Below are positions 1-64,000 of a stretch of DNA of 64,000 nt, piece after piece (within the stretch, counting starts at the first letter, position 1; each line of letters begins with the position of its first letter). The translations under genes and the position numbers were made by a program. The DNA is from Candidatus Accumulibacter sp. ACC003. GTDB lineage: Bacteria; Pseudomonadota; Gammaproteobacteria; Burkholderiales; Rhodocyclaceae. The notes below the pieces were generated by a model. It was not told where the DNA came from and did no database searches. It saw only the letters and a program-made list of their open reading frames with translations. The DNA is taken from assembly GCF_907163085.1 (NCBI RefSeq), contig NZ_CAJQTX010000007.1:496001-560000 (forward strand), given 5' to 3'.

Positions 1-231
1 CTGCTCGGGATGAATGTTGCTGGAATCCCCGAACAACATAACCCCTATGGTTTTTGGCTCGTAACCGGCTTGTCCGTCATCATGTCCATGCTGGCCTGGC
101 TGTTGCTGCGTCGTCAGACGTACGGTCGCTATCCGGGTCAGGCAAGCACTGGCAAGAAGAAACCTGGGCGACCGGCGGAAACAACGCCGCCGGATACTGA
201 AGGCATGGGCCATAAGTCAGGAGGAATCTAA
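1..231 (+). CDS. CorA/ZntB-family metal ion transporter, C-terminal end (partial)
   Basis: Only the last 76 codons are inside the window; the frame is open from base 1. The visible part begins with the signature GMN tripeptide in the form LLGMNVAGIP, which closes the pore-lining first membrane helix of CorA/ZntB channels. A second hydrophobic helix (FWLVTGLSVIMSMLAWLLL) and a basic cytoplasmic tail rich in Lys and Pro follow. In this family two C-terminal helices per subunit form a pentameric Mg2+ or Zn2+ channel in the inner membrane. CorA usually has GMN followed by a short loop, and the Gly-Ile-Pro here is closer to ZntB/CorA-like proteins, so the metal cannot be assigned. The stop codon directly abuts the start of the next gene. 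Confidence 0.85.
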   Translation: MLGMNVAGIPEQHNPYGFWLVTGLSVIMSMLAWLLLRRQTYGRYPGQASTGKKKPGRPAETTPPDTEGMGHKSGGI

Positions 232-696
232 TTGGAGAGCGATCGTCCATTTTCTCGGAGCTGGATTGGTGGGATCCATGGTTTTGCAGTGCTGCTGGCG
301 CTTGTATTGTTCTATTTTCATGTGGTCGTGATCTTTGATGTGATCGCCGAGATGCACCGTTTCAAGCCGTGGATGCTGGAGCATCTGGGACCAAAACATA
401 CTGGTAAGATCTTCCTGCTCGGTAGCTTCTTCGCACTACTGTTGGCGCACGTTGCGGAGGCCGCGGTATGGGGCATTTTTTTTCGCTGGACTCGGCTGCT
501 ACCCAGCATTACCGAGGGTATTTACTTCACCGCCGCGTCGATCACGACGCTGGGCTACGGCGACATACTGCTGAAGTATCCCTGGCGACATCTTGGGACG
601 CTGATCGCAATCACGGGGGTGCTGATGTTCGGTTGTTCGACGGCGTTCCTGTTCGTGGTTCTACAGGACGTCTGGCAGCACTTGTTGACAGGCTGA
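232..696 (+). CDS. Two-helix potassium channel family protein
   Basis: A 154-residue membrane protein with the potassium selectivity filter TTLGYGD near residue 103, preceded by a pore helix and flanked by hydrophobic helices (roughly residues 12-40, 58-80 and 120-148). This is the Ion_trans_2 arrangement of small bacterial K+ channels, and no cytoplasmic RCK domain is present. The start is TTG at 232, chosen because AGGAGG lies seven bases upstream (219-224) and because it follows the stop of the CorA-like gene directly, so the two are probably cotranscribed. It likely carries a passive K+ conductance across the inner membrane; gating cannot be read from the sequence. Confidence 0.85.
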   Translation: MESDRPFSRSWIGGIHGFAVLLALVLFYFHVVVIFDVIAEMHRFKPWMLEHLGPKHTGKIFLLGSFFALLLAHVAEAAVWGIFFRWTRLLPSITEGIYFTAASITTLGYGDILLKYPWRHLGTLIAITGVLMFGCSTAFLFVVLQDVWQHLLTG

Positions 697-1001
697 AGCT
701 GCGTTGACTTGGCACTGAACTAGCTGCGCGGCGCGCTATAGTAAAGAAGCCGGTTTCATGGCCAGCCCTGACGCATGACCTCCCCGAATCGACAGCACTT
801 GCCGGTTACGCCCACTTTCGCCGCCGAGGCGGCCAGATGGGGGTTGGCTAGCGGCAAGGGAGCGCTTGCGGCGCGGGGGTTTGGTGTTCAGTCAGTGGGA
901 CAGGAGAGGTCGAGGGAGCTCCGTTACGATCGCCAGGCGAGCCTTTCCCGGCGCGGGGTGCGCCGCGCTTGGGAAGATGTGTTGGGCAGGCCTGGGCAAG
1001 G
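697..1001. other. Intergenic stretch between the channel gene and a transposase
   Basis: There is no convincing gene here. The end of the mobile unit to the right must lie in this stretch, but I could not match a terminal inverted repeat. A small hairpin (CGCCGCC, loop, GGCGGC) lies near 821-834. Confidence 0.4.
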
Positions 1002-2522
1002 TTATTCGAGTTGCAGCAGGAACGGTTCGGCGAGAAGCAGACGCAGGCGTGCTGGGTCAAGCCAGGGCGCAGCACAGGAATTACGGATGAAGGCGATGGC
1101 GCCGCGCACACCGAGTTCTTGATACAGGTTGCGTAACTGCCGGGTGAAACGTGCCAGGGTATTGAACACATGCGCCAGGCGCATGAGGAGGTGATAGCCT
1201 TTCATGGCATTCCAGTCGAGGGCAAAGGCATGCTCGTAGTGGTAGCCCTGATGTTTTTCGACGAGGAAGCCCGCTTCGATGCCCCAACGGTGGCGGGCAC
1301 CGAGGTTGCAGCGCTCATGGACATTGTCTTGTCTGAGCGGTTGGCTGGAGAGCCAGGCGTGGCGCGATGTTTCGGTGACGGTCCTGGCCTGTTCATCGAT
1401 CTTTTCCCAGCTTTCCTCACAGACCACCAGGTTCAGCTTGAGACGCTGACGCCCGTTGGCCGCGAAGGCGTAGTCGATGTCGTTGACCCAGCTGAAGTGT
1501 TGTCGGCGCCTTCCCCAAGCGCGCTGCACGGCTTGTGGCTTCAGGGCGTGGAGTGCGCGGAACTCCTGCCAGACCGTGGACAAATCCTTGTCCTTAAGCA
1601 CGATCATGAACTGCCAGTGGGCGCGCAAGCAGCGCTGCATCACCGGCCCGTTGGCGTAAAGGCCGTCGAGCAGGAGCAGGATCGGCAGGCGGGGGAACAG
1701 CGTCTTGAGCCGGTCGCTCAAGCGCACAAAGCCGCGCAGCTCGCAGTCCTGCTTTTGCGCTTCGGTATCGCCCAGCGCGTGTTCGAGGAACTCGCTGAGC
1801 AGTGGGACGACCAGGCCGTTGTGGAAAGCCAGGCTGGCCTCGAGGACGTAGACGAAGTACTGGGTGTGGCGGGTTTCCTCCTTGCCGACGGTGCGCTGGA
1901 GGAGTTCCTCCGCCCAGAGGGTGTCGCCGGCGACCTTCTGCGAGCCGTCGATGGCGATGGGGTAGCAGTGGTTGATCAGATAGCGGCGGAAGCTCTTGCC
2001 GCGGATCAGCCGCTTCACCAGATCGACGTGGGCCTGCTCAAGGTGGTCAAGGTCGATGTCGCGCAGCAGCCGAAACAGGGTGTCGGCGTGTGGCAGGGTC
2101 TCGATCTCCGGGAACAGCAGGTGGAGGTTGGCCATGAACTGGGGACGGGATATTTCGCGGTTGGTCTCGCGCCGAGAGGAGAACTGAAAGACGAACATCA
2201 GCAGACCGTAAAGCAGCAGCGCGGTCAGCTTGTGGCGGCGCTTCCTGGGGTCTCTCGGGTCGGGAATTTGTTCCAGTTGCTCGAGCAAGGCGGGTAGCTC
2301 TTTGCGCAGGAGACGCGTCTTTTTGCTCACGGCGTCCTCGCGGGCCTCCCTTTCCTCGCCGACGGTCGCGAAGGCTGAGCATCGGTTGGGCAGAGAAGTG
2401 GGGGAGTGGAGGACTTGTCCACTCGCGCGCCGTTTCGCGTTCAGTGCCTTTTCCTGCCGTTTCTTCTCTGAGCGCAGCTCCTTGAGGGCAGCGCGTGTCG
2501 GGCGACGGCAGGGTTTGCTCAT
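1002..2522 (-). CDS. DDE transposase, IS4-like (subfamily unresolved)
   Basis: A 506-residue protein with a basic N-terminus (KELRSEKKRQEKAL) and a typical bacterial DDE layout: AIDGSQK (first Asp), LLLLDGLYANGP (second Asp) and RHRWGIEAGFLVEKHQGYHYEH (third acidic residue within an IE-x-x-F-like helix). The start ATG at 2520-2522 overlaps the stop of the upstream DUF4338 gene as ATGA, so translation is probably coupled. The frame stays open much further upstream, but only because DUF4338 is encoded there in another frame. The gene appears full-length, with no internal stop. IS4-like is a judgement from the DDE spacing; an ISNCY assignment is also possible. Confidence 0.75.
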   Translation of the reverse strand: MSKPCRRPTRAALKELRSEKKRQEKALNAKRRASGQVLHSPTSLPNRCSAFATVGEEREAREDAVSKKTRLLRKELPALLEQLEQIPDPRDPRKRRHKLTALLLYGLLMFVFQFSSRRETNREISRPQFMANLHLLFPEIETLPHADTLFRLLRDIDLDHLEQAHVDLVKRLIRGKSFRRYLINHCYPIAIDGSQKVAGDTLWAEELLQRTVGKEETRHTQYFVYVLEASLAFHNGLVVPLLSEFLEHALGDTEAQKQDCELRGFVRLSDRLKTLFPRLPILLLLDGLYANGPVMQRCLRAHWQFMIVLKDKDLSTVWQEFRALHALKPQAVQRAWGRRRQHFSWVNDIDYAFAANGRQRLKLNLVVCEESWEKIDEQARTVTETSRHAWLSSQPLRQDNVHERCNLGARHRWGIEAGFLVEKHQGYHYEHAFALDWNAMKGYHLLMRLAHVFNTLARFTRQLRNLYQELGVRGAIAFIRNSCAAPWLDPARLRLLLAEPFLLQLE

Positions 2523-3424
2523 GGCCGGGAGCTCCCAGGGGCGGCACACAGCCGGTCGCGACAATCGGCGCTCAGCGGTTTGAGCCACACCTGGCGGGGC
2601 GTGCTGCGATACGACTGGCCGGGGCGGGCCAGCCCGCGCCCGCTGGTTGCCCCGAGCAACTGCCAACCGGCCGCGCGGTAACAGGTGCCGGTATAGTGAC
2701 GAGGATCGACGAAAGTCTCCAGCAACAGGGGCTCGAAGCCCCAGTGATCGAGCCAGTCCGCGCGTGCGCGGCGCGCGAGTTGTCCGAGCACATGACTGGC
2801 CAGATGCGGCACCCGGACGTGGGGAAAGATCAGGAAGCGGCTGTTGTTCACCACCCGCGCCAGGTTCTCGCGGCGGGCCTGGGCCGTCCAGCCGATCCAG
2901 CGGTCGCGCACGGCGACCGCGCGGGCAGCGCCGGCCAGCAGGACGCTGCCGAGCCGCCGGTCGCCCGCCGTGATGAAGTAGCGCAGGCGGTAGCCGAAGG
3001 CCCCCTGGAAACCCAGTGGGTGCCAGCGCGCCACCAGCGCATCCCACTGCGCCACCAACGCCGCGTCGCGAACGACTTCCAGGCAGACCGGTGCGAGTGC
3101 CGACAGGGCGCAGTGCACGGGAAGCTCCCCGGTGACCGTATCTACGGGTGCCGCGGGCGGCGCGCAACGGCGTGCTGACGACGGCCTTATCGCCGGCAGT
3201 GTCAGCAGCCCGGCCGCCTGCAAACGCTCCAGAAACTCCAGGCAGGCGCTGATCTTCGCCGTCCCTGTCAGAGTGGTCCACCCCAGGTGCTCGCAGACCG
3301 TCGCCGCCAACTCCTTGCGCGCCAATCCCGGCAGCCACGCCACCGTCCCGCACACCTCGGCGATCTCCGCGGCGCTGAATACGCGACCGCAGTGCACCCA
3401 CTCCCCTTCGCTCGTTGCAACCAC
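2519..3424 (-). CDS. DUF4338 (DruA-like) protein associated with a transposase
   Basis: About 301 residues. The central and C-terminal parts carry the motifs shared with the two other DUF4338 proteins in this window: RYF, RDRWIGW, VVNNSRFLIFP, LASHVL, LLETFVDP, GTCYRAAGW and G-x-T-x-GRG. DUF4338 (PF14236) is the family of DruA from the Druantia anti-phage system, but copies linked to transposases are a separate context and their biochemical role is not established. The start is set at GTG 3424 because GGAGG sits seven bases upstream; a TTG at 3454 would extend the protein by ten residues. The stop overlaps the transposase start by four bases. It diverges clearly from the near-identical copies at 39.8 and 61.1 kb. 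Confidence 0.75.
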   Translation of the reverse strand: MVATSEGEWVHCGRVFSAAEIAEVCGTVAWLPGLARKELAATVCEHLGWTTLTGTAKISACLEFLERLQAAGLLTLPAIRPSSARRCAPPAAPVDTVTGELPVHCALSALAPVCLEVVRDAALVAQWDALVARWHPLGFQGAFGYRLRYFITAGDRRLGSVLLAGAARAVAVRDRWIGWTAQARRENLARVVNNSRFLIFPHVRVPHLASHVLGQLARRARADWLDHWGFEPLLLETFVDPRHYTGTCYRAAGWQLLGATSGRGLARPGQSYRSTPRQVWLKPLSADCRDRLCAAPGSSRP

Positions 3425-3518
3425 CACGATACCTCCGGCTGAAACGTGGACCAATGACCCTCCACCTATCCTGCCAGAAGTCCCCCCGGCTGTCTAGCTC
3501 CCTTGTGCGAAACCTTTT

Positions 3519-3912
3519 TTGCCTGCCCACCGCAACGCCTTGCCAGTACTGGGCTGGCGCAGTCATGCTTCAGCGCTGTTTCATGGCGTATTTGCCCCCT
3601 GTGGCGCGCATCGTCAACAAGCAACGCTGGCCAAGCGCGGCAAGGGCAAGCCCGCACGGCGGATGCGTCTGAAGCCACCACGCCTGCTGAACGTCGAGCC
3701 GCCATGACCTGGTGCAGCGCCTGAAGCGAGTCTTCAACATCGATATCGAGACCTGCAAGACTTGCGGAGGCGAGGTCAAGATCATCGCCTGCATCGAAGA
3801 TTCCCTGATCATGAAAAAGATTCTCACCACCTGGAGCGCAAAGACGCTTCCCGTGCCGCCCGGCGTTTACTCCCCATTTCGGGCGCCGCCCCAAGCCAGT
3901 TTGTTCGGCTGA
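3519..3912 (+). pseudogene. IS91-family transposase, frameshifted C-terminal fragment
   Basis: The stretch encodes pieces of the C-terminal end of an IS91-type (Y2) transposase in successive frames: FHGVFAPCGAHR in one, ERRAAMTW in another, then QRLKRVFNIDIETCKTCGG with the CxxC pair and VKIIACIED in a third. The closing ERKDA and PPQASLFG-like ends are again in different frames. The N-terminal and catalytic regions are missing. It is a decayed remnant next to the DUF4338 transposon, possibly truncated by that insertion. Confidence 0.75.
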
Positions 3913-4026
3913 TGCGCATCAACCACACCAGCAGGTGCTGCGACATTGAAGGGGCGTGGCAGGGTGGCAGTCGTCTCGAGCGTGGAAAGCATCGAGAAAT
4001 CGCGCTGAGGTGCAGAGTTTCTGTTG

Positions 4027-4173
4027 GTTCAGGGGCATCATTTGGCCCTTGGAATTGACGGTGGTGTAGGGGTATACCGCATCCTCCTGCACGTTCGCCG
4101 GCCAGCCGAAGGCGGCGACCACCGCGCGCTTCATGTAGTCGGTGCTGTACACGCTCAGGCCCTTGGTGATCTG
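4027..4173 (-). pseudogene. DUF1254-family protein fragment
   Basis: About 49 codons resemble an internal piece of DUF1254 proteins: ITKGLSVYSTDYMKRAVVAA followed by GWPANVQEDAVYPYTTVNSKG. This family typically has YS-DY-RA and GAN-EDA-YP at this place. A TAG stop stands immediately upstream in frame (4174-4176), and similarity is lost after MMPLN. It lies between the IS91 remnant and the lipoprotein gene and looks like a relic of a gene broken by mobile elements. Confidence 0.6.
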
Positions 4174-4246
4174 CTAGCCGCTGCAGTGCCAGAGTCCGAC
4201 GGTCGCCCCGCGCGGAGGCAGTGGCGGTTTCGTCAAGCGGACGAGC

Positions 4247-5464
4247 TCACTTCGAAATCGTGATCGGCAGGTCGACGCCCTTGATGTCACCGACAGCGGT
4301 CTGGAAGAGGTCGCCGAGCGTCGCGAAGTTTGCGCGGTCCCAGCTCGTGTTCCCGACGCTGTAAGCACGCCCTTGGAAGTCGACTGAGGCGATGGTCGCC
4401 GCCGGTGGTACCTCCGAAATATCGATGTGTAGCGTCGAGCGCGGGTTCTCGCTGACTACGCCGGTGCGTGGGTCGGGGGCGACGTCAAACTCGGGAACTG
4501 CGCGCGCGCCGTTGGCGACGAAGGCGAGCATCTGCAACATGCTGCGCAGCTTGATCGCGCCGCGGATGGCAAGGTCGCCGCCAGGGCCGTCCGGCCTGAC
4601 ATCGAGGAAAACGAAGCCACGCGGGTTGCGCTTGATGCGCTCGTTGAGCTCGTAGCGCGCCTGATTGCTCAGCGACATCGGATCGACGTTCATCACCACC
4701 ACGCGCCCGGCTTGAAGGCGCGCCAACTGGTAGCTGCCGTCGTCGTTTCGTCGCCACTGCAGACCCTCCTTGTTGGCATTGATGACGTCCGCCGCGTTCG
4801 GTGCGGCCTTCAGCGCCGGCGCTATCGGTTCCTCGAAGACGAGCGTGCGGACGAACAGCTTGCGGTTGTCGTTGAGCCAGCGCAGGTGCGTCGCGATGCG
4901 CCGGAACTCGGTGTACTCCTCCGCTAGCGCCGGGTCGTTGGCGATGAAGCGGGCGAAGCTGCCGTCGGCATTCTGCACTTCGATCCCGGAAGCGAGCAGT
5001 CGCGCGACACGGTCGATGGCACCACCCTGGAAGACCAGAAACTCGAAGGACTGGTCCTTGAACGGCGTCAGCACGCGTTCGGTGAACGCCTGGCCGGAAA
5101 GCGGATGAATGCTGAAGGTCGGGTTCTCGGAGACGCCCGTGCCGATGTTCATTCCCAGGAAGCTATCGGGAGTGTTGCGGTGCCACTCGCCGCTGGCGCC
5201 GAGCGTGCTTGTCCAGTTGAAGGTGGCGGCGATGGTTGACGTCGTCGTGAAATGCACCGGCTTGCCGTTGTCGGCGCGGGCGATGTTGATCAGCAGCAGC
5301 TTCTGGTCGAGGCGGCTGGTGACATCATCGTAACCGAGTACCTGACGTTCGAGCACGGGTGGGCCGGCGCAGCCAGCGATCACCAGTGCCAGCAGGGCTG
5401 GGGCGGCACTGCGCGCCATTCCGGCGAGTCCAGATGCGCCGGTCCATAGACTGGGTAAATTCAT
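4247..5464 (-). CDS. Putative lipoprotein of unknown function
   Basis: A 405-residue protein whose start is placed at ATG 5462-5464, where GGAGAG precedes it and where a lipoprotein signal begins: a hydrophobic stretch ending in LALVIAGC, with the lipobox cysteine about 34 residues in. The mature part has no membrane helix and no catalytic motif that I recognise. It contains segments such as RLDQKLLLINIARADNGKPV and a Phe/Asp-rich C-terminus. It is probably an outer-membrane or periplasmic lipoprotein. It lies 88 bases downstream of the mscS-like gene on the same strand, so it may be cotranscribed with it. Confidence 0.75.
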   Translation of the reverse strand: MNLPSLWTGASGLAGMARSAAPALLALVIAGCAGPPVLERQVLGYDDVTSRLDQKLLLINIARADNGKPVHFTTTSTIAATFNWTSTLGASGEWHRNTPDSFLGMNIGTGVSENPTFSIHPLSGQAFTERVLTPFKDQSFEFLVFQGGAIDRVARLLASGIEVQNADGSFARFIANDPALAEEYTEFRRIATHLRWLNDNRKLFVRTLVFEEPIAPALKAAPNAADVINANKEGLQWRRNDDGSYQLARLQAGRVVVMNVDPMSLSNQARYELNERIKRNPRGFVFLDVRPDGPGGDLAIRGAIKLRSMLQMLAFVANGARAVPEFDVAPDPRTGVVSENPRSTLHIDISEVPPAATIASVDFQGRAYSVGNTSWDRANFATLGDLFQTAVGDIKGVDLPITISK

Positions 5465-5552
5465 ATCGATGCTCTCCGTGGTAGCTTCTGGGCGCGCGCC
5501 ATGGGACGGGTGCAGGGCGCCGCATCCTGTGCAGCAGGCACGACGGTTGTGG

Positions 5553-7475
5553 TCAGGCCCCGCCCGCTCCGTGCGATCCTTTCGGCGGATAGTCGAGGGT
5601 GTCCATGATCTGCGCGCGATAGTCGTCCGGAAAATCCGGGAACGGCAGGTTTTGCGCGGCGGTCCACTCGCGTACCTGCTGCTCGGACGACTGTTGGCGT
5701 TCGCGGTCGAGGCCCGTGTCACGCGCGTGGAAAATGGTTCGCGACGGAAAGGCGATGGCCGTCCCCGCGTGGGTAACGATGTCCATGATGCGCAGCAGGA
5801 TGTCCTCCTGGATGGCAAGAAACTCGTTCCAGTCGGCGGTGGCGACGTAGGCGAAGATCTCCACGTCGATCGACCACTCGCCGAAACCGGTCAAGCGGGC
5901 CCGCGCAGGATCGGGAGTGATTCGCGGGTGCGCGAGCAGCATTTTGCGCAACTCGGTGAGCACCAGGCGCAACTGGTCTGGCGTCGTTCCGTGGCGCAGG
6001 CCGATACGCATCATCAGCAGCATCTGGTCGCGTTGCGACAGGTTGACGATCTGCAGGTTGGAGAACTCGGCGTTGGGAATCGTCGTCAGCGTGCGGTCGA
6101 TGCCACGGATGCGGGTGGAGCGCAGCCCGATCTCCTCGATGGTGCCGATGCGCAGGTAACCGGGCGAAGGATCGGCGCCGAAGCGGCAGAAATCGCCGAC
6201 CTTGACCGGGCGGTCGGCAAACAGGTTGAGCGTGCCCATGAAGTTCTCGAGCGTGCTCTTCGCCGCCAGCGCGATGCCCAGGCCGCCGACACCGGCACCG
6301 GCGACCAGGCCGTACAGGGGAATGCCGAGATCATTGCCGACACGAAAGACCAGGACCAGAATCGTCACCGTGCCGGCGGCACGCGCTACCAGGCGGATCA
6401 TGTGCGCGGTCAAGCCCTTGGAGTGGATCGTCGGCGAGGCGATGAAGGCCTCGGCTATCCAGGTCATGGTGACCCACACGGCCCACACGGCACCGACTCC
6501 CTTGAGTAGATCGATCAGTTCGATGAAGCCCCGGCCACCCGGTCCGGAGACGTTGATCTGTTGTGTGGCAAACATGCCCAGGAGATACGCCAGTCCGAGT
6601 AGTAGCAGTGGCGCGTTCAGACGGCGCAGGCAGGACGCCAGCGAGCCGTCCCAACGGCCCTGCCTTGCCCACCGGTAGATCACGGTGATGACGGTGAAGA
6701 GTGCCGCAAGCAGCAGCAGTAAAGCCAGCCATTTCCAGGCCAGCTGGCCAAGCACCAGGGTGTTGGCCCACTCGGGAAGCGCGTCGACCCAGGCCAGCGC
6801 GATCATCCAGCCAGTCAGACGCTGGCTGGCAATATACGCACTGTTACCCGGAAGCGGACGCAGGTGTGGCAGCTCTTTCCCGAGCAGAAAATGCGTGCGC
6901 GCATCGGCCACGGTGTCGGCGCTGAACAGGAATTCGCCAGCGCGGTTTCCGTCGCTCACCCGCGCGATGGTGATCGCGGTATGCGGGATGCGCCAGCGTT
7001 TGATGGTGCCGGCCTCCTGATCGCCGGGGATGCTATCGAAAGCCGGCAACTCGACGCGGGCCAGTATTTCCCACAGCAGGACGAAGGTCTCGCTCGCGAC
7101 TTCGGCGCGGGTAGCCGGCGGAACGCGGCTCAGGTCAAGCAACTCGGCGGCTCGTCGGACGCGCATGTAGAGCGCCGCTTGCGTTTCGCGACTCGGTGCA
7201 TCGCGGTAGTCCTGATAGCGACGTGCCACGGCCTCGCTCAGGGTCAGGAAACTCCGCAAGGTCGCGCGCGGACTCGATGTGTCCAGTGGTGCCATGGCAT
7301 CGGCTGCATCAGTCACCTCGGCAGCGGTGGTGGCGGCGCTGACCGGGGTCGACAGGAACGCTGGCAGCAGCACCACGAGCGCGACGAGCAGCGTGATGAG
7401 CAGCCGCGTCAGGGAATGCGTGGCGCGGGCGAGGGCGGTCAAACTCGGCTGGTAAAGGCCTCTGTTGTTGATCAT
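5553..7475 (-). CDS. MscS-family mechanosensitive channel with large periplasmic domain
   Basis: About 640 residues. A signal peptide (residues 1-48, ending PVSA) is followed by a periplasmic region to about 220, then several membrane helices (about 240-380) and the MscS core. The pore helix and its continuation read GAGVGGLGIALAAKS, followed by NLFADRPVKVGDFCRFG, the usual start of the beta domain (about 385-560). The channel should open under membrane tension and release solutes during hypo-osmotic shock. Its length is typical of YbdG/YnaI-like enlarged members rather than of MscS itself (about 286 residues). The start was chosen for the signal peptide; no strong ribosome-binding site is seen. 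Confidence 0.85.
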   Translation of the reverse strand: MINNRGLYQPSLTALARATHSLTRLLITLLVALVVLLPAFLSTPVSAATTAAEVTDAADAMAPLDTSSPRATLRSFLTLSEAVARRYQDYRDAPSRETQAALYMRVRRAAELLDLSRVPPATRAEVASETFVLLWEILARVELPAFDSIPGDQEAGTIKRWRIPHTAITIARVSDGNRAGEFLFSADTVADARTHFLLGKELPHLRPLPGNSAYIASQRLTGWMIALAWVDALPEWANTLVLGQLAWKWLALLLLLAALFTVITVIYRWARQGRWDGSLASCLRRLNAPLLLLGLAYLLGMFATQQINVSGPGGRGFIELIDLLKGVGAVWAVWVTMTWIAEAFIASPTIHSKGLTAHMIRLVARAAGTVTILVLVFRVGNDLGIPLYGLVAGAGVGGLGIALAAKSTLENFMGTLNLFADRPVKVGDFCRFGADPSPGYLRIGTIEEIGLRSTRIRGIDRTLTTIPNAEFSNLQIVNLSQRDQMLLMMRIGLRHGTTPDQLRLVLTELRKMLLAHPRITPDPARARLTGFGEWSIDVEIFAYVATADWNEFLAIQEDILLRIMDIVTHAGTAIAFPSRTIFHARDTGLDRERQQSSEQQVREWTAAQNLPFPDFPDDYRAQIMDTLDYPPKGSHGAGGA

Positions 7476-7695
7476 TGGGCGATTTTCGCAGTGTGGTGGT
7501 CTGGCTCGCCGCGTCGGCGGCCGCAGAGCACTGGGCTGGTCTCTTGTCTGGCGGCGTTTTCGCCGGCTGAGATCACGGCGACGGCAACTACTGCACCGGC
7601 AGCCGGGACACGGCGCAAGCCGCGGCGATCGTGCGCGCGCCAGGGAGTCGGCGCGACGCCTGACGCCGCCAGAGCGGCGCCAGGCCTGCACTGGT

Positions 7696-8496
7696 TCAGC
7701 CCGGCATCGGGTCGGCGTTACCGAGCGCCGTCGTATTCAGGCCGCCGTCGACGTACATGATCTCGCCGGTAATCGCGCTGGCCAGGTCGGAGAGCATGAA
7801 AGCGGCGGCGTTGCCGACTTCGTCGATGGTGATGTTGCGGCGCAGCGGCGCGTTGTGCGCGTTGTACGCCAGCAGGCGCGAAAAGTTGCCGATTCCGGAA
7901 GCCGCCAGCGTCTTGATCGGCCCGGCCGAGATGGCGTTGGCGCGGATTCCTTGCGGGCCGAGGCAGAAAGCGAGGTAGCGGGTGGCTGCCTCGAGGCTGG
8001 CTTTGGCGAGACCCATGGTGTTGTAGTTGGGCAGCGTGCGTTCGGCGCCGAGGTAGGAAAGCGCCAGCAAGGCCGGCTTGCGGCCCTTCAGCAGCAGTGG
8101 TCGGGCGGCCTTGGCCAGCGCCGGGTAGCTGTACGAAGAGACGTCGTGGGCAATGCGGAAAGCGTCGCGCGAGATGCCGTCGAGGAAGTCGCCCTCGATC
8201 GCTTCGCCGGGGGCGAAGGCGATCGAATGCACCAGACCTTCAAGGCCATCCCAGTGCTCGGCGAGAGCCGCGAACAGCGCGTTGATATCGGCGTCTTCGC
8301 CAACGTCGCAGCGATAGAGCAGGGTGCTGTCGAACTCGGCGGCGAACTTGGCGACGCGCGTTTCGAAGCGCTCGTTCTGATAGGTGAACGCCAGTTGGGC
8401 GCCTTCGCGGTGGCAGGCTTTGGCGATGCCGTAGGCAATCGAGTGTTTCGACAGCACGCCGGTGATCAGAATGCGCTTGTCGGCGAGGAATCCCAT
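7696..8496 (-). CDS. fabI: Enoyl-[acyl-carrier-protein] reductase (NADH)
   Basis: A 266-residue short-chain dehydrogenase-type protein that catalyses the last reduction of each fatty acid elongation cycle. The N-terminus [20 protein letters not shown] is the FabI-type nucleotide-binding start. The catalytic set is present: SYLGAER with Tyr148, then Tyr158 and Lys165 in YNTMGLAK, the FabI spacing of Y-x6-K. The length matches the family (about 262). ATG 8496 is preceded by GGGAGAA eight bases upstream. It is transcribed away from the cobalamin operon, so the stretch from 8497 to about 8800 should hold divergent promoters. Confidence 0.95.
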
Positions 8497-8806
8497 GACT
8501 TCTCCCGTAACTGAAATGGACTGGGTTTGCAGGTTTGCGGCGAATCGGCTTAACCGCCGCATTATAAGGGCATTGCCTCGATCGCCGCCGATTGTCCGTC
8601 TGCCGATGGGGCCGTCGCTTGCCTGCCAGGGTCGTCGACCGGTGCCATCGGGCCGGCTGCGACAGTCGGGAACGGCCCGATCGAATGGCGGCTGCTGTCG
8701 CTCAGTGCGCTCGCGTCGGCTGCCGACAGCGGCTGGCCTGAACGGCTGGATGCATGCAATTGCCGTAGCGAAGCGCTTGACAGTCGTCTCGCAGGGAGGG
8801 TAAAAG
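8497..8806. other. Divergent intergenic region between fabI and the cobalamin riboswitch
   Basis: No gene is visible here. The region must contain the fabI promoter (minus strand) and the promoter of the riboswitch-controlled cobalamin operon (plus strand), but I could not pick out convincing -35/-10 pairs. Confidence 0.5.
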
Positions 8807-9017
8807 GTGCCCATGCTTCAGGTGTCCCGAGGGTGTTCGCTCGAGGGACTAAATGGGAAGCCGGTGCATCAGGCCTTGTTCCACAGGCCATGACCATCCC
8901 GGCACTGCCCCCGCAACGGTAAACGAGAGCAAGGATCTGCCACACGCCACTGTGCTATCGCATGGGAAGGCGCAGGTCCAGGGATTGCCCCGCTCGTGAG
9001 TCCGGAGACCTGCCTGG
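8807..9017 (+). promoter_or_regulatory. Cobalamin (AdoCbl) riboswitch
   Basis: The conserved blocks occur in the right order: GGTG with a GGGAA-GCCGGTG segment (8855-8866), the core GCACTGCCCCCGCAACGGTA (8902-8921), and the B12-box region GAGTCCGGAGACCTGCC (8998-9014). These are the hallmark of class-I cobalamin riboswitches, which bind adenosylcobalamin and shut off the downstream genes. Here they are the twelve-gene cobalamin operon on the same strand. The outer boundaries are approximate. Confidence 0.95.
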
Positions 9018-9330
9018 CGCATACAGATCGACATTGCGGAGGGCGATGTCTCGGTAAACCGGCTGCTGGCCGCTTTCCCGGATTCAGCTCGTTCTCCTCC
9101 TCGTGTCGTTTTTTTCGTTCGGCTTGCGCGCGGGTGTGCGCAGAGGAGAACTAGGTGCGTGCACTATCCCTACCGGCGCCGGCCGGCACGCGGCTCGTCC
9201 GCTCGTCCTGCCTTTTTTTCGACACGTCGTGCGACCCCTGGTCCACCCCGCTCGCTGCGGCGCGTGACCGCGGCCGCTCCCGCTCTCCCTTTGGCGCCAT
9301 CGGCAGTGACTCGATCGATCGGGGGCGGGC
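9018..9330 (+). other. Leader between the riboswitch and cobO
   Basis: About 310 bases with no supported gene. Two T-runs (TCGTTTTTTTCG near 9105-9116 and CCTTTTTTTCGAC near 9211-9223) lie in GC-rich surroundings and could serve as regulated terminators for the riboswitch. I cannot fold them reliably by eye. Confidence 0.4.
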
Positions 9331-9936
9331 ATGAGCGCCGACGATCGCGAGCAGGGCCATCGCACCCGCATGCAGCGCAAGAAAGCGGTCGTCGACGCGG
9401 CCATCGCTCGTGCCGATCAGGACAAGGGCCTGTTGCTGGTCCTCACCGGCAACGGCAAGGGCAAGTCGAGCTCGGCTTTTGGCATGCTCGCCCGCGCCCT
9501 CGGTCACGGCTTGCGGGTCGGCGTCGCGCAGTTCATCAAGGGCCGTTCGGATACCGGTGAAGAAGCCTTCTTCCGTGCCCAGCCAGGCGTCGTCTGGCAC
9601 GTGCTGGGCGAAGGTTTTACCTGGGAAACGCAGAACCTCGAGCGCGATCGGGAGACCGCCCGGCGAGCCTGGGCCGTCGCTCGCGAAATGTTCAGCGACC
9701 CGTCACTGGCGCTGATCGTCCTCGACGAATTGAGCTATCCGCTCAAGAATGGCTGGCTGGACCTGCCGGTCGTACTGGCCGATCTCGCCGCCCGCCCGGC
9801 TATGCAGCACGTGGTGATCACCGGCCGCGGTGCACCCGACGCGCTTTGTGAAGCGGCCGATACGGTCAGCGAGCTGCGCGACGTCAAGCACGCCTTTCGC
9901 GCCGGCATCCGCGCGCAAAAGGGGGTCGATCTGTGA
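9331..9936 (+). CDS. cobO: Cob(I)yrinic acid a,c-diamide adenosyltransferase
   Basis: A 201-residue CobA/CobO/BtuR-type ATP:corrinoid adenosyltransferase. It transfers the adenosyl group from ATP to cob(I)yrinic acid a,c-diamide and can also salvage cobinamide. The P-loop GNGKGKSSSAFG is at residues 40-51. Further family motifs are VAQFIKG, VLDELSYPL and VVITGRGAP, which in this family line the ATP site. It is the first gene behind the riboswitch. Its TGA overlaps the GTG start of cbiA. Confidence 0.93.
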   Translation: MSADDREQGHRTRMQRKKAVVDAAIARADQDKGLLLVLTGNGKGKSSSAFGMLARALGHGLRVGVAQFIKGRSDTGEEAFFRAQPGVVWHVLGEGFTWETQNLERDRETARRAWAVAREMFSDPSLALIVLDELSYPLKNGWLDLPVVLADLAARPAMQHVVITGRGAPDALCEAADTVSELRDVKHAFRAGIRAQKGVDL

Positions 9937-11252
9937 GCACGGTGCGCGCCTGTCCGGCGTTGTTCATTGCCGCACCGGCCTCCGGCCAGGGCAAGACAAC
10001 GGTCACCGCGGCGCTCGCCGGGCGGCATCGCGCGCTCGGGCGCAAGGTGCGCATCTTCAAGACCGGCCCCGATTTTCTCGACCCGATGATTCTCGAGCGT
10101 GCATCGGGCGCGCCGGTCTATCAGCTCGACCTGTGGATGGGCGGTGAGGATCACTGCCGTCAACTGCTCTACGAGGCGGCCGGCGAAGCCGATCTGATCC
10201 TTGTCGAAGGCGTCATGGGACTATTCGACGGCGACCGTTCGAGCGCCGATCTGGCAGCGCTCTTTGCCATCCCGGTGCTGGCGGTGATCGATGGCAGTGC
10301 CATGGCCCAGACCTTTGGTGCGCTGGCGCATGGTCTGGCCAGCTACCGGCCGGGCTTGCCCTTTGCCGGCGTCTTCGCCAACCGGGTCGCTGGCGAACGC
10401 CATTACGAGATGCTTGCCGAGAGCCTGCCGACGGGGCTGCTTTCCTTCGGCTACTTGCCGCGCGACGCCGACATCGCGCTGCCCGAGCGCCACCTCGGCC
10501 TGGTGCAGGCGGCCGAAGTCGCCGACCTGGACGCCCGCATCGCCCGCGCTGCTGCCGCGCTGACGGCGTTTCACGAGGCCTTGCCGGCGCCGGTGCTTTT
10601 CGCCGCGCCAGCAGCGCAGCCGGCCGAGGCGCCGCTGGCGCTGGCCGGCGTGCGCATTGCCGTGGCGCGCGATGGCGCCTTCGCCTTTCTGTACCGGGCC
10701 AATCTCGACCTGCTGCGCGCCCTGGGCGCCGAGCTGACTTTCTTTTCGCCCTTGTGTGATCGGACGCTGCCCGCGGCCGATGTTCTCTACCTGCCCGGTG
10801 GTTATCCCGAACTGCACCTCGCGGCGCTGGCCGCCAATGCGCCCCTGCGCGCCGCCATCCGCGCCCACCATGGCGCCGGCAAGACCCTCGTCGCCGAGTG
10901 CGGTGGCATGCTCTACCTGCTCGAATCGCTGGCCGACAAGGACGGCAATCGCGCCGAGATGGTCGGCGTGCTGCCCGGGCAGGCGACGATGCTCGGCCGG
11001 CTCGCCAACCTTGGCCTGCACCGGGTGGTGCTGCCCGAGGGCGAGTTGCGCGGGCATACCTTTCATTATTCCCGGATGGAGACGCCGCTGTTGCCGATTG
11101 CCGCCAGCGAGGGCGCGCGCCCCGGGCGGCGCGGCGAGGCCGTCTACCGCGTCGGGCGTCTGCACGCCTCCTACCTGCACCTCTATTTCCCATCCAACCC
11201 GGAGGCGGTGGCACGTCTGTTTGCGCCAGCACCTTCTTCTTTGCCCCACTGA
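9933..11252 (+). CDS. cbiA: Cobyrinic acid a,c-diamide synthase (glutamine-hydrolysing)
   Basis: A 439-residue two-domain amidotransferase (also called CobB in the aerobic nomenclature). It amidates the a and c side chains of cobyrinate using glutamine and ATP. The N-terminal dethiobiotin-synthetase-like domain has the P-loop APASGQGKTTVTAAL and TGPDFLDPM. The C-terminal class-I glutaminase domain has YLPGGYPELH and the nucleophile cysteine in ECGGMLYL, with the partner His near GLHRVVLP-HTFHYSR. The GTG start is coupled to cobO by a four-base overlap. The early-cobalt gene set around it favours the name cbiA. Confidence 0.93.
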   Translation: MSTVRACPALFIAAPASGQGKTTVTAALAGRHRALGRKVRIFKTGPDFLDPMILERASGAPVYQLDLWMGGEDHCRQLLYEAAGEADLILVEGVMGLFDGDRSSADLAALFAIPVLAVIDGSAMAQTFGALAHGLASYRPGLPFAGVFANRVAGERHYEMLAESLPTGLLSFGYLPRDADIALPERHLGLVQAAEVADLDARIARAAAALTAFHEALPAPVLFAAPAAQPAEAPLALAGVRIAVARDGAFAFLYRANLDLLRALGAELTFFSPLCDRTLPAADVLYLPGGYPELHLAALAANAPLRAAIRAHHGAGKTLVAECGGMLYLLESLADKDGNRAEMVGVLPGQATMLGRLANLGLHRVVLPEGELRGHTFHYSRMETPLLPIAASEGARPGRRGEAVYRVGRLHASYLHLYFPSNPEAVARLFAPAPSSLPH

Positions 11253-11268
11253 ACGAAAGGAAGTCACC

Positions 11269-11925
11269 ATGCATATCGAACCCGGAATCATCGCCCCGGC
11301 CAAAGTCGCGCTGGCCAATGTCGCCGCCGCTGGCGTCGTCGCCTACTACGCCAGGGATCTGCTCAAACGACCCGCAGACATCGTCCGGGCAGCGCTCGCG
11401 GCGCTGTTCTTCTCATTGTTCATGCAGGGTTTGCACGTCAAGGTGGGCCCCTCGGAATTGCACTTCGTCGGCGCCATGGCGATCTACCTGACCCTCGGCT
11501 TTGTGCCGACGCTGCTCGGTTTCGCGGCCGGCCTGCTGCTCCAGGGCGTGCTCTTCGAACCGACCGATCTGCCGCAGCTGGCGGTCAACTCGCTGTCGCT
11601 GATCGTGCCGCTGATCGCCGTCCACTTCGGCGTCGGTCGTCAGCTGCGTGCGGCCATGTCCGGCCGGGTCGTCAGCTGGGGGGCGATCGTCAAGCTGGAT
11701 GCCCTGTACTACTCCGGCGTCACCGCCATGGTCGGCTTCTGGCTGCTCACCGCCGAGGTCGCGACGCCGCTCGCCGCCTGGGCGTCGTTTGCCAGTTCCT
11801 ACCTGCTGATCGTCATCTGCGAGCCCTTGTTTACGCTGGCTGTCGTTCGTCTTCTCAAGCGCCACGAGAACAAGCGCCTGATCGCCGCCTGCTTCAACGT
11901 CCAGTCGCTCAAGCTGGCGAACTGA
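11269..11925 (+). CDS. cbiM: CbiM-type cobalt ECF transporter substrate-binding membrane protein
   Basis: A 218-residue polytopic membrane protein starting MHIEPG. In CbiM/NikM the N-terminal Met-His pair coordinates the metal and must be at the very start, which fixes ATG 11269 (AGGAAG lies a few bases upstream). About six hydrophobic segments follow, including GAMAIYLTLGFVPTLLGFAAG. In the canonical system CbiM works with CbiN, CbiQ and the ATPase CbiO, none of which is encoded nearby. It therefore either borrows an ECF module from elsewhere or works alone. Its place inside the operon supports cobalt supply for CbiX. Confidence 0.85.
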   Translation: MHIEPGIIAPAKVALANVAAAGVVAYYARDLLKRPADIVRAALAALFFSLFMQGLHVKVGPSELHFVGAMAIYLTLGFVPTLLGFAAGLLLQGVLFEPTDLPQLAVNSLSLIVPLIAVHFGVGRQLRAAMSGRVVSWGAIVKLDALYYSGVTAMVGFWLLTAEVATPLAAWASFASSYLLIVICEPLFTLAVVRLLKRHENKRLIAACFNVQSLKLAN

Positions 11926-11927
11926 AG

Positions 11928-12704
11928 ATGGGCAAGGTGTGGTTCGTTGGCGCGGGTCCGGGCGACCCCGACTTGATCACGGTCAAGGGCCGCGATCTGA
12001 TCGCCCGCGCCGGGGCGATTCTTTTCGCCGGCTCGCTGGTCTCGGAGGCCGCCATGCGCTGGGCGCCGGCGGGCTGCGCGATCGCCGATTCCAAGGACAT
12101 GGCGCTGGCGGAAATCACCGCCTGGCTGATCGAGCAGGCCCGCACCCAGGCCGTCGTCATTCGCCTGCAGACCGGTGACCCGGCGCTGTTTGGCGCCTTG
12201 GTCGAGGTGACGCAGCCGCTTGACGCCGCCGGTATCGAGGTCGGCGTGGTGCCGGGCGTCTCGTCGGCGATGGCCGCGGCGGCCGCCGCCGTCGAGACGC
12301 TTACCTTGCCCGAGGTCACCCAGACGGTGATCCTGACCCGCGTTGCCGGCCGCACGCCGATGCCGGAAGGCGAAGCGCTGCAGGAACTCGCGCAGCACCA
12401 CTGCACGCTGTGCGTGTTTCTGTCGATCACGCTCCTGCAGCAGGTCGTCGAGGACCTGCGCGCCGCCGGTTGGCGCGAAGACGCGGCGATCCTGGTGGTC
12501 CATAAGGCGAGCTGGCCGGGTGAGGAAAAGATCATCCGCGGGACGCTCGCCGACATCCGCGACAAGTGTCGTGCGCAGAAGATCGCCAGCCAGGCGATGA
12601 TCATCGCCAGTCCGGCGCTCGGCGCGCGGCACTGGCCACAACTGAAGAAATCGAAACTTTACGACGCAACTTTCACGCACCGCTTTCGCCGGGCATCGGA
12701 GTAA
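11928..12704 (+). CDS. cobM: Precorrin-4/cobalt-precorrin-4 C11-methyltransferase
   Basis: A 258-residue SAM-dependent tetrapyrrole methylase (CobM/CbiF) that methylates C11. The N-terminus VWFVGAGPGDPDLITVKG carries the GAGPGDP motif of the family. Other marks are RLQTGDPALFGA and VVPGVSSAMAAAA. Family motifs near the C-terminus include VVHKASWPGEEKI, which is characteristic of C11 enzymes. It starts two bases after the cbiM stop, as expected for an operon. In an early-cobalt pathway the substrate would be cobalt-precorrin-4, so the equivalent name is cbiF. Confidence 0.92.
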   Translation: MGKVWFVGAGPGDPDLITVKGRDLIARAGAILFAGSLVSEAAMRWAPAGCAIADSKDMALAEITAWLIEQARTQAVVIRLQTGDPALFGALVEVTQPLDAAGIEVGVVPGVSSAMAAAAAAVETLTLPEVTQTVILTRVAGRTPMPEGEALQELAQHHCTLCVFLSITLLQQVVEDLRAAGWREDAAILVVHKASWPGEEKIIRGTLADIRDKCRAQKIASQAMIIASPALGARHWPQLKKSKLYDATFTHRFRRASE

Positions 12705-12710
12705 AACGAG

Positions 12711-13619
12711 ATGGATGGTTCGACCACATTGCTGCTTGCCGCGCACGGCTCCCGCCACCCCGACGGCAACGACGAGATCCGCCGCTTCGCTGTCGAGTGG
12801 CGGCAGCGGCATCCCGACTGGCGGATCGAGGTGTGCTTCATCGAGCACGCCGACGTGCTGCTCGCCGAGGGTCTGCAGCGCGCGGCAAGGGGGACCCGCC
12901 GGGTGCTGGTCATTCCCTTGATCCTCAACGCCGCCGGCCACGTCAAGATGGAGTTGCCGGCGGCGATCGACGCCGCTCGTGCCACTCATCCGGAGGTCAC
13001 TTTTCACTGTGCCCGCCATCTCGGCATGGGCCGCGAGGTGTTTGCCGTGCTGCAGGGGCAGCTCGCGCAACTGATGAAATCGCTGGCCATGCCGGATCCG
13101 CAAACCACTGGCGTGATCCTGCTCGGCCGCGGGTCGTCCGACGCCGGTGCCAACGGCGAACTGGCCAAGCTGGCGCGCTGGCTGTTCGAGGCCAACGAGC
13201 ACGAACTGGTCGAACTGGCGTTTACCGGCGTCACCTGGCCACGCCTGGAAAGCGTCGTTCAGCGGCAGGTACGGCTGGGAATGACGCAGCTCTGCATCGT
13301 CCCGGTCTATCTGTTCAACGGCGTCCTCGTCGAGCGGATCAAGGCGCAGGTCGAACGGCTGCAGAAGCAGTATCCACAGATCGCTTTTGCGGCCGGCAGC
13401 TACTTCGGTTTCGATCAGGGCGTCTTCGACCTGCTCGATGCCCGCGTCGGCGGCCGCGACCTGGCCAGCGGCGCACTGCTTGAATGTGACGGTTGCAAGT
13501 ACCGCCAGGCCGCCGAGGCCGAGCACCTGCACGACCACAGCCACACCGTCACGATCGCCAGCGTTCACGCTCATGCGCATGACGAAGGCCACGACGACCA
13601 CCAGCACGCCCATATCTGA
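12711..13619 (+). CDS. cbiX: Sirohydrochlorin cobaltochelatase, long form with His-rich tail
   Basis: A 302-residue two-repeat CbiX that inserts Co2+ into sirohydrochlorin, the entry step of the early-cobalt route. The first half starts LLLAAHGSRHPDGNDEI with the metal-binding His, and the second half repeats the fold (VILLGRGSSDAGANGE, CIVPVYLFNGVLVERIK). The C-terminal extension has CDGCKYR, a possible Cys pair for an Fe-S or metal site, and then about 30 residues with many His (HLHDHSH, HAHAHDEGHDDHQHAH). Similar tails are known in long CbiX proteins and may store or deliver cobalt. It is placed directly after cobM. Confidence 0.92.
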   Translation: MDGSTTLLLAAHGSRHPDGNDEIRRFAVEWRQRHPDWRIEVCFIEHADVLLAEGLQRAARGTRRVLVIPLILNAAGHVKMELPAAIDAARATHPEVTFHCARHLGMGREVFAVLQGQLAQLMKSLAMPDPQTTGVILLGRGSSDAGANGELAKLARWLFEANEHELVELAFTGVTWPRLESVVQRQVRLGMTQLCIVPVYLFNGVLVERIKAQVERLQKQYPQIAFAAGSYFGFDQGVFDLLDARVGGRDLASGALLECDGCKYRQAAEAEHLHDHSHTVTIASVHAHAHDEGHDDHQHAHI

Positions 13620-13625
13620 GCCGCC

Positions 13626-14300
13626 ATGACTGCCCACAACATTACCGAGCAACTGACCGCCAGCGGCCGCGCCATCGAGCACGGTTCTTTCGCCATCATC
13701 GACGCCGAAGTCGGGCCGCACGACTACACCGCCGAACAGTGGCCACTGGTGCGCCGGATGATCCACGCCAATGCCGATTTCGAGTTCAACGGCCTAACCG
13801 TCTTTCACCCACAGGCGATGGTCGCCGGTCTGGCGGCGGTGCTCAAGGGTGGCACGCCGATCGTCACCGACGTCGAGATGATCTGTACCGGCTTGTCGAG
13901 GCCGCGTCTGCAGCACTTCGCGCTGTATACCCGGCACTACATTTCCGATCCGGACGTCATCGAGCTGGCGCACGCCGAGACTACGACGCGGGCCGTGCAG
14001 GCGATGCGCAAGGCACAGCGCGAGGGTCAGCTCGATGGCGCCATCGTCGGCATCGGCAATGCGCCGACAGCGCTGATCGAAGTCGTGCGCCTGATTCGTG
14101 AGGAGGGTGTCCGTCCGGCACTGGTGATCGGCATGCCGGTCGGTTTTGTCTCGGCGGCCGAGTCGAAGGACTTGCTGATGAACGTCGACGACGTCCCCTG
14201 GGTCGCCATCCGCGGCCGCAAGGGCGGCTCGACGCTGGTCGTCGCGGCGATTCACGCGCTGCTTTCCTTCGCCGAAAACGAACAGCAACGGCTGGCATGA
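13626..14300 (+). CDS. cobH: Precorrin-8X/cobalt-precorrin-8 methylmutase
   Basis: A 224-residue CobH/CbiC protein that moves the methyl group from C11 to C12 to form hydrogenobyrinate or cobyrinate. Family motifs are IEHGSFAIIDAEVG, RRMIHANADFEF, the DVEMICTGL loop, VGIGNAPTAL and GMPVGFVSAAESK. The catalytic histidine of the family is in the RMIHA segment. The last four bases overlap the start of cbiD (ATGA). Confidence 0.93.
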   Translation: MTAHNITEQLTASGRAIEHGSFAIIDAEVGPHDYTAEQWPLVRRMIHANADFEFNGLTVFHPQAMVAGLAAVLKGGTPIVTDVEMICTGLSRPRLQHFALYTRHYISDPDVIELAHAETTTRAVQAMRKAQREGQLDGAIVGIGNAPTALIEVVRLIREEGVRPALVIGMPVGFVSAAESKDLLMNVDDVPWVAIRGRKGGSTLVVAAIHALLSFAENEQQRLA

Positions 14301-15463
14301 GCGACACCGCGGAAGTTCTCGCTCCGGCCAAGCTGCGCAAGTCCGCGACGCGTCGTCAGCGTGGCAACCGTACCGGTTTCAGCACCGGCGCGTGCTCGGC
14401 GGCGGCGGCACGCGCGGCGACGCTCGGCCTCCTTACCGGGCAGGTTCCCGAGCACGTCCTGTGCCGGCTGGCCAATGGCCAGGAGGTGTGCTTCGCGGTG
14501 ATCGCTGCCAGCGTTGTCGGCGAAGGCCTGCAGCGCCGCGCCTGCGCGGCGATCGTCAAGGATGCCGGTGACGATCCCGACGTGACGCACGGCGCGCAGC
14601 TGACCGCCGCCGTGCAGCTGTTGCCGGAGCGTGCCGGCGAGATCGAGCTGTGTGGCGGCCCCGGCGTCGGCACGGTCACTCGCGAGGGCCTCGGGCTGCT
14701 GCTTGGCGGGCCGGCGATCAACCCGGTACCGCAGCGCAATATTCGCGACAACGTGCGGGCGGCCGCTGGCGAGCTGCTGGCGCACGACGGGCTGCGGGTG
14801 ACGATCTCGGTTCCGGGCGGTGAGGAGATGGCCAAAAAGACGCTCAACGCGCGTCTTGGAATTCTCGGTGGCATTTCGATTCTCGGTACCACCGGCATCG
14901 TCCGTCCGTACTCGACCGCCGCCTTTCGCGCCAGTGTCGTCCAGGGCGTCGAGGTGGCCGCCAGGCAGGGCCAGCGCAGCGTCGTGTTCACCACCGGTGG
15001 GCGCAGCGAGAAGTTCGCCATGCGCCAGTTGGGCGAACTCGACGAAAGCTGCTTCGTGCAGATGGGCGACTTCGTCAAGGCGGCATTCCTGGCCGCGGTC
15101 AAGCAGGGTATGCAGCACGTCTTTGTCGGCGCGATGGTCGGCAAGCTGACCAAGATGTGCCAGGGCCTGGCGGTGACGCACGCCTGGAAGGCAGAGATCG
15201 ACCGCGACGTACTCGCCGAGTCGGCACACGCGGTCGGCGCGCCGGCAGACCTCGTCGAGGCCATCCGCAACGCTGAAACTGGCCGTTTCGCCGCTGAACG
15301 CCTGGCGACGCAGGGACTCGCTGAAGCTTTCCATCGGGCGCTGGCGATTCGCGCCATCCGTAGTCTCAAGGCCTGCTACCCCGGTAGCTATCGCCTGACC
15401 GTACTGGTCTGCGATTTCGAAGGCCGTTTCATCGTTCGTGTGGAGGAAAATGAAGCCCTGTGA
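14297..15463 (+). CDS. cbiD: Cobalt-precorrin-5B C1-methyltransferase
   Basis: A 388-residue CbiD, which methylates C1 and is a marker of the early-cobalt pathway. Diagnostic motifs are RTGFSTGACSAAAARAA near the N-terminus, IVKDAGDDPDVTHG, LGILGGISILGTTGIVRPYS and VFTTGGRSEKFA. The protein has the full family length. It is translationally coupled to cobH upstream and overlaps the start of cobL by 14 bases downstream. Confidence 0.95.
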   Translation: MSDTAEVLAPAKLRKSATRRQRGNRTGFSTGACSAAAARAATLGLLTGQVPEHVLCRLANGQEVCFAVIAASVVGEGLQRRACAAIVKDAGDDPDVTHGAQLTAAVQLLPERAGEIELCGGPGVGTVTREGLGLLLGGPAINPVPQRNIRDNVRAAAGELLAHDGLRVTISVPGGEEMAKKTLNARLGILGGISILGTTGIVRPYSTAAFRASVVQGVEVAARQGQRSVVFTTGGRSEKFAMRQLGELDESCFVQMGDFVKAAFLAAVKQGMQHVFVGAMVGKLTKMCQGLAVTHAWKAEIDRDVLAESAHAVGAPADLVEAIRNAETGRFAAERLATQGLAEAFHRALAIRAIRSLKACYPGSYRLTVLVCDFEGRFIVRVEENEAL

Positions 15464-16754
15464 ACCCTGCGCCGTGATCGGCATTCTCGACGACGGCTGG
15501 GCCGGCTTGTCGGAGAGCGCGCGCCAGCGCTTGCTCGCCGCCAGGCTGGTGATCGGTGCCGCGCGCACGCTTGCCCTGGTGCGCCCGCAGCTGCCGACGG
15601 ACTGCCAGCTGCAGGACATGGACGCGGCCATCAAGCAGGTGCCGGAGTGGATCGCGGCGGCGCGCGCCGATGGCCGATCGGTCGCCGTTCTGGCCACCGG
15701 TGACCCGCTCTGTCACGGCATCGCGCCGCTGCTGATCGGCAAGCTTGGCGCCGCGCAGATCGAGGTTCTGCCGGCGCCGTCGACCGTCCAACTGCTTTGT
15801 GCGCGCCTCGGCAAGCCCTGGCAAAACCTGCGCATTGCCTCGTGTCACGGTGCCGACGCCGGCGAGTGGTGGCCTGGCGCGTCGCCCGCGCATGGCCTCT
15901 ACCGCGTGCTGCGGGCAATCGCCCTGCAGCCGCTGGTGGCGGTGTTTACGGGTGCCGAGAACACGCCGGCGCGGCTGGCGCGCGCGCTGCTCAGCGCCGG
16001 CCACGCTGCGGATCTCAAAGTGTCGGTGGCTTGCCGCCTGCTGCTGCCGGACGAGCAGATCTTTCCCGATTTGCCGCTCGCCGAGGTGGCCGAGCGCGAG
16101 TTTCCCGAGCCGAACGTGCTGCTGGTCGAAAGGGTGCTGCCCAGCGCGACGGCAGTGCTTGGCCGCGAAGACCACGAGTACGTGCAGCGGGCGCCGGAAA
16201 AAGGCTTGATTACCAAGCAGGAGGCGCGCGTGCTGTCACTTGCCAAGCTGCGCCTGGCGGCCGACGCCATCGTCTGGGACATTGGCGCCGGTTCCGGTGC
16301 GGTCGGGCTGGAAGCGGCGGCGCTGGCTCCCCTGGGGCACGTCTGGGCCATCGAAAAGAATGCCGGCGACGCCGCCAACGCGCGCGCCAACGCCGTTCGC
16401 TTCCGCGCCAGCAACTACACGCTGGTCGAAGGCCGGGCGCCGGCTCATCTCGATAGCTGGCCCGACCCCGATGCGGTGTTCATTGGTGGCTCGGGCGGCG
16501 AACTCGCCGAGCTGATCGAACGCATTCTTGGCCGCCTGAAGCCGGCTGGCCGCCTGGTGATGAACTTCGTCACCCTCGAAAACCTGGCTACCGCCACCCG
16601 CGTGCTGGCGGCGAGCGGTGTGCCCTGGGAGCTGGTGCAGCTGCAGGCGAGTCGCAGCCAGCCGATTCTCGACATGCACCGGCTGGCCGCCCAGAACCCG
16701 GTGTGGATCCTCACTGCAAGAAAGGAAGAAGAATGCCCCGCTACGGAAAACTGA
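15450..16754 (+). CDS. cobL: Precorrin-6Y C5,15-methyltransferase (decarboxylating), CbiE-CbiT fusion
   Basis: A 434-residue fusion. The N-terminal half is a CbiE tetrapyrrole methylase (VIGILDDGWAGLSESAR, VAVLATGDPLCHG, ending near 200). The C-terminal half is a CbiT-type SAM methyltransferase (LRLAADAIVWDIGAGSGAVG, VWAIEKN, FIGGSGGELAELI). It methylates C5 and C15 and removes the C12 acetate carboxyl. ATG 15450 was chosen over an in-frame ATG at 15438 because GGAGGAAA lies just upstream of it. It overlaps cbiD by 14 bases and cobI by 22. Confidence 0.92.
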   Translation: MKPCEPCAVIGILDDGWAGLSESARQRLLAARLVIGAARTLALVRPQLPTDCQLQDMDAAIKQVPEWIAAARADGRSVAVLATGDPLCHGIAPLLIGKLGAAQIEVLPAPSTVQLLCARLGKPWQNLRIASCHGADAGEWWPGASPAHGLYRVLRAIALQPLVAVFTGAENTPARLARALLSAGHAADLKVSVACRLLLPDEQIFPDLPLAEVAEREFPEPNVLLVERVLPSATAVLGREDHEYVQRAPEKGLITKQEARVLSLAKLRLAADAIVWDIGAGSGAVGLEAAALAPLGHVWAIEKNAGDAANARANAVRFRASNYTLVEGRAPAHLDSWPDPDAVFIGGSGGELAELIERILGRLKPAGRLVMNFVTLENLATATRVLAASGVPWELVQLQASRSQPILDMHRLAAQNPVWILTARKEEECPATEN

Positions 16755-17527
16755 TCGGCGCCTCACTCGGCCCCGGCGACCCCGAATTGATCACTCGCCG
16801 CGCCTGGGCGGTTCTGCAGTCCGGTGCACGCTGGCTGTACCCGGTGAAAAAGGCCGAGGACGACTCGTACGCACTGGCCATCGTCGCGCGTGGCGGTATC
16901 GCCGTGCCGGACGACGCCGAGCAACTGGTCTTTCCGATGACCCGTGACGCCGAGATTCTCGGCAAGGCGTGGGCCCGCGCTGCGCTGCGCACGGTCGAGC
17001 TGCTCGCCGAAGGTCGCGACCTGGTGTTCCTGGTCGAAGGCGACGCGTCGACTTTTTCCACCTTTGGTCACCTTGCCCGCGTCGTCCGCGAACTGGCACC
17101 CGAGGTGGTCGTCGAGACGATCGCCGGCGTCAGTTCGTTCGCCGCTGCCGCGGCGAGCACCGGCAGCACGCTGGCCGAGGAAGATGAAACGCTGGCGGTG
17201 ATTCCGGCGGCCTACGGCGTCGGCGTCATCGATCACCTGCTCGACGAGTTCGATACCGTCGTCCTGCTCAAGGTCAAGCCGCTGCTCGACGAAGTCATCG
17301 AGCTGCTGGAGCGGCGTGGCTTGCTCGACAGCACCTGTTTTGTCGAGAAGGTCGGCGCGCCCGACGAGCGTATCGTTCGCGACATCGCCAGCCTGAAAGG
17401 CGAGAAAGCCAATTACCTGTCGCTGATGCTGGTCCATAACCCGAAGCGCGTGCGCGGCGAATTGCGTCGCGGTTGCCGAACGCGCAAGGAAGCATTGGCA
17501 GTGGCGCCGGCAGCCGAGGCGGCATGA
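16733..17527 (+). CDS. cobI: Precorrin-2/cobalt-sirohydrochlorin C20-methyltransferase
   Basis: A 264-residue CobI/CbiL SAM-dependent methylase acting at C20 before ring contraction. It shows SLGPGDPELITRRA (the family GPGDP motif), YPVKK, LVEGDASTFSTFGHL and IAGVSSFAAAAAS. In CobI/CbiL the GDP of the second motif is replaced by GDASTFST, as here. ATG 16733 follows GGAAGAAG. The stop overlaps the cbiG start by four bases (ATGA). Confidence 0.92.
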   Translation: MPRYGKLIGASLGPGDPELITRRAWAVLQSGARWLYPVKKAEDDSYALAIVARGGIAVPDDAEQLVFPMTRDAEILGKAWARAALRTVELLAEGRDLVFLVEGDASTFSTFGHLARVVRELAPEVVVETIAGVSSFAAAAASTGSTLAEEDETLAVIPAAYGVGVIDHLLDEFDTVVLLKVKPLLDEVIELLERRGLLDSTCFVEKVGAPDERIVRDIASLKGEKANYLSLMLVHNPKRVRGELRRGCRTRKEALAVAPAAEAA

Positions 17528-18267
17528 AGGTCGCTGTCGTCGCCATTACCCGGCACGGCATTGCCCTGGCCGGCAAGGTTGTCGCGGCACTGCCCGGGGC
17601 CTCCTTGTTCGCCCCGGAGAAATTTCGCGCCGAGGCCGCGAGCGCTGCGCCGGCAAGCGCGCAGTGCTACAGCGGCAAGGTCGGCGAGCAGGTGCCGGCG
17701 CTGTTCGCCGCTTTCGACGCGATCGTCGCGATCGTCTCGCTGGGCGCTGTCGTCCGCCTGATCGCGCCGCATCTGGGCAACAAGGAAAGCGACCCGGCGG
17801 TTGTCGTAGTGGATGAGGCCGGTCGCTTTGCCATCCCGGTGCTCTCGGGGCATGTCGGCGGCGCCAACGCTCTCGCCGGCCACCTGGCGACCGCGCTGGC
17901 GGCGACGGCCGTGCTGACCACCGCCTCGGACGCCCGCCAGACGCTGGCCGTCGATCTCCTCGGTCGCGAACTCGGCTGGAAGATCGAGGCGACGCACGCC
18001 GCAATCGTTCGCGTCAGCGCCGCGGTGGTCAACGACGAGCCGGTGGCGGTGGTCCAGGAAGACGGCAGCGGCGACTGGTGGACGCGCCACGCCAACGGCC
18101 GCAGTGGCCCGCTGCCGGCGACGTTGCAACGCTTTGCGCGCCTCGAAGACGTCGATCCCGAGCGCTTCGCGGCGCTGCTCTGGATCAGCCAGCGGGCGAT
18201 GCCAGCCGACTATGCGGCGCGGCTGGCCGGCAAGGTGGTCGTTTACCGGCCGGGCGACGCGCCGTGA
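17524..18267 (+). CDS. cbiG: CbiG, N-terminal and central domains
   Basis: A 247-residue protein that opens the delta-lactone of cobalt-precorrin-5A, a reaction specific to the early-cobalt route. Motifs of the CbiG N-terminal and middle regions are VVAITRHGIALAGKV, VAIVSLGAVVRLIAPHL, VVVVDEAGRFAIPVLSGH and VGGANALAGHLA. In many bacteria CbiG is one chain of about 340 residues. Here the C-terminal domain is the next gene, coupled through GTGA. The ATG at 17524 overlaps the cobI stop. Confidence 0.9.
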   Translation: MKVAVVAITRHGIALAGKVVAALPGASLFAPEKFRAEAASAAPASAQCYSGKVGEQVPALFAAFDAIVAIVSLGAVVRLIAPHLGNKESDPAVVVVDEAGRFAIPVLSGHVGGANALAGHLATALAATAVLTTASDARQTLAVDLLGRELGWKIEATHAAIVRVSAAVVNDEPVAVVQEDGSGDWWTRHANGRSGPLPATLQRFARLEDVDPERFAALLWISQRAMPADYAARLAGKVVVYRPGDAP

Positions 18268-18725
18268 AATGTGCTCCGGGCAGCGAAAAGCCGCTGCAGT
18301 TGGCGCTGGCGATTGGCCTCGGCTGCGACCGCGGCACGCCGGCGGCGACCATCAGCGAGGCCATCGGCGAAGCGCTGGCGGCCTGCGGCGGACAGCCGTC
18401 GGACGTCCGCGCGGTGGCCAGCATCGACCTCAAGGCCGACGAAGACGGCTTGCTGCAGGCGCTCAGGGAATACGGTTGGCGCGCCCATTTTTACCCGGCC
18501 GCCGAGCTCGCGGCCGTTGATGTTCCCAATCCCTCGGAAACGGTACGCCGGTATACCGGCTCTCCGTCGGTTTCAGAAGCCGCTGCTTTGCTCGCCGCCG
18601 GCAGCGACAAGGCCGACCTGATCGTCGAAAAACACAAGCGGCGCGGCCCCGATGGCCGTAACGCCACCGTTTCCATCGCCCGTATTCACCTATCAGAACC
18701 CATGAGCGCCAATGAACGCCACTGA
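18264..18725 (+). CDS. cobE: CobE / CbiG C-terminal domain protein
   Basis: A 153-residue protein matching the CbiG C-terminal domain, known as CobE when separate. The typical start LALAIGLGCDRGTPAATISE and the segments VASIDLKADEDGLLQ and VSEAAALLAAG, followed by a Lys/Arg-rich end, are all present. It begins with GTG inside the cbiG stop (GTGA), so cbiG is effectively split in two translationally coupled pieces. It overlaps cobJ by 14 bases. Its role is with CbiG in the C-ring/lactone step; the catalytic contribution of the CobE part is unclear in the family. Confidence 0.88.
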   Translation: MKCAPGSEKPLQLALAIGLGCDRGTPAATISEAIGEALAACGGQPSDVRAVASIDLKADEDGLLQALREYGWRAHFYPAAELAAVDVPNPSETVRRYTGSPSVSEAAALLAAGSDKADLIVEKHKRRGPDGRNATVSIARIHLSEPMSANERH

Positions 18726-19662
18726 CCCCATCCAGAAAGCAGGAAAAATCATCCTCGTCGGCTTCGGCCCCGGGGCGCACGAACAGATGAGCTTGCGCGC
18801 GCGCGCGGCCATCGCCGAGGCCGACGTCGTCATCGGCTACGCCACCTACATCAGGCTGGTGAAAGACCTGCTCGAGGGCAAGTTGGTCATCCGCAAGGGC
18901 ATGACCGAAGAACTCGATCGCTGCAACGAAGCCTGGGAACATGCCCGCCAGGGCAAGGTCGCGGCGGTCATTTCGTCGGGCGACATCGGTGTGTACGGGA
19001 TGGCCGGTCCGACCTACGAGGTCCTGCTGCAAGCGGGCTGGCGCCCCGGTTCGGGAATCGAAGTCGAGGTCGTTCCCGGCGCGACGGCGCTGTCGGCGTG
19101 TGCGGCGCTGGTCGGCGCGCCGCTGACGCACGACTTCTGCTCGATCTCGCTCTCCGACCTGCTGACGCCATGGCCGGTCATCGCCCGCCGCCTGAACGCG
19201 GCGGCGCACGCCGATTTCGTCGTCGCCCTGTATAACCCGAAGAGCGGCCGGCGCACCGGCCAGATCGTCGAGGCGCAGCGCATCCTGCTGCGCCATCGCG
19301 CGCCTGCGACGCCGGTGGCGGTGGTCAAGTCGGCGTACCGCAAGAAGCAGGCGATCCAGCTGACGACGCTGGCGCAAATGGCCGAGTGCGAGATCGGCAT
19401 GCTGACCACCGTACTGATTGGTAACAGCAGCACTTTCGTTCAGGAAGGCCTGATGATCACTCCGCGTGGCTATGCCAACAAATACGACCGGCTCGGTGGC
19501 GAGACGCTGGCCGGCGAGCGGGCGGGTCGTTCGCTGAGTCTCGGACTCGAAGGCTGGCAAACCGACGTGCGCGAGCGTCTGGCGCTGGGCCAGAGCCGCG
19601 ACGAAATTGCCCGCTTTTTCGATCTGCCGGTCGCTGAAATCGACGCGGTAGGCGGCGGGTAG
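18712..19662 (+). CDS. cobJ: Precorrin-3B/cobalt-factor III C17-methyltransferase
   Basis: A 316-residue CobJ/CbiH that methylates C17 and contracts the ring. Motifs: LVGFGPGAHEQMSLRA, VIGYATYIRLV, AVISSGDIGVYGMAGPTYE, VVPGATALSACAALVGAPL and VVALYNPKSGRRTGQ. A C-terminal extension of about 60 residues (SLSLGLEGWQTDVRERLALG) exceeds the usual length of about 250 and has no known function that I can assign. It is the last gene of the operon. No clear intrinsic terminator is seen directly behind it. Confidence 0.92.
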   Translation: MNATDPIQKAGKIILVGFGPGAHEQMSLRARAAIAEADVVIGYATYIRLVKDLLEGKLVIRKGMTEELDRCNEAWEHARQGKVAAVISSGDIGVYGMAGPTYEVLLQAGWRPGSGIEVEVVPGATALSACAALVGAPLTHDFCSISLSDLLTPWPVIARRLNAAAHADFVVALYNPKSGRRTGQIVEAQRILLRHRAPATPVAVVKSAYRKKQAIQLTTLAQMAECEIGMLTTVLIGNSSTFVQEGLMITPRGYANKYDRLGGETLAGERAGRSLSLGLEGWQTDVRERLALGQSRDEIARFFDLPVAEIDAVGGG

Positions 19663-20099
19663 CCGCAATGACGATGCCGATTACTGACGTGGAGTGGGCG
19701 GGGCAGAGCTTGCAGTTCGCAATCGGTGGTGGCTGATCCTGGCGGGGTAGTGCCTCTGGCTTCTGATTTCAAACTGTCCTATTCTCGCAGTCAATGACCT
19801 GCGGCCAGGCATGATCGAGATGGACAAGTCTGTTGGCGGCCTGACCCGGCGCACCGTACATTTTTCGCCACGCGCCACCAAAGATACCGAGCTTGCCGTC
19901 AAAGGGATTCTTGACGGGCTGAGCAACGCGTTGGCAAGATGAGAGCGGATACAGGGCAACGGCTTCGGCAATTCGCGCTGAACTACCGGTCGCTCCGCAC
20001 CGGGCGGAATCGAAAGGCGGGCGACCGTGCCGGTGCCAGCGACAAAGAACCCCGCTGCACGGCGGGCAAGGAATTACGAGAGAGGGTGGAGTTCAGCAA
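19663..20099. other. Intergenic region after the cobalamin operon, with one small doubtful reading frame
   Basis: A 43-codon frame (19811-19942, plus) starts with ATG and reads MIEMDKSVGGLTRRTVHF and ends [10 protein letters not shown]. It has no obvious ribosome-binding site, and I do not recognise a family. Otherwise the stretch shows no gene. It should hold the promoter of the SEC-C gene. Confidence 0.35.
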
Positions 20100-21485
20100 A
20101 TGACCGACAAGATTGGCCGAAACGATCCCTGCCCATGCGGCAGCGGCAAGAAATACAAGCAGTGCTGCGCAAACAGCCCTGCAGACTTCGTTGAACCCGC
20201 AAGGAAAGGTCACGCAGGAGGGGTGGAGCGCGCCATTGAGTGGCTCACGAACAAACATCGTAAAGCGGTCGGCGCGGCCATTGGAGGAATGCTCTACGAT
20301 GAATTGAGCGAAGAGGAACATGATGCGCTTCTAGCTCAGGATCAGGAGACGCAGACCAGCATTCAACTCAACGCTACGGAATGGCTGTTGGCCGAAGGCC
20401 AGATTCTCGTTCATGGTGAGTACAGGAGGGTAGCGGAATACTTGCTGGGGCACGGTGGGCCGCTATTCACGGTGGATCAGCGCGCCTGGATCGTGCAGAT
20501 GGCGGAGCGCCCGTTGCGCTTGTACGACATTACGGACGTCACGCCGAATCAGCAGCTGACGCTATGCGATTCGCTCGACACTGAAGCGTCGCCGATCATC
20601 GTGCGTGAGAAGTCCGGTAGCAAAGCGTCGATGCTCGGAATACAAATGGGCGCTCGGATCATGAAGCTTGATGGTCACTACGAGCTGTCTGGTGCGGCCT
20701 ACCCGTTTTCGCCTCTTGCCGGGTCGCTCGTTGTTGAGGAATTGCGCGCGGCCAGAGATTGCTTCGATGGGCCAGCGGAAGACCTGCCGGGCATCCTGAG
20801 TTTCATCATTCGACGCCAGTGGCTCGCACAATTCTGTGCTCCCATGCCGATGCCAGCTTTCATTGACGCCTACTCGGGCGAGCCCATGTTGCTGATTACG
20901 GACCATTATCGCGTCAGGGACTGGACCGCCTTGACGCACTGCCTGTCTGCCCAGAGCGACCTTGACGGTGACCGCGAGTCCGTTTGGGATCGTCTCATCG
21001 ACTGCAAAGACGGGCAGACACGCTCGGTGGCGACGATCAACGTCGAGAACGGTGCCGACAAGATCACGGTGTTCTACAAAACGCAGCGCTACGCCGATGA
21101 AGGTCGCCTCTGGTTCGAGTCCGCTGCTGGCAAGGCGGTTCTATTCGTGTCTCGCGAGTTGTCCGACCCGGCGGGACTGCTGCGCAACATGCCTGTCGGT
21201 CAACGCGTGCAGCCCGCCGACGCTGGCCTCGATATGTCGCCGGAGGCTCTCGCCGAAATGATCGAAGAAACACTCCGGCGGATGTACGCCAAGTGGCCCG
21301 ACGAGCCCATTCCCGCGCTCGCCAACAAAACCCCCCGGCAGGCGATCAACACGGCGACGGGGCTGGAGCGTGTGAAGGGCCTGATACGCATGTATGAGGC
21401 CGGCGAAAAGCGGCAAGCGGCAGAGCAGGGCCGACGCACAATTTCATTCGACTTTCTCTGGCAGGCGCTGGGAATTTCTCGGTAG
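20100..21485 (+). CDS. SEC-C metal-binding domain protein of unknown function
   Basis: A 461-residue soluble protein. Residues 5-24 form a SEC-C zinc-binding motif, [19 protein letters not shown], as at the SecA C-terminus and in many accessory proteins. The remaining part has no motif that I can name. A DUF-like helical C-terminus includes [29 protein letters not shown] precedes the ATG. The gene stands between the cobalamin operon and gene fragments, and its base composition is slightly less GC-rich than its neighbours, which is compatible with acquisition. Confidence 0.75.
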
Positions 21486-21561
21486 TGTCGCAAGCACGCC
21501 ATACACGATCGGCGCCGATCTTGCTGGTCACGAATTTTGGGCAAAGGTCAGGCCTGGCGTC

Positions 21562-21788
21562 TCAGTTGTAGTGACAGGCGCCCGGACCATCAGGGTGGCC
21601 GCAACTTTCGCAGGGGCCAGGCAGGTCGGCCGCTCGTGGAGCCGAACCGGTGACGGCGGCAAAGTCGACAGCTTCTTGTGCAGGTCGCTGCTGTGGCAAT
21701 CCGGGCACGCCGGTGCTGGCGACGACTGACGTACCAGCTTTTCGAACTCCTTGCCGCAGGCGGAGCACGCGTATTCGTAGATGGGCAT
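21562..21788 (-). pseudogene. FmdB-family zinc ribbon protein, frameshifted
   Basis: The N-terminal part reads MPIYEYACSACGKEFEKLVR and CPDCHSSDLHKKLS, a standard FmdB zinc ribbon with two CxxC pairs. At about 21658 the frame changes. The family-like C-terminal end FAAVTGSAPRAADLPGPCESC and GHPDGPGACHYN lies in another frame, so one base has been lost around the codons for LS-T-FAAV. Joined, the protein would have 75 residues, normal for the family. Read without correction, the chain runs out into an unrelated tail. A sequencing error is the alternative explanation. Confidence 0.75.
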
Positions 21789-21959
21789 GATTTGGATTCT
21801 CCTGAATGCACCGTAGTGTAATTTCGTTCGCTGCGCGTAGCGTGAATTTGTCCCCGGTATTTTGACCCGGCTCTGGCTGGAATGCTGGCATGTTGAAGCA
21901 GATTCCGCCGCCGCTCTGATTCCCCTCATTGAATCCGGCTTGCTGGCATCAAAGCTCTC

Positions 21960-22119
21960 CATCGAACATTCGTCGGCCACCAGGAGGCCGCATTCGAGGG
22001 GATTGTCGGCGTTGCGCTTGAACTGACCAATGCTCATGCCTCCAGCAAGCGGTGGATCGTCTTGGCTTCCGGGCCGGTCGACTCGGGCGCTTGGCCGCTC
22101 GTCCGGTAGGCGCGCACAG
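21960..22119 (-). pseudogene. RecD2-like helicase remnant
   Basis: Two adjoining pieces in different frames match the helicase core of RecD2. The first is LCAPTGRAAKRPSESTG and EAKTIHRLLEA (22046-22119); the second is FKRNADNPLECGLLVADECS (about 21963-22020), in which DECSM is the Walker B region. The ends are lost. It is a relic of a roughly 700-residue helicase gene, now between fmdB and the peptide transporter operon. Confidence 0.65.
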
Positions 22120-22196
22120 CAGTGGTTTGACTGACGATCAACCGTATCGGTAGCCGGGCAGCCAAAAGCGTCGGCGTTCGCGGTAAACTGCCTCCC

Positions 22197-24359
22197 ATGT
22201 CGCTTATCCGCCTTGCCCTGCTGTCGCTGTTGCTGCTCGTCTCGGCGTGCAGCAGCGAGCAGAACGATCCCTACCCGAAGTCCGAACGCGGCCAGAACAT
22301 CCTCTATTCGGCGTTTACCGACCGCCCCAAGCACCTCGATCCGGTGCAGTCGTACAGCGAGGACGAGATCACCTTCACCGCGCAGATCTACGAGCCACCG
22401 CTGCAGTACGACTATCTGAAGCGGCCGTATACGCTGATTCCGGCGACCAGCGAGGCGGTGCCGGTGGCACGCTATTACGATGCCCAGGGCCGCGAGCTGC
22501 CGGCCGACGCGCCGACCGCCGATATTGCGACCAGCGTTTACGAGATTCGCATCCGTCCGGGTATCCGCTATCAGCCGCATCCGGCTTTCGCCACCGACGC
22601 GACCGGGCAGCCGCTCTATGGCGATCTCGATGCCGAGAAATTGCGCGGCATCGAGCAGATCGCCGATTTCGCCGAGACCGGCAGCCGCGAGCTGGTCGCC
22701 GACGACTATATCTACCAGATCAAGCGCCTGGCGCACCCGCGGCTGCACTCGCCGATCTTCAGCATGATGGGCGAGCGGATCGTCGGCTTGCGCGAACTCG
22801 GGACGACGCTGCACGAGGCCGCCCGGGAGTTGCCGGCAGGTGCCTGGCTCGATCTCGATCGTTTTCCACTGGCCGGCGTCAGCCGCGTCGATCGCTACAC
22901 CTACCGCATCGAGTTGCGCGGCAAGTACCCGCAGTTTCCCTACTGGCTGGCGATGCCCTTCTTTGCGCCGGTGCCGCGCGAGGTCGACCGCTTCTACAGC
23001 ATGCCCGGGATGGCCGAGAAGAACCTGACGCTCGACTGGTACCCGGTCGGCACCGGGCCGTTCATGCTCACCCGCAACGACCCGAACAGCCGCATGGTGC
23101 TCGAGCGCAACCCGAACTTCCACGGCGAGACCTACCCCTGCGTCGGCGAGCCGGGCGACGAGGCGGCCGGCCTGCTCGCCGACTGCGGCAAGCCCTTGCC
23201 GTTCATCGACAAAGCGGTTTTCGCGCGCGAGAAGGAAGCGATTCCGTACTGGAACAAGTTCCTGCAGGGCTATTACGACGCTTCGGGGATCTCGTCGGAC
23301 AGCTTCGACCAGGCGGTGCGGCTTGGCGGCAGCGGCGACGTGCAGCTCACCGACGAGATGCGCCAGAAGGGGATCAGGCTGCTGACCAGCGTCAAGCCGT
23401 CGGTTTTCTACATGGGTTTCAATATGCTCGACCCGGTCGTCGGCGGCATGACGCCGGCGGCGATCAAGCTGCGCCAGGCCTTGTCGATCGCCATCGACCA
23501 GGAGGAGTTCATCTCGATCTTCATGAACGGCCGCGGCATCGCCGCGACCAGCCCGCTGCCGCCCGGGATTTTCGGCTATCTGGAGGGCCAGGCGGGCAGC
23601 AACCCGGTGGTCTACGACTGGGTCGACGGGCGCGCGCGGCGCAAGCCGATCGAGGTCGCCAGGAAGCTGCTGGCCGAAGCCGGCTGGCCGAACGGTCGCC
23701 ACGCGGTCAGCGGCGAACCGCTGGTGCTCAGCCTCGACACCACCAGCGGCGGCATGGGCGACAAGTCGCGGCTCGACTGGCTGACGCGGCAGTTCGCCAA
23801 GCTCGACGTGCAGCTGGTCGTCCGCTCGACCGACTTCAACCGCTTCCAGGAGAAGATCCGCAAGGGCGCGGTGCAACTCTATTACCTCGGCTGGAACGCC
23901 GATTATCCCGACCCGGAGAACTTCCTGTTCCTGCTCGCCGGCTCCGAGGGCAAGGTCGCGGTGGCCGGCGAAAACGCCTCGAATTACGTCAACCCGGAGT
24001 TCGACCGCTTGTTCGAGAAGATGAAGAACATGGAGAGCGACGGCCCGCGCGGCGCCGAGCGGCTGGCGATCATCCGCCAGGCGATCGCGATCCTGCAGCA
24101 CGATGCGCCGTGGATCTTCGGTTTTCATCCAAAGAGCTACACGCTCGGCCACGACTGGCTGCACAACCGCAAATCGACCGACGTCGGCAACAATACCCTG
24201 AAGTACCAGCGCATCGACGTCGGCCGCCGCGAGCGCTTGCGGCGCGAGTGGAACGAACCCGTGCTGTGGCCACTGCTGGCGGTGGTCGTTCTGCTGGTGG
24301 CGGTGATCCTGCCAGCAGCGATTGGCTATCGCCGTCGCGAGCGCGGCACGGCCCGCTGA
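22197..24359 (+). CDS. Peptide ABC transporter substrate-binding lipoprotein (YejA-like)
   Basis: A 720-residue SBP_bac_5 family protein. The signal ends in LLLVSAC (lipobox Cys18), so the protein should be lipid-anchored. Characteristic stretches are LDPVQSYSEDE near the start, DWYPVGTGPFMLTRNDPN, LRQALSIAIDQEEFI and YYLGWNADYPDPENFLFLLAG. Unusually, the C-terminus carries a hydrophobic helix (LLAVVVLLVAVILPAAIGY) followed by RRRERG, a likely second membrane anchor. It binds oligopeptides or related solutes in the periplasm and hands them to the permeases encoded directly downstream. Confidence 0.88.
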   Translation: MSLIRLALLSLLLLVSACSSEQNDPYPKSERGQNILYSAFTDRPKHLDPVQSYSEDEITFTAQIYEPPLQYDYLKRPYTLIPATSEAVPVARYYDAQGRELPADAPTADIATSVYEIRIRPGIRYQPHPAFATDATGQPLYGDLDAEKLRGIEQIADFAETGSRELVADDYIYQIKRLAHPRLHSPIFSMMGERIVGLRELGTTLHEAARELPAGAWLDLDRFPLAGVSRVDRYTYRIELRGKYPQFPYWLAMPFFAPVPREVDRFYSMPGMAEKNLTLDWYPVGTGPFMLTRNDPNSRMVLERNPNFHGETYPCVGEPGDEAAGLLADCGKPLPFIDKAVFAREKEAIPYWNKFLQGYYDASGISSDSFDQAVRLGGSGDVQLTDEMRQKGIRLLTSVKPSVFYMGFNMLDPVVGGMTPAAIKLRQALSIAIDQEEFISIFMNGRGIAATSPLPPGIFGYLEGQAGSNPVVYDWVDGRARRKPIEVARKLLAEAGWPNGRHAVSGEPLVLSLDTTSGGMGDKSRLDWLTRQFAKLDVQLVVRSTDFNRFQEKIRKGAVQLYYLGWNADYPDPENFLFLLAGSEGKVAVAGENASNYVNPEFDRLFEKMKNMESDGPRGAERLAIIRQAIAILQHDAPWIFGFHPKSYTLGHDWLHNRKSTDVGNNTLKYQRIDVGRRERLRREWNEPVLWPLLAVVVLLVAVILPAAIGYRRRERGTAR

Positions 24360-24448
24360 TGTGGCGCTCGACTACTGCGCCGGCTGCCGCCGCGCGCGGC
24401 CGATCGTGCCGCGGCGCTTCGCCTCGGCTTGCGGTATAGTCGCCGACC

Positions 24449-25426
24449 ATGCTTGCCTACCTCGTTCGCCGCCTGCTCTACGCGCTGCCGATTTTGATCG
24501 GCGTTAACCTGATTACCTTCGCGCTGTTCTTCGTCGTCAACACGCCCGACGACATGGCGCGCATGCAGCTCGGCGTCAAGCGTGTGACGCCCGAAGCGAT
24601 CGACAAGTGGAAAGCCGAGCGTGGTTACGACAAGCCCTTGTTCATCAACGACGCCGCCAGCGGCAGCGCGGTGCTCACCGACACCATCTTCTTCAGCAAG
24701 TCGGCACGGATGTTCGCCGGCGATTTCGGGCGTGCCGAGGACGGTCGCGACATCGCTCGCGAGATCACCTCGCGGATGGGGCCGTCGCTGGCGATCGCGC
24801 TGCCGACCTTCATCCTCGGGCTGCTGGTGACCGTTTCGTTCGCGCTGCTGCTGACCTTCTTCCGGGCCAGCTATCTCGACTTCTGGGGCGTCGTGCTGTG
24901 CGTCGCGATGATGTCGATTTCCGGCCTGTTCTACATCATCGGCGGCCAGTTCCTGATCAGCAAGATCTGGCGGCTGGTGCCGATTTCGGGCTATGGCGGC
25001 GGCCTCGACGCGTGGAAGTTCGTGATCCTGCCGGTGCTGATCGGCGTCATTTCCGGGGTTGGTTCGTCGACCCGCTGGTATCGGACGATTTTCCTCGAGG
25101 AAATCTCGCGCGACTACGTACGCACGGCTCGCGCCAAGGGCCTTTCCGAACTGGTGGTGCTCTTTCGCCACGTCCTGCGCAATGCGATGATCCCGATCCT
25201 GACCGGCGTGGTGGTGGTCATCCCGCTGCTGTTCATGGGTTCGCTGCTCACCGAGTCGTTCTTCGGAATTCCCGGGCTGGGCAGTTACACCATCGACGCC
25301 ATCAACGCGCAGGATTTTGCCGTCGTGCGGGCGATGGTCTTCATCGGTTCGCTGCTGTACATCGTCGGCCTGATCCTCACTGACGTCTCCTACACCTTCG
25401 TCGACCCGCGGATCCGTTTCAACTGA
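24449..25426 (+). CDS. Peptide ABC transporter permease (YejB/DppB-like)
   Basis: A 325-residue inner-membrane permease of the BPD_transp_1 family. The N-terminus YLVRRLLYALPILIGVNLI is typical of DppB/OppB/YejB. The EAA-loop region that docks the ATPase reads DYVRTARAKGLSELVVLFRH followed by LRNAMIPI. About six membrane helices are visible. The stop shares one base with the start of the next permease (TGATG), which supports a cotranscribed importer. Confidence 0.9.
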   Translation: MLAYLVRRLLYALPILIGVNLITFALFFVVNTPDDMARMQLGVKRVTPEAIDKWKAERGYDKPLFINDAASGSAVLTDTIFFSKSARMFAGDFGRAEDGRDIAREITSRMGPSLAIALPTFILGLLVTVSFALLLTFFRASYLDFWGVVLCVAMMSISGLFYIIGGQFLISKIWRLVPISGYGGGLDAWKFVILPVLIGVISGVGSSTRWYRTIFLEEISRDYVRTARAKGLSELVVLFRHVLRNAMIPILTGVVVVIPLLFMGSLLTESFFGIPGLGSYTIDAINAQDFAVVRAMVFIGSLLYIVGLILTDVSYTFVDPRIRFN

Positions 25427-26898
25427 TGACCTTCCTTCCCGTCATTCTCTGGTCCGACGTGCTGATCTGGCTGCTCTTCGTCGCGGCCATCGTTTTCGGC
25501 GCGCTGTCGCTGCGCAATCCCCTGTGGCGGACGGCCTGGCAGCGCGTTGGCCGCAGTCGTGCGGGGATGGCGTCGGCGACGGTCTTGCTGGTCTTCGTCG
25601 GCGTCGGTCTGCTCGATTCGCTGCACTATCGGCCGCGTCTGGAAAACGCCGCCGGGCCGCAGACGGCCACGGCCGCGCCGCCGCCGACGGCCACGGCCGC
25701 GCCGCCGCCGACGGCCTACGCCGTCGAAGTGCTGTCGCTGCTCGACGTGCTGCTGACGCCGCTACGCACGCGCAACGAGAAGACCTATTCGGAGCCGCTG
25801 GCGACACGCGCCTACGCCAAGGAATCGATCGAGTCGCGCGACGCCGCCGGCGAGCTGCAGCAGAGCCGCGATTACCCGCGCCTGCGCCATGGCGGCGCGC
25901 ATCTCGGCGCCGACGAGGCGCGCCGCGATGGCGACGTCGGCGATCGCCTGCTGCGCGCCGTCAGCCTGGCCTTTCTGGCCTGGTGGGCGGTCGCCGCGGC
26001 GACGGCGGCCGGCGTGGCGCGCGCCGAGGCGTGCTCGGCGCCGGCAGCGTGGCGGCGAATCTGGAGCAACGAGAGCGATTTCGCCTGGAACGCGGTGCTC
26101 GCCGCGGTCGCCTGCCTGCTGCTGGTGGCGCTGCCGCTGGCGATGCTCGCCGGGCAGTACCACGTTTTCGGCACCGACAAGGTCGGTCAGGACGTCTTCT
26201 ATCAGGTTCTCAAGAGCGTTCGCACGGCGCTGGTCATCGGTCTGGTGACGACGCTGGTGACCTTGCCGCTGGCGATCCTGCTCGGCATTCTGGCGGGCTA
26301 CTTCCGCGGCTGGGTCGACGACCTGATCCAGTACCTGTACACGACGCTCAGTTCGATCCCCGGCGTCTTGCTGATTGCCGCCGCGGTGCTGATGATGCAG
26401 GTGCTGATCGACAACCACCCGCAGTGGTTTGCTACCGCCGCCGAGCGCGCCGACCTGCGCCTGCTGGCGCTGTGCTTCATCCTCGGAGTGACCAGCTGGA
26501 CCGGGCTGTGCCGCTTGCTGCGCGGCGAGACGCTGAAGCTGCGCGAACTCGAGTACATCCAGGCCGCGCAGGCCTTTGGCGTCACCGATCTGCGGATCAT
26601 CGGCCGCCACATCGTCCCCAATCTGATGCACATCGTGATCATCGCCCTGGTCATGGATTTCTCGAGCCTGGTGCTCGCCGAGGCGGTGCTCTCGTACGTC
26701 GGCATCGGCGTCGATCCGACGATGATCAGCTTTGGCACGATGATCAACAACGCGCGCATGGAACTGGCGCGCGAACCGGCGGTGTGGTGGTCGCTGAGTG
26801 CCGCCTTCGTTTTCATGTTCACGCTGGTGCTCGCCGCCAACCTGCTCGCCGACGCCGTTCGCGACGCTTTCGATCCGCGCATGGCCGGGTCGGCATGA
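25426..26898 (+). CDS. Peptide ABC transporter permease (YejE/DppC-like) with long insertion
   Basis: A 490-residue permease. The C-terminal 320 residues are a normal DppC/YejE permease: [40 protein letters not shown], and the EAA loop [20 protein letters not shown]. The N-terminal 170 residues are longer than usual. Two helices flank an insertion containing the twice-repeated octapeptide TATAAPPP and a charged segment ([21 protein letters not shown]). The insertion lies between the first helix and the core. The gene is coupled at both ends to its neighbours. Confidence 0.85.
25663..25710 (+). repeat. 24-bp tandem repeat, two copies plus six bases
   Basis: A 24-base GC-rich unit starting ACGGCCACGGCCGCGCC occurs twice in exact tandem, followed by a partial third start. 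It encodes TATAAPPP twice inside the permease gene. It is in frame and so tolerates copy-number change. Confidence 0.9.
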
Positions 26899-28937
26899 GC
26901 GGCGCGGCCGGGGTGAGCGCCGAGTTGAGCGCCCAGTTGAGTGAAGACATCCTGCTCGAGGTGCGCGATCTGCGCATCTCTTTCGCCAGTGGCCGGTCGC
27001 TGCTGGCGGCGGTCGACGGCGTCGATTTTCGGGTCGCCGCCGGCGAGACGCTGGCGCTCCTCGGCGAGTCGGGTTGCGGCAAGTCGGCGACGGCGCTCGG
27101 CTTGCTGCGCCTGCTGCCGGCTGCCGGACGGATGCCCGGCGGCGAGGTGCTTTTTGACGGCCGTGATCTGCTCGCGCTGCCGGAAGCCGAGATGCGCGGC
27201 GTTCGCGGTGGCGGCATGGCGATGATCTTCCAGGAGCCGGCGACCAGCCTCAACCCGGTGCTCACCGTCGGTCACCAGATCGGCGAGGTACTCGAGCGCC
27301 ACCTCGGCCTGGCCGGACAGGCGGCGCGCGTGCGCGCGCTGGAGCTGCTCGCTGCGGTCGGCATCGCCGACGCCGAACGCCGCCTCGGCGAGTATCCGTT
27401 CCAGCTTTCCGGCGGCATGAAGCAGCGGGTGATGATCGCCGTCGCGCTGGCCGGCAATCCGCGCCTGTTGATCGCCGACGAGCCGACGACGGCGCTCGAC
27501 GTCACCATCCAGGCGCAGATTCTCGAACTGCTGCGGCGCTTGCAGCGCGAACGCGCGATGGGCATGCTGCTGATTACGCACGATCTCGGCGTCGTCGCGC
27601 AGATGGCGACGCGCGTCGCCGTGATGTACGCCGGTCAAATCGTCGAAGAAGCGCCGCGCGAGGTCTTCTTTTCGGCCGCGCGCCACCCCTATACGCAGAA
27701 ACTGTTCGCCGCCTTGCCCGACCTGGCACGCCGCGGCGGCCGCTTGGAGACCATCCCCGGGCAGGTGCCGCCACTCGCCGAAATGCCGAGCGGCTGCCGT
27801 TTCGCCAGCCGCTGCGAGCACGCCTGGGAACTCTGTCGTCAGCAGGAACCGCAGGGGCGGCAGGTCGCCCTTGGCCATCGCCTGCGTTGTCATCTCGATC
27901 GCCTGCCCGACGCGCCAGGCGGCCGCCTGGCGGCGCCGGCTGCCGCTGGTGAGGCCGCGCTGGCGCCGGGTGCGCCGCTGCTCGAGGTGCAGGATCTGCG
28001 CGTCCACTTCCCGATCCGTCGCGGCATCCTGCAGCGCACCGTCGGGCACGTGCGGGCGGTCGATGGCGTCTCGCTCGAACTGGCGCGTGGGCGGACGCTG
28101 GCGCTGGTCGGCGAGTCGGGCTGCGGCAAGACGACGGTCGGCAAGGCGATCCTGCAGTTGATCGCCGCCAGCGGCGGCAGCGTGCGCCTGCTCGGGCAGG
28201 AACTCGGCGGCGTCTCGGGCAAGGCCCGGCGACCGCTGCGCCGCCGCATGCAGATGATTTTTCAGGATCCCTTTGCGTCTCTCAACCCGCGCATGGCGGT
28301 CGGCGAGATTATCGGCGAGGGGATGAGCGCGCTGCGCATCGATATGCACCGGCAGGGCCGGGCGGCGGCGATCGCCGCCGTGCTGCGGCAGGTCGGTCTG
28401 GAGGACGCGGCCGCCGGGCGCTATCCGCACGAGTTCTCGGGTGGCCAGCGGCAGCGCATCGCCATCGCCCGCGCGCTGGCGGTGCAGCCCGACCTGGTGA
28501 TCTGCGACGAGCCGACATCGGCGCTCGACGTCTCGGTGCAGGCGCAAATCCTCAATCTGCTCGGCACGCTGCAGGCCGAGCTCGGACTGGCCTACCTGTT
28601 CATCACCCACAACTTCGCAGTGGTCGACCACCTGGCGCACGAGGTGGCGGTGATGTATCTGGGCCGCATTGTCGAGCGTGGGTCGGTCGATGACGTCCTG
28701 CGTTCGCCACAGCACCCGTACACGCGTGCGTTGCTGTCAGCGGTTCCCAGTGCTCGTCTCGACGAACAGCCCGAGTTCATCCGTTTGCCGGGTGAGACGC
28801 CGTCACCGGCGAATCCGCCAGCGGGTTGCCACTTTCATCCGCGCTGCCGGCACGCCAGCGCCGCGTGTCGCGAGCGTTACCCCGAAACGACGACGCTGTC
28901 GAGCACGCACACGGTGCGTTGCCATCTCCACTCGTAG
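26895..28937 (+). CDS. Peptide ABC transporter, double ATP-binding protein (YejF-like)
   Basis: A 680-residue protein with two complete ATPase domains. Domain 1: Walker [14 protein letters not shown], signature [10 protein letters not shown], Walker [13 protein letters not shown]. Domain 2, from about residue 360: [37 protein letters not shown]. Each domain is followed by an oligopeptide-ATPase C-terminal extension with clustered cysteines ([30 protein letters not shown]), which often binds an Fe-S cluster. ATG 26895 overlaps the permease stop (ATGA). It powers peptide import at the inner membrane. Confidence 0.92.
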
Positions 28938-29001
28938 CACTCGTAGCGCTCGTAGCATTTGTCGTGGGTTTGCTGCTCGCCGGGCAGAGCCGGCGCGCGG
29001 C

Positions 29002-30747
29002 TCAGGCGAGCCGCGTGGAGAGTTGCCTGACGAGACTTTGCCGGCCGCTTTGCGAGTTGACCAGCAGCTTGGTGCCGGAGGTCACCTGATCCGAGCGCAG
29101 TTTGTTGAGCTGCTTGAGTTCGCTGACCGTCATGTCATAGCGCTGGGCGATGCCGAACAGCGTTTCGCCGCGGCGAACGGTATGCGTGCGGCGGGCGGGT
29201 TCGGCCTGGCGTTTGCTCGGCGTTGGTTCCGACTTGCTGGCGATCTCCGTCTTGACCCGCGGCGGCTGCTTGGCCGCTGGCGCCGCCGCTTCGCTGCTCG
29301 CCACGGTCAGCGTGCTGCCGGCGTTCACTTGATTTGAGCGTAGCTTGTTGAGCTGCTTCAATTCCGCCAGGCTCATGCCGTAGCGCTCGGCTACTACGGC
29401 CAGCGTCTCGCCCTTGCGGACCGTGTGTTTGTGGCTACGGGTGAGCGTCGCCGGTGTCGGCGCGGCCGCCTCAACGGCCGGCGCGCGCGCTGCCGGTTCG
29501 ACGATCGGTGCTGGCGCAGGCGTAGGCGCTGGCGCCCTCAGGCCGGCGGGTTCGGGTTCGCTCGCTTCGCCGGCGACCAGCAGCGTCGCTCCCGAAGCGA
29601 GCCTGGTGCGGCCCTGAATACCGTTGGCCGCCTTGAGGCCGGCCACCGTCATCCCGAACCGCGGTGCGACATTCTCGAGTTTCTCGCCCGGCTGCAGCGT
29701 GTAGGCCTGCCAGGACGACAGGGGCTTATCGCCTTCCTCGTGCGCTTCGAGGTTGTGGTTGAAGGTTTCGACCTTGTCGGCCGGGATCACCATCGGTGTT
29801 TCGGATCGGATCACCGGGCGATTGTGCGAGGGGTTCAGCGCGACGAACTCCTGGACCGGCATTTCGGCAAGTTGCGCGGCCAGTTTGACGTCGATATTGC
29901 CGGGGTAGGTGACCGTCGCGAAGTAGGGGCGCATCGGGACGCCGAGCTTGTTGAGGTCGGCGAGGATGTTGGGGTTGCTGAAGATATTCTTCAAGGCCTG
30001 CAGTTTGGGAACGTAATTTCGCGTTTCCTCGGGCATCTTCAGGCTCAGGTAGTCGGTCGGCAGACCTTGCGCTTCGTTTTTCTTGATCGCCCGACCGACG
30101 GCACCTTCGCCCCAGTTGTACGAGGCGAGCGCCAGGTGCCAGTCGCCGTGCAACTCGTAGATGTATTGCAGGTAGTCGAGGGCGGCGCCGGTCGAGGCGA
30201 TGATGTCGCGCCGTTCGTCCACCCACCAGTTCTGTTCCAGCTTGTACTGCTTGCCGGTTGCCGGCACGAACTGCCACAGACCGGAAGCATGACTGCGCGA
30301 GTAGGCGGTCGGGTTGTAGGCGCTTTCCACCATCGGCAGCAGCGCGATTTCCATCGGCATGCCGCGCTTCTCGAGTTCGATAATGATGAAATGCAGGTAG
30401 CGGCTGCTCCGCTCGACCATCCGGCGCAGGTAGTCCGGGTGGTTCAGATACCACTGCTGATGATGAAGAACCAGCTCGTTGTTGATGTTCGGCATCGAGA
30501 AGCCGCGCCGCAGGTGCTGGAAGATCTCGGCAGACTCGTAGGTCAGGTCGATCGTTTCGGGCATCGGCGCTGGCGCCTTGACTTCGATCACCGGCAAGGG
30601 CCCGTCGCTGCCCACCGGGACGGCCGCGGCGACTGGCTTGCTGGGCGCAGGAAGGCCTGCTTGCGGGTCTTGTTTGACTGCTTCTTCCGACCAGGCCGTA
30701 GCGCAGGCAAGAGAGAAAACAATGGTGTACACGATTCTTGGCGTCAT
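29002..30747 (-). CDS. mltD: Membrane-bound lytic murein transglycosylase D with three LysM repeats
   Basis: About 581 residues. An N-terminal signal (IVYTIVFSLACATAWS) precedes a Pro/Ala linker. The SLT domain includes the catalytic Glu in LLPMVESAYNPTAYS and the ASGLWQFVPATGKQY and ALASYNWGEGAV motifs. Three C-terminal LysM modules start YTLQPGEKLENVAPRFGMT, HTVRKGETLAVVAERYGMS and HTVRRGETLFGIAQRYDMT, separated by Ala/Pro linkers. The enzyme cleaves peptidoglycan to 1,6-anhydro products. MltD of E. coli has two LysM modules, so this form is slightly longer. Confidence 0.92.
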   Translation of the reverse strand: MTPRIVYTIVFSLACATAWSEEAVKQDPQAGLPAPSKPVAAAVPVGSDGPLPVIEVKAPAPMPETIDLTYESAEIFQHLRRGFSMPNINNELVLHHQQWYLNHPDYLRRMVERSSRYLHFIIIELEKRGMPMEIALLPMVESAYNPTAYSRSHASGLWQFVPATGKQYKLEQNWWVDERRDIIASTGAALDYLQYIYELHGDWHLALASYNWGEGAVGRAIKKNEAQGLPTDYLSLKMPEETRNYVPKLQALKNIFSNPNILADLNKLGVPMRPYFATVTYPGNIDVKLAAQLAEMPVQEFVALNPSHNRPVIRSETPMVIPADKVETFNHNLEAHEEGDKPLSSWQAYTLQPGEKLENVAPRFGMTVAGLKAANGIQGRTRLASGATLLVAGEASEPEPAGLRAPAPTPAPAPIVEPAARAPAVEAAAPTPATLTRSHKHTVRKGETLAVVAERYGMSLAELKQLNKLRSNQVNAGSTLTVASSEAAAPAAKQPPRVKTEIASKSEPTPSKRQAEPARRTHTVRRGETLFGIAQRYDMTVSELKQLNKLRSDQVTSGTKLLVNSQSGRQSLVRQLSTRLA

Positions 30748-30987
30748 TCGCAGGTCCTGTCTCGTTCTCGAGCGCTGCCAGCTGGTCCCGACCAGGTCGG
30801 GTGGCGTGGTCTTGTTTTCTGCTTCAAGCCCATGATTATAGAACAGGCTCCGGCTCGCCGTACTCTTCATCTGCGGCGCACAAGGCCGCTCTGGCGGTGC
30901 TCGGTGCCTGGCCGCCGGGGCAGCGAAGGGGGCGTCCTGGGCAGACTCTGCGCACTCGGCGAGGGCCGCGACGCGATCCGAAAAAGA

Positions 30988-31013
30988 AAAAAGCCCAGGC
31001 AGCTGGGCTTTTT
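30988..31013 (-). terminator. Intrinsic terminator downstream of tRNA-Asp
   Basis: The stem AAAAAGCCCAG/CTGGGCTTTTT is perfect, with a four-base loop, and ends in a T-run on the minus strand. It lies just past the tRNA 3' end. The flanking A-tract and T-tract make it usable on both strands. Confidence 0.85.
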
Positions 31014-31023
31014 CTTTGTGTGC

Positions 31024-31100
31024 TGGCGGAGTGGACGGGACTCGAACCCGCGACCCCCGGCGTGACAGGCCGGTATTCTAACCAACTGAACTACCACTCC
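31024..31100 (-). tRNA. tRNA-Asp (GTC anticodon)
   Basis: The 77-nt minus-strand sequence folds as a cloverleaf. Acceptor GGAGTGG pairs with CCACTCC, the D arm contains AGTTCAGTTGGTTAGA, and the anticodon stem-loop CCGGCCTGTCACGCCGG carries anticodon GTC. The T arm is GTCGCGGGTTCGAGTCCCGT shortened to the usual TTCGAGT loop. The CCA end is encoded. Confidence 0.95.
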
Positions 31101-31251
31101 TTGATCCAAGTGCGCGTAGTGTAACGTGCGCTTTTGGGTGCTTCGTCGCTGGTGGCAGGTAGGCTGTGGCCACCAAGGAAGCTGCGCATTATAGCGGATT
31201 TCGCCGAGCAAGCAAGTGGAAAAACGCGCCTCGCCGTGGCTTGCCAAGCGC

Positions 31252-32691
31252 TCAGCGAATAGCGCCCAGCAGCGCCGCGATGTTTGCCTGCTCGTCGTGC
31301 AGATGTTGCAGGCACTCGTCCCAATGCCTGGCGCTCAAGGCCAGGCTGCCGAGCAGGGCGAGCCGCTCGGCGTCACGTTCCGCCGATCCTTCGGCGCCGC
31401 TCAGCGACGCGTAGGCGGCCTGATCGGCGAGTCCGATCAGTGCGCAGAAATCGCGTTCGTCGCCGGCGGCGTCGGGGTCGTGATGGTGGGCGATCGCGGC
31501 GACGTACTTCGCCGGCAGGTCCCAGCGCTCGGCGACCATCTCGCCGACTTCGGGATGGGTGAACTCGAACAGCGTTCGTTCGGCTTCAAGGCTGCTCATC
31601 GCCGCGCTGCCACGCAGCAGCTCAAGAACCTGGTGGTAGCCGGGTTCGGCCTGGACGGCGAAGATCAGCTTGCCGATATCGTGCAGGATGCCGGCCATGA
31701 ACGCTTCGTCGGCCGAGCAATGCAGCTGCCGGGAAAGAAAGCGCGCCGCCGTCGCCGTGGTGATCGAGTGTTTCCAGAAATCCAGCAGGTTCAGGCGCTC
31801 GGTACGGAAGGCGTCGAAGGCGCCGACCGAGATGATCATCCCCTGCACGTTGGTGAAGCCGAGCACGCGAACGGCTTCGGCGATGGTGCCGACGCGTCGC
31901 GAGTAGCCGAAGAAAGCCGAGTTGGCGACGCGCAGAATCTTGGCCGAGATCGCCAGGTCGTTGACGATTACCCGCTCGATCGCCCTGGCGTCGCTGTTCG
32001 GGTTCTGCAGTACCTTCAGCGCGTGCACGACAATGGTCGGCAGTGTCGGCACTTCGTAGAGATCGAGCGGCTTGAAGCGAGCCATTGGCTCGGCCGTCAG
32101 CTTGCTGCCGCTGGACGTGTCGCCGATCCCGCAGAGGTCGGGCGGCAGCCCGGGATGCATCAGCTGGAAGACGTGCATCGGCTGCGGCAGGTCGCGCAGG
32201 CGAAGCATGCCGGTGTCGCGCAGGCTGGTGCCGGCGGGCAAGGATTCGCGCACCAGCACCTCGGTCGGCGAGGTCAGCAGCGTCTGGCCGCCAAGCGTCA
32301 CTGCCAGCAGGCGCGCGCAGCGATTGACCGTCGTACCGAAGTAGTCACCGGCGCTCAGGTAGGCCGGGCCGGTGTGCAGCGCCGCGCGCACGCGCAGTCT
32401 GGCGCGTGCCGGCCAGCGCTCGGCGGCGAGGCTGGCCTGGATCTGGCAGGCCGCCCGGAGCGCGTCGGCGGCGTCGTCAAAAGTGACGCAGAAAGCGTCG
32501 CCGACGGTCTTGAAGACGTAGCCATGGTGGCGCTCGATCGCCGACGAGAGCAGCACGTTGTGCCGCTGCAGCGCGACGCGCATCGCTGCCGACTCGGTTT
32601 CCCACAGATTCGTCGACCCTTCGATATCGGTAAACAGGAAGGTGACCGTGATCAGCGACGCGTCGCCCAGGGTAAGTTCTGCCGCTACCAT
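31252..32691 (-). CDS. Class III nucleotide cyclase-HDOD fusion protein
   Basis: About 479 residues. The N-terminal domain (about 15-170) is a class III adenylate/guanylate cyclase homology domain: VTFLFTDIEGSTNLWE gives the first metal Asp, KTVGDAFCVTF the second, and VNRCARLL the Asn/Arg transition-state region. The C-terminal half (about 215-440) is an HDOD domain: LPTLPTIVVHALKVLQNP-like start, ILRVANSAFFGYSRRV, and AGILHDIGKLIF. HDOD domains are signalling or output modules related to HD phosphohydrolases. The start is set at ATG 32691; an upstream ATG at 32724 would add eleven residues. The fused output suggests a cyclic-nucleotide sensor-regulator. Confidence 0.8.
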   Translation of the reverse strand: MVAAELTLGDASLITVTFLFTDIEGSTNLWETESAAMRVALQRHNVLLSSAIERHHGYVFKTVGDAFCVTFDDAADALRAACQIQASLAAERWPARARLRVRAALHTGPAYLSAGDYFGTTVNRCARLLAVTLGGQTLLTSPTEVLVRESLPAGTSLRDTGMLRLRDLPQPMHVFQLMHPGLPPDLCGIGDTSSGSKLTAEPMARFKPLDLYEVPTLPTIVVHALKVLQNPNSDARAIERVIVNDLAISAKILRVANSAFFGYSRRVGTIAEAVRVLGFTNVQGMIISVGAFDAFRTERLNLLDFWKHSITTATAARFLSRQLHCSADEAFMAGILHDIGKLIFAVQAEPGYHQVLELLRGSAAMSSLEAERTLFEFTHPEVGEMVAERWDLPAKYVAAIAHHHDPDAAGDERDFCALIGLADQAAYASLSGAEGSAERDAERLALLGSLALSARHWDECLQHLHDEQANIAALLGAIR

Positions 32692-33119
32692 GCACCGCCT
32701 CGCTTGCTGGTCACCGGGAATCATCAGCCGTCGCCGCCGGGTCGACGGGCGAGCGCTGATCGATGGTTGATGGGTTGATGGATCGGGGGTCAGGGATCAG
32801 GAAGTTGACCCCGCGCGTGAGAGTATCCGGGCTTCCGGCGCTTGCCGTCAATCGCCCGCACCAATTGGCTCCCGCTGTCGTTCTCTGGCGGAAGACCCGG
32901 CCTTGCGCGCCCTGGTCGCCATCGCGATGGCAAGCTTTCCGTAAAAGAATACCCTCACGAAGGCAGGACAGGCCCTGGCGCTGGCTGCCATTGGGTGAAA
33001 CTCGAAGGACGAGAGGCTCGGGCGATGGCGGAATGAGGCCGCCCTTCATGAGCATTTTCGAGCAGCGCCGAGCGTTGCCTGCGACAGAAAGGCCTTCGAA
33101 GCCGGCGAGCGAGTCGCGC
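32692..33119. other. Intergenic region between the cyclase-HDOD gene and an IS630 element
   Basis: There is no supported gene here. It should contain the cyclase-HDOD promoter (minus strand) and flanks the TA target of the IS630 copy at its right end. Confidence 0.4.
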
Positions 33120-34265
33120 TAGTGTTTAATTGCATAAATTAACGATAGTATTCCGCAGCTGCGCGCCCTTGACCTCTCGCTTTCGCCAGGCGAATGGGGC
33201 GGCGTTCTGGTTGTAAGCCGCGGTGAAGCTGTGAATGGCGGCAACGAGTTGATCCAGGCTCGAGAAGCTGGCGTTTCTCAGGGTCTTGCGCTGGAAGATG
33301 CCGAACCAAATCTCCACTTGGTTTAGCCAACTGGCGCTGGTGGGCGTGAAGTGAAAGGTGACGTTGGGGTGAGCGGCGAGCCACTCGTCGTTTTTCTTGT
33401 GCGTGTTGAGGTTGTCCAAGATGACGTGGATCTCACGGTCGACGGGTTCATCAGCGATGGTCTCCTCCATGAAGGCCTGGAAATCAGCGCGCTTCTTGGT
33501 TAGGGTAGTCTTGCCTCGAATGACGCCGGTGGCCACTTCGAGGGCGGCGAACAGGTTGACCGTGCCATGGCGTTTGTAGGTGCTTTTCAGTCCCTGAACC
33601 ACCTTTCCGCTACTGGTTTGGACATAGCCGCGCCGACGCTCCAGAGCCTGGATCGAGGGTTTCTCGTCGACGCTCAGGACCAGCGCGTTTTCAGGTGGGT
33701 TAAGGTACAACCCGATGACATCCGCTGCTTTGGCGGCGAACTCTGGGTCCGTGCTCACGCACCAGGAGCGATGCCGCTGCAGCTGGATGCCCTCCCGACG
33801 CAACACGCGCCACACGGCATCGTCCGATACTTCCAGCGCCTTCGCCAGCGAACCACCATCCCAACTTGCCATACCTTCCGGCGGTGTCCGTTCGAGTTGC
33901 GCCAGAATGCGGTCACGCAGATCCTGCCCGTACTTCGCCGGCTTGCCCGGCCGCGCAGCATCACGCAAGCCCGACAAACCATGCTCGGCAAAGCGCCGAC
34001 GCCACAGCCCCACCGTGTTCGCACGTACGCCAACTGCGCGGGCAACCTCGTCGTTTCGCAGACCCTCCAAACAACCCAGCACGATTCTCGCTCGCTCGGC
34101 CAAGCGAACCTCGCCACTGCGACTCCGTGACATACGCTCCAATTCCTCCTTCACCTCCGCTGTGCAAGACAGCGCCACCGCCACACGTCCCACCACATCT
34201 CCTCCACCACGAAGCAATGGAGAAGCATGATAGTTACTACCGGTTAATAATGCAATTAGACACTA
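33120..34265 (-). mobile_element. IS630-family insertion sequence, complete
   Basis: The ends carry imperfect inverted repeats: GTGTTTAATTGCAT at the left and, read inward from the right, GTGTCTAATTGCAT, with further partial pairing to TTAAC. They are flanked on each side by TA (33120-33121 and 34264-34265), the duplicated target dinucleotide of the IS630/Tc1 group. One transposase gene fills the element. Confidence 0.88.
33126..34217 (-). CDS. IS630-family transposase
   Basis: 363 residues. An N-terminal helix-turn-helix (LRNDEVARAVGVRANTVGLW) is followed by the DDE domain: LVLSVDEKPSIQAL (first Asp), HVILDNLNTHKKN (second Asp) and PTSASWLNQVEIWFG with the third acidic residue (Glu), all standard for the family. 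The start is a TTG at 34215-34217; an internal ATG at the start of MSRSRSGEV is an alternative. No frameshift is visible, so the copy could be active. Confidence 0.92.
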   Translation of the reverse strand: MLRGGGDVVGRVAVALSCTAEVKEELERMSRSRSGEVRLAERARIVLGCLEGLRNDEVARAVGVRANTVGLWRRRFAEHGLSGLRDAARPGKPAKYGQDLRDRILAQLERTPPEGMASWDGGSLAKALEVSDDAVWRVLRREGIQLQRHRSWCVSTDPEFAAKAADVIGLYLNPPENALVLSVDEKPSIQALERRRGYVQTSSGKVVQGLKSTYKRHGTVNLFAALEVATGVIRGKTTLTKKRADFQAFMEETIADEPVDREIHVILDNLNTHKKNDEWLAAHPNVTFHFTPTSASWLNQVEIWFGIFQRKTLRNASFSSLDQLVAAIHSFTAAYNQNAAPFAWRKREVKGAQLRNTIVNLCN

Positions 34266-34269
34266 GTGG

Positions 34270-34640
34270 GTCGGTCGGCTGCTCACCCGGAAGAGTATTT
34301 CGAGACTGTCGTGGGCGATGGCGACGATGGCGTGCTTGTCTCCTCGTCGCCAGCGAAGCGCCGCGGACCTGGACTTGAAGGTACACCCGCTACGACTGGC
34401 GGCGTACGCGACCTGGCATGGCAGGCGTCGGACCCAGGGGTGGGCTTTTCGTATCCGTCCAGTCTTGCGCTTCCCTTGTTGCCGGGATAAATACGCGCCC
34501 AGGAGGCCAGTCGATCAAGCGCGCCGAAGGCGCTCAGGCTATTGCCGATTGCGATCAGCAGCGAGGCCGCGTCAATGGCGGCGTTGGCGGTTGGCGGCGT
34601 TGGCCTACGAACTTGGTCTGGCGGCGGCTGTCGGCCACAA
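34270..34640 (-). pseudogene. IS110-family transposase, decayed C-terminal remnant
   Basis: The minus strand encodes IDAASLLIAIGNSLSAFGAL and RLASWARIYPGNKGSA in one frame. After a frameshift it encodes HPWVRRLPCQVAYAASR and ALRWRRGDKHAIVAIAH in the next. This order (SAF, LASWAG-PGN, then Q-A-AA and RRG-K-AI-AVAH) matches the C-terminal half of IS110/IS116/IS902 transposases. The serine-rich catalytic motif is largely degraded. The right end of the IS630 copy abuts it. Confidence 0.65.
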
Positions 34641-35238
34641 CCTGCCGGTCGAGGTGGTCATCCAATTTGGATAGCCAAGGCGTTCCGTGACGCGGATGAA
34701 TGTCCGGAATTCGGCAAGCAACTTGATGCCTGCACTGTCTCGGCACGGCCAGGAAGAGACGTAGAGGCGGCGAAGAATCGTCAGGCGCGAACGTCGGCTA
34801 ACTGATCCGGAACCCGCCGCCCGGCTCTGTTCGCTTTCGGTCCAGTTCTCGGCCATTCCTACCGTGCGGGCATCCACAGTTGGAGGTCAACAGTTCGCCG
34901 TCTACCTGCCGTCGATTCAGGAATCGGCAGTGAAGCTACTAACTCCAATCGTCCCCTCTTGCATGGTCACTGGCGCCGGAGAGTTCGAGGTCGATGACGC
35001 GTTTTGAGAATCTCGCAACAGATAGAGATCGAGCCGACACCCATCGGCCGCGTCGGTAAATACCGTGCAACCGATTTCTGGCATCATGTCAGCAGAGTAA
35101 TAACAGCAATGAATAACTCTTCGACGCCGTGGCGCGACTGCCTGCTTGAATTCATCAAGAGCTGACCATGAGGCTATCAGCGGTTGGCGCCTCGCGTCGC
35201 CCTAGTGCATCAAAATCACGCAAGGAGTGAGTAACAAG
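34641..35238. other. Intergenic stretch before the nuclease-like gene
   Basis: No convincing gene is present. Short minus-strand frames here probably continue the decayed transposase. A very short plus frame (35109-35165, 18 codons) has no support. The region must contain the promoter of the nuclease-like gene. Confidence 0.4.
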
Positions 35239-38035
35239 ATGGGCGCTTCAAACAGAACCACAGAGGGCGTTCGAGCTGGCCAGGCGGTGACCAACAATTT
35301 CCCGAGCCCACGAGAGCTGATGCGCTCAAGGCATCCCGACCTATTCTCGGACAGTGTCGTTGAGGAGCGTCCTATCCTTGCGCGACCTGTCTTTGAATAT
35401 CACCTAGAAACCTTGACCGCTCGAAAGGAGGAGTATCAGTTCGAGCATTTCTGCCGGCTGATCGCCGAGAAAGAGATTTGCCCCAACTTGCGAGTGCAAA
35501 CGGGGCCTACGGGCGGGGGCGATAGCAAGGTCGATTCGGAAACGTACCCTGTCGCAAAGGAGATTTCCAACCGCTGGTGGCTCGGTGAGCCTTCGGGCGG
35601 TTCTGAACGCTGGGCATTCGCCTTCAGCGCAAAAAAGGCCTGGAAACCAAAACTCGAAGCTGACGTCGACAATATTCTTTCAACCCAGCGCGACTACAAG
35701 CGAATCTATTTCTTTTCGAACCAATTTGTCAGCGATAAATTGCGGGCCAGTGCCGAGGATGCGCTGGCCAAGAAGGCCGGTATCCCCGTCCACATTGTCG
35801 ACAGAAGCTGGCTTGTCGAGCGCGTCTACGGCCATGGGCACCTGCAGATCGCCATCTCAGCCCTCCAAATCGACGACGCTTCCGCTGAGCGGAAGGCTCG
35901 ACTCGGACCGAACGATACGGAACGCCTGGCGGACCTAGCAGAGCTGGATGCGCAGATATCTGACTCCTCGCGCTACGCGGGTGCGCAGTACCAACTAATC
36001 GAAGATTGTCTTCGCGCCGCGAGGCTCGCGCGTTCGCTCGACAAGCCCCGTCACGAGGTCGAGAGCCGATTTGTTATGGCTGACCGGCTGGCGCAGGAAC
36101 TCGCTATCCCACAGCAGCAGTTGCGCGTTGCCTATCATCGTGCGTGGACGGCTCATTGGTGGTTCGAAGACTACGCTGAATTCCTCCTGTTCTACGAAGA
36201 AGTCGAGCACTTTGCCTTGCAGTCGCAAGAGGCTCACGATCAGGAACGCCTGGTGAACCTGAACCACCTGCTGGTGAGCATCGACGAGCGGGGAGTCCTG
36301 CCCAAGGACAAAACAAGGGTCGATGACAGGCGGGTTGCGCTGGTCAAACACTTGGAGTCTCTTGAAGCGAATACCGCACGTCCGAACAACGCGCTGTACG
36401 CGCGCATGCTCAGGATTGTTGCGCGTCTAACCGACCTCATTCGAGCCCGCGATTTAAGCGCCGTCGGTGGGATTTGGAACGACCTCAAGGCGATTACACA
36501 GGAGTCGACGCAACTCGGGCAGTTTCCATTCGAATCATTGTCATCAATGGTTCATGAAATGAGCAAGATGTTTGATAGCCCCGGGTTTGACAGCCTTTAT
36601 GAAGTGGTCGTTAATGTTGAGCGCCAGCGAATCAGCGATGGCGTAGCCGGGGAGTCGTTTAGAGCCCGTGGTCTTCAAAAGCTAAAAAATGGCAAACCCT
36701 ACGAAGCCATCCGTTGGATTGGTCGCGCGGAAGAACTGTTCGTCAAGGAGGAGTATCAGCGCGAGTTGATCCTGACCCTTGCAGCGGGGAGCTATGCATA
36801 CCAAGAGGCTGGCTTGCTCTGGGCGGCGCGCAACAAACTCCTAGTCGCGATCGAGCGAGCCTTCCGCATGCTGAGTACGGAGGGCGAATTGCCGCTGATC
36901 TCTTACCGTTTGCTGCGGCGCCTGACTTGGATCGAACTGCAACTGGGCCGAATTCCACAGATTCTTCAGTCGCTCGTCTGGACCCGGTATTGCACCAGCT
37001 TGGTGAAACTCGAAGAGGACGACGAAGCCGGCGATAGAAACCACGAGGAGACGATGTTAATGCACGCCGTGTCCGGCATGTATTTCTTGAATGTTCCTTT
37101 CAATCGTTTGTCAGTGCTGGAACAACTGCCAGACGCGCTGCAGAGGCTTGGGCTCGACATTCCTCGGACGGCTGTCCTGTACGCATTGGGACACGAAAAG
37201 CGCGTGAATGAAGAGGATTTTCCAGAGGAGCCCAAGACGTCAGCCGAACTCCGCGATTTCTTCGAGAAATGGCAAGACCAACCAGCACGCCAGGACATGG
37301 CAGCCCAGCCGGTATTGAACGAGGGCTTCAGAACATCGCTTCGTTCGATCATATTGGGCGCCGAGTTCGTCATTGATTGCCCGAATGAACCCGCATCGGT
37401 TGGCGTCGCGGAGTCGCTATTGGGGGCCATGGAAGCATTCCTATCGACCAGCGATGAGGAGGACCTCTTACCCCATGCTGAACGGACGGTAATTCGTCTG
37501 CGTAAGGTCAAGGAACAAGCCACCGGGCCGACCTTTAGCTGGATTGAAGGTGCCCCAGGTGTGCACGCCGAGATACTGACTGGCGAAAACGTCACCTTTG
37601 ATGATGCTGAGGCCCTGATGCAATTTACCGATTTTCTCGGCCAGACATCGGCGGAAGTTGCCGCCCGCTGCTTCATCATCCGCTCCCCCATGGAGTGGAT
37701 GACTCGAGTCGCAGGGGACGAGCGCGGCCTCGCGCGTGCCACCATGCTTGGCAATGTCCTCGCGATCGGCAGAAACCTGTTTGGAGGCGACGCCAAGGTA
37801 CGCCTGACTGACTGGATCGATGCCGACGACAAGTATTACGACTGCCTGCGGGATCAGTACTGGCGGCCCCCAACGCCGGCAGCGGCGGGTTCTTCGCCCC
37901 AAGGGCCTGCCAAGCGAGGTGAAGGGCCACCGCCGAAGGAGCTGTTTGATACATCTCAGCGAAAGCACTCCGAGCGACAGGTGCTGTCCCCCATCAATGT
38001 GCCGATCTGGGATCAGGCCGGTTGGGGCGGTACCT
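35239..38035 (+). pseudogene. Predicted endonuclease-helical repeat protein, N-terminal part, interrupted by a transposon
   Basis: The 932 intact codons start at ATG 35239, with GGAG eleven bases upstream. Residues about 55-175 look like a PD-(D/E)XK restriction-endonuclease-like domain: FEHFCRLIAEKEICPNL, then TGPTGGGDSKVDSETYP (residues 88-104), and FAFSAKKAWKPK (127-138), in which D, the acidic residues and K have the order of Mrr-like active sites. Residues about 230-700 are helical and resemble tetratricopeptide-type repeats. Reading past 38035 enters the transposon end and stops at 38068-38070. The missing end is found at 43138-43697. The layout resembles anti-phage effectors with an N-terminal nuclease, but the function is inferred, and no partner gene is obvious. 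Confidence 0.7.
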
Positions 38036-38164
38036 TCAGATTTCCTGATCCCGGCCGGGAATGTAGGTAGAATTCCGGAATTGCACGTGGCACTTTATTT
38101 TGACGGCCATGATTTTCTTATGGCATAAACCAAGCTTCGCTAGGAGTGCAAGGAGGAGCAGACG

Positions 38165-39742
38165 TTGAGGCAATCGTGGCTTCCAGGGTTTCCGGATGGT
38201 GCGCAGAAAGTGGGAGAAGGGTTGGCGATTCTGGAGAAGGATGGCCAAGCGATCTACTTTGTTGGGGGAGACAATTACTTCTCGCACCCCGTAGGAGACG
38301 ACGCTGGCCGCAGGTTCGCTCTGACCAGCCTGATGGAGAACGGGCACGTCAAGGCGGTCGAACTGGAAAGGCCACCGCTGTGCATCCCGCACCGCACGCT
38401 GATGAACTGGGTGGGACAAAGCCGCAAAGCCGGGCCATCGTCTTTCTTTCGACCGGCGGCGGCGAGCCGGCCGCGGATCATGACGCCGGACAAGAGTGCC
38501 GAATGCGCGCGGCTGTTGAGCGAGGGAAAGCGTCCTGCCGAAGTGGCACGGCAGGTGGGCGTCCAGGAGTCGACGCTGCGCAAGGCGATCCGGCGCCAGG
38601 GCGTGCCGCAGTTGGCCGCCTTGCCGCAAGAGGCAGGGGAGTTGGAAGCGGCGAGCACCAAGAGTGAGCGCAGCCGGGCGGATGCGGAAGCCGCCGCGGG
38701 GATGGGCACCGCCTGCACGCGCGCCGACGAGCGGATCCAAACGGCGCTGGGATTGGCGACCGGTGCGACGACGCGCTTCGAAGCGAGCCACGATGTGGCG
38801 ATGGGGGGGCTGTTGGCCGGCTTGCCGGCCTTGTGCGCGAACGGGCTACTGACCGGCCTGGATCGCCATCTCAAGCTGCCCCGGGGATTCTACAGCGCCT
38901 TGCACATCCTTCTCGTCCTCGGCTTCATGGCCCTGGGGCGAATCAAGCGGCCGGAACATCTGCGACAAACCTCGCCCGGAGAACTCGGCAAAGTCATCGG
39001 CCTGGACCGGGTACCGGAAGTCCGCACCCTGCGGGAAAAGGTCCATCTGCTGGCCAAGACGGGTGACCCGGCAGCCTGGATGCGGGATCTCGCGAAGCTC
39101 TGGATGGAAAGCGAGCCAGAAGAAGCGGGTTACCTGTATGTCGATGGTCATGTTCGGGTGTATCACGGCGAGCAGGCCAGGCTGTCGAAGCGCTACGTCT
39201 CGCGCGAACGCCTGTGCCTGCGGGGCACCACCGACTACTGGGTTAACGATGCCCTGGGTCGCCCGTTCTTTGTGGTTTCGCAGCCGCTCAATGACGGACT
39301 CGCCGAGACCCTGCTCAAGGACATCGTCCCCCAACTGCTGGAGATTGTCCCGGGACAGCCGACGCCGGCCGAACTGGACGCCGACCCGACCCTGCACCGG
39401 TTTGTCATGGTCTTCGATCGGGAAGGGGCCACCCAGAGTCTCCTCGGCAGACTCTGGAAACAGCGCATCGGCGCACTGACCTACCGCAAGAACGTCAAGG
39501 ACCTCTGGTCCGAAGAGGTGTTTCAGGAACAGGAAGTCCATCTGCCGGCAGGCGGCAGCACCGGGATGAAACTCGCCATGCGCGAAACCCGACTCGGCAC
39601 AGGCGATGGCAGCCTGGCCGTGAGCGAAGTTCGTCGGCTGACCCAGACGGGACATCAAACAGCCGTGATCACGACCGCCCGGCAACTCGGAAACACCACC
39701 ATCGCTGGGCGGATGTTCGCCCGTTGGTGCCAGGAAAACTAC
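38165..39742 (+). pseudogene. Large DDE-type transposase, N-terminal part, interrupted by an IS66-type element
   Basis: These 526 codons begin at TTG 38165, with AAGGAGGAG eight to sixteen bases upstream. A helix-turn-helix region reads AEVARQVGVQESTLRKAIRR. The catalytic domain has LYVDGHVRVYHG (first Asp) and VMVFDREGATQSLLG (second Asp). The chain breaks after FARWCQENY, where the IS66-type element begins, and resumes at 42467. Joined, it gives about 736 residues. I recognise it as a large bacterial transposase-like family but cannot name the IS family. Confidence 0.75.
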
Positions 39743-39791
39743 GTAAGTATTCGGCCAACCCGTAGCGCGCCAGCGCCATTGCCGAGGCGGG

Positions 39792-40649
39792 TTAGCGGCA
39801 GAGGACTGATCGGAAGGCTCTGTGAAGGGGGTAGAGCCAGATGTCCTTGATCGGGAGGATGGACTTGCTGGTGGGGCATTTCTTGCCTCGCCCGGCGGTT
39901 TGACCGACCTTGATCCAGTTGGCGGCCTGGTAGCAGGTGCCGCGATGGCGGGGCGTCTCGACGAAGGTTTCGAGCAGTACGGGGCGGTAGCCGTAGCGCG
40001 CCAGCCAGTCCTTGGGCAGTTGCCGCTGCATAAGCGAGAGGATCTTGGAGGCCAGGCCCTTGCACTGGATCCAGGGCAGGATCAGAAAGCGGGCATTGTT
40101 CACCACCAGTTGCAGGTTCCTTTGTCGCTGCTCATCGTGCCAACCGATGAATTGCTCGCGCGCGGCGAGTTTCCAGGCGCTGGCGCCGAAGCTGAGCAAG
40201 GCGACCAGGGTCTCGCCGGCGAAGACGAAGTAGCGGCTCTGACTGCCCGCCATGGGCGTGTGGCCGAGATAGTGGTAGCGGGCGATGTACTCGTTCCACA
40301 GACGCGAGTTCGCCGAACCGACGACCTGATGCAGACGCAGCGGCGGCAGTTCATGCACCGGCTGAGTGAGCAACGGTTGTGGATCGGTGGCGTGAGTAGG
40401 CAGATACTCGGGTTGGCGAGGAGCGGCCCGTCGTGCCGCCGGCAGGGTGAGCAGGCCGTCGGCCTGCATACGCAGCATGGCCACCCGGCAGGTCATATCC
40501 TTCAGCTCGCCATTGGGCTTACGCCAGTCGAAGAGCTCACACACCTGGCGCGACAGTTGCGCGCGGCTGCTGCCAGGATGGGCTTCGATCAGGCGGCAGA
40601 GGGCCTGCAGTTCGTCGTCGGTAAAGTGACGCCCGCAATAAGGCTTCAC
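39792..40649 (-). CDS. DUF4338 (DruA-like) protein, IS66-element passenger, copy 1
   Basis: 285 residues starting with GTG at 40647-40649, inside the tnpC stop (GTGA), so translation is coupled. An N-terminal winged-helix-like part (FTDDELQALCRLIEAHPGSS, RAQLSRQVCELFDW) is followed by the DUF4338 core: YHYLGHTPMAGSQSRYFVF, EQFIGWHDEQRQRNL, VVNNARFLILPWIQ, LASKILSLM, LLETFVETPRHRGTCYQAA and VGQTAGRGK. The core motifs match the protein at 2519-3424 although gene order and partner transposase differ. DruA of Druantia defines the family. A role in transposition, target choice or element protection is possible but unproven. Confidence 0.85.
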   Translation of the reverse strand: MKPYCGRHFTDDELQALCRLIEAHPGSSRAQLSRQVCELFDWRKPNGELKDMTCRVAMLRMQADGLLTLPAARRAAPRQPEYLPTHATDPQPLLTQPVHELPPLRLHQVVGSANSRLWNEYIARYHYLGHTPMAGSQSRYFVFAGETLVALLSFGASAWKLAAREQFIGWHDEQRQRNLQLVVNNARFLILPWIQCKGLASKILSLMQRQLPKDWLARYGYRPVLLETFVETPRHRGTCYQAANWIKVGQTAGRGKKCPTSKSILPIKDIWLYPLHRAFRSVLCR

Positions 40650-42346
40650 GAGCTATCGATGGGACGGCTCTGATCGACCGGGATGCCACGCATCTGAGCC
40701 AGTCGATCGGTCGCCATCGCCCAGGGCAGAAAGGCACTCAAGTCCGTCGGCGGCAGGTTGCCGTTGGCGGCGCAGGCCTCCAGATACGCCGTCAGCCAGG
40801 TGCGCGGGTTGATTCCCCACAAGCGCAGCGTCAGCAGCAAGCTGAACATCGTCGCGGCGAGTGCGCCGGACCAGAGACTGCCCGACCCATAGAAGTTCTT
40901 GCGTGCGACCACCGGCGTGCGCTGTGCGCGCTCGGCGGCATTATTGTCCATCGCCACCTCGGGGCGGTCGACAAAGACGGTCAGGCCGGACCAATGTTTG
41001 CGCATGCTTCGCAGCACCTTGCTCGCCGGCATTTTGAGCGCCGGGTTCGCCAGTTCGCTTTCCCGTTGACTGGCCATTTGCGTGATCGCCTGCCGCAAGG
41101 CGCGGTCGCGTTCGGCCCACTGTACTGGGTCGCTACGGACTTCCAGGCGCCGTCCATTCAAGTGGTAGAGCTGAGCGATCTGCTCGACCCAGGCCAGTGC
41201 CCAGTCCGCGAGCTCCGGATGGGCGTTGGCCAGTTCCAGGAAATCACGCCGCTGATGTGCCCAGCAGAAAGCCAGAATGAAGTGGTCAAGGACTCGCGCG
41301 AGCTTCTTGTAGGCCGAATAGCGATCACAGATGATGACTCCTCCGGCGCTACCGGAGAGCTCCCGGATCGGCACCGCCGCCGAGCGGCTCGGGTCGAGCA
41401 CGAAGTGGATGACCGATGGGCCGTGGAACACCCAGAAATACCAGCGATGTCCGACCTTCCCTTCGGTCTCGGCAAAGACCCGCCAGCGGGTCTCGTCTGC
41501 GTGCCACTGTTTCTCGCTGCGTAGTTGGCCAAGCAGTGCTTCTTCAAGCGGCTCGAACAGCGGTGCCAAGGCACGCAGTCCGCCGGCCACCGTTCCTGCC
41601 GAGAGCGTCAGTCCGTGGTCGGACAAGTCTCGCAGAAGCCGATGCGTCGGCTGGCCGTACAAGAACTTCGACAGCAGCAGGTGCACCCAGATCGACACGC
41701 CGTACTTTCCACGCGGGATCAATCGTGCCGGCGGTGGCGCGGTCAGAATACCCCGCGCGCCCGAACACTGACAGGTCCGCCGGTAGCGCCGCCGGCAGAT
41801 CTTCCGGCGGTAGGCCTTGACCTCGATCTCGAGGACTTCACTGTCTTCCGTGCCGGGAAAGTCGACGTAGCCCAGACCACAGTCCGGGCAATGCGGGCAG
41901 TCGATGTCGATGACCTCGATCTGCGTCGGCAAGTGACTTTCCGGGTTCCGCCCGTGACCCGCTGCTCCCGGTTGCTGACCTCGAGCTCGCGACGATTTTT
42001 GGTCCGCCGCCGGGTTCTTCTCGGCTCCCGAAGAGCGTTCTGACTTGCGACCAAACAGGCGTTTTTGCAGATCGCGGATCTTGCCCTTGGCCTGCTCCAG
42101 TTCGCTGCGCAAGGCCGCCTCGCGCGCCGCCGCTTGCGCCATTTCCACCCGATGAGCTGCCTCCGATTGCGCCAACCGAACCAGCGCTTGTCGATGTTGG
42201 CTCCGCCAGAAGCTGGCCTCCCAACGGAGCTTGATTTCCTGCTCCTTGGTTAGCGTCACCAACACCTCGGCGAACGGCGCCACTTGGCGGTGACTTGCCG
42301 CCGATCCTCCGCCAATGATGTCCGCACCCGTGTCCATGCGCCGCAT
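40646..42346 (-). CDS. tnpC: IS66-family transposase TnpC, copy 1
   Basis: 566 residues. The N-terminus is a coiled coil rich in Ala/Arg/Glu (AAREAALRSELEQAKGKIRD) ending in LFGRKSERS, then a zinc finger (IDCPHCPDCGLGYVDFPG). The DDE core has KQWHADETRWRVF, IICDRYSAYKKLARV and FCWAHQRRDF, and the IS66 C-terminal domain reads VAMDNNAAERAQRTPVVARK. The protein should cut and join the element's ends. The start is placed at ATG 42346 (MRRMD); a second ATG three codons on is possible. Full-length and apparently intact. Confidence 0.93.
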   Translation of the reverse strand: MRRMDTGADIIGGGSAASHRQVAPFAEVLVTLTKEQEIKLRWEASFWRSQHRQALVRLAQSEAAHRVEMAQAAAREAALRSELEQAKGKIRDLQKRLFGRKSERSSGAEKNPAADQKSSRARGQQPGAAGHGRNPESHLPTQIEVIDIDCPHCPDCGLGYVDFPGTEDSEVLEIEVKAYRRKICRRRYRRTCQCSGARGILTAPPPARLIPRGKYGVSIWVHLLLSKFLYGQPTHRLLRDLSDHGLTLSAGTVAGGLRALAPLFEPLEEALLGQLRSEKQWHADETRWRVFAETEGKVGHRWYFWVFHGPSVIHFVLDPSRSAAVPIRELSGSAGGVIICDRYSAYKKLARVLDHFILAFCWAHQRRDFLELANAHPELADWALAWVEQIAQLYHLNGRRLEVRSDPVQWAERDRALRQAITQMASQRESELANPALKMPASKVLRSMRKHWSGLTVFVDRPEVAMDNNAAERAQRTPVVARKNFYGSGSLWSGALAATMFSLLLTLRLWGINPRTWLTAYLEACAANGNLPPTDLSAFLPWAMATDRLAQMRGIPVDQSRPIDSS

Positions 42347-42466
42347 GGTGCCGGATTTCCGCTGCTGTGTCCAGTCCAGATTTCCGGTCTACCCGCCAAT
42401 CGCTGACTGAACCACGCCGACCAAAAAAGCGGGGGCTACGGGTTCACCGAATACTTACAAAACTAC

Positions 42467-43099
42467 TTCGCGTACATGATGGAACATTATGATATTGATG
42501 GGCTTATCGAGTACGGAGACGAATCTCTTCCCGGCACTCACCAGGTCGTTAACCCCCGCTGGCGGGAACTCGACAAGGCCGTCAGGCAAACCCGCCAGAG
42601 CGAAAGAAAACTGCAGGCCGCAATCGCCAGGACGGCCTTGAACGACGGCGGCGAAATCCAGAAAAACGCCGAGTCTGTCGAAGCACTGCAGGCCGTTCAG
42701 GAGGAGCTCAAGCGACTTTGCGCGGCGCGCAAGGCAAGCCCCCGAAAGGTGACGATCGACAGTCTGCCCGAGGCCGAGCGACCGACCCAACTGCCGCCGC
42801 TGAACAAGATGCTCTGCGATACCGTGAAAATAGTCGCCTACCGGGCCGAGACCGCCATGGTGGCGCTATTGCGCCGCCACTTGAAGAAGGAGGACGACGC
42901 ACGTGCGCTCATTCGCGAATTGTTCGTTTCTTCCGCTGACATCGAACCGAACGCGCTAGCCAACACCCTGACCATCAAAATTCACCGGATAGCCAGCCCA
43001 GCTCATGATCGCGCTATCGCCGCGCTCCTCGAGGAACTCACCCTGCAAGATTTTCCGCATCCGGAAACCGGGGCAAGAATGACCTTCACTCTTGTCTGA
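42467..43099 (+). pseudogene. Large DDE-type transposase, C-terminal part
   Basis: These 210 codons continue in frame from the piece ending at 39742 once the IS66-type element and one AAAACTAC copy are removed: the join reads WCQENY then FAYMMEHYDIDGLIEYG. The helix around FAYMMEHYDID should carry the third acidic residue of the DDE triad. The segment ends with FPHPETGARMTFTLV. The right inverted repeat of the outer transposon begins 20 bases later. Confidence 0.75.
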
Positions 43100-43137
43100 A
43101 GTGCCAACCCGGTTTCCTCCGAGATCAGGAAATCTGA

Positions 43138-43697
43138 CCTTGTACGGCTGGCCAGGATCGGCACCACCCTTCATGGGTCTGCTATTCCGAAACATGGAGG
43201 CAGCTACAGAGATTTTTTCTGAATGGAACAACCGGTTTGGGCATGCAGACAAGGACGATGAGCTGCGTATCGCGATCATAACTGGAATCTCGAAGGCGAA
43301 TCCGACCCACTATGCCTTAATCATTGGACCCAATATCGACCGAATCGAGAGGACGCCGGAAATAAGCAAGACTTTTGTTTTGGTGTCGCGCGTTAACCGG
43401 ATGACACCTGAGAGCACCAAGAATCTCGATGCTTTCCTGAAGGAGTTCGACAAATACGGCGCCTATTACCTAATGCCGGTCAAGCTGCCTGACAAGCCTG
43501 ACGAAGTACCCCATCTGGAGTCCAAGCACCATTTGCTCAAGGGGCATATCCATATCCGTCCTGCTTGGCAAATCGGCGAACACGATTTCGACATGGTGGC
43601 ATTGGACGTAGACGAAGTCCCAGTCATTCCCGACGGGATCACTGACGCGCCGGTGCTCAAAGCGATGGCGCGAAAGCGGGAGCGGTCAGGCAAGTAG
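43138..43697 (+). pseudogene. Predicted endonuclease-helical repeat protein, C-terminal part
   Basis: These 185 codons, from the codon TTG completed across the junction, restore the C-terminus of the gene starting at 35239: WGGT then LYGWPGSAPPFMGLLFRN, AATEIFSEWNNRFG, and KANPTHYALIIG. The domain is well formed, with alternating strands and helices and no stop before 43695-43697, which supports recent disruption. An ATG at 43092 lies inside the transposon end and is not the natural start. The domain family is not known to me. Confidence 0.7.
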
Positions 43698-43904
43698 GGT
43701 AGTACCCAAACGTGCATCGGCATTCACGAGACTGCGATACAGCAACAAGGGCGCGTTCTCAGGTTGGCGCCACCCGGGCGAGACGCTCACTCTTGATCAA
43801 TAGTTCGTGTTCGCTCAATCCGCAGGTCGAGCCGATGCTGGCGCTGCGCCGGGCGCCGGGCGCCGGGCTCCGGGCTCCGAGCTCAGGCCAAGGTCCTGGG
43901 CCCT

Positions 43905-44170
43905 ACTGAGAGTCTGATCGCCGAATCGGGCCTCGGCAGCAAGAAAAACATCCAGGTGCGCAAGGCAGCCAGCATCGAACGGTTGATTGCACTGACTCGT
44001 AACGAGCACCATCCGGACTCGCTGGAGCGGCACAGCTGCCGGAGAGTGCAACACCCGTGTAGGTCCTGTCTGTCGCATCGCTTGGAGGCGCAAGCGGGAC
44101 GAGTGCTATACGCCTCGCGCAAGCAGGCGGTTGAGCCGGTCTTTGGTATCATCAACTTGTTCATCGATTT
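43905..44170 (+). pseudogene. IS1182-family transposase, C-terminal remnant
   Basis: The plus strand reads ESLIAESGLGSKKNIQ, ASIERLIALTRNEHHPDSLE and HRLEAQAGRVLYASRKQAVE, then PVFGIIN. This order matches IS1182/IS5-like transposases, where AGR-LYA-RKQTVEPVFGIIK contains the catalytic Glu. The sequence before and after is lost. It lies directly behind the nuclease-like gene. Confidence 0.65.
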
Positions 44171-44579
44171 TTCCGGTTCGCGCTACACGGTTTGAAAAAA
44201 GCTACGACGGAGTGGACGGTGATCTGCTTGGCGTGAACTTGAAGCGCATGGCCAAATCGAGCCTTCAGTAGGGAAGAACGACGGGGGAATCACCGAAAAA
44301 GCTAGCGAACCCGACGAAAGCTGGCCGCCGTATTCGACAACCTGAAAGCTGATCGTTTTCCCTAGGCCAACTCCAACAGGCTGCCAACCGCCGGATGCCC
44401 GCCGCACGTTCAGCGCCTGCCGGCCGGCAGCTTTATGATCAGCAAGCCGCCATTGAGTATGATAAATTCCTCAGGCAGCTTTGGGTCGTCAGCACTCGAT
44501 GATGAATGGCCGCTTCCGGGAAGCGAAGCTTCACTGACCGCTTTCCGGCGACGAAGTCGACGAGAGGTCGGTCGCATCA

Positions 44580-44996
44580 CGACCCCTATGCGCAGTTCAC
44601 AACTATGTGCAGGACGGATAGGGGACCCGAGCGAGATTGAGGCAGGGCAAGGCGCCAGGACAAGGTGCTCAAGAAAAATATGGACATAGTTTCCGCAGCC
44701 GCGCGCACAGCCACGCACTCGGACCAGGCCAACGCTCTGCTCAAGCTGTTCGTTATCGACTTGAAAGCTCAAGCGCAGTTCAGGTCCCGGTACTCTGCGT
44801 CGTCAGGCTTTGGGATAAAAAAGAGAGGACTACGATCCCAGACGCCACAATCTTAAGTTGAAACGAATCTGCCCATGACGCTTTCATGCAATTCCAGCGA
44901 ACGCCAAAACTATGTCCAGCACACCCGTCTGAAAGGCTGCCAGGGCATCGAATGTGGGACCAACTGTGCATAGTTGAGAACTGCGCATAGGGGTCG
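44580..44996. repeat. Inverted-repeat pair, MITE-like
   Basis: Two 28-base segments form an inverted repeat with one mismatch: CGACCCCTATGCGCAGTTC plus ACAACTATG at 44580-44607, and its complement at 44969-44996. They bound 417 bases without a recognisable gene. This looks like a short non-autonomous element or two relic ends. No clear flanking duplication was found. Confidence 0.6.
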
Positions 44997-45022
44997 CTAT
45001 GGAAATCTTTGCATAGCGACCC
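44991..45022. repeat. Perfect 11-bp stem-loop at the right edge of the inverted-repeat pair
   Basis: GGGTCGCTATG and CATAGCGACCC pair exactly around a ten-base loop. The left arm overlaps the end of the 28-base repeat. No T-run follows on the plus strand, so it is not a typical terminator. Confidence 0.7.
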
Positions 45023-45127
45023 GTTGCAGTCATCAGCGCTACAAGGAAGCGGTCGTCCAGCGCAACTGATGAGACGGAGGCGAATAAGCGACTTGCCAAA
45101 TTTTGCCAAGAAGCCTAGTCTGCGTCC

Positions 45128-45379
45128 ATGAGCACAATGAATATTTCCTTGCCCGACAGCCTGAAGTCCTTCGTGGACGAGCAGGTGAGCGAACGTGGCT
45201 ACGGCACCAGTAGTGAGTACGTGCGCGCATTGATCCGCAAGGATCAGGATCGTCAGCACTTGCGTGGTTTGTTGTTGGCCGGCGTAGCTACTGCGCCGAC
45301 GTCGCCGGCTGATGCCGCCTACTTCGAAAGTCTGCGTGGCCGGGTACACAAAGCCGCCAAGTCGGTTTCTCGCGGGTGA
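45128..45379 (+). CDS. parD: ParD-family antitoxin
   Basis: An 83-residue protein with a ribbon-helix-helix N-terminus (NISLPDSLKSFVDEQVSERG, TSSEYVRALIRKD), the usual ParD/CC2985-type start. It should bind its own operator and neutralise the ParE toxin through its C-terminal part. It overlaps parE by four bases (GTGA), standard for such pairs. The 11-bp stem-loop 105 bases upstream may or may not be part of its control. Confidence 0.9.
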   Translation: MSTMNISLPDSLKSFVDEQVSERGYGTSSEYVRALIRKDQDRQHLRGLLLAGVATAPTSPADAAYFESLRGRVHKAAKSVSRG

Positions 45380-45708
45380 AGGTCAAGCCCGTCGTTCCCC
45401 GTGAACGGGCAAACCAGGACGTCGACGACGCGATAGCTTACTACCTCGAAGAGGCTTCCTGGGCGGTGGCGCTGGGCTTCATTGACGCACTGGAACGGAG
45501 CTATACCCAGATCGCGCGCTATCCTGGCACGGGTTCGCCTCGCTATGGGCATGAGTTGGACCTTCCCGGCCTACGCGCCTGGGCGCTGTCGTCCTACCCC
45601 TACCTCGTGTTCTACGTCGAGCAACCGAACCACATCGACGTCTGGCGCATACTGCATGGCCAGAGCGACATTCCCGCCTGGATGCAGGATCCAGACGTCT
45701 TCTCCTGA
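45376..45708 (+). CDS. parE: ParE/RelE-superfamily toxin
   Basis: A 110-residue protein with the ParE fold pattern: VPRERANQDVDDAIAYYLEE, FIDALERSYTQIARYPGTGS, LPGLRAWALSSYPYLVFYVE and WRILHGQSDIPAWM. ParE toxins poison DNA gyrase. The start is GTG 45376, inside the parD stop. The pair stabilises the accessory region or contributes to stress and phage response; which one cannot be read from the sequence. Confidence 0.9.
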   Translation: MKVKPVVPRERANQDVDDAIAYYLEEASWAVALGFIDALERSYTQIARYPGTGSPRYGHELDLPGLRAWALSSYPYLVFYVEQPNHIDVWRILHGQSDIPAWMQDPDVFS

Positions 45709-46320
45709 CGTGATCGCCGGGCACTCCACGGGGCGGTTGTCACGGTCCGCTTATCGGAGCTCCGCTCCAGTGGCAGTTAATGGCCGGTAGGTTGAGGTCG
45801 CCAAGGGCCGCTTCGGAGCAGTCCAGTTCGCAGAATCTGGACCTGGCTGACTGGCCGGTTTGGAGAAAGCTGACCGACGGCTTGGGGTCGCTAGTCGCCT
45901 TCTGATTTCTGCATGGCATCTCGCCGCCAGCTGTGTCGGTAGTCATGGAAGTTGCGGCTTGTTCGCCGAGCTGGCACGAGGACTGAAGTGGAACTTTGCC
46001 TGGCCGGGGCGGGGTCGCGCGATCACTTCAAGCGCTCCGCGTGGCGGCGTCACGAGCGGGTGAGATGCGGCTGGATCGCTGCTGTAGGCGACGGCTCAGC
46101 GACGGGGTCAAGGCACAGCAACGCGGCCACCCATTAGTCGGCCCCGGTCAGGTCCTGACGTTTGCCAAAGGCATGGGGAACGACCTGACCGCGCTGGGCA
46201 CCGTTTGGTCGATCATGGAAACCTCCAACGGCACGGTTTTTTCAAGGGAAGCCCGCGGCGCTTGCTTTCGGCGACCTGGGCGTCAGGCATTTGAACGGCG
46301 TGGGTCGGGGCCTGGACGCC
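45709..46320. other. Gene-free stretch after parDE
   Basis: No supported gene is present. Around 46150-46215 a short plus frame reads VLTFAKGMGNDLTALGTV, reminiscent of the PLP-lysine region of class III aminotransferases, but the match is short and isolated. Confidence 0.35.
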
Positions 46321-46800
46321 GTCGATCGAGCCGTCCATCGTCGGCGGCGATCGGTTCATCGCGACGATGAAAAATTCGCCGTGCGACGGCGATCGCTGCC
46401 TGTTTTCGATAGACGTGCCGATCGCCGCCAGCGAAGCCTGGAGCGGCTCGATCGGCCGCTGCATGCGCGTCGATCACGCTTCTATCTTTTTGATCCATTC
46501 TTCACCCTTGACGATCCAGTGCCGATATTTTTTGATCCAGCGCTCGTACTTCCGCAGTCATCGTTGTATCGCTCACATGGAACGATCAATGCTCGACATC
46601 GATGGGGATCGATGCGCATCATCGATCGTTCCATCGCCACTATCGAACCGTCGATCGCGACGATGGACGCGTGGATGATTTTTGCCGGCGCGTGATACTT
46701 TTTCACTCAGGCTTTCATCGCGACGATCCGGCGGCGATATTTCAGGATCGACGCTTTGATCTCGCGCCATGATCGTCGATGGCGCGCGTCCGAGCGGACG
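46321..46800. repeat. GATC-dense degenerate repeat tract with 21-bp periodicity
   Basis: Seventeen GATC sites, mostly within CGATC or CGATCG, occur in 480 bases, against about two expected by chance. In places the sequence repeats every 21 bases, for example ATCGATCGTTCCATCGCCACT then ATCGAACCGTCGATCGCGACG written in 21-base units at 46621-46662. On the plus strand these give IDRSIAT and IEPSIAT; on the minus strand SIVAIDGSIVAMERSMMRID. Words such as IEPSI and FIATM recur upstream at 46325-46369. It may be a decayed heptapeptide-repeat gene or a palindrome array. Confidence 0.6.
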
Positions 46801-47069
46801 ACGCGCGATGGTCAGCGGCGGACCTTCGTCGGCGCCCAGCTTAATCAGGAAGAGTGAGGATTTGGCGAGACTGAGCAAGGCCGCTCTGGCCCTTTTTTTG
46901 TTGCTCGGGGGTAAAGGTGGCGGCGACGCCTGGAATGACCATGGGCGCCCGTCGCCGCCGATCGGGATCGCGCTCGCGATGGCCGGGGATGTCGCGCCGC
47001 GCCCGGAGTATCGCTGGCAGCACGGCACCGCTAGAATACCTGACGGAACCTGTCACGCGAGGTGTCGAG

Positions 47070-47747
47070 ATGGCGATTACCGACTGGCCCGAGGACGAGC
47101 GGCCGCGCGAGCGGCTGCTGGCGCAAGGCGCGGCTTCGCTGTCGGATGCCGAATTGCTGGCAATTTTTTTGCGCGTCGGCAGCAAGGGCCGGAGCGCGGT
47201 CGACCTGGCGCGCGAACTGATCACCCACTTCGGTAGCCTGACGCGCCTGTTTGCCGCCAGTCGGCTCGATTTCTCGGCGATACCCGGCATGGGGCCCGCC
47301 AAGTACGCACAGTTGCAGGCGGTCCTGGAGATGGCGCGACGGGCGCTCGGCGAGGAGCTCAAGCAGGGCGTCACCTTCGGCTCGCCGGGCGGCGTTCGCG
47401 ACTACCTGCGGTTGCATCTCGCCGGCCTGCAGCACGAAGTCTTCATGGCCCTGTGGCTGGACGCGCAGAATCGCCTGATCGCCGCCGACGAGCTGTTTCG
47501 CGGCACCTTGACGCAAACCAGCGTCTACCCGCGCGAGGTCGTCAAGCAGGCGCTGCGGCACAACGCGGCGGCGGTCGTGCTGGCGCACAATCACCCCTCG
47601 GGGGTCGCCGAGCCGTCGCGCGCCGACGAGCTGTTGACCGCCGAGCTCAAGCAGGTGCTGGCGCTGGTCGAGGTGCGGGTGCTCGATCATTTCATCGTTG
47701 CTGCGCAAACGCCGCCACTTTCCTTTGCCGAGCGGGGGCTGCTGTAG
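47070..47747 (+). CDS. radC: RadC family protein (JAB/MPN domain)
   Basis: A 225-residue RadC. The N-terminal helix-hairpin-helix region reads [20 protein letters not shown]. The C-terminal JAB domain carries the metal-binding motif [14 protein letters not shown], preceded by the conserved [19 protein letters not shown]. RadC was once linked to DNA repair, but its function is unsettled, and many copies sit with mobile or defence genes. Here it stands next to rpmB-rpmG, its common chromosomal place in betaproteobacteria. ATG 47070 is preceded by GAGGTG. Longer upstream frames are artefacts. Confidence 0.92.
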
Positions 47748-47789
47748 CGCCGATCGGCCGAATTAGCAACGATTGATCTGCCAAAACGC

Positions 47790-47819
47790 TTGAGTTTGAC
47801 CCGCTGCCTGGACTAGAAT
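47790..47819 (+). promoter_or_regulatory. Sigma-70-type promoter of rpmB-rpmG
   Basis: TTGAGT (47790-47795) and TAGAAT (47814-47819) are separated by 18 bases and lie 38 bases before the rpmB ATG, a good fit to the consensus. Confidence 0.65.
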
Positions 47820-47857
47820 TGCGGGTTTTCTTCCCACAGACAATTGGAGCGACAATC

Positions 47858-48091
47858 ATGGCGCGTGTTTGCCAGGTCACGGGCAAGGGCCCGATGGTGG
47901 GGAACAATGTTTCCCATGCCAACAATAGAACGAAGCGCCGCTTCCTTCCGAATCTGCAATATCGCCGATTCTGGATCGAGAACGAGAACCGCTGGCTGCG
48001 CTTGCGCGTGTCGAATGCCGGTCTGCGCACCATTGACAAGAATGGCATCGACGTCGTGCTCGCCGATTTGCGCGCGCGCGGCGAGATCTGA
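47858..48091 (+). CDS. rpmB: 50S ribosomal protein L28
   Basis: A 77-residue protein starting [20 protein letters not shown], the L28 signature, with [13 protein letters not shown] and a basic core. It is a structural component of the large subunit. The ATG at 47858 lies 12 bases after TTGGAGCG. Normal length. It is followed 14 bases later by rpmG, the classical pair. Confidence 0.97.
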
Positions 48092-48105
48092 CAAGGAGAG
48101 CAGCC

Positions 48106-48261
48106 ATGCGTGACAAGATCAAGCTCGAGTCTACAGCCGGTACCGGCCACTTCTACACGACGACCAAGAACAAGCGCACGATGCCTGGCAAGATGGAGAT
48201 CAAGAAATACGATCCCAAAGTCCGCAAGCACGTGCTCTACAAGGAAATGAAGCTGCGCTGA
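48106..48261 (+). CDS. rpmG: 50S ribosomal protein L33
   Basis: A 51-residue L33: [37 protein letters not shown] and [11 protein letters not shown] are all conserved. It lacks the CxxC zinc ribbon, so it is of the cysteine-free (C-) type. The start follows AAGGAGAGCAGCC. Too short for length-filtered gene calls but certain by homology and by its place after rpmB. Confidence 0.96.
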
Positions 48262-48319
48262 GCGACTCTCGCGAGCGCCTGCTTGCGAGTGTTGAGCGGC
48301 AGCGGCGGCAGCAAAGCCG

Positions 48320-48349
48320 GCGGGGTCGCCGCGAAAGCGGTGGCCCCGC
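48320..48349 (+). terminator. Terminator-like hairpin after rpmG
   Basis: A 13-bp stem (GCGGGGTCGCCGC with GCGGTGGCCCCGC, two G-T pairs) closes on a GAAA tetraloop. TTTCTGTCGTTCTT follows. It ends the rpmB-rpmG transcript and faces the convergent aroG gene. Confidence 0.8.
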
Positions 48350-48402
48350 TTTCTGTCGTTCTTGCCTGGTGATTGCCCGGAGCGCTGGCGGCTGCCGTCG
48401 GC

Positions 48403-49482
48403 TCAGGCCGCGGCTTCGACCAGACGGCGTGCGCGCACGCCTTTGGCGAGTAGTTCGAGGACTGTTAGCGAGTCCTCCCAGCCCAGACACGCGTCGGTAA
48501 CGCTCTTGCCGTACTCGAGCGCCTGCCCCGGCGCCAGATCCTGACGGCCTTCGACCAGGTGTGACTCGATCATCACGCCGATGATCCGCTCGTCGCCGGC
48601 GGCGAGCTGGCTGGCGGTGTCCCTGGTGACTTCGATCTGTTGCTTGAAGCGCTTGCTGCTGTTGGCGTGCGAGGCGTCGATCATCAAGCGCGCGGCGAGT
48701 CCGGCGGCAGCGATTTCCTGGCACGCGGCGTCGACCTGCGCGGCGCCGTAGTTTGGCTCTTTGCCGCCGCGCAGGATGACATGGCAGTCCTCGTTGCCGG
48801 CGGTCGACACGATCGCCGAGTGGCCGGCCTTGGTGACCGACAGAAAGTGATGCGGCGATTGCGCGGCGCGGATGGCGTCGATGGCGATCCGGATATTGCC
48901 GTCGGTGCCGTTCTTGAAGCCGACCGGGCACGACAGCCCGGACGCCAGCTCACGATGCACCTGCGACTCGGTGGTGCGCGCGCCGATCGCTCCCCAGGCA
49001 ATCAGATCGGCGGTGTACTGCGGCGTGATCGTGTCGAGGAACTCGGTCGCACAGGGCAGGCCCATGTCGTTGAGCTGCAGGAGCAGGCCGCGCGCCAGGC
49101 GCAGTCCTTCGTTGATCCGGAAACTGTTGTCGAGACGCGGATCGTTGATCAGGCCCTTCCAGCCGACCGTCGTCCGCGGCTTCTCGAAATAGACGCGCAT
49201 CACGATCAGCAGATCGTCTTCGAAGCGCTTGACCTGTTTCTGCAGGCGGGTCGCGTATTCGACCGCTGAATCGACGTCGTGGATCGAGCACGGACCAATC
49301 ACCACCAGCAAGCGGTTGTCGGCGCCGTGCAGGATGCGGTGGATGTTCTGCCGTGCCTCATAGGTTGTCGTCGCCGCGCGGACGCCGACCGGAAACTCGC
49401 GGAAGACGTGCGCCGGCGGCACCAGTTCCTTGATCTCGCGGATGCGAATGTCGTCGGTATTGGGCTTGCTCTGCAAGGTCAT
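48403..49482 (-). CDS. aroG: 3-deoxy-7-phosphoheptulonate synthase, AroAI-type
   Basis: A 359-residue DAHP synthase that condenses phosphoenolpyruvate and erythrose 4-phosphate, the first step of aromatic amino acid synthesis. Family motifs: LVVIGPCSIHD, MRVYFEKPRTTVGWKG, LPCATEFLDTITPQY, IGARTTESQVHRELASG, VGFKNGTDGN, ILRGG and MIDASHANSSK (metal-binding His). Its length is that of AroF/G/H. Which feedback amino acid inhibits it cannot be read off safely. Confidence 0.93.
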   Translation of the reverse strand: MTLQSKPNTDDIRIREIKELVPPAHVFREFPVGVRAATTTYEARQNIHRILHGADNRLLVVIGPCSIHDVDSAVEYATRLQKQVKRFEDDLLIVMRVYFEKPRTTVGWKGLINDPRLDNSFRINEGLRLARGLLLQLNDMGLPCATEFLDTITPQYTADLIAWGAIGARTTESQVHRELASGLSCPVGFKNGTDGNIRIAIDAIRAAQSPHHFLSVTKAGHSAIVSTAGNEDCHVILRGGKEPNYGAAQVDAACQEIAAAGLAARLMIDASHANSSKRFKQQIEVTRDTASQLAAGDERIIGVMIESHLVEGRQDLAPGQALEYGKSVTDACLGWEDSLTVLELLAKGVRARRLVEAAA

Positions 49483-49583
49483 CGGGCGGTCTCCTGGCTT
49501 TCGGCCTGATTGACCGCAGGCCTGATTCTAATGGAAACGCGGCCTGCCGGCGCACGCCCGCCGCATGTCTCTTGCATCGACGC

Positions 49584-50744
49584 TCAGGCCTCGCTCTCGG
49601 CGTGGCGCGCGGCGATCGCCAGGAATTCGCCCTGGCAGGCGAAAAAAGCGTCGACCACGCGCGCGTCGAAGTGGCTGCCGCGGCCGTCGGTGATGATCTG
49701 CAGCGCTTGCTCGAGCGGCAACGCGCCCTTGTAAACGCGCTGCGCGAGCAGCGCGTCGAAGACGTCGGCCAGCGCCATCAGGCGCGCGGAAATCGGTATC
49801 GCCTCGCCGGCGAGCCCCTCCGGATAGCCCGAACCATCCCATTTTTCATGGTGATAGTGCGCCACCTCCTTGGCCATGCTGAGGAATTCGATCGGCTGTT
49901 CGGCGTCGTGTTCGGCCTGTTCGATCGCCCGATAGCCGAGATAGCTGTGGGTCTTCATGATCAGCCATTCGTCGGCCGTCAGCTTGCCCGGTTTGCGCAG
50001 GATGTGGTCCGGGATGCCGACTTTGCCGAGGTCGTGCAAGGGCGCCGACTTGACCAGGATATCGATGTTGTGTGGCGTCAGGAAGGCGGCGAAACTCGGA
50101 TGCGACGATAGTTCCTCGGCCAGCGTGCGGACGTAGCCTTGCGTCCGGCGCAGGTGGTTGCCGGTCTCCGGGTCACGAATTTCCGCCAGCCGCGCCAGCG
50201 CCCGGATGCTGACGTCCTGAATCTTCATGTTGTCGGCGAGCCGCCGGGCGACCTGCAACTCGAGGTCGTGGTTGCGGTCCTGCAGCAGCTCACGGTCGGC
50301 TTCCAGGCCGCGGTTGCGGTCCTGTAGCAGCTCTCGCGCGGTTTCCAGGCTGTGGTCCTGGAGCAGCTCGCGCGCCGCCTGCAGTTCGAGGTGTGCACGG
50401 ACGCGGGCGACAACGACCGCCGCCCGTAGCGGCTTGCTGATGTAGTCGGCCGCACCGAGTGCCAGGCCACGCTCCTCATCGTCGTCGCTGTCGACCGACG
50501 AGACGATCAGCACCGGGATCGCGGTGGTCGCCGGGTTTTCCCGCAGAGCCGCGAGCACCGCGTAGCCGTCCATGCCGGGGATTATGACGTCGAGCAGGAT
50601 CAGGTCGGGTTGCGGCGGCCGTGATGCCACGTCCAGGGCGCGCTGCCCGGAATTTACCGCGCGGATATGATGCTGAGTGCCCAGTACCCGGCGCAGGAGC
50701 AGCAGGTCTTCCGGTGTGTCGTCGATGATCAGGATATTTGCCAT
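49584..50744 (-). CDS. Response regulator with HD-GYP phosphodiesterase output domain
   Basis: A 386-residue protein. The receiver domain (1-120) has IIDDTPED, the phospho-acceptor Asp in LILLDVIIPGMDG, SS and YISKPLR with Lys. A coiled coil (about 125-180) is built of near-repeats beginning ELLQD (DHSLETAR, RNRGLEADR, RNHDLELQVAR). The HD-GYP domain follows: IRDPETGNHLRRT, the HDLGKVGIPD motif, HHEKWDGSGYPEGL. HD-GYP domains degrade cyclic di-GMP, so phosphorylation probably controls second-messenger breakdown. The start ATG 50744 was preferred to one seven codons upstream because it begins the receiver fold. No histidine kinase gene is adjacent. Confidence 0.92.
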   Translation of the reverse strand: MANILIIDDTPEDLLLLRRVLGTQHHIRAVNSGQRALDVASRPPQPDLILLDVIIPGMDGYAVLAALRENPATTAIPVLIVSSVDSDDDEERGLALGAADYISKPLRAAVVVARVRAHLELQAARELLQDHSLETARELLQDRNRGLEADRELLQDRNHDLELQVARRLADNMKIQDVSIRALARLAEIRDPETGNHLRRTQGYVRTLAEELSSHPSFAAFLTPHNIDILVKSAPLHDLGKVGIPDHILRKPGKLTADEWLIMKTHSYLGYRAIEQAEHDAEQPIEFLSMAKEVAHYHHEKWDGSGYPEGLAGEAIPISARLMALADVFDALLAQRVYKGALPLEQALQIITDGRGSHFDARVVDAFFACQGEFLAIAARHAESEA

Positions 50745-50819
50745 GGCGGCCCAAGGTTGCAGCACAGTTTGGGGAGCAGCGCGAAGGCCGTCGGCTGACA
50801 GCCATGCAGGAAGCCGTCG

Positions 50820-51206
50820 CTAGCGAGCAAAGCCAGCCTGGGCCACTTCGAACAATTCACGCTCTTCGAAGCGGACGTGCGCCGACAGCAGGTCGGCAAA
50901 GCGCAGCAGCGTTACGGCATCGCCAGCGGGCAGGTCGGTCAACAGCGCCCGCAGCGCGGCGTGCTCGGCCAGCGTGCGCGCCACCAGCTCTTGCTCGCCA
51001 GCCTGCGCCATCGCCGGCAGGAGGCTTGTTTCTTCGACGACAAAGTGTGGTTCGAGGCTGGCGGCAAAAACCTCGACGCAGTGGCTCGCTGTCGCAGCCA
51101 CTTGCTGCGGGTCTCCCGAACTCGCTGCGCGGCGCGCAGCGAGGGCCAGGGCGAGCGCCGTGTGGTGCTCTCGTGACAGGTCCTGCAGGGTCTGATGACG
51201 CTTCAT
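50820..51206 (-). CDS. Hemerythrin-like domain protein
   Basis: A 128-residue four-helix protein with a hemerythrin-type iron-ligand pattern: LSREHHTALALAL (His), PHFVVEETSLLPAM (His and Glu), LAEHAALRALL (His) and SAHVRFEERELF (His and Glu). Such proteins bind O2 or NO at a di-iron site or sense redox conditions. It is divergent from the SRPBCC gene downstream and lies next to the HD-GYP regulator. The ATG is at 51204-51206; the longer upstream frame looks non-coding. Confidence 0.85.
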   Translation of the reverse strand: MKRHQTLQDLSREHHTALALALAARRAASSGDPQQVAATASHCVEVFAASLEPHFVVEETSLLPAMAQAGEQELVARTLAEHAALRALLTDLPAGDAVTLLRFADLLSAHVRFEERELFEVAQAGFAR

Positions 51207-51490
51207 GGCAACGATCTTTCCTGATGATGCGGTTTCAGGCCGGCTCCGGTCGCCGACCGGTCGTCGGCTGGCGACGCCTGCGGCGTGCGTCGTCGTCTGC
51301 GCTGCGACCATCGCTCCTTGAGCACCCGAGCCCGTGGATGGTCGCCGGGCTGGCCAATCCCACTTGCGGCGCTCGCCGATCGTCCGAGAGTTGCCGATTG
51401 TAGCCAATCACGGCGGCTGCACAAAGTCCGGCCAGGCGCTATGCTCGCATACTTTCGACCACTCCCCTTGCTAAAGCTGCGCCAGTCACG

Positions 51491-52240
51491 ATGATCGATT
51501 TAGACATTAAAGCACGGTGCCAGCGGCGCCAGCCGACAGGCGCTCGGTCTGGCGGGCCGGCGTCAGGCCATACGCGCAACTGCCGGCCCCTGCGCTGCAG
51601 TGGGCGTCGGCGTTGCCTGCAGATCGTCGGCGCCGCACTGGCGCTGGCTTTCAGTGGCAAGGTGCTGGCACAGTCCTCGATTGCCCCAACGGCCGACGTG
51701 GCGCTCGACGTGCTGCTCGACGACGAGACCTACGTGGTGCACGCCAGCGCCCGACTGGCCGCCGACCAGCGGCTGGTCTGGAGCACGCTGACCGATTACG
51801 AGCGGCTGCGCGAATTCGTCCCCGGCGTGACCCGCGCCCGCGTTCTCGAACGCCGCGGCGAGCGGCTGACGATCGAGCAGATTGGCGTGTTCACGGTGTG
51901 GTTCGTCGACCTGCCCGTAAAACTCCGCCTGCTGGTCGAGCACACGCCGTACACGACGATCGTCGCCAAGCTCGCCGCCGACGCGGCGGCGCGCGACGAA
52001 TCGACCTTGCGCCGCTTCACCGGCGCCTACCGCCTGACGCCGATCCGCTTGCCGCAGGGCGCCGGCGTGCGCCTCGATTACGACGCGAGCTTCGCGCTGG
52101 AGCGGCCGCTGCCGCCACTGATCGACCGGCTATTCGGCGTCGCCGCGGTGCGCCGTACGATGCGCGAACAATTCGACGCGATGTTGCGCGAGATCGCCCG
52201 CCGTCAGGCGGCACTCGCCGCCGCCGAGCCCGCCGGCTGA
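51491..52240 (+). CDS. SRPBCC-family (polyketide cyclase/COQ10-like) exported protein
   Basis: A 249-residue protein. The first 60 residues contain a basic segment (GRRRCLQIVGAALALAFSG) ending in VLAQ, a likely export signal, although a later start cannot be ruled out. The rest is a START-like ligand-binding fold: VVHASARLAADQRLVWSTLTD, EFVPGVTRARVLERRG, YRLTPIRLPQGAGVRLDYDA. Such domains bind hydrophobic ligands. Its TGA shares one base with the ATG of the following lipoprotein gene (TGATG), so the two are probably expressed together. Confidence 0.75.
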   Translation: MIDLDIKARCQRRQPTGARSGGPASGHTRNCRPLRCSGRRRCLQIVGAALALAFSGKVLAQSSIAPTADVALDVLLDDETYVVHASARLAADQRLVWSTLTDYERLREFVPGVTRARVLERRGERLTIEQIGVFTVWFVDLPVKLRLLVEHTPYTTIVAKLAADAAARDESTLRRFTGAYRLTPIRLPQGAGVRLDYDASFALERPLPPLIDRLFGVAAVRRTMREQFDAMLREIARRQAALAAAEPAG

Positions 52241-53697
52241 TGCGTGCGCTGGCCATTACCCTGGGCTGCGCCGTCATCGTCGGCTGCGCCAGCGTCGACC
52301 CCTATCAGCCGCCGCCGGTGGCGCAGCGCCTGCAGCTCGACGACGCGCTGGGCGATTGCGCGCGCCTCTTTCAGGCCAGCGACGCGCTGATCGACGCGGC
52401 CGGAACGCGCGATGCGCAGGCGCCGCGTCTTGCCGGTTTCCCGCATTTGCGCGTCGACCGCTCGCTGGCGCTGCTGGCGACCAGCGCCGACGTCGCCAAT
52501 GACGCGCCGCGCGCCAACGAGTGGACGGCGGCTTTGGCGGCGCTGGACGATAGCGCGCGCCGCATCGAGTTGCGCAACGCCGGTCAGCACGACGCCGAAG
52601 CCGCCGCCGCTCTGGCCGCCTGCCGGCGGCTGCTGGCGCGTGCCGACCGGCAGCAGCTCGCGGCGCTGCTCGCCGCCGCGCAGGTTGCCGACGATTACTC
52701 GACGACGCAGCGCGCGCTCGGCCTCTACACGCTGACGCGCTATGCCTTCGCCGCCGGGATTCGTCGCTGGCAGCGCGACACGCTGGCCGATTTTGCCGCG
52801 GCCGCTGGCGCTAGCGGTCGAGCGAGCCTGCCGCAAGTTGCCTATTCCCCGGCGGCGCCACTGGGCGCGCTGCCGAGGCTGCCGCTGGCGCCCCAACTCG
52901 GGCTGCCGCCAATCCCCCCGGAGCGGCTGGCGGCGCTGCTCGTCCGCCATGCACCGCGGCTGCTGATCGCCACCGCCGACGACAACGATCGCCCCGGCGC
53001 GCTCGCCTGGCAGAGCGACAACGGCGCGCTGCGCATCGGCATCGCGGTCGAGCAGCCGGTGCTCTACGCGCGCGCCGCGTATACCCGGATGGGCGGGCGC
53101 TGGTTGCTGCAACTGGTCTATAGCGCTTGGTTTTCGGCGCGGCCGCCGGCGCACGCGCTCGACGTCGTCGCCGGCCGCCTCGACGGGCTGCTGTGGCGCG
53201 TGACGCTGGCCGACGACGGTGCGCCGCTGGTCTACGACAGCATCCACCCCTGCGGCTGCTATCACCTGTTCATCCCGACCGAGCGTGCGCGCGCGCGGCC
53301 GCAACCCGAAACCATGGACGAAGGCGCGTTCGTCCCGCAGAGCGTGCGCGCGCCGGCCGCCGACGAACGCGTCGTCCTGCACCTCGCCAGCGGCACGCAC
53401 TATCTGCAGCGCGTCGACATCGCGCCGGCGGGTGGCGACGACGGCGTGCGCCTGGCCCTGCTCGACGACGACCAGTTGCGGGCGTTGCCGCTGCCCGCTG
53501 GCGGCACGCGCAGCGCTTTCGGCCCGGACGGACTGATCGCCGGTAGCGAGCGTGCCGAGCGTTTCTACTTCTGGCCGATGGGTATCGCCAGCGCTGGCCA
53601 GATGCGACAATGGGGACGCCACGCGACGGCCTTCGTCGGGCGGCGTCATTTCGACGATCCGACACTGATCGATCGCTCTTTCGAACGCCTGCCGTGA
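52240..53697 (+). CDS. Putative lipoprotein of unknown function
   Basis: A 485-residue protein with a short lipoprotein signal (LAITLGCAVIVGC, Cys at about residue 16). No known domain is evident. The middle part has ARLLIATADDNDRPG-like and WLLQLVYSAWFSARPPA-like segments, and the end contains CGCYHLFIP. The latter short Cys pair might bind a metal. It is coupled to the SRPBCC gene. It is Ala/Arg-rich and has no stop problems, so it is likely real. Confidence 0.75.
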   Translation: MRALAITLGCAVIVGCASVDPYQPPPVAQRLQLDDALGDCARLFQASDALIDAAGTRDAQAPRLAGFPHLRVDRSLALLATSADVANDAPRANEWTAALAALDDSARRIELRNAGQHDAEAAAALAACRRLLARADRQQLAALLAAAQVADDYSTTQRALGLYTLTRYAFAAGIRRWQRDTLADFAAAAGASGRASLPQVAYSPAAPLGALPRLPLAPQLGLPPIPPERLAALLVRHAPRLLIATADDNDRPGALAWQSDNGALRIGIAVEQPVLYARAAYTRMGGRWLLQLVYSAWFSARPPAHALDVVAGRLDGLLWRVTLADDGAPLVYDSIHPCGCYHLFIPTERARARPQPETMDEGAFVPQSVRAPAADERVVLHLASGTHYLQRVDIAPAGGDDGVRLALLDDDQLRALPLPAGGTRSAFGPDGLIAGSERAERFYFWPMGIASAGQMRQWGRHATAFVGRRHFDDPTLIDRSFERLP

Positions 53698-53731
53698 CGC
53701 CAGAGCGACGCGGCAACTACCAGGCCCAGCC

Positions 53732-54541
53732 ATGAAGCTCCGGGTTGCCACCTACAACATCCATAAAGGCGTCACCGGCATCCGCGGGCGGCCGCGCATC
53801 CACGACGTCCGCCAGGCCTTGCAGGCGATCGACGCCGACATCGTCTTCCTGCAGGAAGTGCAGGAGTGCAACGAGCGGCTGGCGCAGCACCCCGACCAGC
53901 CACTCGGCACGCAGCTCGAGTTCCTCTCCTTTGGCGCCTACGCGCATCGCGCCTACGGCATGAATGCCGTCTACCCGCACGGCCATCACGGCAACGCGAT
54001 CCTCTCGCGCCACCGCATCGTCAACTTCGTCAACCACGACATCTCCGACCACGCGCTCGAAAAGCGCGGCCTGCTGCACGCCGTGCTGCGCGTCGGCCCC
54101 GGCGAAGGCCAGGACGTGCACCTGCTCTGCCTGCACTTCGGCCTGATCAAGCGCAGCCGCGTCCGCCAGGCAACTTTCCTCGCCGACCTGGTGCAGCGCG
54201 AAGTCCCCGCCGACGCGCCGCTGATCATTGCCGGCGACTTCAACGACTGGCAGCAGCGCGTCGATGGCCTGCTGCGCGACCGCCTCGGCGTCGAGGAAGT
54301 CGCCGTCGCCGCGCGGGCCGCGCCGCAACCGCAAGGCATGCTGCAGTGGCTGCTCTCGTGGCGCACGGCCAATGACCCGCGCGCCAGCGTCTCGCGCACC
54401 TTCCCGAGCTTCGCGCCGTGGCTGACGCTGGACCGCATCTACGTGCGCGGTTTTCAGATTCTCGACATGCACGTCCCGAACGGCCGCGCCTGGGCGCGAT
54501 GCTCGGACCATGCGCCGCTGATTGCCGAGCTGGAATTGTGA
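53732..54541 (+). CDS. Endonuclease/exonuclease/phosphatase (EEP) family protein
   Basis: A 269-residue EEP-fold hydrolase. The motifs are LRVATYNIHKG (Asn), ADIVFLQEVQE (metal-binding Glu), LLCLHFGLIKRSR (His), IIAGDFNDW (Asp/Asn), LDRIYV and SDHAPLIAEL (catalytic His). Members act on DNA, phosphoinositides or cardiolipin-like substrates, and the substrate here cannot be inferred. It begins 34 bases after the lipoprotein gene. Confidence 0.88.
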   Translation: MKLRVATYNIHKGVTGIRGRPRIHDVRQALQAIDADIVFLQEVQECNERLAQHPDQPLGTQLEFLSFGAYAHRAYGMNAVYPHGHHGNAILSRHRIVNFVNHDISDHALEKRGLLHAVLRVGPGEGQDVHLLCLHFGLIKRSRVRQATFLADLVQREVPADAPLIIAGDFNDWQQRVDGLLRDRLGVEEVAVAARAAPQPQGMLQWLLSWRTANDPRASVSRTFPSFAPWLTLDRIYVRGFQILDMHVPNGRAWARCSDHAPLIAELEL

Positions 54542-54625
54542 AACGTGCGATTGCTCGGGGATGAGACGACGACTGTCACGCATCGTAGCCCGCAAGAACA
54601 GGGTTGAGCCTCCGAGTCCCTGACC

Positions 54626-55543
54626 TTGAACGTGCTAGCTGATCCTGCGGCCCGCGTTCGCCTGACCGGCGTCGCTTTCATCGTTACCTCGGCGGCGGGG
54701 TTTGGGGCGATGCCGATTTTCGCCAAGCTGGCTTATGCCGATGGCGTCGACCTGCCGAGCATGCTGTTCCTGCGTTTTGCGCTGGCCGGCGGCGCGATGG
54801 CGCTGCTGATGCAGTGGCGCGGCATTGCCTGGCCGCGCGGGCGTAACCTCTGGCAGCTGCTGGCGATGGGCGCGATCGGCTACGTCGGCGAGTCGTACTG
54901 CTATTTCGCGGCGCTGCAGTACGCGAGCGCCGGGCTGACGGCGCTGCTGCTCTATCTCTATCCGGCGATCGTCACCGTCCTGTCGGCGCTACTGGCGCGG
55001 CGGCGATTGTCGGCGCTGCGCATGTCGGCGGTCGCTGCGGCCTTGTTCGGCACCGGTCTGGCGGTCGGCGGCAGTCTTGCCGGCAGTGCGCTCGGCATCC
55101 TGCTGGGGGTAGCGGCGGCGCTGATCTACTCGGTGTACATCCTCGTCGGCGAACGGGTGACGCCGGTCAGCGGCGCGATTGCGTCGGCGACGGTGATCAT
55201 GCTCGCTGCGGCGGCGGTCTTCGCCCTGATCGTGCTCTGGCGAGGCGCCGCGCTGCCGGCGTCGCCGGCGGCCTGGGCGGCGGTTGGCAGTATCGCGATG
55301 CTATCGACGGCGGTGGCGATCATCAGCTTCTTTGCCGGCATGGCGCGGCTTGGTGCGGCCGACGCGGCGACGCTGTCGACGCTCGAACCGGTGGTGACCG
55401 TCGTCCTGGCAGCGATCTTTCTCGGTGAGGCGATCGGTCCGTGGCAGAGCGTCGGCGGCGCGATCATCCTCGGCGCGGTGATCGTCCTGGCGCGTGCCGG
55501 CGACGGCAAGCGCCAGCCGGCTACGCTGCCGCCGCCGGCGTAG
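54626..55543 (+). CDS. EamA/DMT-superfamily transporter
   Basis: A 305-residue inner-membrane protein with about ten hydrophobic helices in two EamA repeats. The first repeat has SAAGFGAMPIFAKLAYADG, and the second has YILVGERVTPVSGAIAS. The family exports amino acids, nucleobases or other small metabolites, and the substrate is unknown. The start is TTG at 54626; GTG at 54632 is an alternative. The 3' end overlaps the convergent hydrolase gene by 23 bases. Confidence 0.85.
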   Translation: MNVLADPAARVRLTGVAFIVTSAAGFGAMPIFAKLAYADGVDLPSMLFLRFALAGGAMALLMQWRGIAWPRGRNLWQLLAMGAIGYVGESYCYFAALQYASAGLTALLLYLYPAIVTVLSALLARRRLSALRMSAVAAALFGTGLAVGGSLAGSALGILLGVAAALIYSVYILVGERVTPVSGAIASATVIMLAAAAVFALIVLWRGAALPASPAAWAAVGSIAMLSTAVAIISFFAGMARLGAADAATLSTLEPVVTVVLAAIFLGEAIGPWQSVGGAIILGAVIVLARAGDGKRQPATLPPPA

Positions 55544-56348
55544 CCGGCCGGGCGAGGAAACGCAGCAACTGCTCGACGACCGCACGCGGCTGTTCGTTCA
55601 TTATCGCGTGTCCGCAGTTGGCGATCTCGGCGCCAACGACCTGGCGCAGCGCCGCTTGCAAGGGCGGCAGGTTGCGGCGCGGCGTCATGCGGTCGCGCCG
55701 TCCGACCAGCAGCAGCGTCGGGCACGCGACTTGCGCCGCGGCTTCGAGGCCATGCCGGTAGTCGTTGCAGTTGGCGAGGTCGATCGCCAGCACGCCAGGC
55801 GGGCTGCGGCGCATGATCGCCAGCGTCACGCCGGGTCCCCAGACGCCGTGTCCGCTGCTACCGGTGAGCAGGAACTGCTGCGTGTGCGAATACTCGGTCA
55901 TCAGGCGACAGACGCTGTCCGGATGCGTCGCCGCGCGGCCGAGCAAGGCCTCGGCGACCGGCATCGGCGCCGAGGCGCCGAGCAGCGCCAGGCGGCTGAC
56001 GCGTTGCGGCTGCCGCGCGGCGCATTCGAGGGCGACCAGCGAACCCATCGAGTGGCCGACCAGCACCGCCTGCTCGACAGCGGCGGCGTCGAGCAGTGCC
56101 GGCAGCCAGTCGGCGAGCGCTTCGATGCTGCGCAAGGGCGGCCCCGCCGACAGCCCGTGTCCGGGCAGGTCGGGCGCCAGCACCGCGCAGCCGGCGGCGG
56201 CCAGGCCAGCGGCGACGCTGTGCCAGCAGTCGCGGTCGTTGGCGGCGCCGTGAATCAGCAGCAGCGGCGGCAAGGCCGACGCCGCCGGGTCGAACGCGCG
56301 GCCGCCAGTGGCGACGCGGCAGCGCTGGCCGGCGACCTTCAGTTCCAT
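55521..56348 (-). CDS. Alpha/beta hydrolase
   Basis: A 275-residue alpha/beta fold hydrolase. The oxyanion-loop motif is PPLLLIHGAANDRDCW, the nucleophile serine is in VLVGHSMGSLVA, the acid is near LLLVGRRDRMTP, and the catalytic His is in IANCGHAIMNEQP. Substrate unknown; the fold covers esterases, haloperoxidase-like and C-C hydrolases. It is convergent with the EamA transporter. Confidence 0.9.
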   Translation of the reverse strand: MELKVAGQRCRVATGGRAFDPAASALPPLLLIHGAANDRDCWHSVAAGLAAAGCAVLAPDLPGHGLSAGPPLRSIEALADWLPALLDAAAVEQAVLVGHSMGSLVALECAARQPQRVSRLALLGASAPMPVAEALLGRAATHPDSVCRLMTEYSHTQQFLLTGSSGHGVWGPGVTLAIMRRSPPGVLAIDLANCNDYRHGLEAAAQVACPTLLLVGRRDRMTPRRNLPPLQAALRQVVGAEIANCGHAIMNEQPRAVVEQLLRFLARPATPAAAA

Positions 56349-56396
56349 CGCGTGATTTTCGTCAGGCGCGTTCTTGAGCGCTCGGCGGCTGCGTGC

Positions 56397-56606
56397 TCAG
56401 GCCTGGACATCGGGCTCCAGAATGCCTTCAAGCTGAGTGATCCGGTCCTTGAGCAGCAGCTTGCGCTTCTTGAGACGGCGGACCAGGAGGTCGTCGGGCG
56501 GCGGGCTGAGCAGCAGGTGATCGATGACCAGGTCGAGGTCTTGATGCTCGACCTGCAGTTCGGCGAGGGTGGCGCGGGTATCGGTGATCTCTTCTTCGGT
56601 AAGCAT
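56397..56606 (-). CDS. YdcH-like DUF465 protein
   Basis: A 69-residue helical protein with the DUF465 pattern: ELQVEHQDLDLVIDHLL followed by LLVRRLKKRKLLLKDRITQL, a short coiled coil. The function is unknown in the family. ATG 56604-56606. The longer in-frame region upstream looks non-coding. Confidence 0.8.
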   Translation of the reverse strand: MLTEEEITDTRATLAELQVEHQDLDLVIDHLLLSPPPDDLLVRRLKKRKLLLKDRITQLEGILEPDVQA

Positions 56607-56665
56607 GGTCGGCCTTATCGGTAAGTGGGTGAGTTGATCGGTTGCTTGCGGTGTGGTCATCACCG

Positions 56666-57007
56666 TCAGGTGAGCACGGCTTGCAGGCCCCACAGCGCGA
56701 GCATGCCGGAAACGACGGTCCACAAGGTGCTGCGTGTTCGCCAGGCGACCACCGCCGCCAGCGTGGCAGCAGCGATGCGTGGCAGGTCCGCGTTCATGGT
56801 AGGCGCGCCACTGGCAAAAAACAACGGCGGGCCAATGATCGCCGCCATCACCGCCGGCGGTACGTAGCGCAAGGCCCGCTTGAGCCATGCCGGCAGTTCG
56901 AAGCGCGACAGCAGGGCGATCGGCGCGAAGCGGATCAGGAAGGTGGCGACGCCGATGCCGACGATCATCGACCAGACGAACAGCTCGCCGGCGGGCTCGC
57001 TACTCAC
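56666..57007 (-). CDS. azlD: AzlD-family branched-chain amino acid transport protein
   Basis: A 113-residue membrane protein with four hydrophobic segments and the AzlD-type ATFLIRFAPIALL start and VPPAVMAAII motif. AzlD normally pairs with the larger AzlC to export branched-chain amino acids, and AzlC is not encoded in this window. The start is GTG at 57005-57007. Confidence 0.8.
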   Translation of the reverse strand: MSSEPAGELFVWSMIVGIGVATFLIRFAPIALLSRFELPAWLKRALRYVPPAVMAAIIGPPLFFASGAPTMNADLPRIAAATLAAVVAWRTRSTLWTVVSGMLALWGLQAVLT

Positions 57008-57184
57008 GCCCTGGCCTGCAAGTCGCGTCGGCGACGCAGCAATCGCCGTTCGCCGGATACGGGAGAACGCTCGCTGTTGCGGGAAATAGTCGTGGTTTTC
57101 ATGATGCGGGGGTGTCTCGACAGGTCATGAGCGTTAAGGCAGTGACGTTGACATGGCTTGGCCGAATGGACGTATCCGGCGGGC

Positions 57185-57994
57185 TCACATGAACAGTGCG
57201 CGTTGGCCGATGCGCAGCCAGTCGCCCGCGCCGAGCTGCGGCCGCTGCGTGAAGACGTCGCCGCGAACGTGGCGAATCCTCTCCAGGATGCGCAGGCCAC
57301 CCTGGACCGTCAAGCGAATTTCCCAGCCCATCCGGCCCGGCAGCTGATGGACCAGCGGCGCGCCTTCGATCATCAGGGCGCGCGTCCGCTCGGTCTGGAA
57401 GGCGAGCAGTTCGGTCCACTCGGCGTTGCTGCGGCCGGCGGCAATCTGCTGCTCGGCAACGGCAAAGCGCTGCAGGTCGCCTTGTGGCAGATAGACCCGC
57501 TCCTTCTGCCAGTCGATGGCGATGTCCTGCCAGAAATTGACCAGTTGCAGGGCCGTGCAGATGCAGTCCGAGCGGCGCAGATTGTCTTCGCTGGCACGGT
57601 CGACGAGGTGCACCAGCAGGCGGCCAACCGGATTGGCCGAGCGCCGACAGTAGTCGAGCAGCTCCGGGTAGTCGGCGTAGCGCTTCTTGACGACGTCCTG
57701 CGAAAACGCGTCGAGCAGGTCGCGGAAGAGCTGCAGCGGCAAGCGCCACTCTTCGATGACGTGTGCCAACTCCTGGAAGGCGGGCGTCGCCGGAACTTCG
57801 CCGGCCTCGATGCGCGCCAGCTCGGCGCGGTAAACGTCCAGGCCCTGCAGGCGCAGCGCATCGCTGATCTGGCCTTCGTCGGCGATGTCGTCGGCACCGC
57901 GGGCAAAACGATAGATGCTCTCGATCGGTCGGCGCAAGCGTCGCGGCAGCAGGAACGATGCAACAGGGAAATTTTCGTAATGGTCGACAGGCAT
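57185..57994 (-). CDS. hpnC: Squalene synthase HpnC-type
   Basis: A 269-residue trans-isoprenyl diphosphate synthase-family protein. The first Asp-rich motif is in YRFARGADDIADEG and the second in NFWQDIAIDW, as in squalene/phytoene synthases. The start MPVDHYENFPVASFLLPRRL is characteristic of HpnC. HpnC works with HpnD and HpnE to make squalene for hopanoids. Neither partner is within the window. ATG 57992-57994 was chosen by this conserved N-terminus. Confidence 0.85.
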   Translation of the reverse strand: MPVDHYENFPVASFLLPRRLRRPIESIYRFARGADDIADEGQISDALRLQGLDVYRAELARIEAGEVPATPAFQELAHVIEEWRLPLQLFRDLLDAFSQDVVKKRYADYPELLDYCRRSANPVGRLLVHLVDRASEDNLRRSDCICTALQLVNFWQDIAIDWQKERVYLPQGDLQRFAVAEQQIAAGRSNAEWTELLAFQTERTRALMIEGAPLVHQLPGRMGWEIRLTVQGGLRILERIRHVRGDVFTQRPQLGAGDWLRIGQRALFM

Positions 57995-58255
57995 CGTGGA
58001 GTTGCCGAGGAGCTTGATCGCGCAGGCGAGCGACGGGTAAGAGTGAGAGGAGGAGTTGGGCGATCGATCGCTGGCCGCCTGGGCGAGCAAGGCGCATGGT
58101 TTTCGTCGGCCGGCGGGCGTCGATGAGTCATGAGCATTTGGCAGCTGACAGTATAGGGCTGTCGCGAGTAGAATGCCGCTCTGGCGCAGGGCAGTCGGCG
58201 TGCCGACCGAGCCCTCGACGACGTGTTCAGTGTGTTCAGCGCTGTGCGCGCTAGT

Positions 58256-58340
58256 GCCCAGGTGGCGAAATTGGTAGACGCAGCAGGTTTAGGTCCTGCC
58301 GCCGCAAGGTGTGGGGGTTCGATTCCCTTCCTGGGCACCA
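58256..58340 (+). tRNA. tRNA-Leu (TAG anticodon)
   Basis: An 85-nt class II tRNA. Acceptor GCCCAGG pairs with CCTGGGC, the D arm contains TGGCGAAATTGGTAGAC, and the anticodon stem-loop GCAGGTTTAGGTCCTGC has anticodon TAG. A long variable arm and the T arm with GGTTCGATTCC follow. CCA is encoded. It is the apparent attachment site of the neighbouring integrase. Confidence 0.95.
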
Positions 58341-58502
58341 AAGAACAGTCCAAAGCAATCCAAGATATGGCAAATACTCTATTAAATACAAGGAGTTTTG
58401 CTTTTCTTTGTCCACGAAAGACCCGGTCTGTCTATTGCAATCCGGAATCTTTTGGGGGCACAATCGGGGGCATATTGCTTTTGGCAGATCAAGGATGCCC
58501 CC

Positions 58503-59714
58503 ATGCCCCTAACGGACGTCACCCTTCGCAACGCCAAGCCAAGCGACAAACCTGTTCGAATGTTTGACGGTGGCGGGCTGTACGTGGAAATCGCACCCAG
58601 CGGTGGGAAGCTGTGGCGGTTGAAATATCGGTTTGATGGAAAAGAGAAGCGGCTGTCCTTGGGGGTATACCCCGATGTGAGCTTGAAGGATGCCAGGGAA
58701 CGTCGGGACGCAGCACGGAAGCTCTTGGCCAACGACGTTGACCCCGGCGTGACTCGGAGGGCGCAAAAAGCTGCGCGGGTGGAACGGTCAGTAAACACCT
58801 TCGAGGTCCTGTGCCGCGAATGGCTTGATCAACGCAAAGGCACAGTGGAACCCGCACAGCACGTCAAAACGTTGGCACGGATGGAGAACGACGTCTTCCC
58901 TTGGTTGGGGGCGAAGGCAACTTCCGAGATTACAGCTCCCGACGTGCTCAGCGTGTTACGCCGAATCGACGAACGCGGTGCGCGCTACACAGCGCATCGA
59001 GTGCGCAGCGAAATCAGTCGGGCATTCCGATACGCGATCGCCACCGGCCGTGCTGAACGCGACCCTTGCCCAGATCTGAGGGGCGCAATACCAGCCCCAA
59101 AGGCTGAACACTTCGCGGCCATCACGACGCCAACGGAGGTTGCTGCGCTCATGCGGGCGATCGACGCTTTCCGGGGGACATTCGTGGTCAAGAGCGCTTT
59201 GCTGCTCGCCCCCATGTTGTTCGTTCGCCCTGGCGAGTTGCGCCGGGCAGAATGGTCGGGGTTCGACTTGGACAAGGGTGAATGGCGTTATCTGGTAACG
59301 AAAACCAAGACTGAGCACCTTGTTCCACTTGTGCCTCAATCCGTGGCGATTCTGCGTGAACTGCGCGCTCTGACCGGGCGCGGACGATACGTTTTTCCGG
59401 GACGGGATCCGCAGAAGGCAATGAGCGACGCTGCGATTAATGCCGCCTTGCGGAGGATGGGGTACGACACCAGAACCGAGATCACGGGGCATGGTTTTCG
59501 GGCGATGGCGCGGACGATCCTCCACGAGGAATTACTCATCAAACCCGAAGTCATTGAACATCAGCTTGCCCATTCGGTACCTGACGCTTTGGGCACCGCC
59601 TACAACCGTACAAGGTTCTTGAAAGAGAGACGGGTAATGATGGAGCAATGGGCCGACTATCTGGACAGATTGAAGACGGGGCCGGCGGTCGTGGCCATAG
59701 CGACGGCAGTGTGA
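58503..59714 (+). CDS. Tyrosine-type site-specific integrase (P4-like)
   Basis: A 403-residue integrase. The N-terminal arm-binding domain (DUF4102 type) starts PLTDVTLRNAKPSDKPVRMF and has GGGLYVEIAPSGGKLWRLKY. A SAM-like core-binding domain follows. The catalytic domain holds FVRPGELRRAEW (first Arg), the TKTKTEH Lys, GHGFRAMARTIL (His and Arg), HQLAHSV (His) and the nucleophile Tyr in GTAYNRTRF. It lies 162 bases beyond tRNA-Leu and points away from it, the typical layout of an island or prophage integrated at a tRNA 3' end. The other attachment site is outside the window. Confidence 0.93.
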   Translation: MPLTDVTLRNAKPSDKPVRMFDGGGLYVEIAPSGGKLWRLKYRFDGKEKRLSLGVYPDVSLKDARERRDAARKLLANDVDPGVTRRAQKAARVERSVNTFEVLCREWLDQRKGTVEPAQHVKTLARMENDVFPWLGAKATSEITAPDVLSVLRRIDERGARYTAHRVRSEISRAFRYAIATGRAERDPCPDLRGAIPAPKAEHFAAITTPTEVAALMRAIDAFRGTFVVKSALLLAPMLFVRPGELRRAEWSGFDLDKGEWRYLVTKTKTEHLVPLVPQSVAILRELRALTGRGRYVFPGRDPQKAMSDAAINAALRRMGYDTRTEITGHGFRAMARTILHEELLIKPEVIEHQLAHSVPDALGTAYNRTRFLKERRVMMEQWADYLDRLKTGPAVVAIATAV

Positions 59715-59770
59715 TCGGCTGAGGGCTCCGGCCTCCCCGTGCTTACCAATCCTCTCAACTTAGCATTTCG

Positions 59771-60955
59771 TCATACCGGCTTGTAGGCGTGATACCGATG
59801 CGGTTTTCGCTGCGGCGGTCGAGGTTTGGAGCGGCCGGCGACAAACTTCTGGAGGTTGGCGGCGATCTCGTGAATGAGGGGCTTCAATCGCCGCGTCGTC
59901 GCACCGGCGGCGAGCAACCATCGGCCGATCTGGCGCTTGATCTTGTCGATCGCCAAGGTACGGTTGATCTTCCATGGCGAATCGGGGTCCAGATGCGCGT
60001 CGGTGGCGACGTAGGCAGCCAGGGCATTGAGGTTGTCGAAGACGGCCTTGGCACCGAAGTCCTGATTGGCCGCTTGCCAGGACAAGCCGGAGGTATGTTC
60101 GAGTCCCAAGCGATGCTTGAGCCGGCGAAATGCTTCTTCGATCCGCCAACGGCCGTGGTACAAAGCACCGAAGACGGCCGTCGGGAACGCGACGGCGTCG
60201 AGCAGCGAAGTCATCACCACATGTTGCCGCCCGTTCGGCGTGATCACCCGCACCAGGCGAACCGTTGTCGGCGTCGCCGGGCACTCGTAGTCCTGCGCAT
60301 CGCGCGCGCTCGGCGCACGCAGGATCACCAACTGCTCGCTCTGCCCCGAGCGCATGAACTCACGTACCACCTTGAATCCACGGGACATGTCACAGCGAAT
60401 ACAGAAAGGAATCCCGCGTGCGGTCAGTGCTGCCGCCAGCCAGCGGCAAGGAAAGCCGCGGTCAAGGACCAGCAGGTCGTCGACCTGCAGCCGCTCGATC
60501 ACCTCGAAGAGCATCTGGCGCTCGTCACACGCGCCATGCTGCAACGCGAAGTGAAGGAACATCTCAATTCCTGGCAAGTACAGGCCAAACGCCGCACCGG
60601 TAACGATCGACCGTACCCCGTCTTTCATCGTCGTCAGCCGGACCGCCGCGGTATCGCTAGCCACTATCCGCAGACCCTGCCATCGCGGCACCGGCAGATG
60701 CTCTTCGACCAGGGCCATCAACTTCTGATTGACGTCACCGAACACCAAAGCACCGATCTTGTAGCGCGCCTTGCAGAAAGCCTGGGCGCTCACCAAGCGC
60801 ACCGAGTCCGCACGATTTCTCAGGTTGGCAAAGAACTGGTCCAGTTCACCTTGGACCGCACCCTGTACGCCCGACAGCAAGAAAGTCAGGACGGTTGGGA
60901 AGCTGAGCGTGCGGTTGCGGGTGAAATACTTCGGCTTGAGACGGGCGTTTTCCAA
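59771..60955 (-). CDS. IS4-family transposase
   Basis: 394 residues with the IS4 DDE signature: VASDTAAVRL (first Asp), DLLVLDRGFPCRWL (second Asp), and YHGRWRIEEAFRRLKHRLGL, which is the Y-2-R-3-E-6-K motif. The start is a TTG at 60953-60955 preceded by AGGAATTA. The gene itself is intact, but the IS66-type insertion lies between it and the element's promoter-proximal end, so its expression is probably changed. Confidence 0.93.
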   Translation of the reverse strand: MENARLKPKYFTRNRTLSFPTVLTFLLSGVQGAVQGELDQFFANLRNRADSVRLVSAQAFCKARYKIGALVFGDVNQKLMALVEEHLPVPRWQGLRIVASDTAAVRLTTMKDGVRSIVTGAAFGLYLPGIEMFLHFALQHGACDERQMLFEVIERLQVDDLLVLDRGFPCRWLAAALTARGIPFCIRCDMSRGFKVVREFMRSGQSEQLVILRAPSARDAQDYECPATPTTVRLVRVITPNGRQHVVMTSLLDAVAFPTAVFGALYHGRWRIEEAFRRLKHRLGLEHTSGLSWQAANQDFGAKAVFDNLNALAAYVATDAHLDPDSPWKINRTLAIDKIKRQIGRWLLAAGATTRRLKPLIHEIAANLQKFVAGRSKPRPPQRKPHRYHAYKPV

Positions 60956-61120
60956 TAATTCCTGTGAAAACAGATAGTTGGCAAGCCCGTTAATTACTTT
61001 AGCATATGAAGGGCGTCATACAATTACCCTTTATAAACAATACGTTACAGCGCAATTATGCAATGAAAATGGTAAGTATTCGGCCAACCCGTAGTGAGCC
61101 AGCGCCGTTGGCGAGGCCGG

Positions 61121-61978
61121 TTAGCGGCAGAGGATTGATCGGAAGGCTCTGTGAAGGGGATAGAGCCAGATATCCTTGATCGGGAGGATGGGCTTGCTGG
61201 TGGGGCACTTCTTGCCTCGGCCGGCGGTTTGGCCGACCTTGATCCAGTTGGCGGCCTGGTAGCAGGTGCCGCGATGGCGGGGGGTCTCGACGAAGGTTTC
61301 GAGCAGCACGGGGCGGTAACCGTAGCGCGCCAGCCAGTCCTTGGGCAGTTGCCGCTGCATGAGCGAGAGGATCTTGGAGGCCAGGCCCTTGCACTGGATC
61401 CAGGGCAGGATCAGAAAGCGGGCATTGTTCACCACCAGTTGCAGGTTCCTTTGTCGCTGCTCATCGTGCCAACCGATGAATTGCTCGCGCGCGGCGAGTT
61501 TCCAGGCGCTGGCGGCGAAGCTGAGCAAGGCGACGAGTGTCTCGCCGGCGAAGACGAAGTATCGGCTCTGACTGCCGGCCATGGGCGTGTGGCCGAGATA
61601 GTGGTAACGAGCGATGTACTCGTTCCACAGACGCGAGTTCGCGGAACCGACGACCTGTCGCACCGAGAGAGGCGGCAGTTCATGCACCGGCTGAGTGAGC
61701 AAGGGTTGTGGATCGGTGGCGTGCGTGGGCCGATACTCGGGTTGGCGAGGAGCGGTCCGTCGTGCAGCCGGCAGGGTGAGCAGGCCGTCGGCTTGCATGC
61801 GCAGCATGGCCACCCGGCAGGTCATATCCTTCAGCTCACCATTGGGCTTGCGCCAGTCGAAGAGCTCGCACACCTGACGCGAGAGTTGTGCGCGGCTGGC
61901 GCCGGGAGGGGCCTCGATCAGGCCGCGGATCGTCTGCAGTTCGTCGGCGGTAAAGTGGCGCCCGCAATAAGGCTTCAC
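61121..61978 (-). CDS. DUF4338 (DruA-like) protein, IS66-element passenger, copy 2
   Basis: 285 residues, nearly identical to copy 1. The same motifs are present (VVNNARFLILPWIQ, LLETFVETPRHRGTCYQAA, VGQTAGRGK), with scattered substitutions such as ASAWKLA retained after FAASA instead of FGASA. The GTG start overlaps the tnpC stop in the same GTGA arrangement. Conservation of the frame and of the coupling in two diverged copies argues that the protein is under selection with the element. Confidence 0.85.
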   Translation of the reverse strand: MKPYCGRHFTADELQTIRGLIEAPPGASRAQLSRQVCELFDWRKPNGELKDMTCRVAMLRMQADGLLTLPAARRTAPRQPEYRPTHATDPQPLLTQPVHELPPLSVRQVVGSANSRLWNEYIARYHYLGHTPMAGSQSRYFVFAGETLVALLSFAASAWKLAAREQFIGWHDEQRQRNLQLVVNNARFLILPWIQCKGLASKILSLMQRQLPKDWLARYGYRPVLLETFVETPRHRGTCYQAANWIKVGQTAGRGKKCPTSKPILPIKDIWLYPLHRAFRSILCR

Positions 61979-63711
61979 GAGCTATCGATGGAAGGTGTCT
62001 GATTGACCGGGATGGCACGCATCTGGGCCAGACGATCGGTCGCCATCGCCCAGGGCAGAAAGGCGCTCAAGTCCGCTGGCGGCTGGTTGCCGTTGGCGGC
62101 GCAGGCTTCCAGATAAGCCGTCAGCCAGATGCGCGGGTTGATTTTCCACAAGCGCAGCGTCAGCAGCAGGCTGAACATCGTCGCGGCGAGAGCGCCGGAC
62201 CAGTGACTACCCGACCCATAGAAGTTCTTGCGTGCGACCACCGGCGTACGCTGGGCGCGTTCGGCGGCATTATTGTCCATCGCCACCTCGGGGCGGTCGA
62301 CAAACACGGTCAAGCCGGACCAATGCTTGTGCATGCTTCGCAGCACCTTGCTCGCCGGCATTTTGAGCGCCGGGTTTGCCAGTTCGCGTTCGCGCTGACT
62401 GGCCATCTGCACGATCGCCTGCCGCAAGAGGCGGTCGCGTTCGGCCCACTGTACGGGGTCGCTACGGACTTCCAGGCGCCGTCCATTCAAGTGGTAGAGC
62501 TGAGCGATCTGCTCAACCCAGGCCAGTGCCCAGTCCGCGAGTTCCGGATGGGCGTTGGCCAGTTCCAGGAAGTCACGCCGCTGATGTGCCCAGCAGAAGG
62601 CCAGAACGAAGTGGTCAAGGACTCGCGCGAGTTTCTTGTAGCCCGCGTAGCGATCACAGATGATGACGCCTCCGGCGCTACCGGAGAGTTCCCGGATCGG
62701 CACCGCCGCCGAGCGGCTCGGGTCGAGCACGAAGTGGATGACCGATGGGCCGTGGAACACCCAGAAATACCAGCGATGTCCGACCTTCCCTTCGGTCTCG
62801 GCAAAAACCCGCCAGCGAGTCTCGTCCGCGTGCCACTGTTTCTCGCGACGCAGTCGGCCAAGCAGTGCTTCTTCAAGCGGCTCGAACAGCGGTGCCAAGG
62901 CACGAAGTCCGCCGGCCACCGTTCCTGCCGAAAGCCTCAGTTGGTGGTCGGACCAGTCTCGTAGAAGCCGATGCGTCGGCTGGCCGTACAAGAACTTCGA
63001 CAGCAGCAAGTGCACCCAAATCGACACGCCGTACTTTCCACGCGGGATCAATCGTGCCGGCGGTGGCGCGGTCAGAATGCCGCGGGCGCCCGGGCACTGA
63101 CAGGTCCGCCGGTAGCGCCGCCGGCAGATCTTCCGGCGGTAGGCTTTGACCTCGATCTCGAGAACTTCACTGTCTTCTGTGCCGGGAAAGTCGACGTAGC
63201 TCAGACCACAGTCCGGGCAATGCGGGCAGTCGATGTCGATGACCTCGATCTGCGTCGGCAAGTGGCTTTCCGGATTCCGCCCGTGACCCGTTGCTCCCGG
63301 TTGATGACCTCGACCCCGCGACGACTTCTGGTCTGCTGCCGGGTTCTTCTCGGCTCCCGAAGAGCGTTCTGACTTGCGACCAAACAGGCGTTTTTGCAGA
63401 TCGCGGATCCGGCCCTGGGCCTGCTCGAGCTCGCTACGCAAGGCCGCCTCACGCGCCGCCGCTTGCTCCGCCGCACGCGCCGCCGCTTGCTCCGCCGCAC
63501 GCGCCATTTCCACCCGATGAGCGGCCTCCGATTCCGTCAAACGGACCAGCGCTTGCCGATGTTGGCTGCGCCAGAAGTTGGCCTCCCAACGGAGCTTGAT
63601 TTCCTGCTCCTTGGTCAACGTCACCAACACCTCGGCGAACGGCGCCACTTGGCGGTGACTTGCCGCCGATCCTCCGCAGATAATGTCCGTAGCCGTGCCC
63701 ATGCGCCGCAT
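61975..63711 (-). CDS. tnpC: IS66-family transposase TnpC, copy 2
   Basis: 578 residues, close to copy 1, with zinc finger IDCPHCPDCGLSYVDFPG, DDE motifs KQWHADETRWRVF and IICDRYAGYKK, and the C-terminal MDNNAAERAQRTPVVARK. The N-terminal coiled coil is 12 residues longer through repetition of AARAAEQ-like units. The start is placed at the ATG matching copy 1 (MRRMG), though the frame is open 26 codons further upstream. Confidence 0.92.
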   Translation of the reverse strand: MRRMGTATDIICGGSAASHRQVAPFAEVLVTLTKEQEIKLRWEANFWRSQHRQALVRLTESEAAHRVEMARAAEQAAARAAEQAAAREAALRSELEQAQGRIRDLQKRLFGRKSERSSGAEKNPAADQKSSRGRGHQPGATGHGRNPESHLPTQIEVIDIDCPHCPDCGLSYVDFPGTEDSEVLEIEVKAYRRKICRRRYRRTCQCPGARGILTAPPPARLIPRGKYGVSIWVHLLLSKFLYGQPTHRLLRDWSDHQLRLSAGTVAGGLRALAPLFEPLEEALLGRLRREKQWHADETRWRVFAETEGKVGHRWYFWVFHGPSVIHFVLDPSRSAAVPIRELSGSAGGVIICDRYAGYKKLARVLDHFVLAFCWAHQRRDFLELANAHPELADWALAWVEQIAQLYHLNGRRLEVRSDPVQWAERDRLLRQAIVQMASQRERELANPALKMPASKVLRSMHKHWSGLTVFVDRPEVAMDNNAAERAQRTPVVARKNFYGSGSHWSGALAATMFSLLLTLRLWKINPRIWLTAYLEACAANGNQPPADLSAFLPWAMATDRLAQMRAIPVNQTPSIDSS

Positions 63712-63864
63712 GGTGCCGGATTTCCGCTGCTGTGTCCAGTTCAGATCTCCGGGCTGCCCGCCAATCGCTGACGGAAGCTCGCCCACCAAAAAAACCGGGG
63801 CTACGGGTTCACCGAATACTTACTGAAAATGGGCAGCATTCAAGCCGCGGTCGGAACTATGCAT

Positions 63865-64000
63865 TTATGCTAAGTTGAGAGGATTGCCGTGCTTACCGGG
63901 ACGGGCGGAGGACAGAGGCTCCGGTCGGAGCGATTTGATCGCGAAGCGGATTACACGTTTCTCGGCCTGGTCCAGCCAATCCGCGGTGATGTCGACGGCG
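63865..64000 (-). CDS. Partial open frame truncated by the window edge and by the IS4 end
   Basis: The minus strand is open from the window edge and reads AVDITADWLDQAEKRVIRF, then AIKSLRPEPLSSARPGKHG, before ending in the IS4 inverted repeat (stop at 63865-63867). If real, it is an island gene whose natural end was cut off by the IS4 insertion. No family is recognised. Confidence 0.3.
   Translation of the reverse strand, partial: AVDITADWLDQAEKRVIRFAIKSLRPEPLSSARPGKHGNPLNLA

Follow-up and report, generated by a model that had tools for sequence, protein, structure and literature searches.

Nested transposons in a probable defence-nuclease gene of Candidatus Accumulibacter and the DruA-family gene of the inner element

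Within the 64,000-nucleotide stretch of Candidatus Accumulibacter sp. ACC003 DNA analysed here (the window), a long reading frame stops and resumes beyond a set of transposase sequences. What broke this gene, and what do the inserted elements carry? The original prediction had described a nuclease-like gene interrupted by a transposon that is itself interrupted by an IS66-type element, and as a whole it was supported in part: the nested insertion stands, the CCT target duplication does not, and the nuclease identity has a moderate match in fold behind it. The split host frame and the outer and inner elements were all found at the positions claimed (Table 1).

Table 1. Features of the window
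Feature	Position	Strand	Details
Host gene, left part	35239..38036	+	start ATG 35239 or GTG 35227; probable defence nuclease
Host gene, right part	43137..43697	+	
Outer transposon	38037..43136	+	18-nt inverted repeats 38037-38054 and 43119-43136
Outer target duplication, left copy	38032..38036		ACCTT, 5 bp
Outer target duplication, right copy	43137..43141		ACCTT, 5 bp
Outer transposase, left part	38165..39742	+	Transposase_29, PF21804, E 7.7e-109
Outer transposase, right part	42459..43099	+	Transposase_29, PF21804, E 1.9e-36
Inner IS66-family transposon	39743..42458	-	24-nt inverted repeats, 92% matched
Inner target duplication	39735-39742 and 42459-42466		8 bp, AAAACTAC
TnpC, IS66 transposase	40646..42346	-	NCBIfam 302.1 bits (cut-off 180); Pfam 201 bits
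DruA-family, Mom-like GNAT gene (predicted)	39792..40649	-	start overlaps TnpC stop by 4 bp
Second IS66-DruA copy	61072..63823	-	92% identical; duplication TGAAAATG
Type C DruA transposon	763..3578	-	2816 bp, 9-bp duplication; placed from L065/L078 coordinates
Type C genes	DruA 2519-3454; transposase 1002-2522	-	from L065/L078 coordinates

An insertion within an insertion

The locus at 35239..43697 consists of an IS66-family transposon inside a Transposase_29 transposon, which is itself inside, and breaks, a probable defence-nuclease gene. This nested insertion is confirmed and is ordinary in kind. The empty sites were checked without joining any sequences in silico. The two host flanks, searched separately, met in a Thiobacillus MAG (L015), where the left one ends at position 3226 and the right one begins at position 3222, with a 5-bp overlap and no gaps; this locus is an empty site of the outer insertion. 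The outer target duplication is thus ACCTT rather than CCT, and the outer span, rightly placed but given as 38036-43137, is corrected at both ends.

Removal of the inner element restores the outer transposase, as had been proposed, the separately searched outer halves overlapping by 8 bp in sibling copies (97.6-100% identity). Most uninterrupted siblings measure 2376 bp. A perfect 5-bp duplication flanks 26 of the 27 sibling matches listed, two of which, both in L091, have one end in common; the exception is L078. The 8-bp inner target is uninterrupted in 25 of these 27. The L089 and L092 matches measure 3520 bp, which is ~1.14 kb beyond the 2376-bp form, and further insertions or rearrangements are therefore likely there. 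The inner element bears the claimed 8-bp duplication and has 28 full-length matches in the genome (92-100% identity), and such a duplication was present in 17 of the 19 distinct full copies examined. Both insertions look recent, as suggested from the intact frames, the outer left half being 100% identical to several siblings and the inner element identical to three other copies.

The order of the outer and inner insertions at this locus is not proven. Three Transposase_29 elements, those of the window, L085 and L086, carry an IS66-DruA element at the identical 8 bp, the L085 copy lying in the opposite orientation and the L086 copy being of a 93% subtype. Because these insertions comprise two orientations and two subtypes, repeated insertion is likelier than a composite origin, in which the outer element would have moved with the inner one already aboard. 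Three insertions at the same 8 bp occurred in 0 of 200,000 trials of a simulation assuming uniform insertion. A target motif was dropped as the cause of this hot spot, as no clear motif was found among 16 IS66-DruA insertion sites, a set that leaves out one L085 site repeating the window's target and two copies devoid of a duplication. A megablast search of the nested element against plasmids gave zero matches.

Six named loci related to the host gene were found, five of which encode the protein, including its C-terminal part, in one frame, and one of which (L020) matches in pieces only. Identity of the five uninterrupted relatives across the left part is 67-89%: values for the left and right parts are 89% and 85% in L015, 86% and 76% in a Nitrosomonadales MAG (L016), and 67-68% and 50-54% in L017-L019. 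Since these five and two distant relatives (32-33% to the L016 protein) possess the C-terminal part, the left part does not belong to a family that naturally ends near residue 932 and lacks the LYGWPG-containing domain, which would have argued against a broken gene. The tblastn alignments of both parts to L015 and L016 are continuous, in agreement with the absence of further frame damage. The gene was missing from the other 60 of the 61 genomes searched, and a relative was present in 2 others among 369 genomes of the class.

The host protein is likely, though not proven, to be a defence nuclease. Structure prediction for the L016 protein (mean pLDDT 65.6) places a TPR-like middle part after an N-terminal domain that aligns with AspBHI. 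For a putative Mrr-like nuclease fold, the support is this moderate match to AspBHI; Foldseek gave no match for the model at E <= 0.001. The host profile gave 0 matches to solved structures at E up to 1, and Pfam gave two weak matches among seven host relatives, each in a single member. The neighbourhood scans covered L018, where the gene is accompanied by Gabija GajA and GajB, a NERD-helicase and a further helicase with DUF2726, and L019, where none of the neighbours scanned matched PADLOC. Downstream of the broken gene, the window contains toxin-antitoxin genes encoding a ParD-like protein (just under the cut-off) and ParE (45128-45708).

The DruA-family gene and its transposase partners

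The two frames scanned in the inner element encode TnpC and a DruA-family protein, and the other frames overlap them. Neither TnpA nor TnpB was identified in these two frames. The IS66 family includes a TnpC-only subgroup, ISBst12, and TnpA and TnpB are absent from TnpC-only forms. The DruA-family protein has 285 residues and matches PF14236 with 140.7 bits (cut-off 27, profile positions 32-222); Pfam and PADLOC both assign it to DruA.

Several unrelated DDE transposases have relatives of this protein as partners or as fused domains. The genome contains 83 PF14236 matches, of which 32 are of the IS66 type, 25 of the ISAs1 type and 21 of type C, 4 are fused to a Tn5-type IS4 transposase and 1 is a short frame; these types were assigned by score and frame length, which are the sole basis for copies not read as DNA. 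In the ISAs1-type element (1908 bp, 9-10-bp duplications), DruA and DDE_Tnp_1_assoc form a fusion, with an A7 run as the passage into the DDE_Tnp_1 frame. In type C (2816 bp, 9-bp duplications; 2 of 21 broken), the DruA gene overlaps that of a DDE_Tnp_1_assoc transposase, for which no NCBIfam family exceeds its cut-off.

The same pairings recur in relatives, together with ISKra4 and further IS66 lineages. On a plasmid of Candidatus Thiodictyon (L161), a protein annotated as an ISAs1 transposase has its DruA match close to the N terminus, and for another Thiodictyon DruA copy (L160) the gene table lists no DDE transposase immediately alongside. In a sample of the phylum, DruA occurs in 16 further genomes, which we read as follows: a transposase is visible in 8 (two of them marginal, L114 being at a contig end and L118 relying on a frame devoid of a Pfam match), 5 are of other kinds and 3 have fragments or contig ends. 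At L107:1333-3635, a gene of the DruA family whose match spans almost the full profile overlaps a TniQ gene, which hints at one more tie of DruA to the machinery of transposition. In L115 and L122, a DruA-family domain in two pieces precedes an AAA/STAND-like NTPase within one frame, an arrangement taken from Pfam for L115 and judged similar by eye for L122. No title or abstract opening among the literature matches listed pairs DUF4338/DruA with transposases; prior knowledge in ISfinder is possible.

On a DruA tree of 27 rows, nine labels need 8 changes, the minimum possible, compared with a shuffled mean of 18.8. Each of ISAs1, type C, stand-alone DruA and the three IS66 labels is set apart by a single branch, and the IS4 label needs 3 changes. 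DruA follows its transposase partner only in part, because the IS66 label had been divided by similarity beforehand and IS66c groups apart from IS66a and IS66b.

What the DruA-family enzyme may do for its transposons

We lean, cautiously, towards an explanation in which the Mom-like DruA modifies transposon or target DNA. Phage Mu uses Mom DNA modification against host restriction. By analogy, the DruA-family enzyme would modify bases, probably adenine, and the modified element would escape restriction or gain a transposition advantage. In ISAs1-type and IS4-type elements the enzyme is tied to the transposase itself, and in these genomes DruA would be mainly a transposon accessory rather than an anti-phage system.

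Structural comparison shows a Mom-like GNAT fold, and PMC10853773 names DUF4338 a GNAT; Mom is likewise a GNAT in PMC7824862, which deals with phage and bacterial momylation systems. The residues facing Mom-invariant H48 and Y149 (the invariants H48, R101 and Y149 being those of six aligned Mom proteins) are conserved in 24/24 transposon DruA; R187 of DruA is invariant, yet one column off Mom R101. Profile comparison gave a probability of 84 for the wider Mom set against transposon DruA, 2.3 for a narrow Mom alignment against a mixed DruA alignment and 0.2 for stand-alone DruA against Mom. Against solved structures, the DruA profile yielded only 5 Windbeutel rows (0.09-0.61), taken as chance. 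From fold and conserved residues, we infer that the inner-element protein is a GNAT acyltransferase that resembles Mom and acts on DNA.

A GNAT of this fold might instead have the transposase or a host protein as its substrate, or bind DNA and steer target choice, and leave DNA unmodified. This seems to us rather doubtful: in both programs the best structural match was Mom (8bv8), whose H48 and Y149 counterparts are kept as described, and the lack of a clear motif in the 16 sites argues against target steering.

DNA modification for the transposon's benefit also has to be weighed against anti-phage cargo, by which transposons would spread a Druantia-like defence gene. The family name given by Pfam and PADLOC and the profile similarity between transposon and stand-alone DruA (probability 97) favour cargo, but we hold it to be improbable, as the transposon clade is separated from stand-alone DruA by a 100/100 split with branches of 2.6 and 2.5, H126, R187, E227, Y240 and W245 are present in 0/3 stand-alone DruA of the alignment used, the partner of DruA in the IS66 element is TnpC, and fusion to a transposase would be odd for cargo. 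Least probable of all is a neutral hitch-hiker in an ordinary nested insertion, which is expected in a genome this rich in elements: DruA pairs with several transposase types and appears from dN/dS to be under purifying selection like its transposase (0.146-0.268 in six DruA pairs; 0.165-0.286 in five usable transposase pairs, leaving out an ISAs1 second-ORF pair with one stop, 54.7% identity and a ratio of 0.219).

A broader version of the DNA-modification reading is unlikely in its full extent. Unrelated DDE transposon families would have acquired the Mom-like enzyme, in some cases fused to the transposase, to mark DNA against restriction; this would have enabled the burst of DruA elements (28 full IS66, ~25 ISAs1-type and ~19 type-C copies), one of which lies in a gene resembling a modification-dependent nuclease. 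If true, loss of the host nuclease would lift an obstacle to DNA marked in just this way.

Significance and comparison with known systems

Transposons with an accessory gene are already known; the unexpected part is the pairing of a candidate Mom-like DruA gene with several transposon families. A family named for an anti-phage system is mostly a transposon component in this genome and several relatives, which means that annotation software may report too many defence genes. Small transposons may also possess their own DNA modification, like phage Mu.

The N-terminal domain of the host protein resembles AspBHI, a DNA modification-dependent endonuclease; unlike AspBHI, the host protein continues into a TPR-like repeat, and its C-terminal region lacks a confident model. 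The inner element agrees with the IS66 family in its TnpC over the NCBIfam cut-off, its inverted ends and its 8-bp duplication, and differs by the DruA/Mom-like gene overlapping tnpC. It has no Druantia partner; its DruA belongs to the same Pfam family (PF14236) as Druantia DruA, whereas transposon DruA form a separate clade in which the profile ends are unmatched and residues lacking from 3/3 stand-alone DruA are kept. With phage Mu Mom (PF25680), the DruA-family protein, a predicted DNA-modifying enzyme, shares aligned H-Y and Y-x-A motifs, but it scores below the Pfam Mom cut-off (18.2 bits against 27.1), has an extra N-terminal helical part, and is either fused to an IS transposase or carried alongside one.
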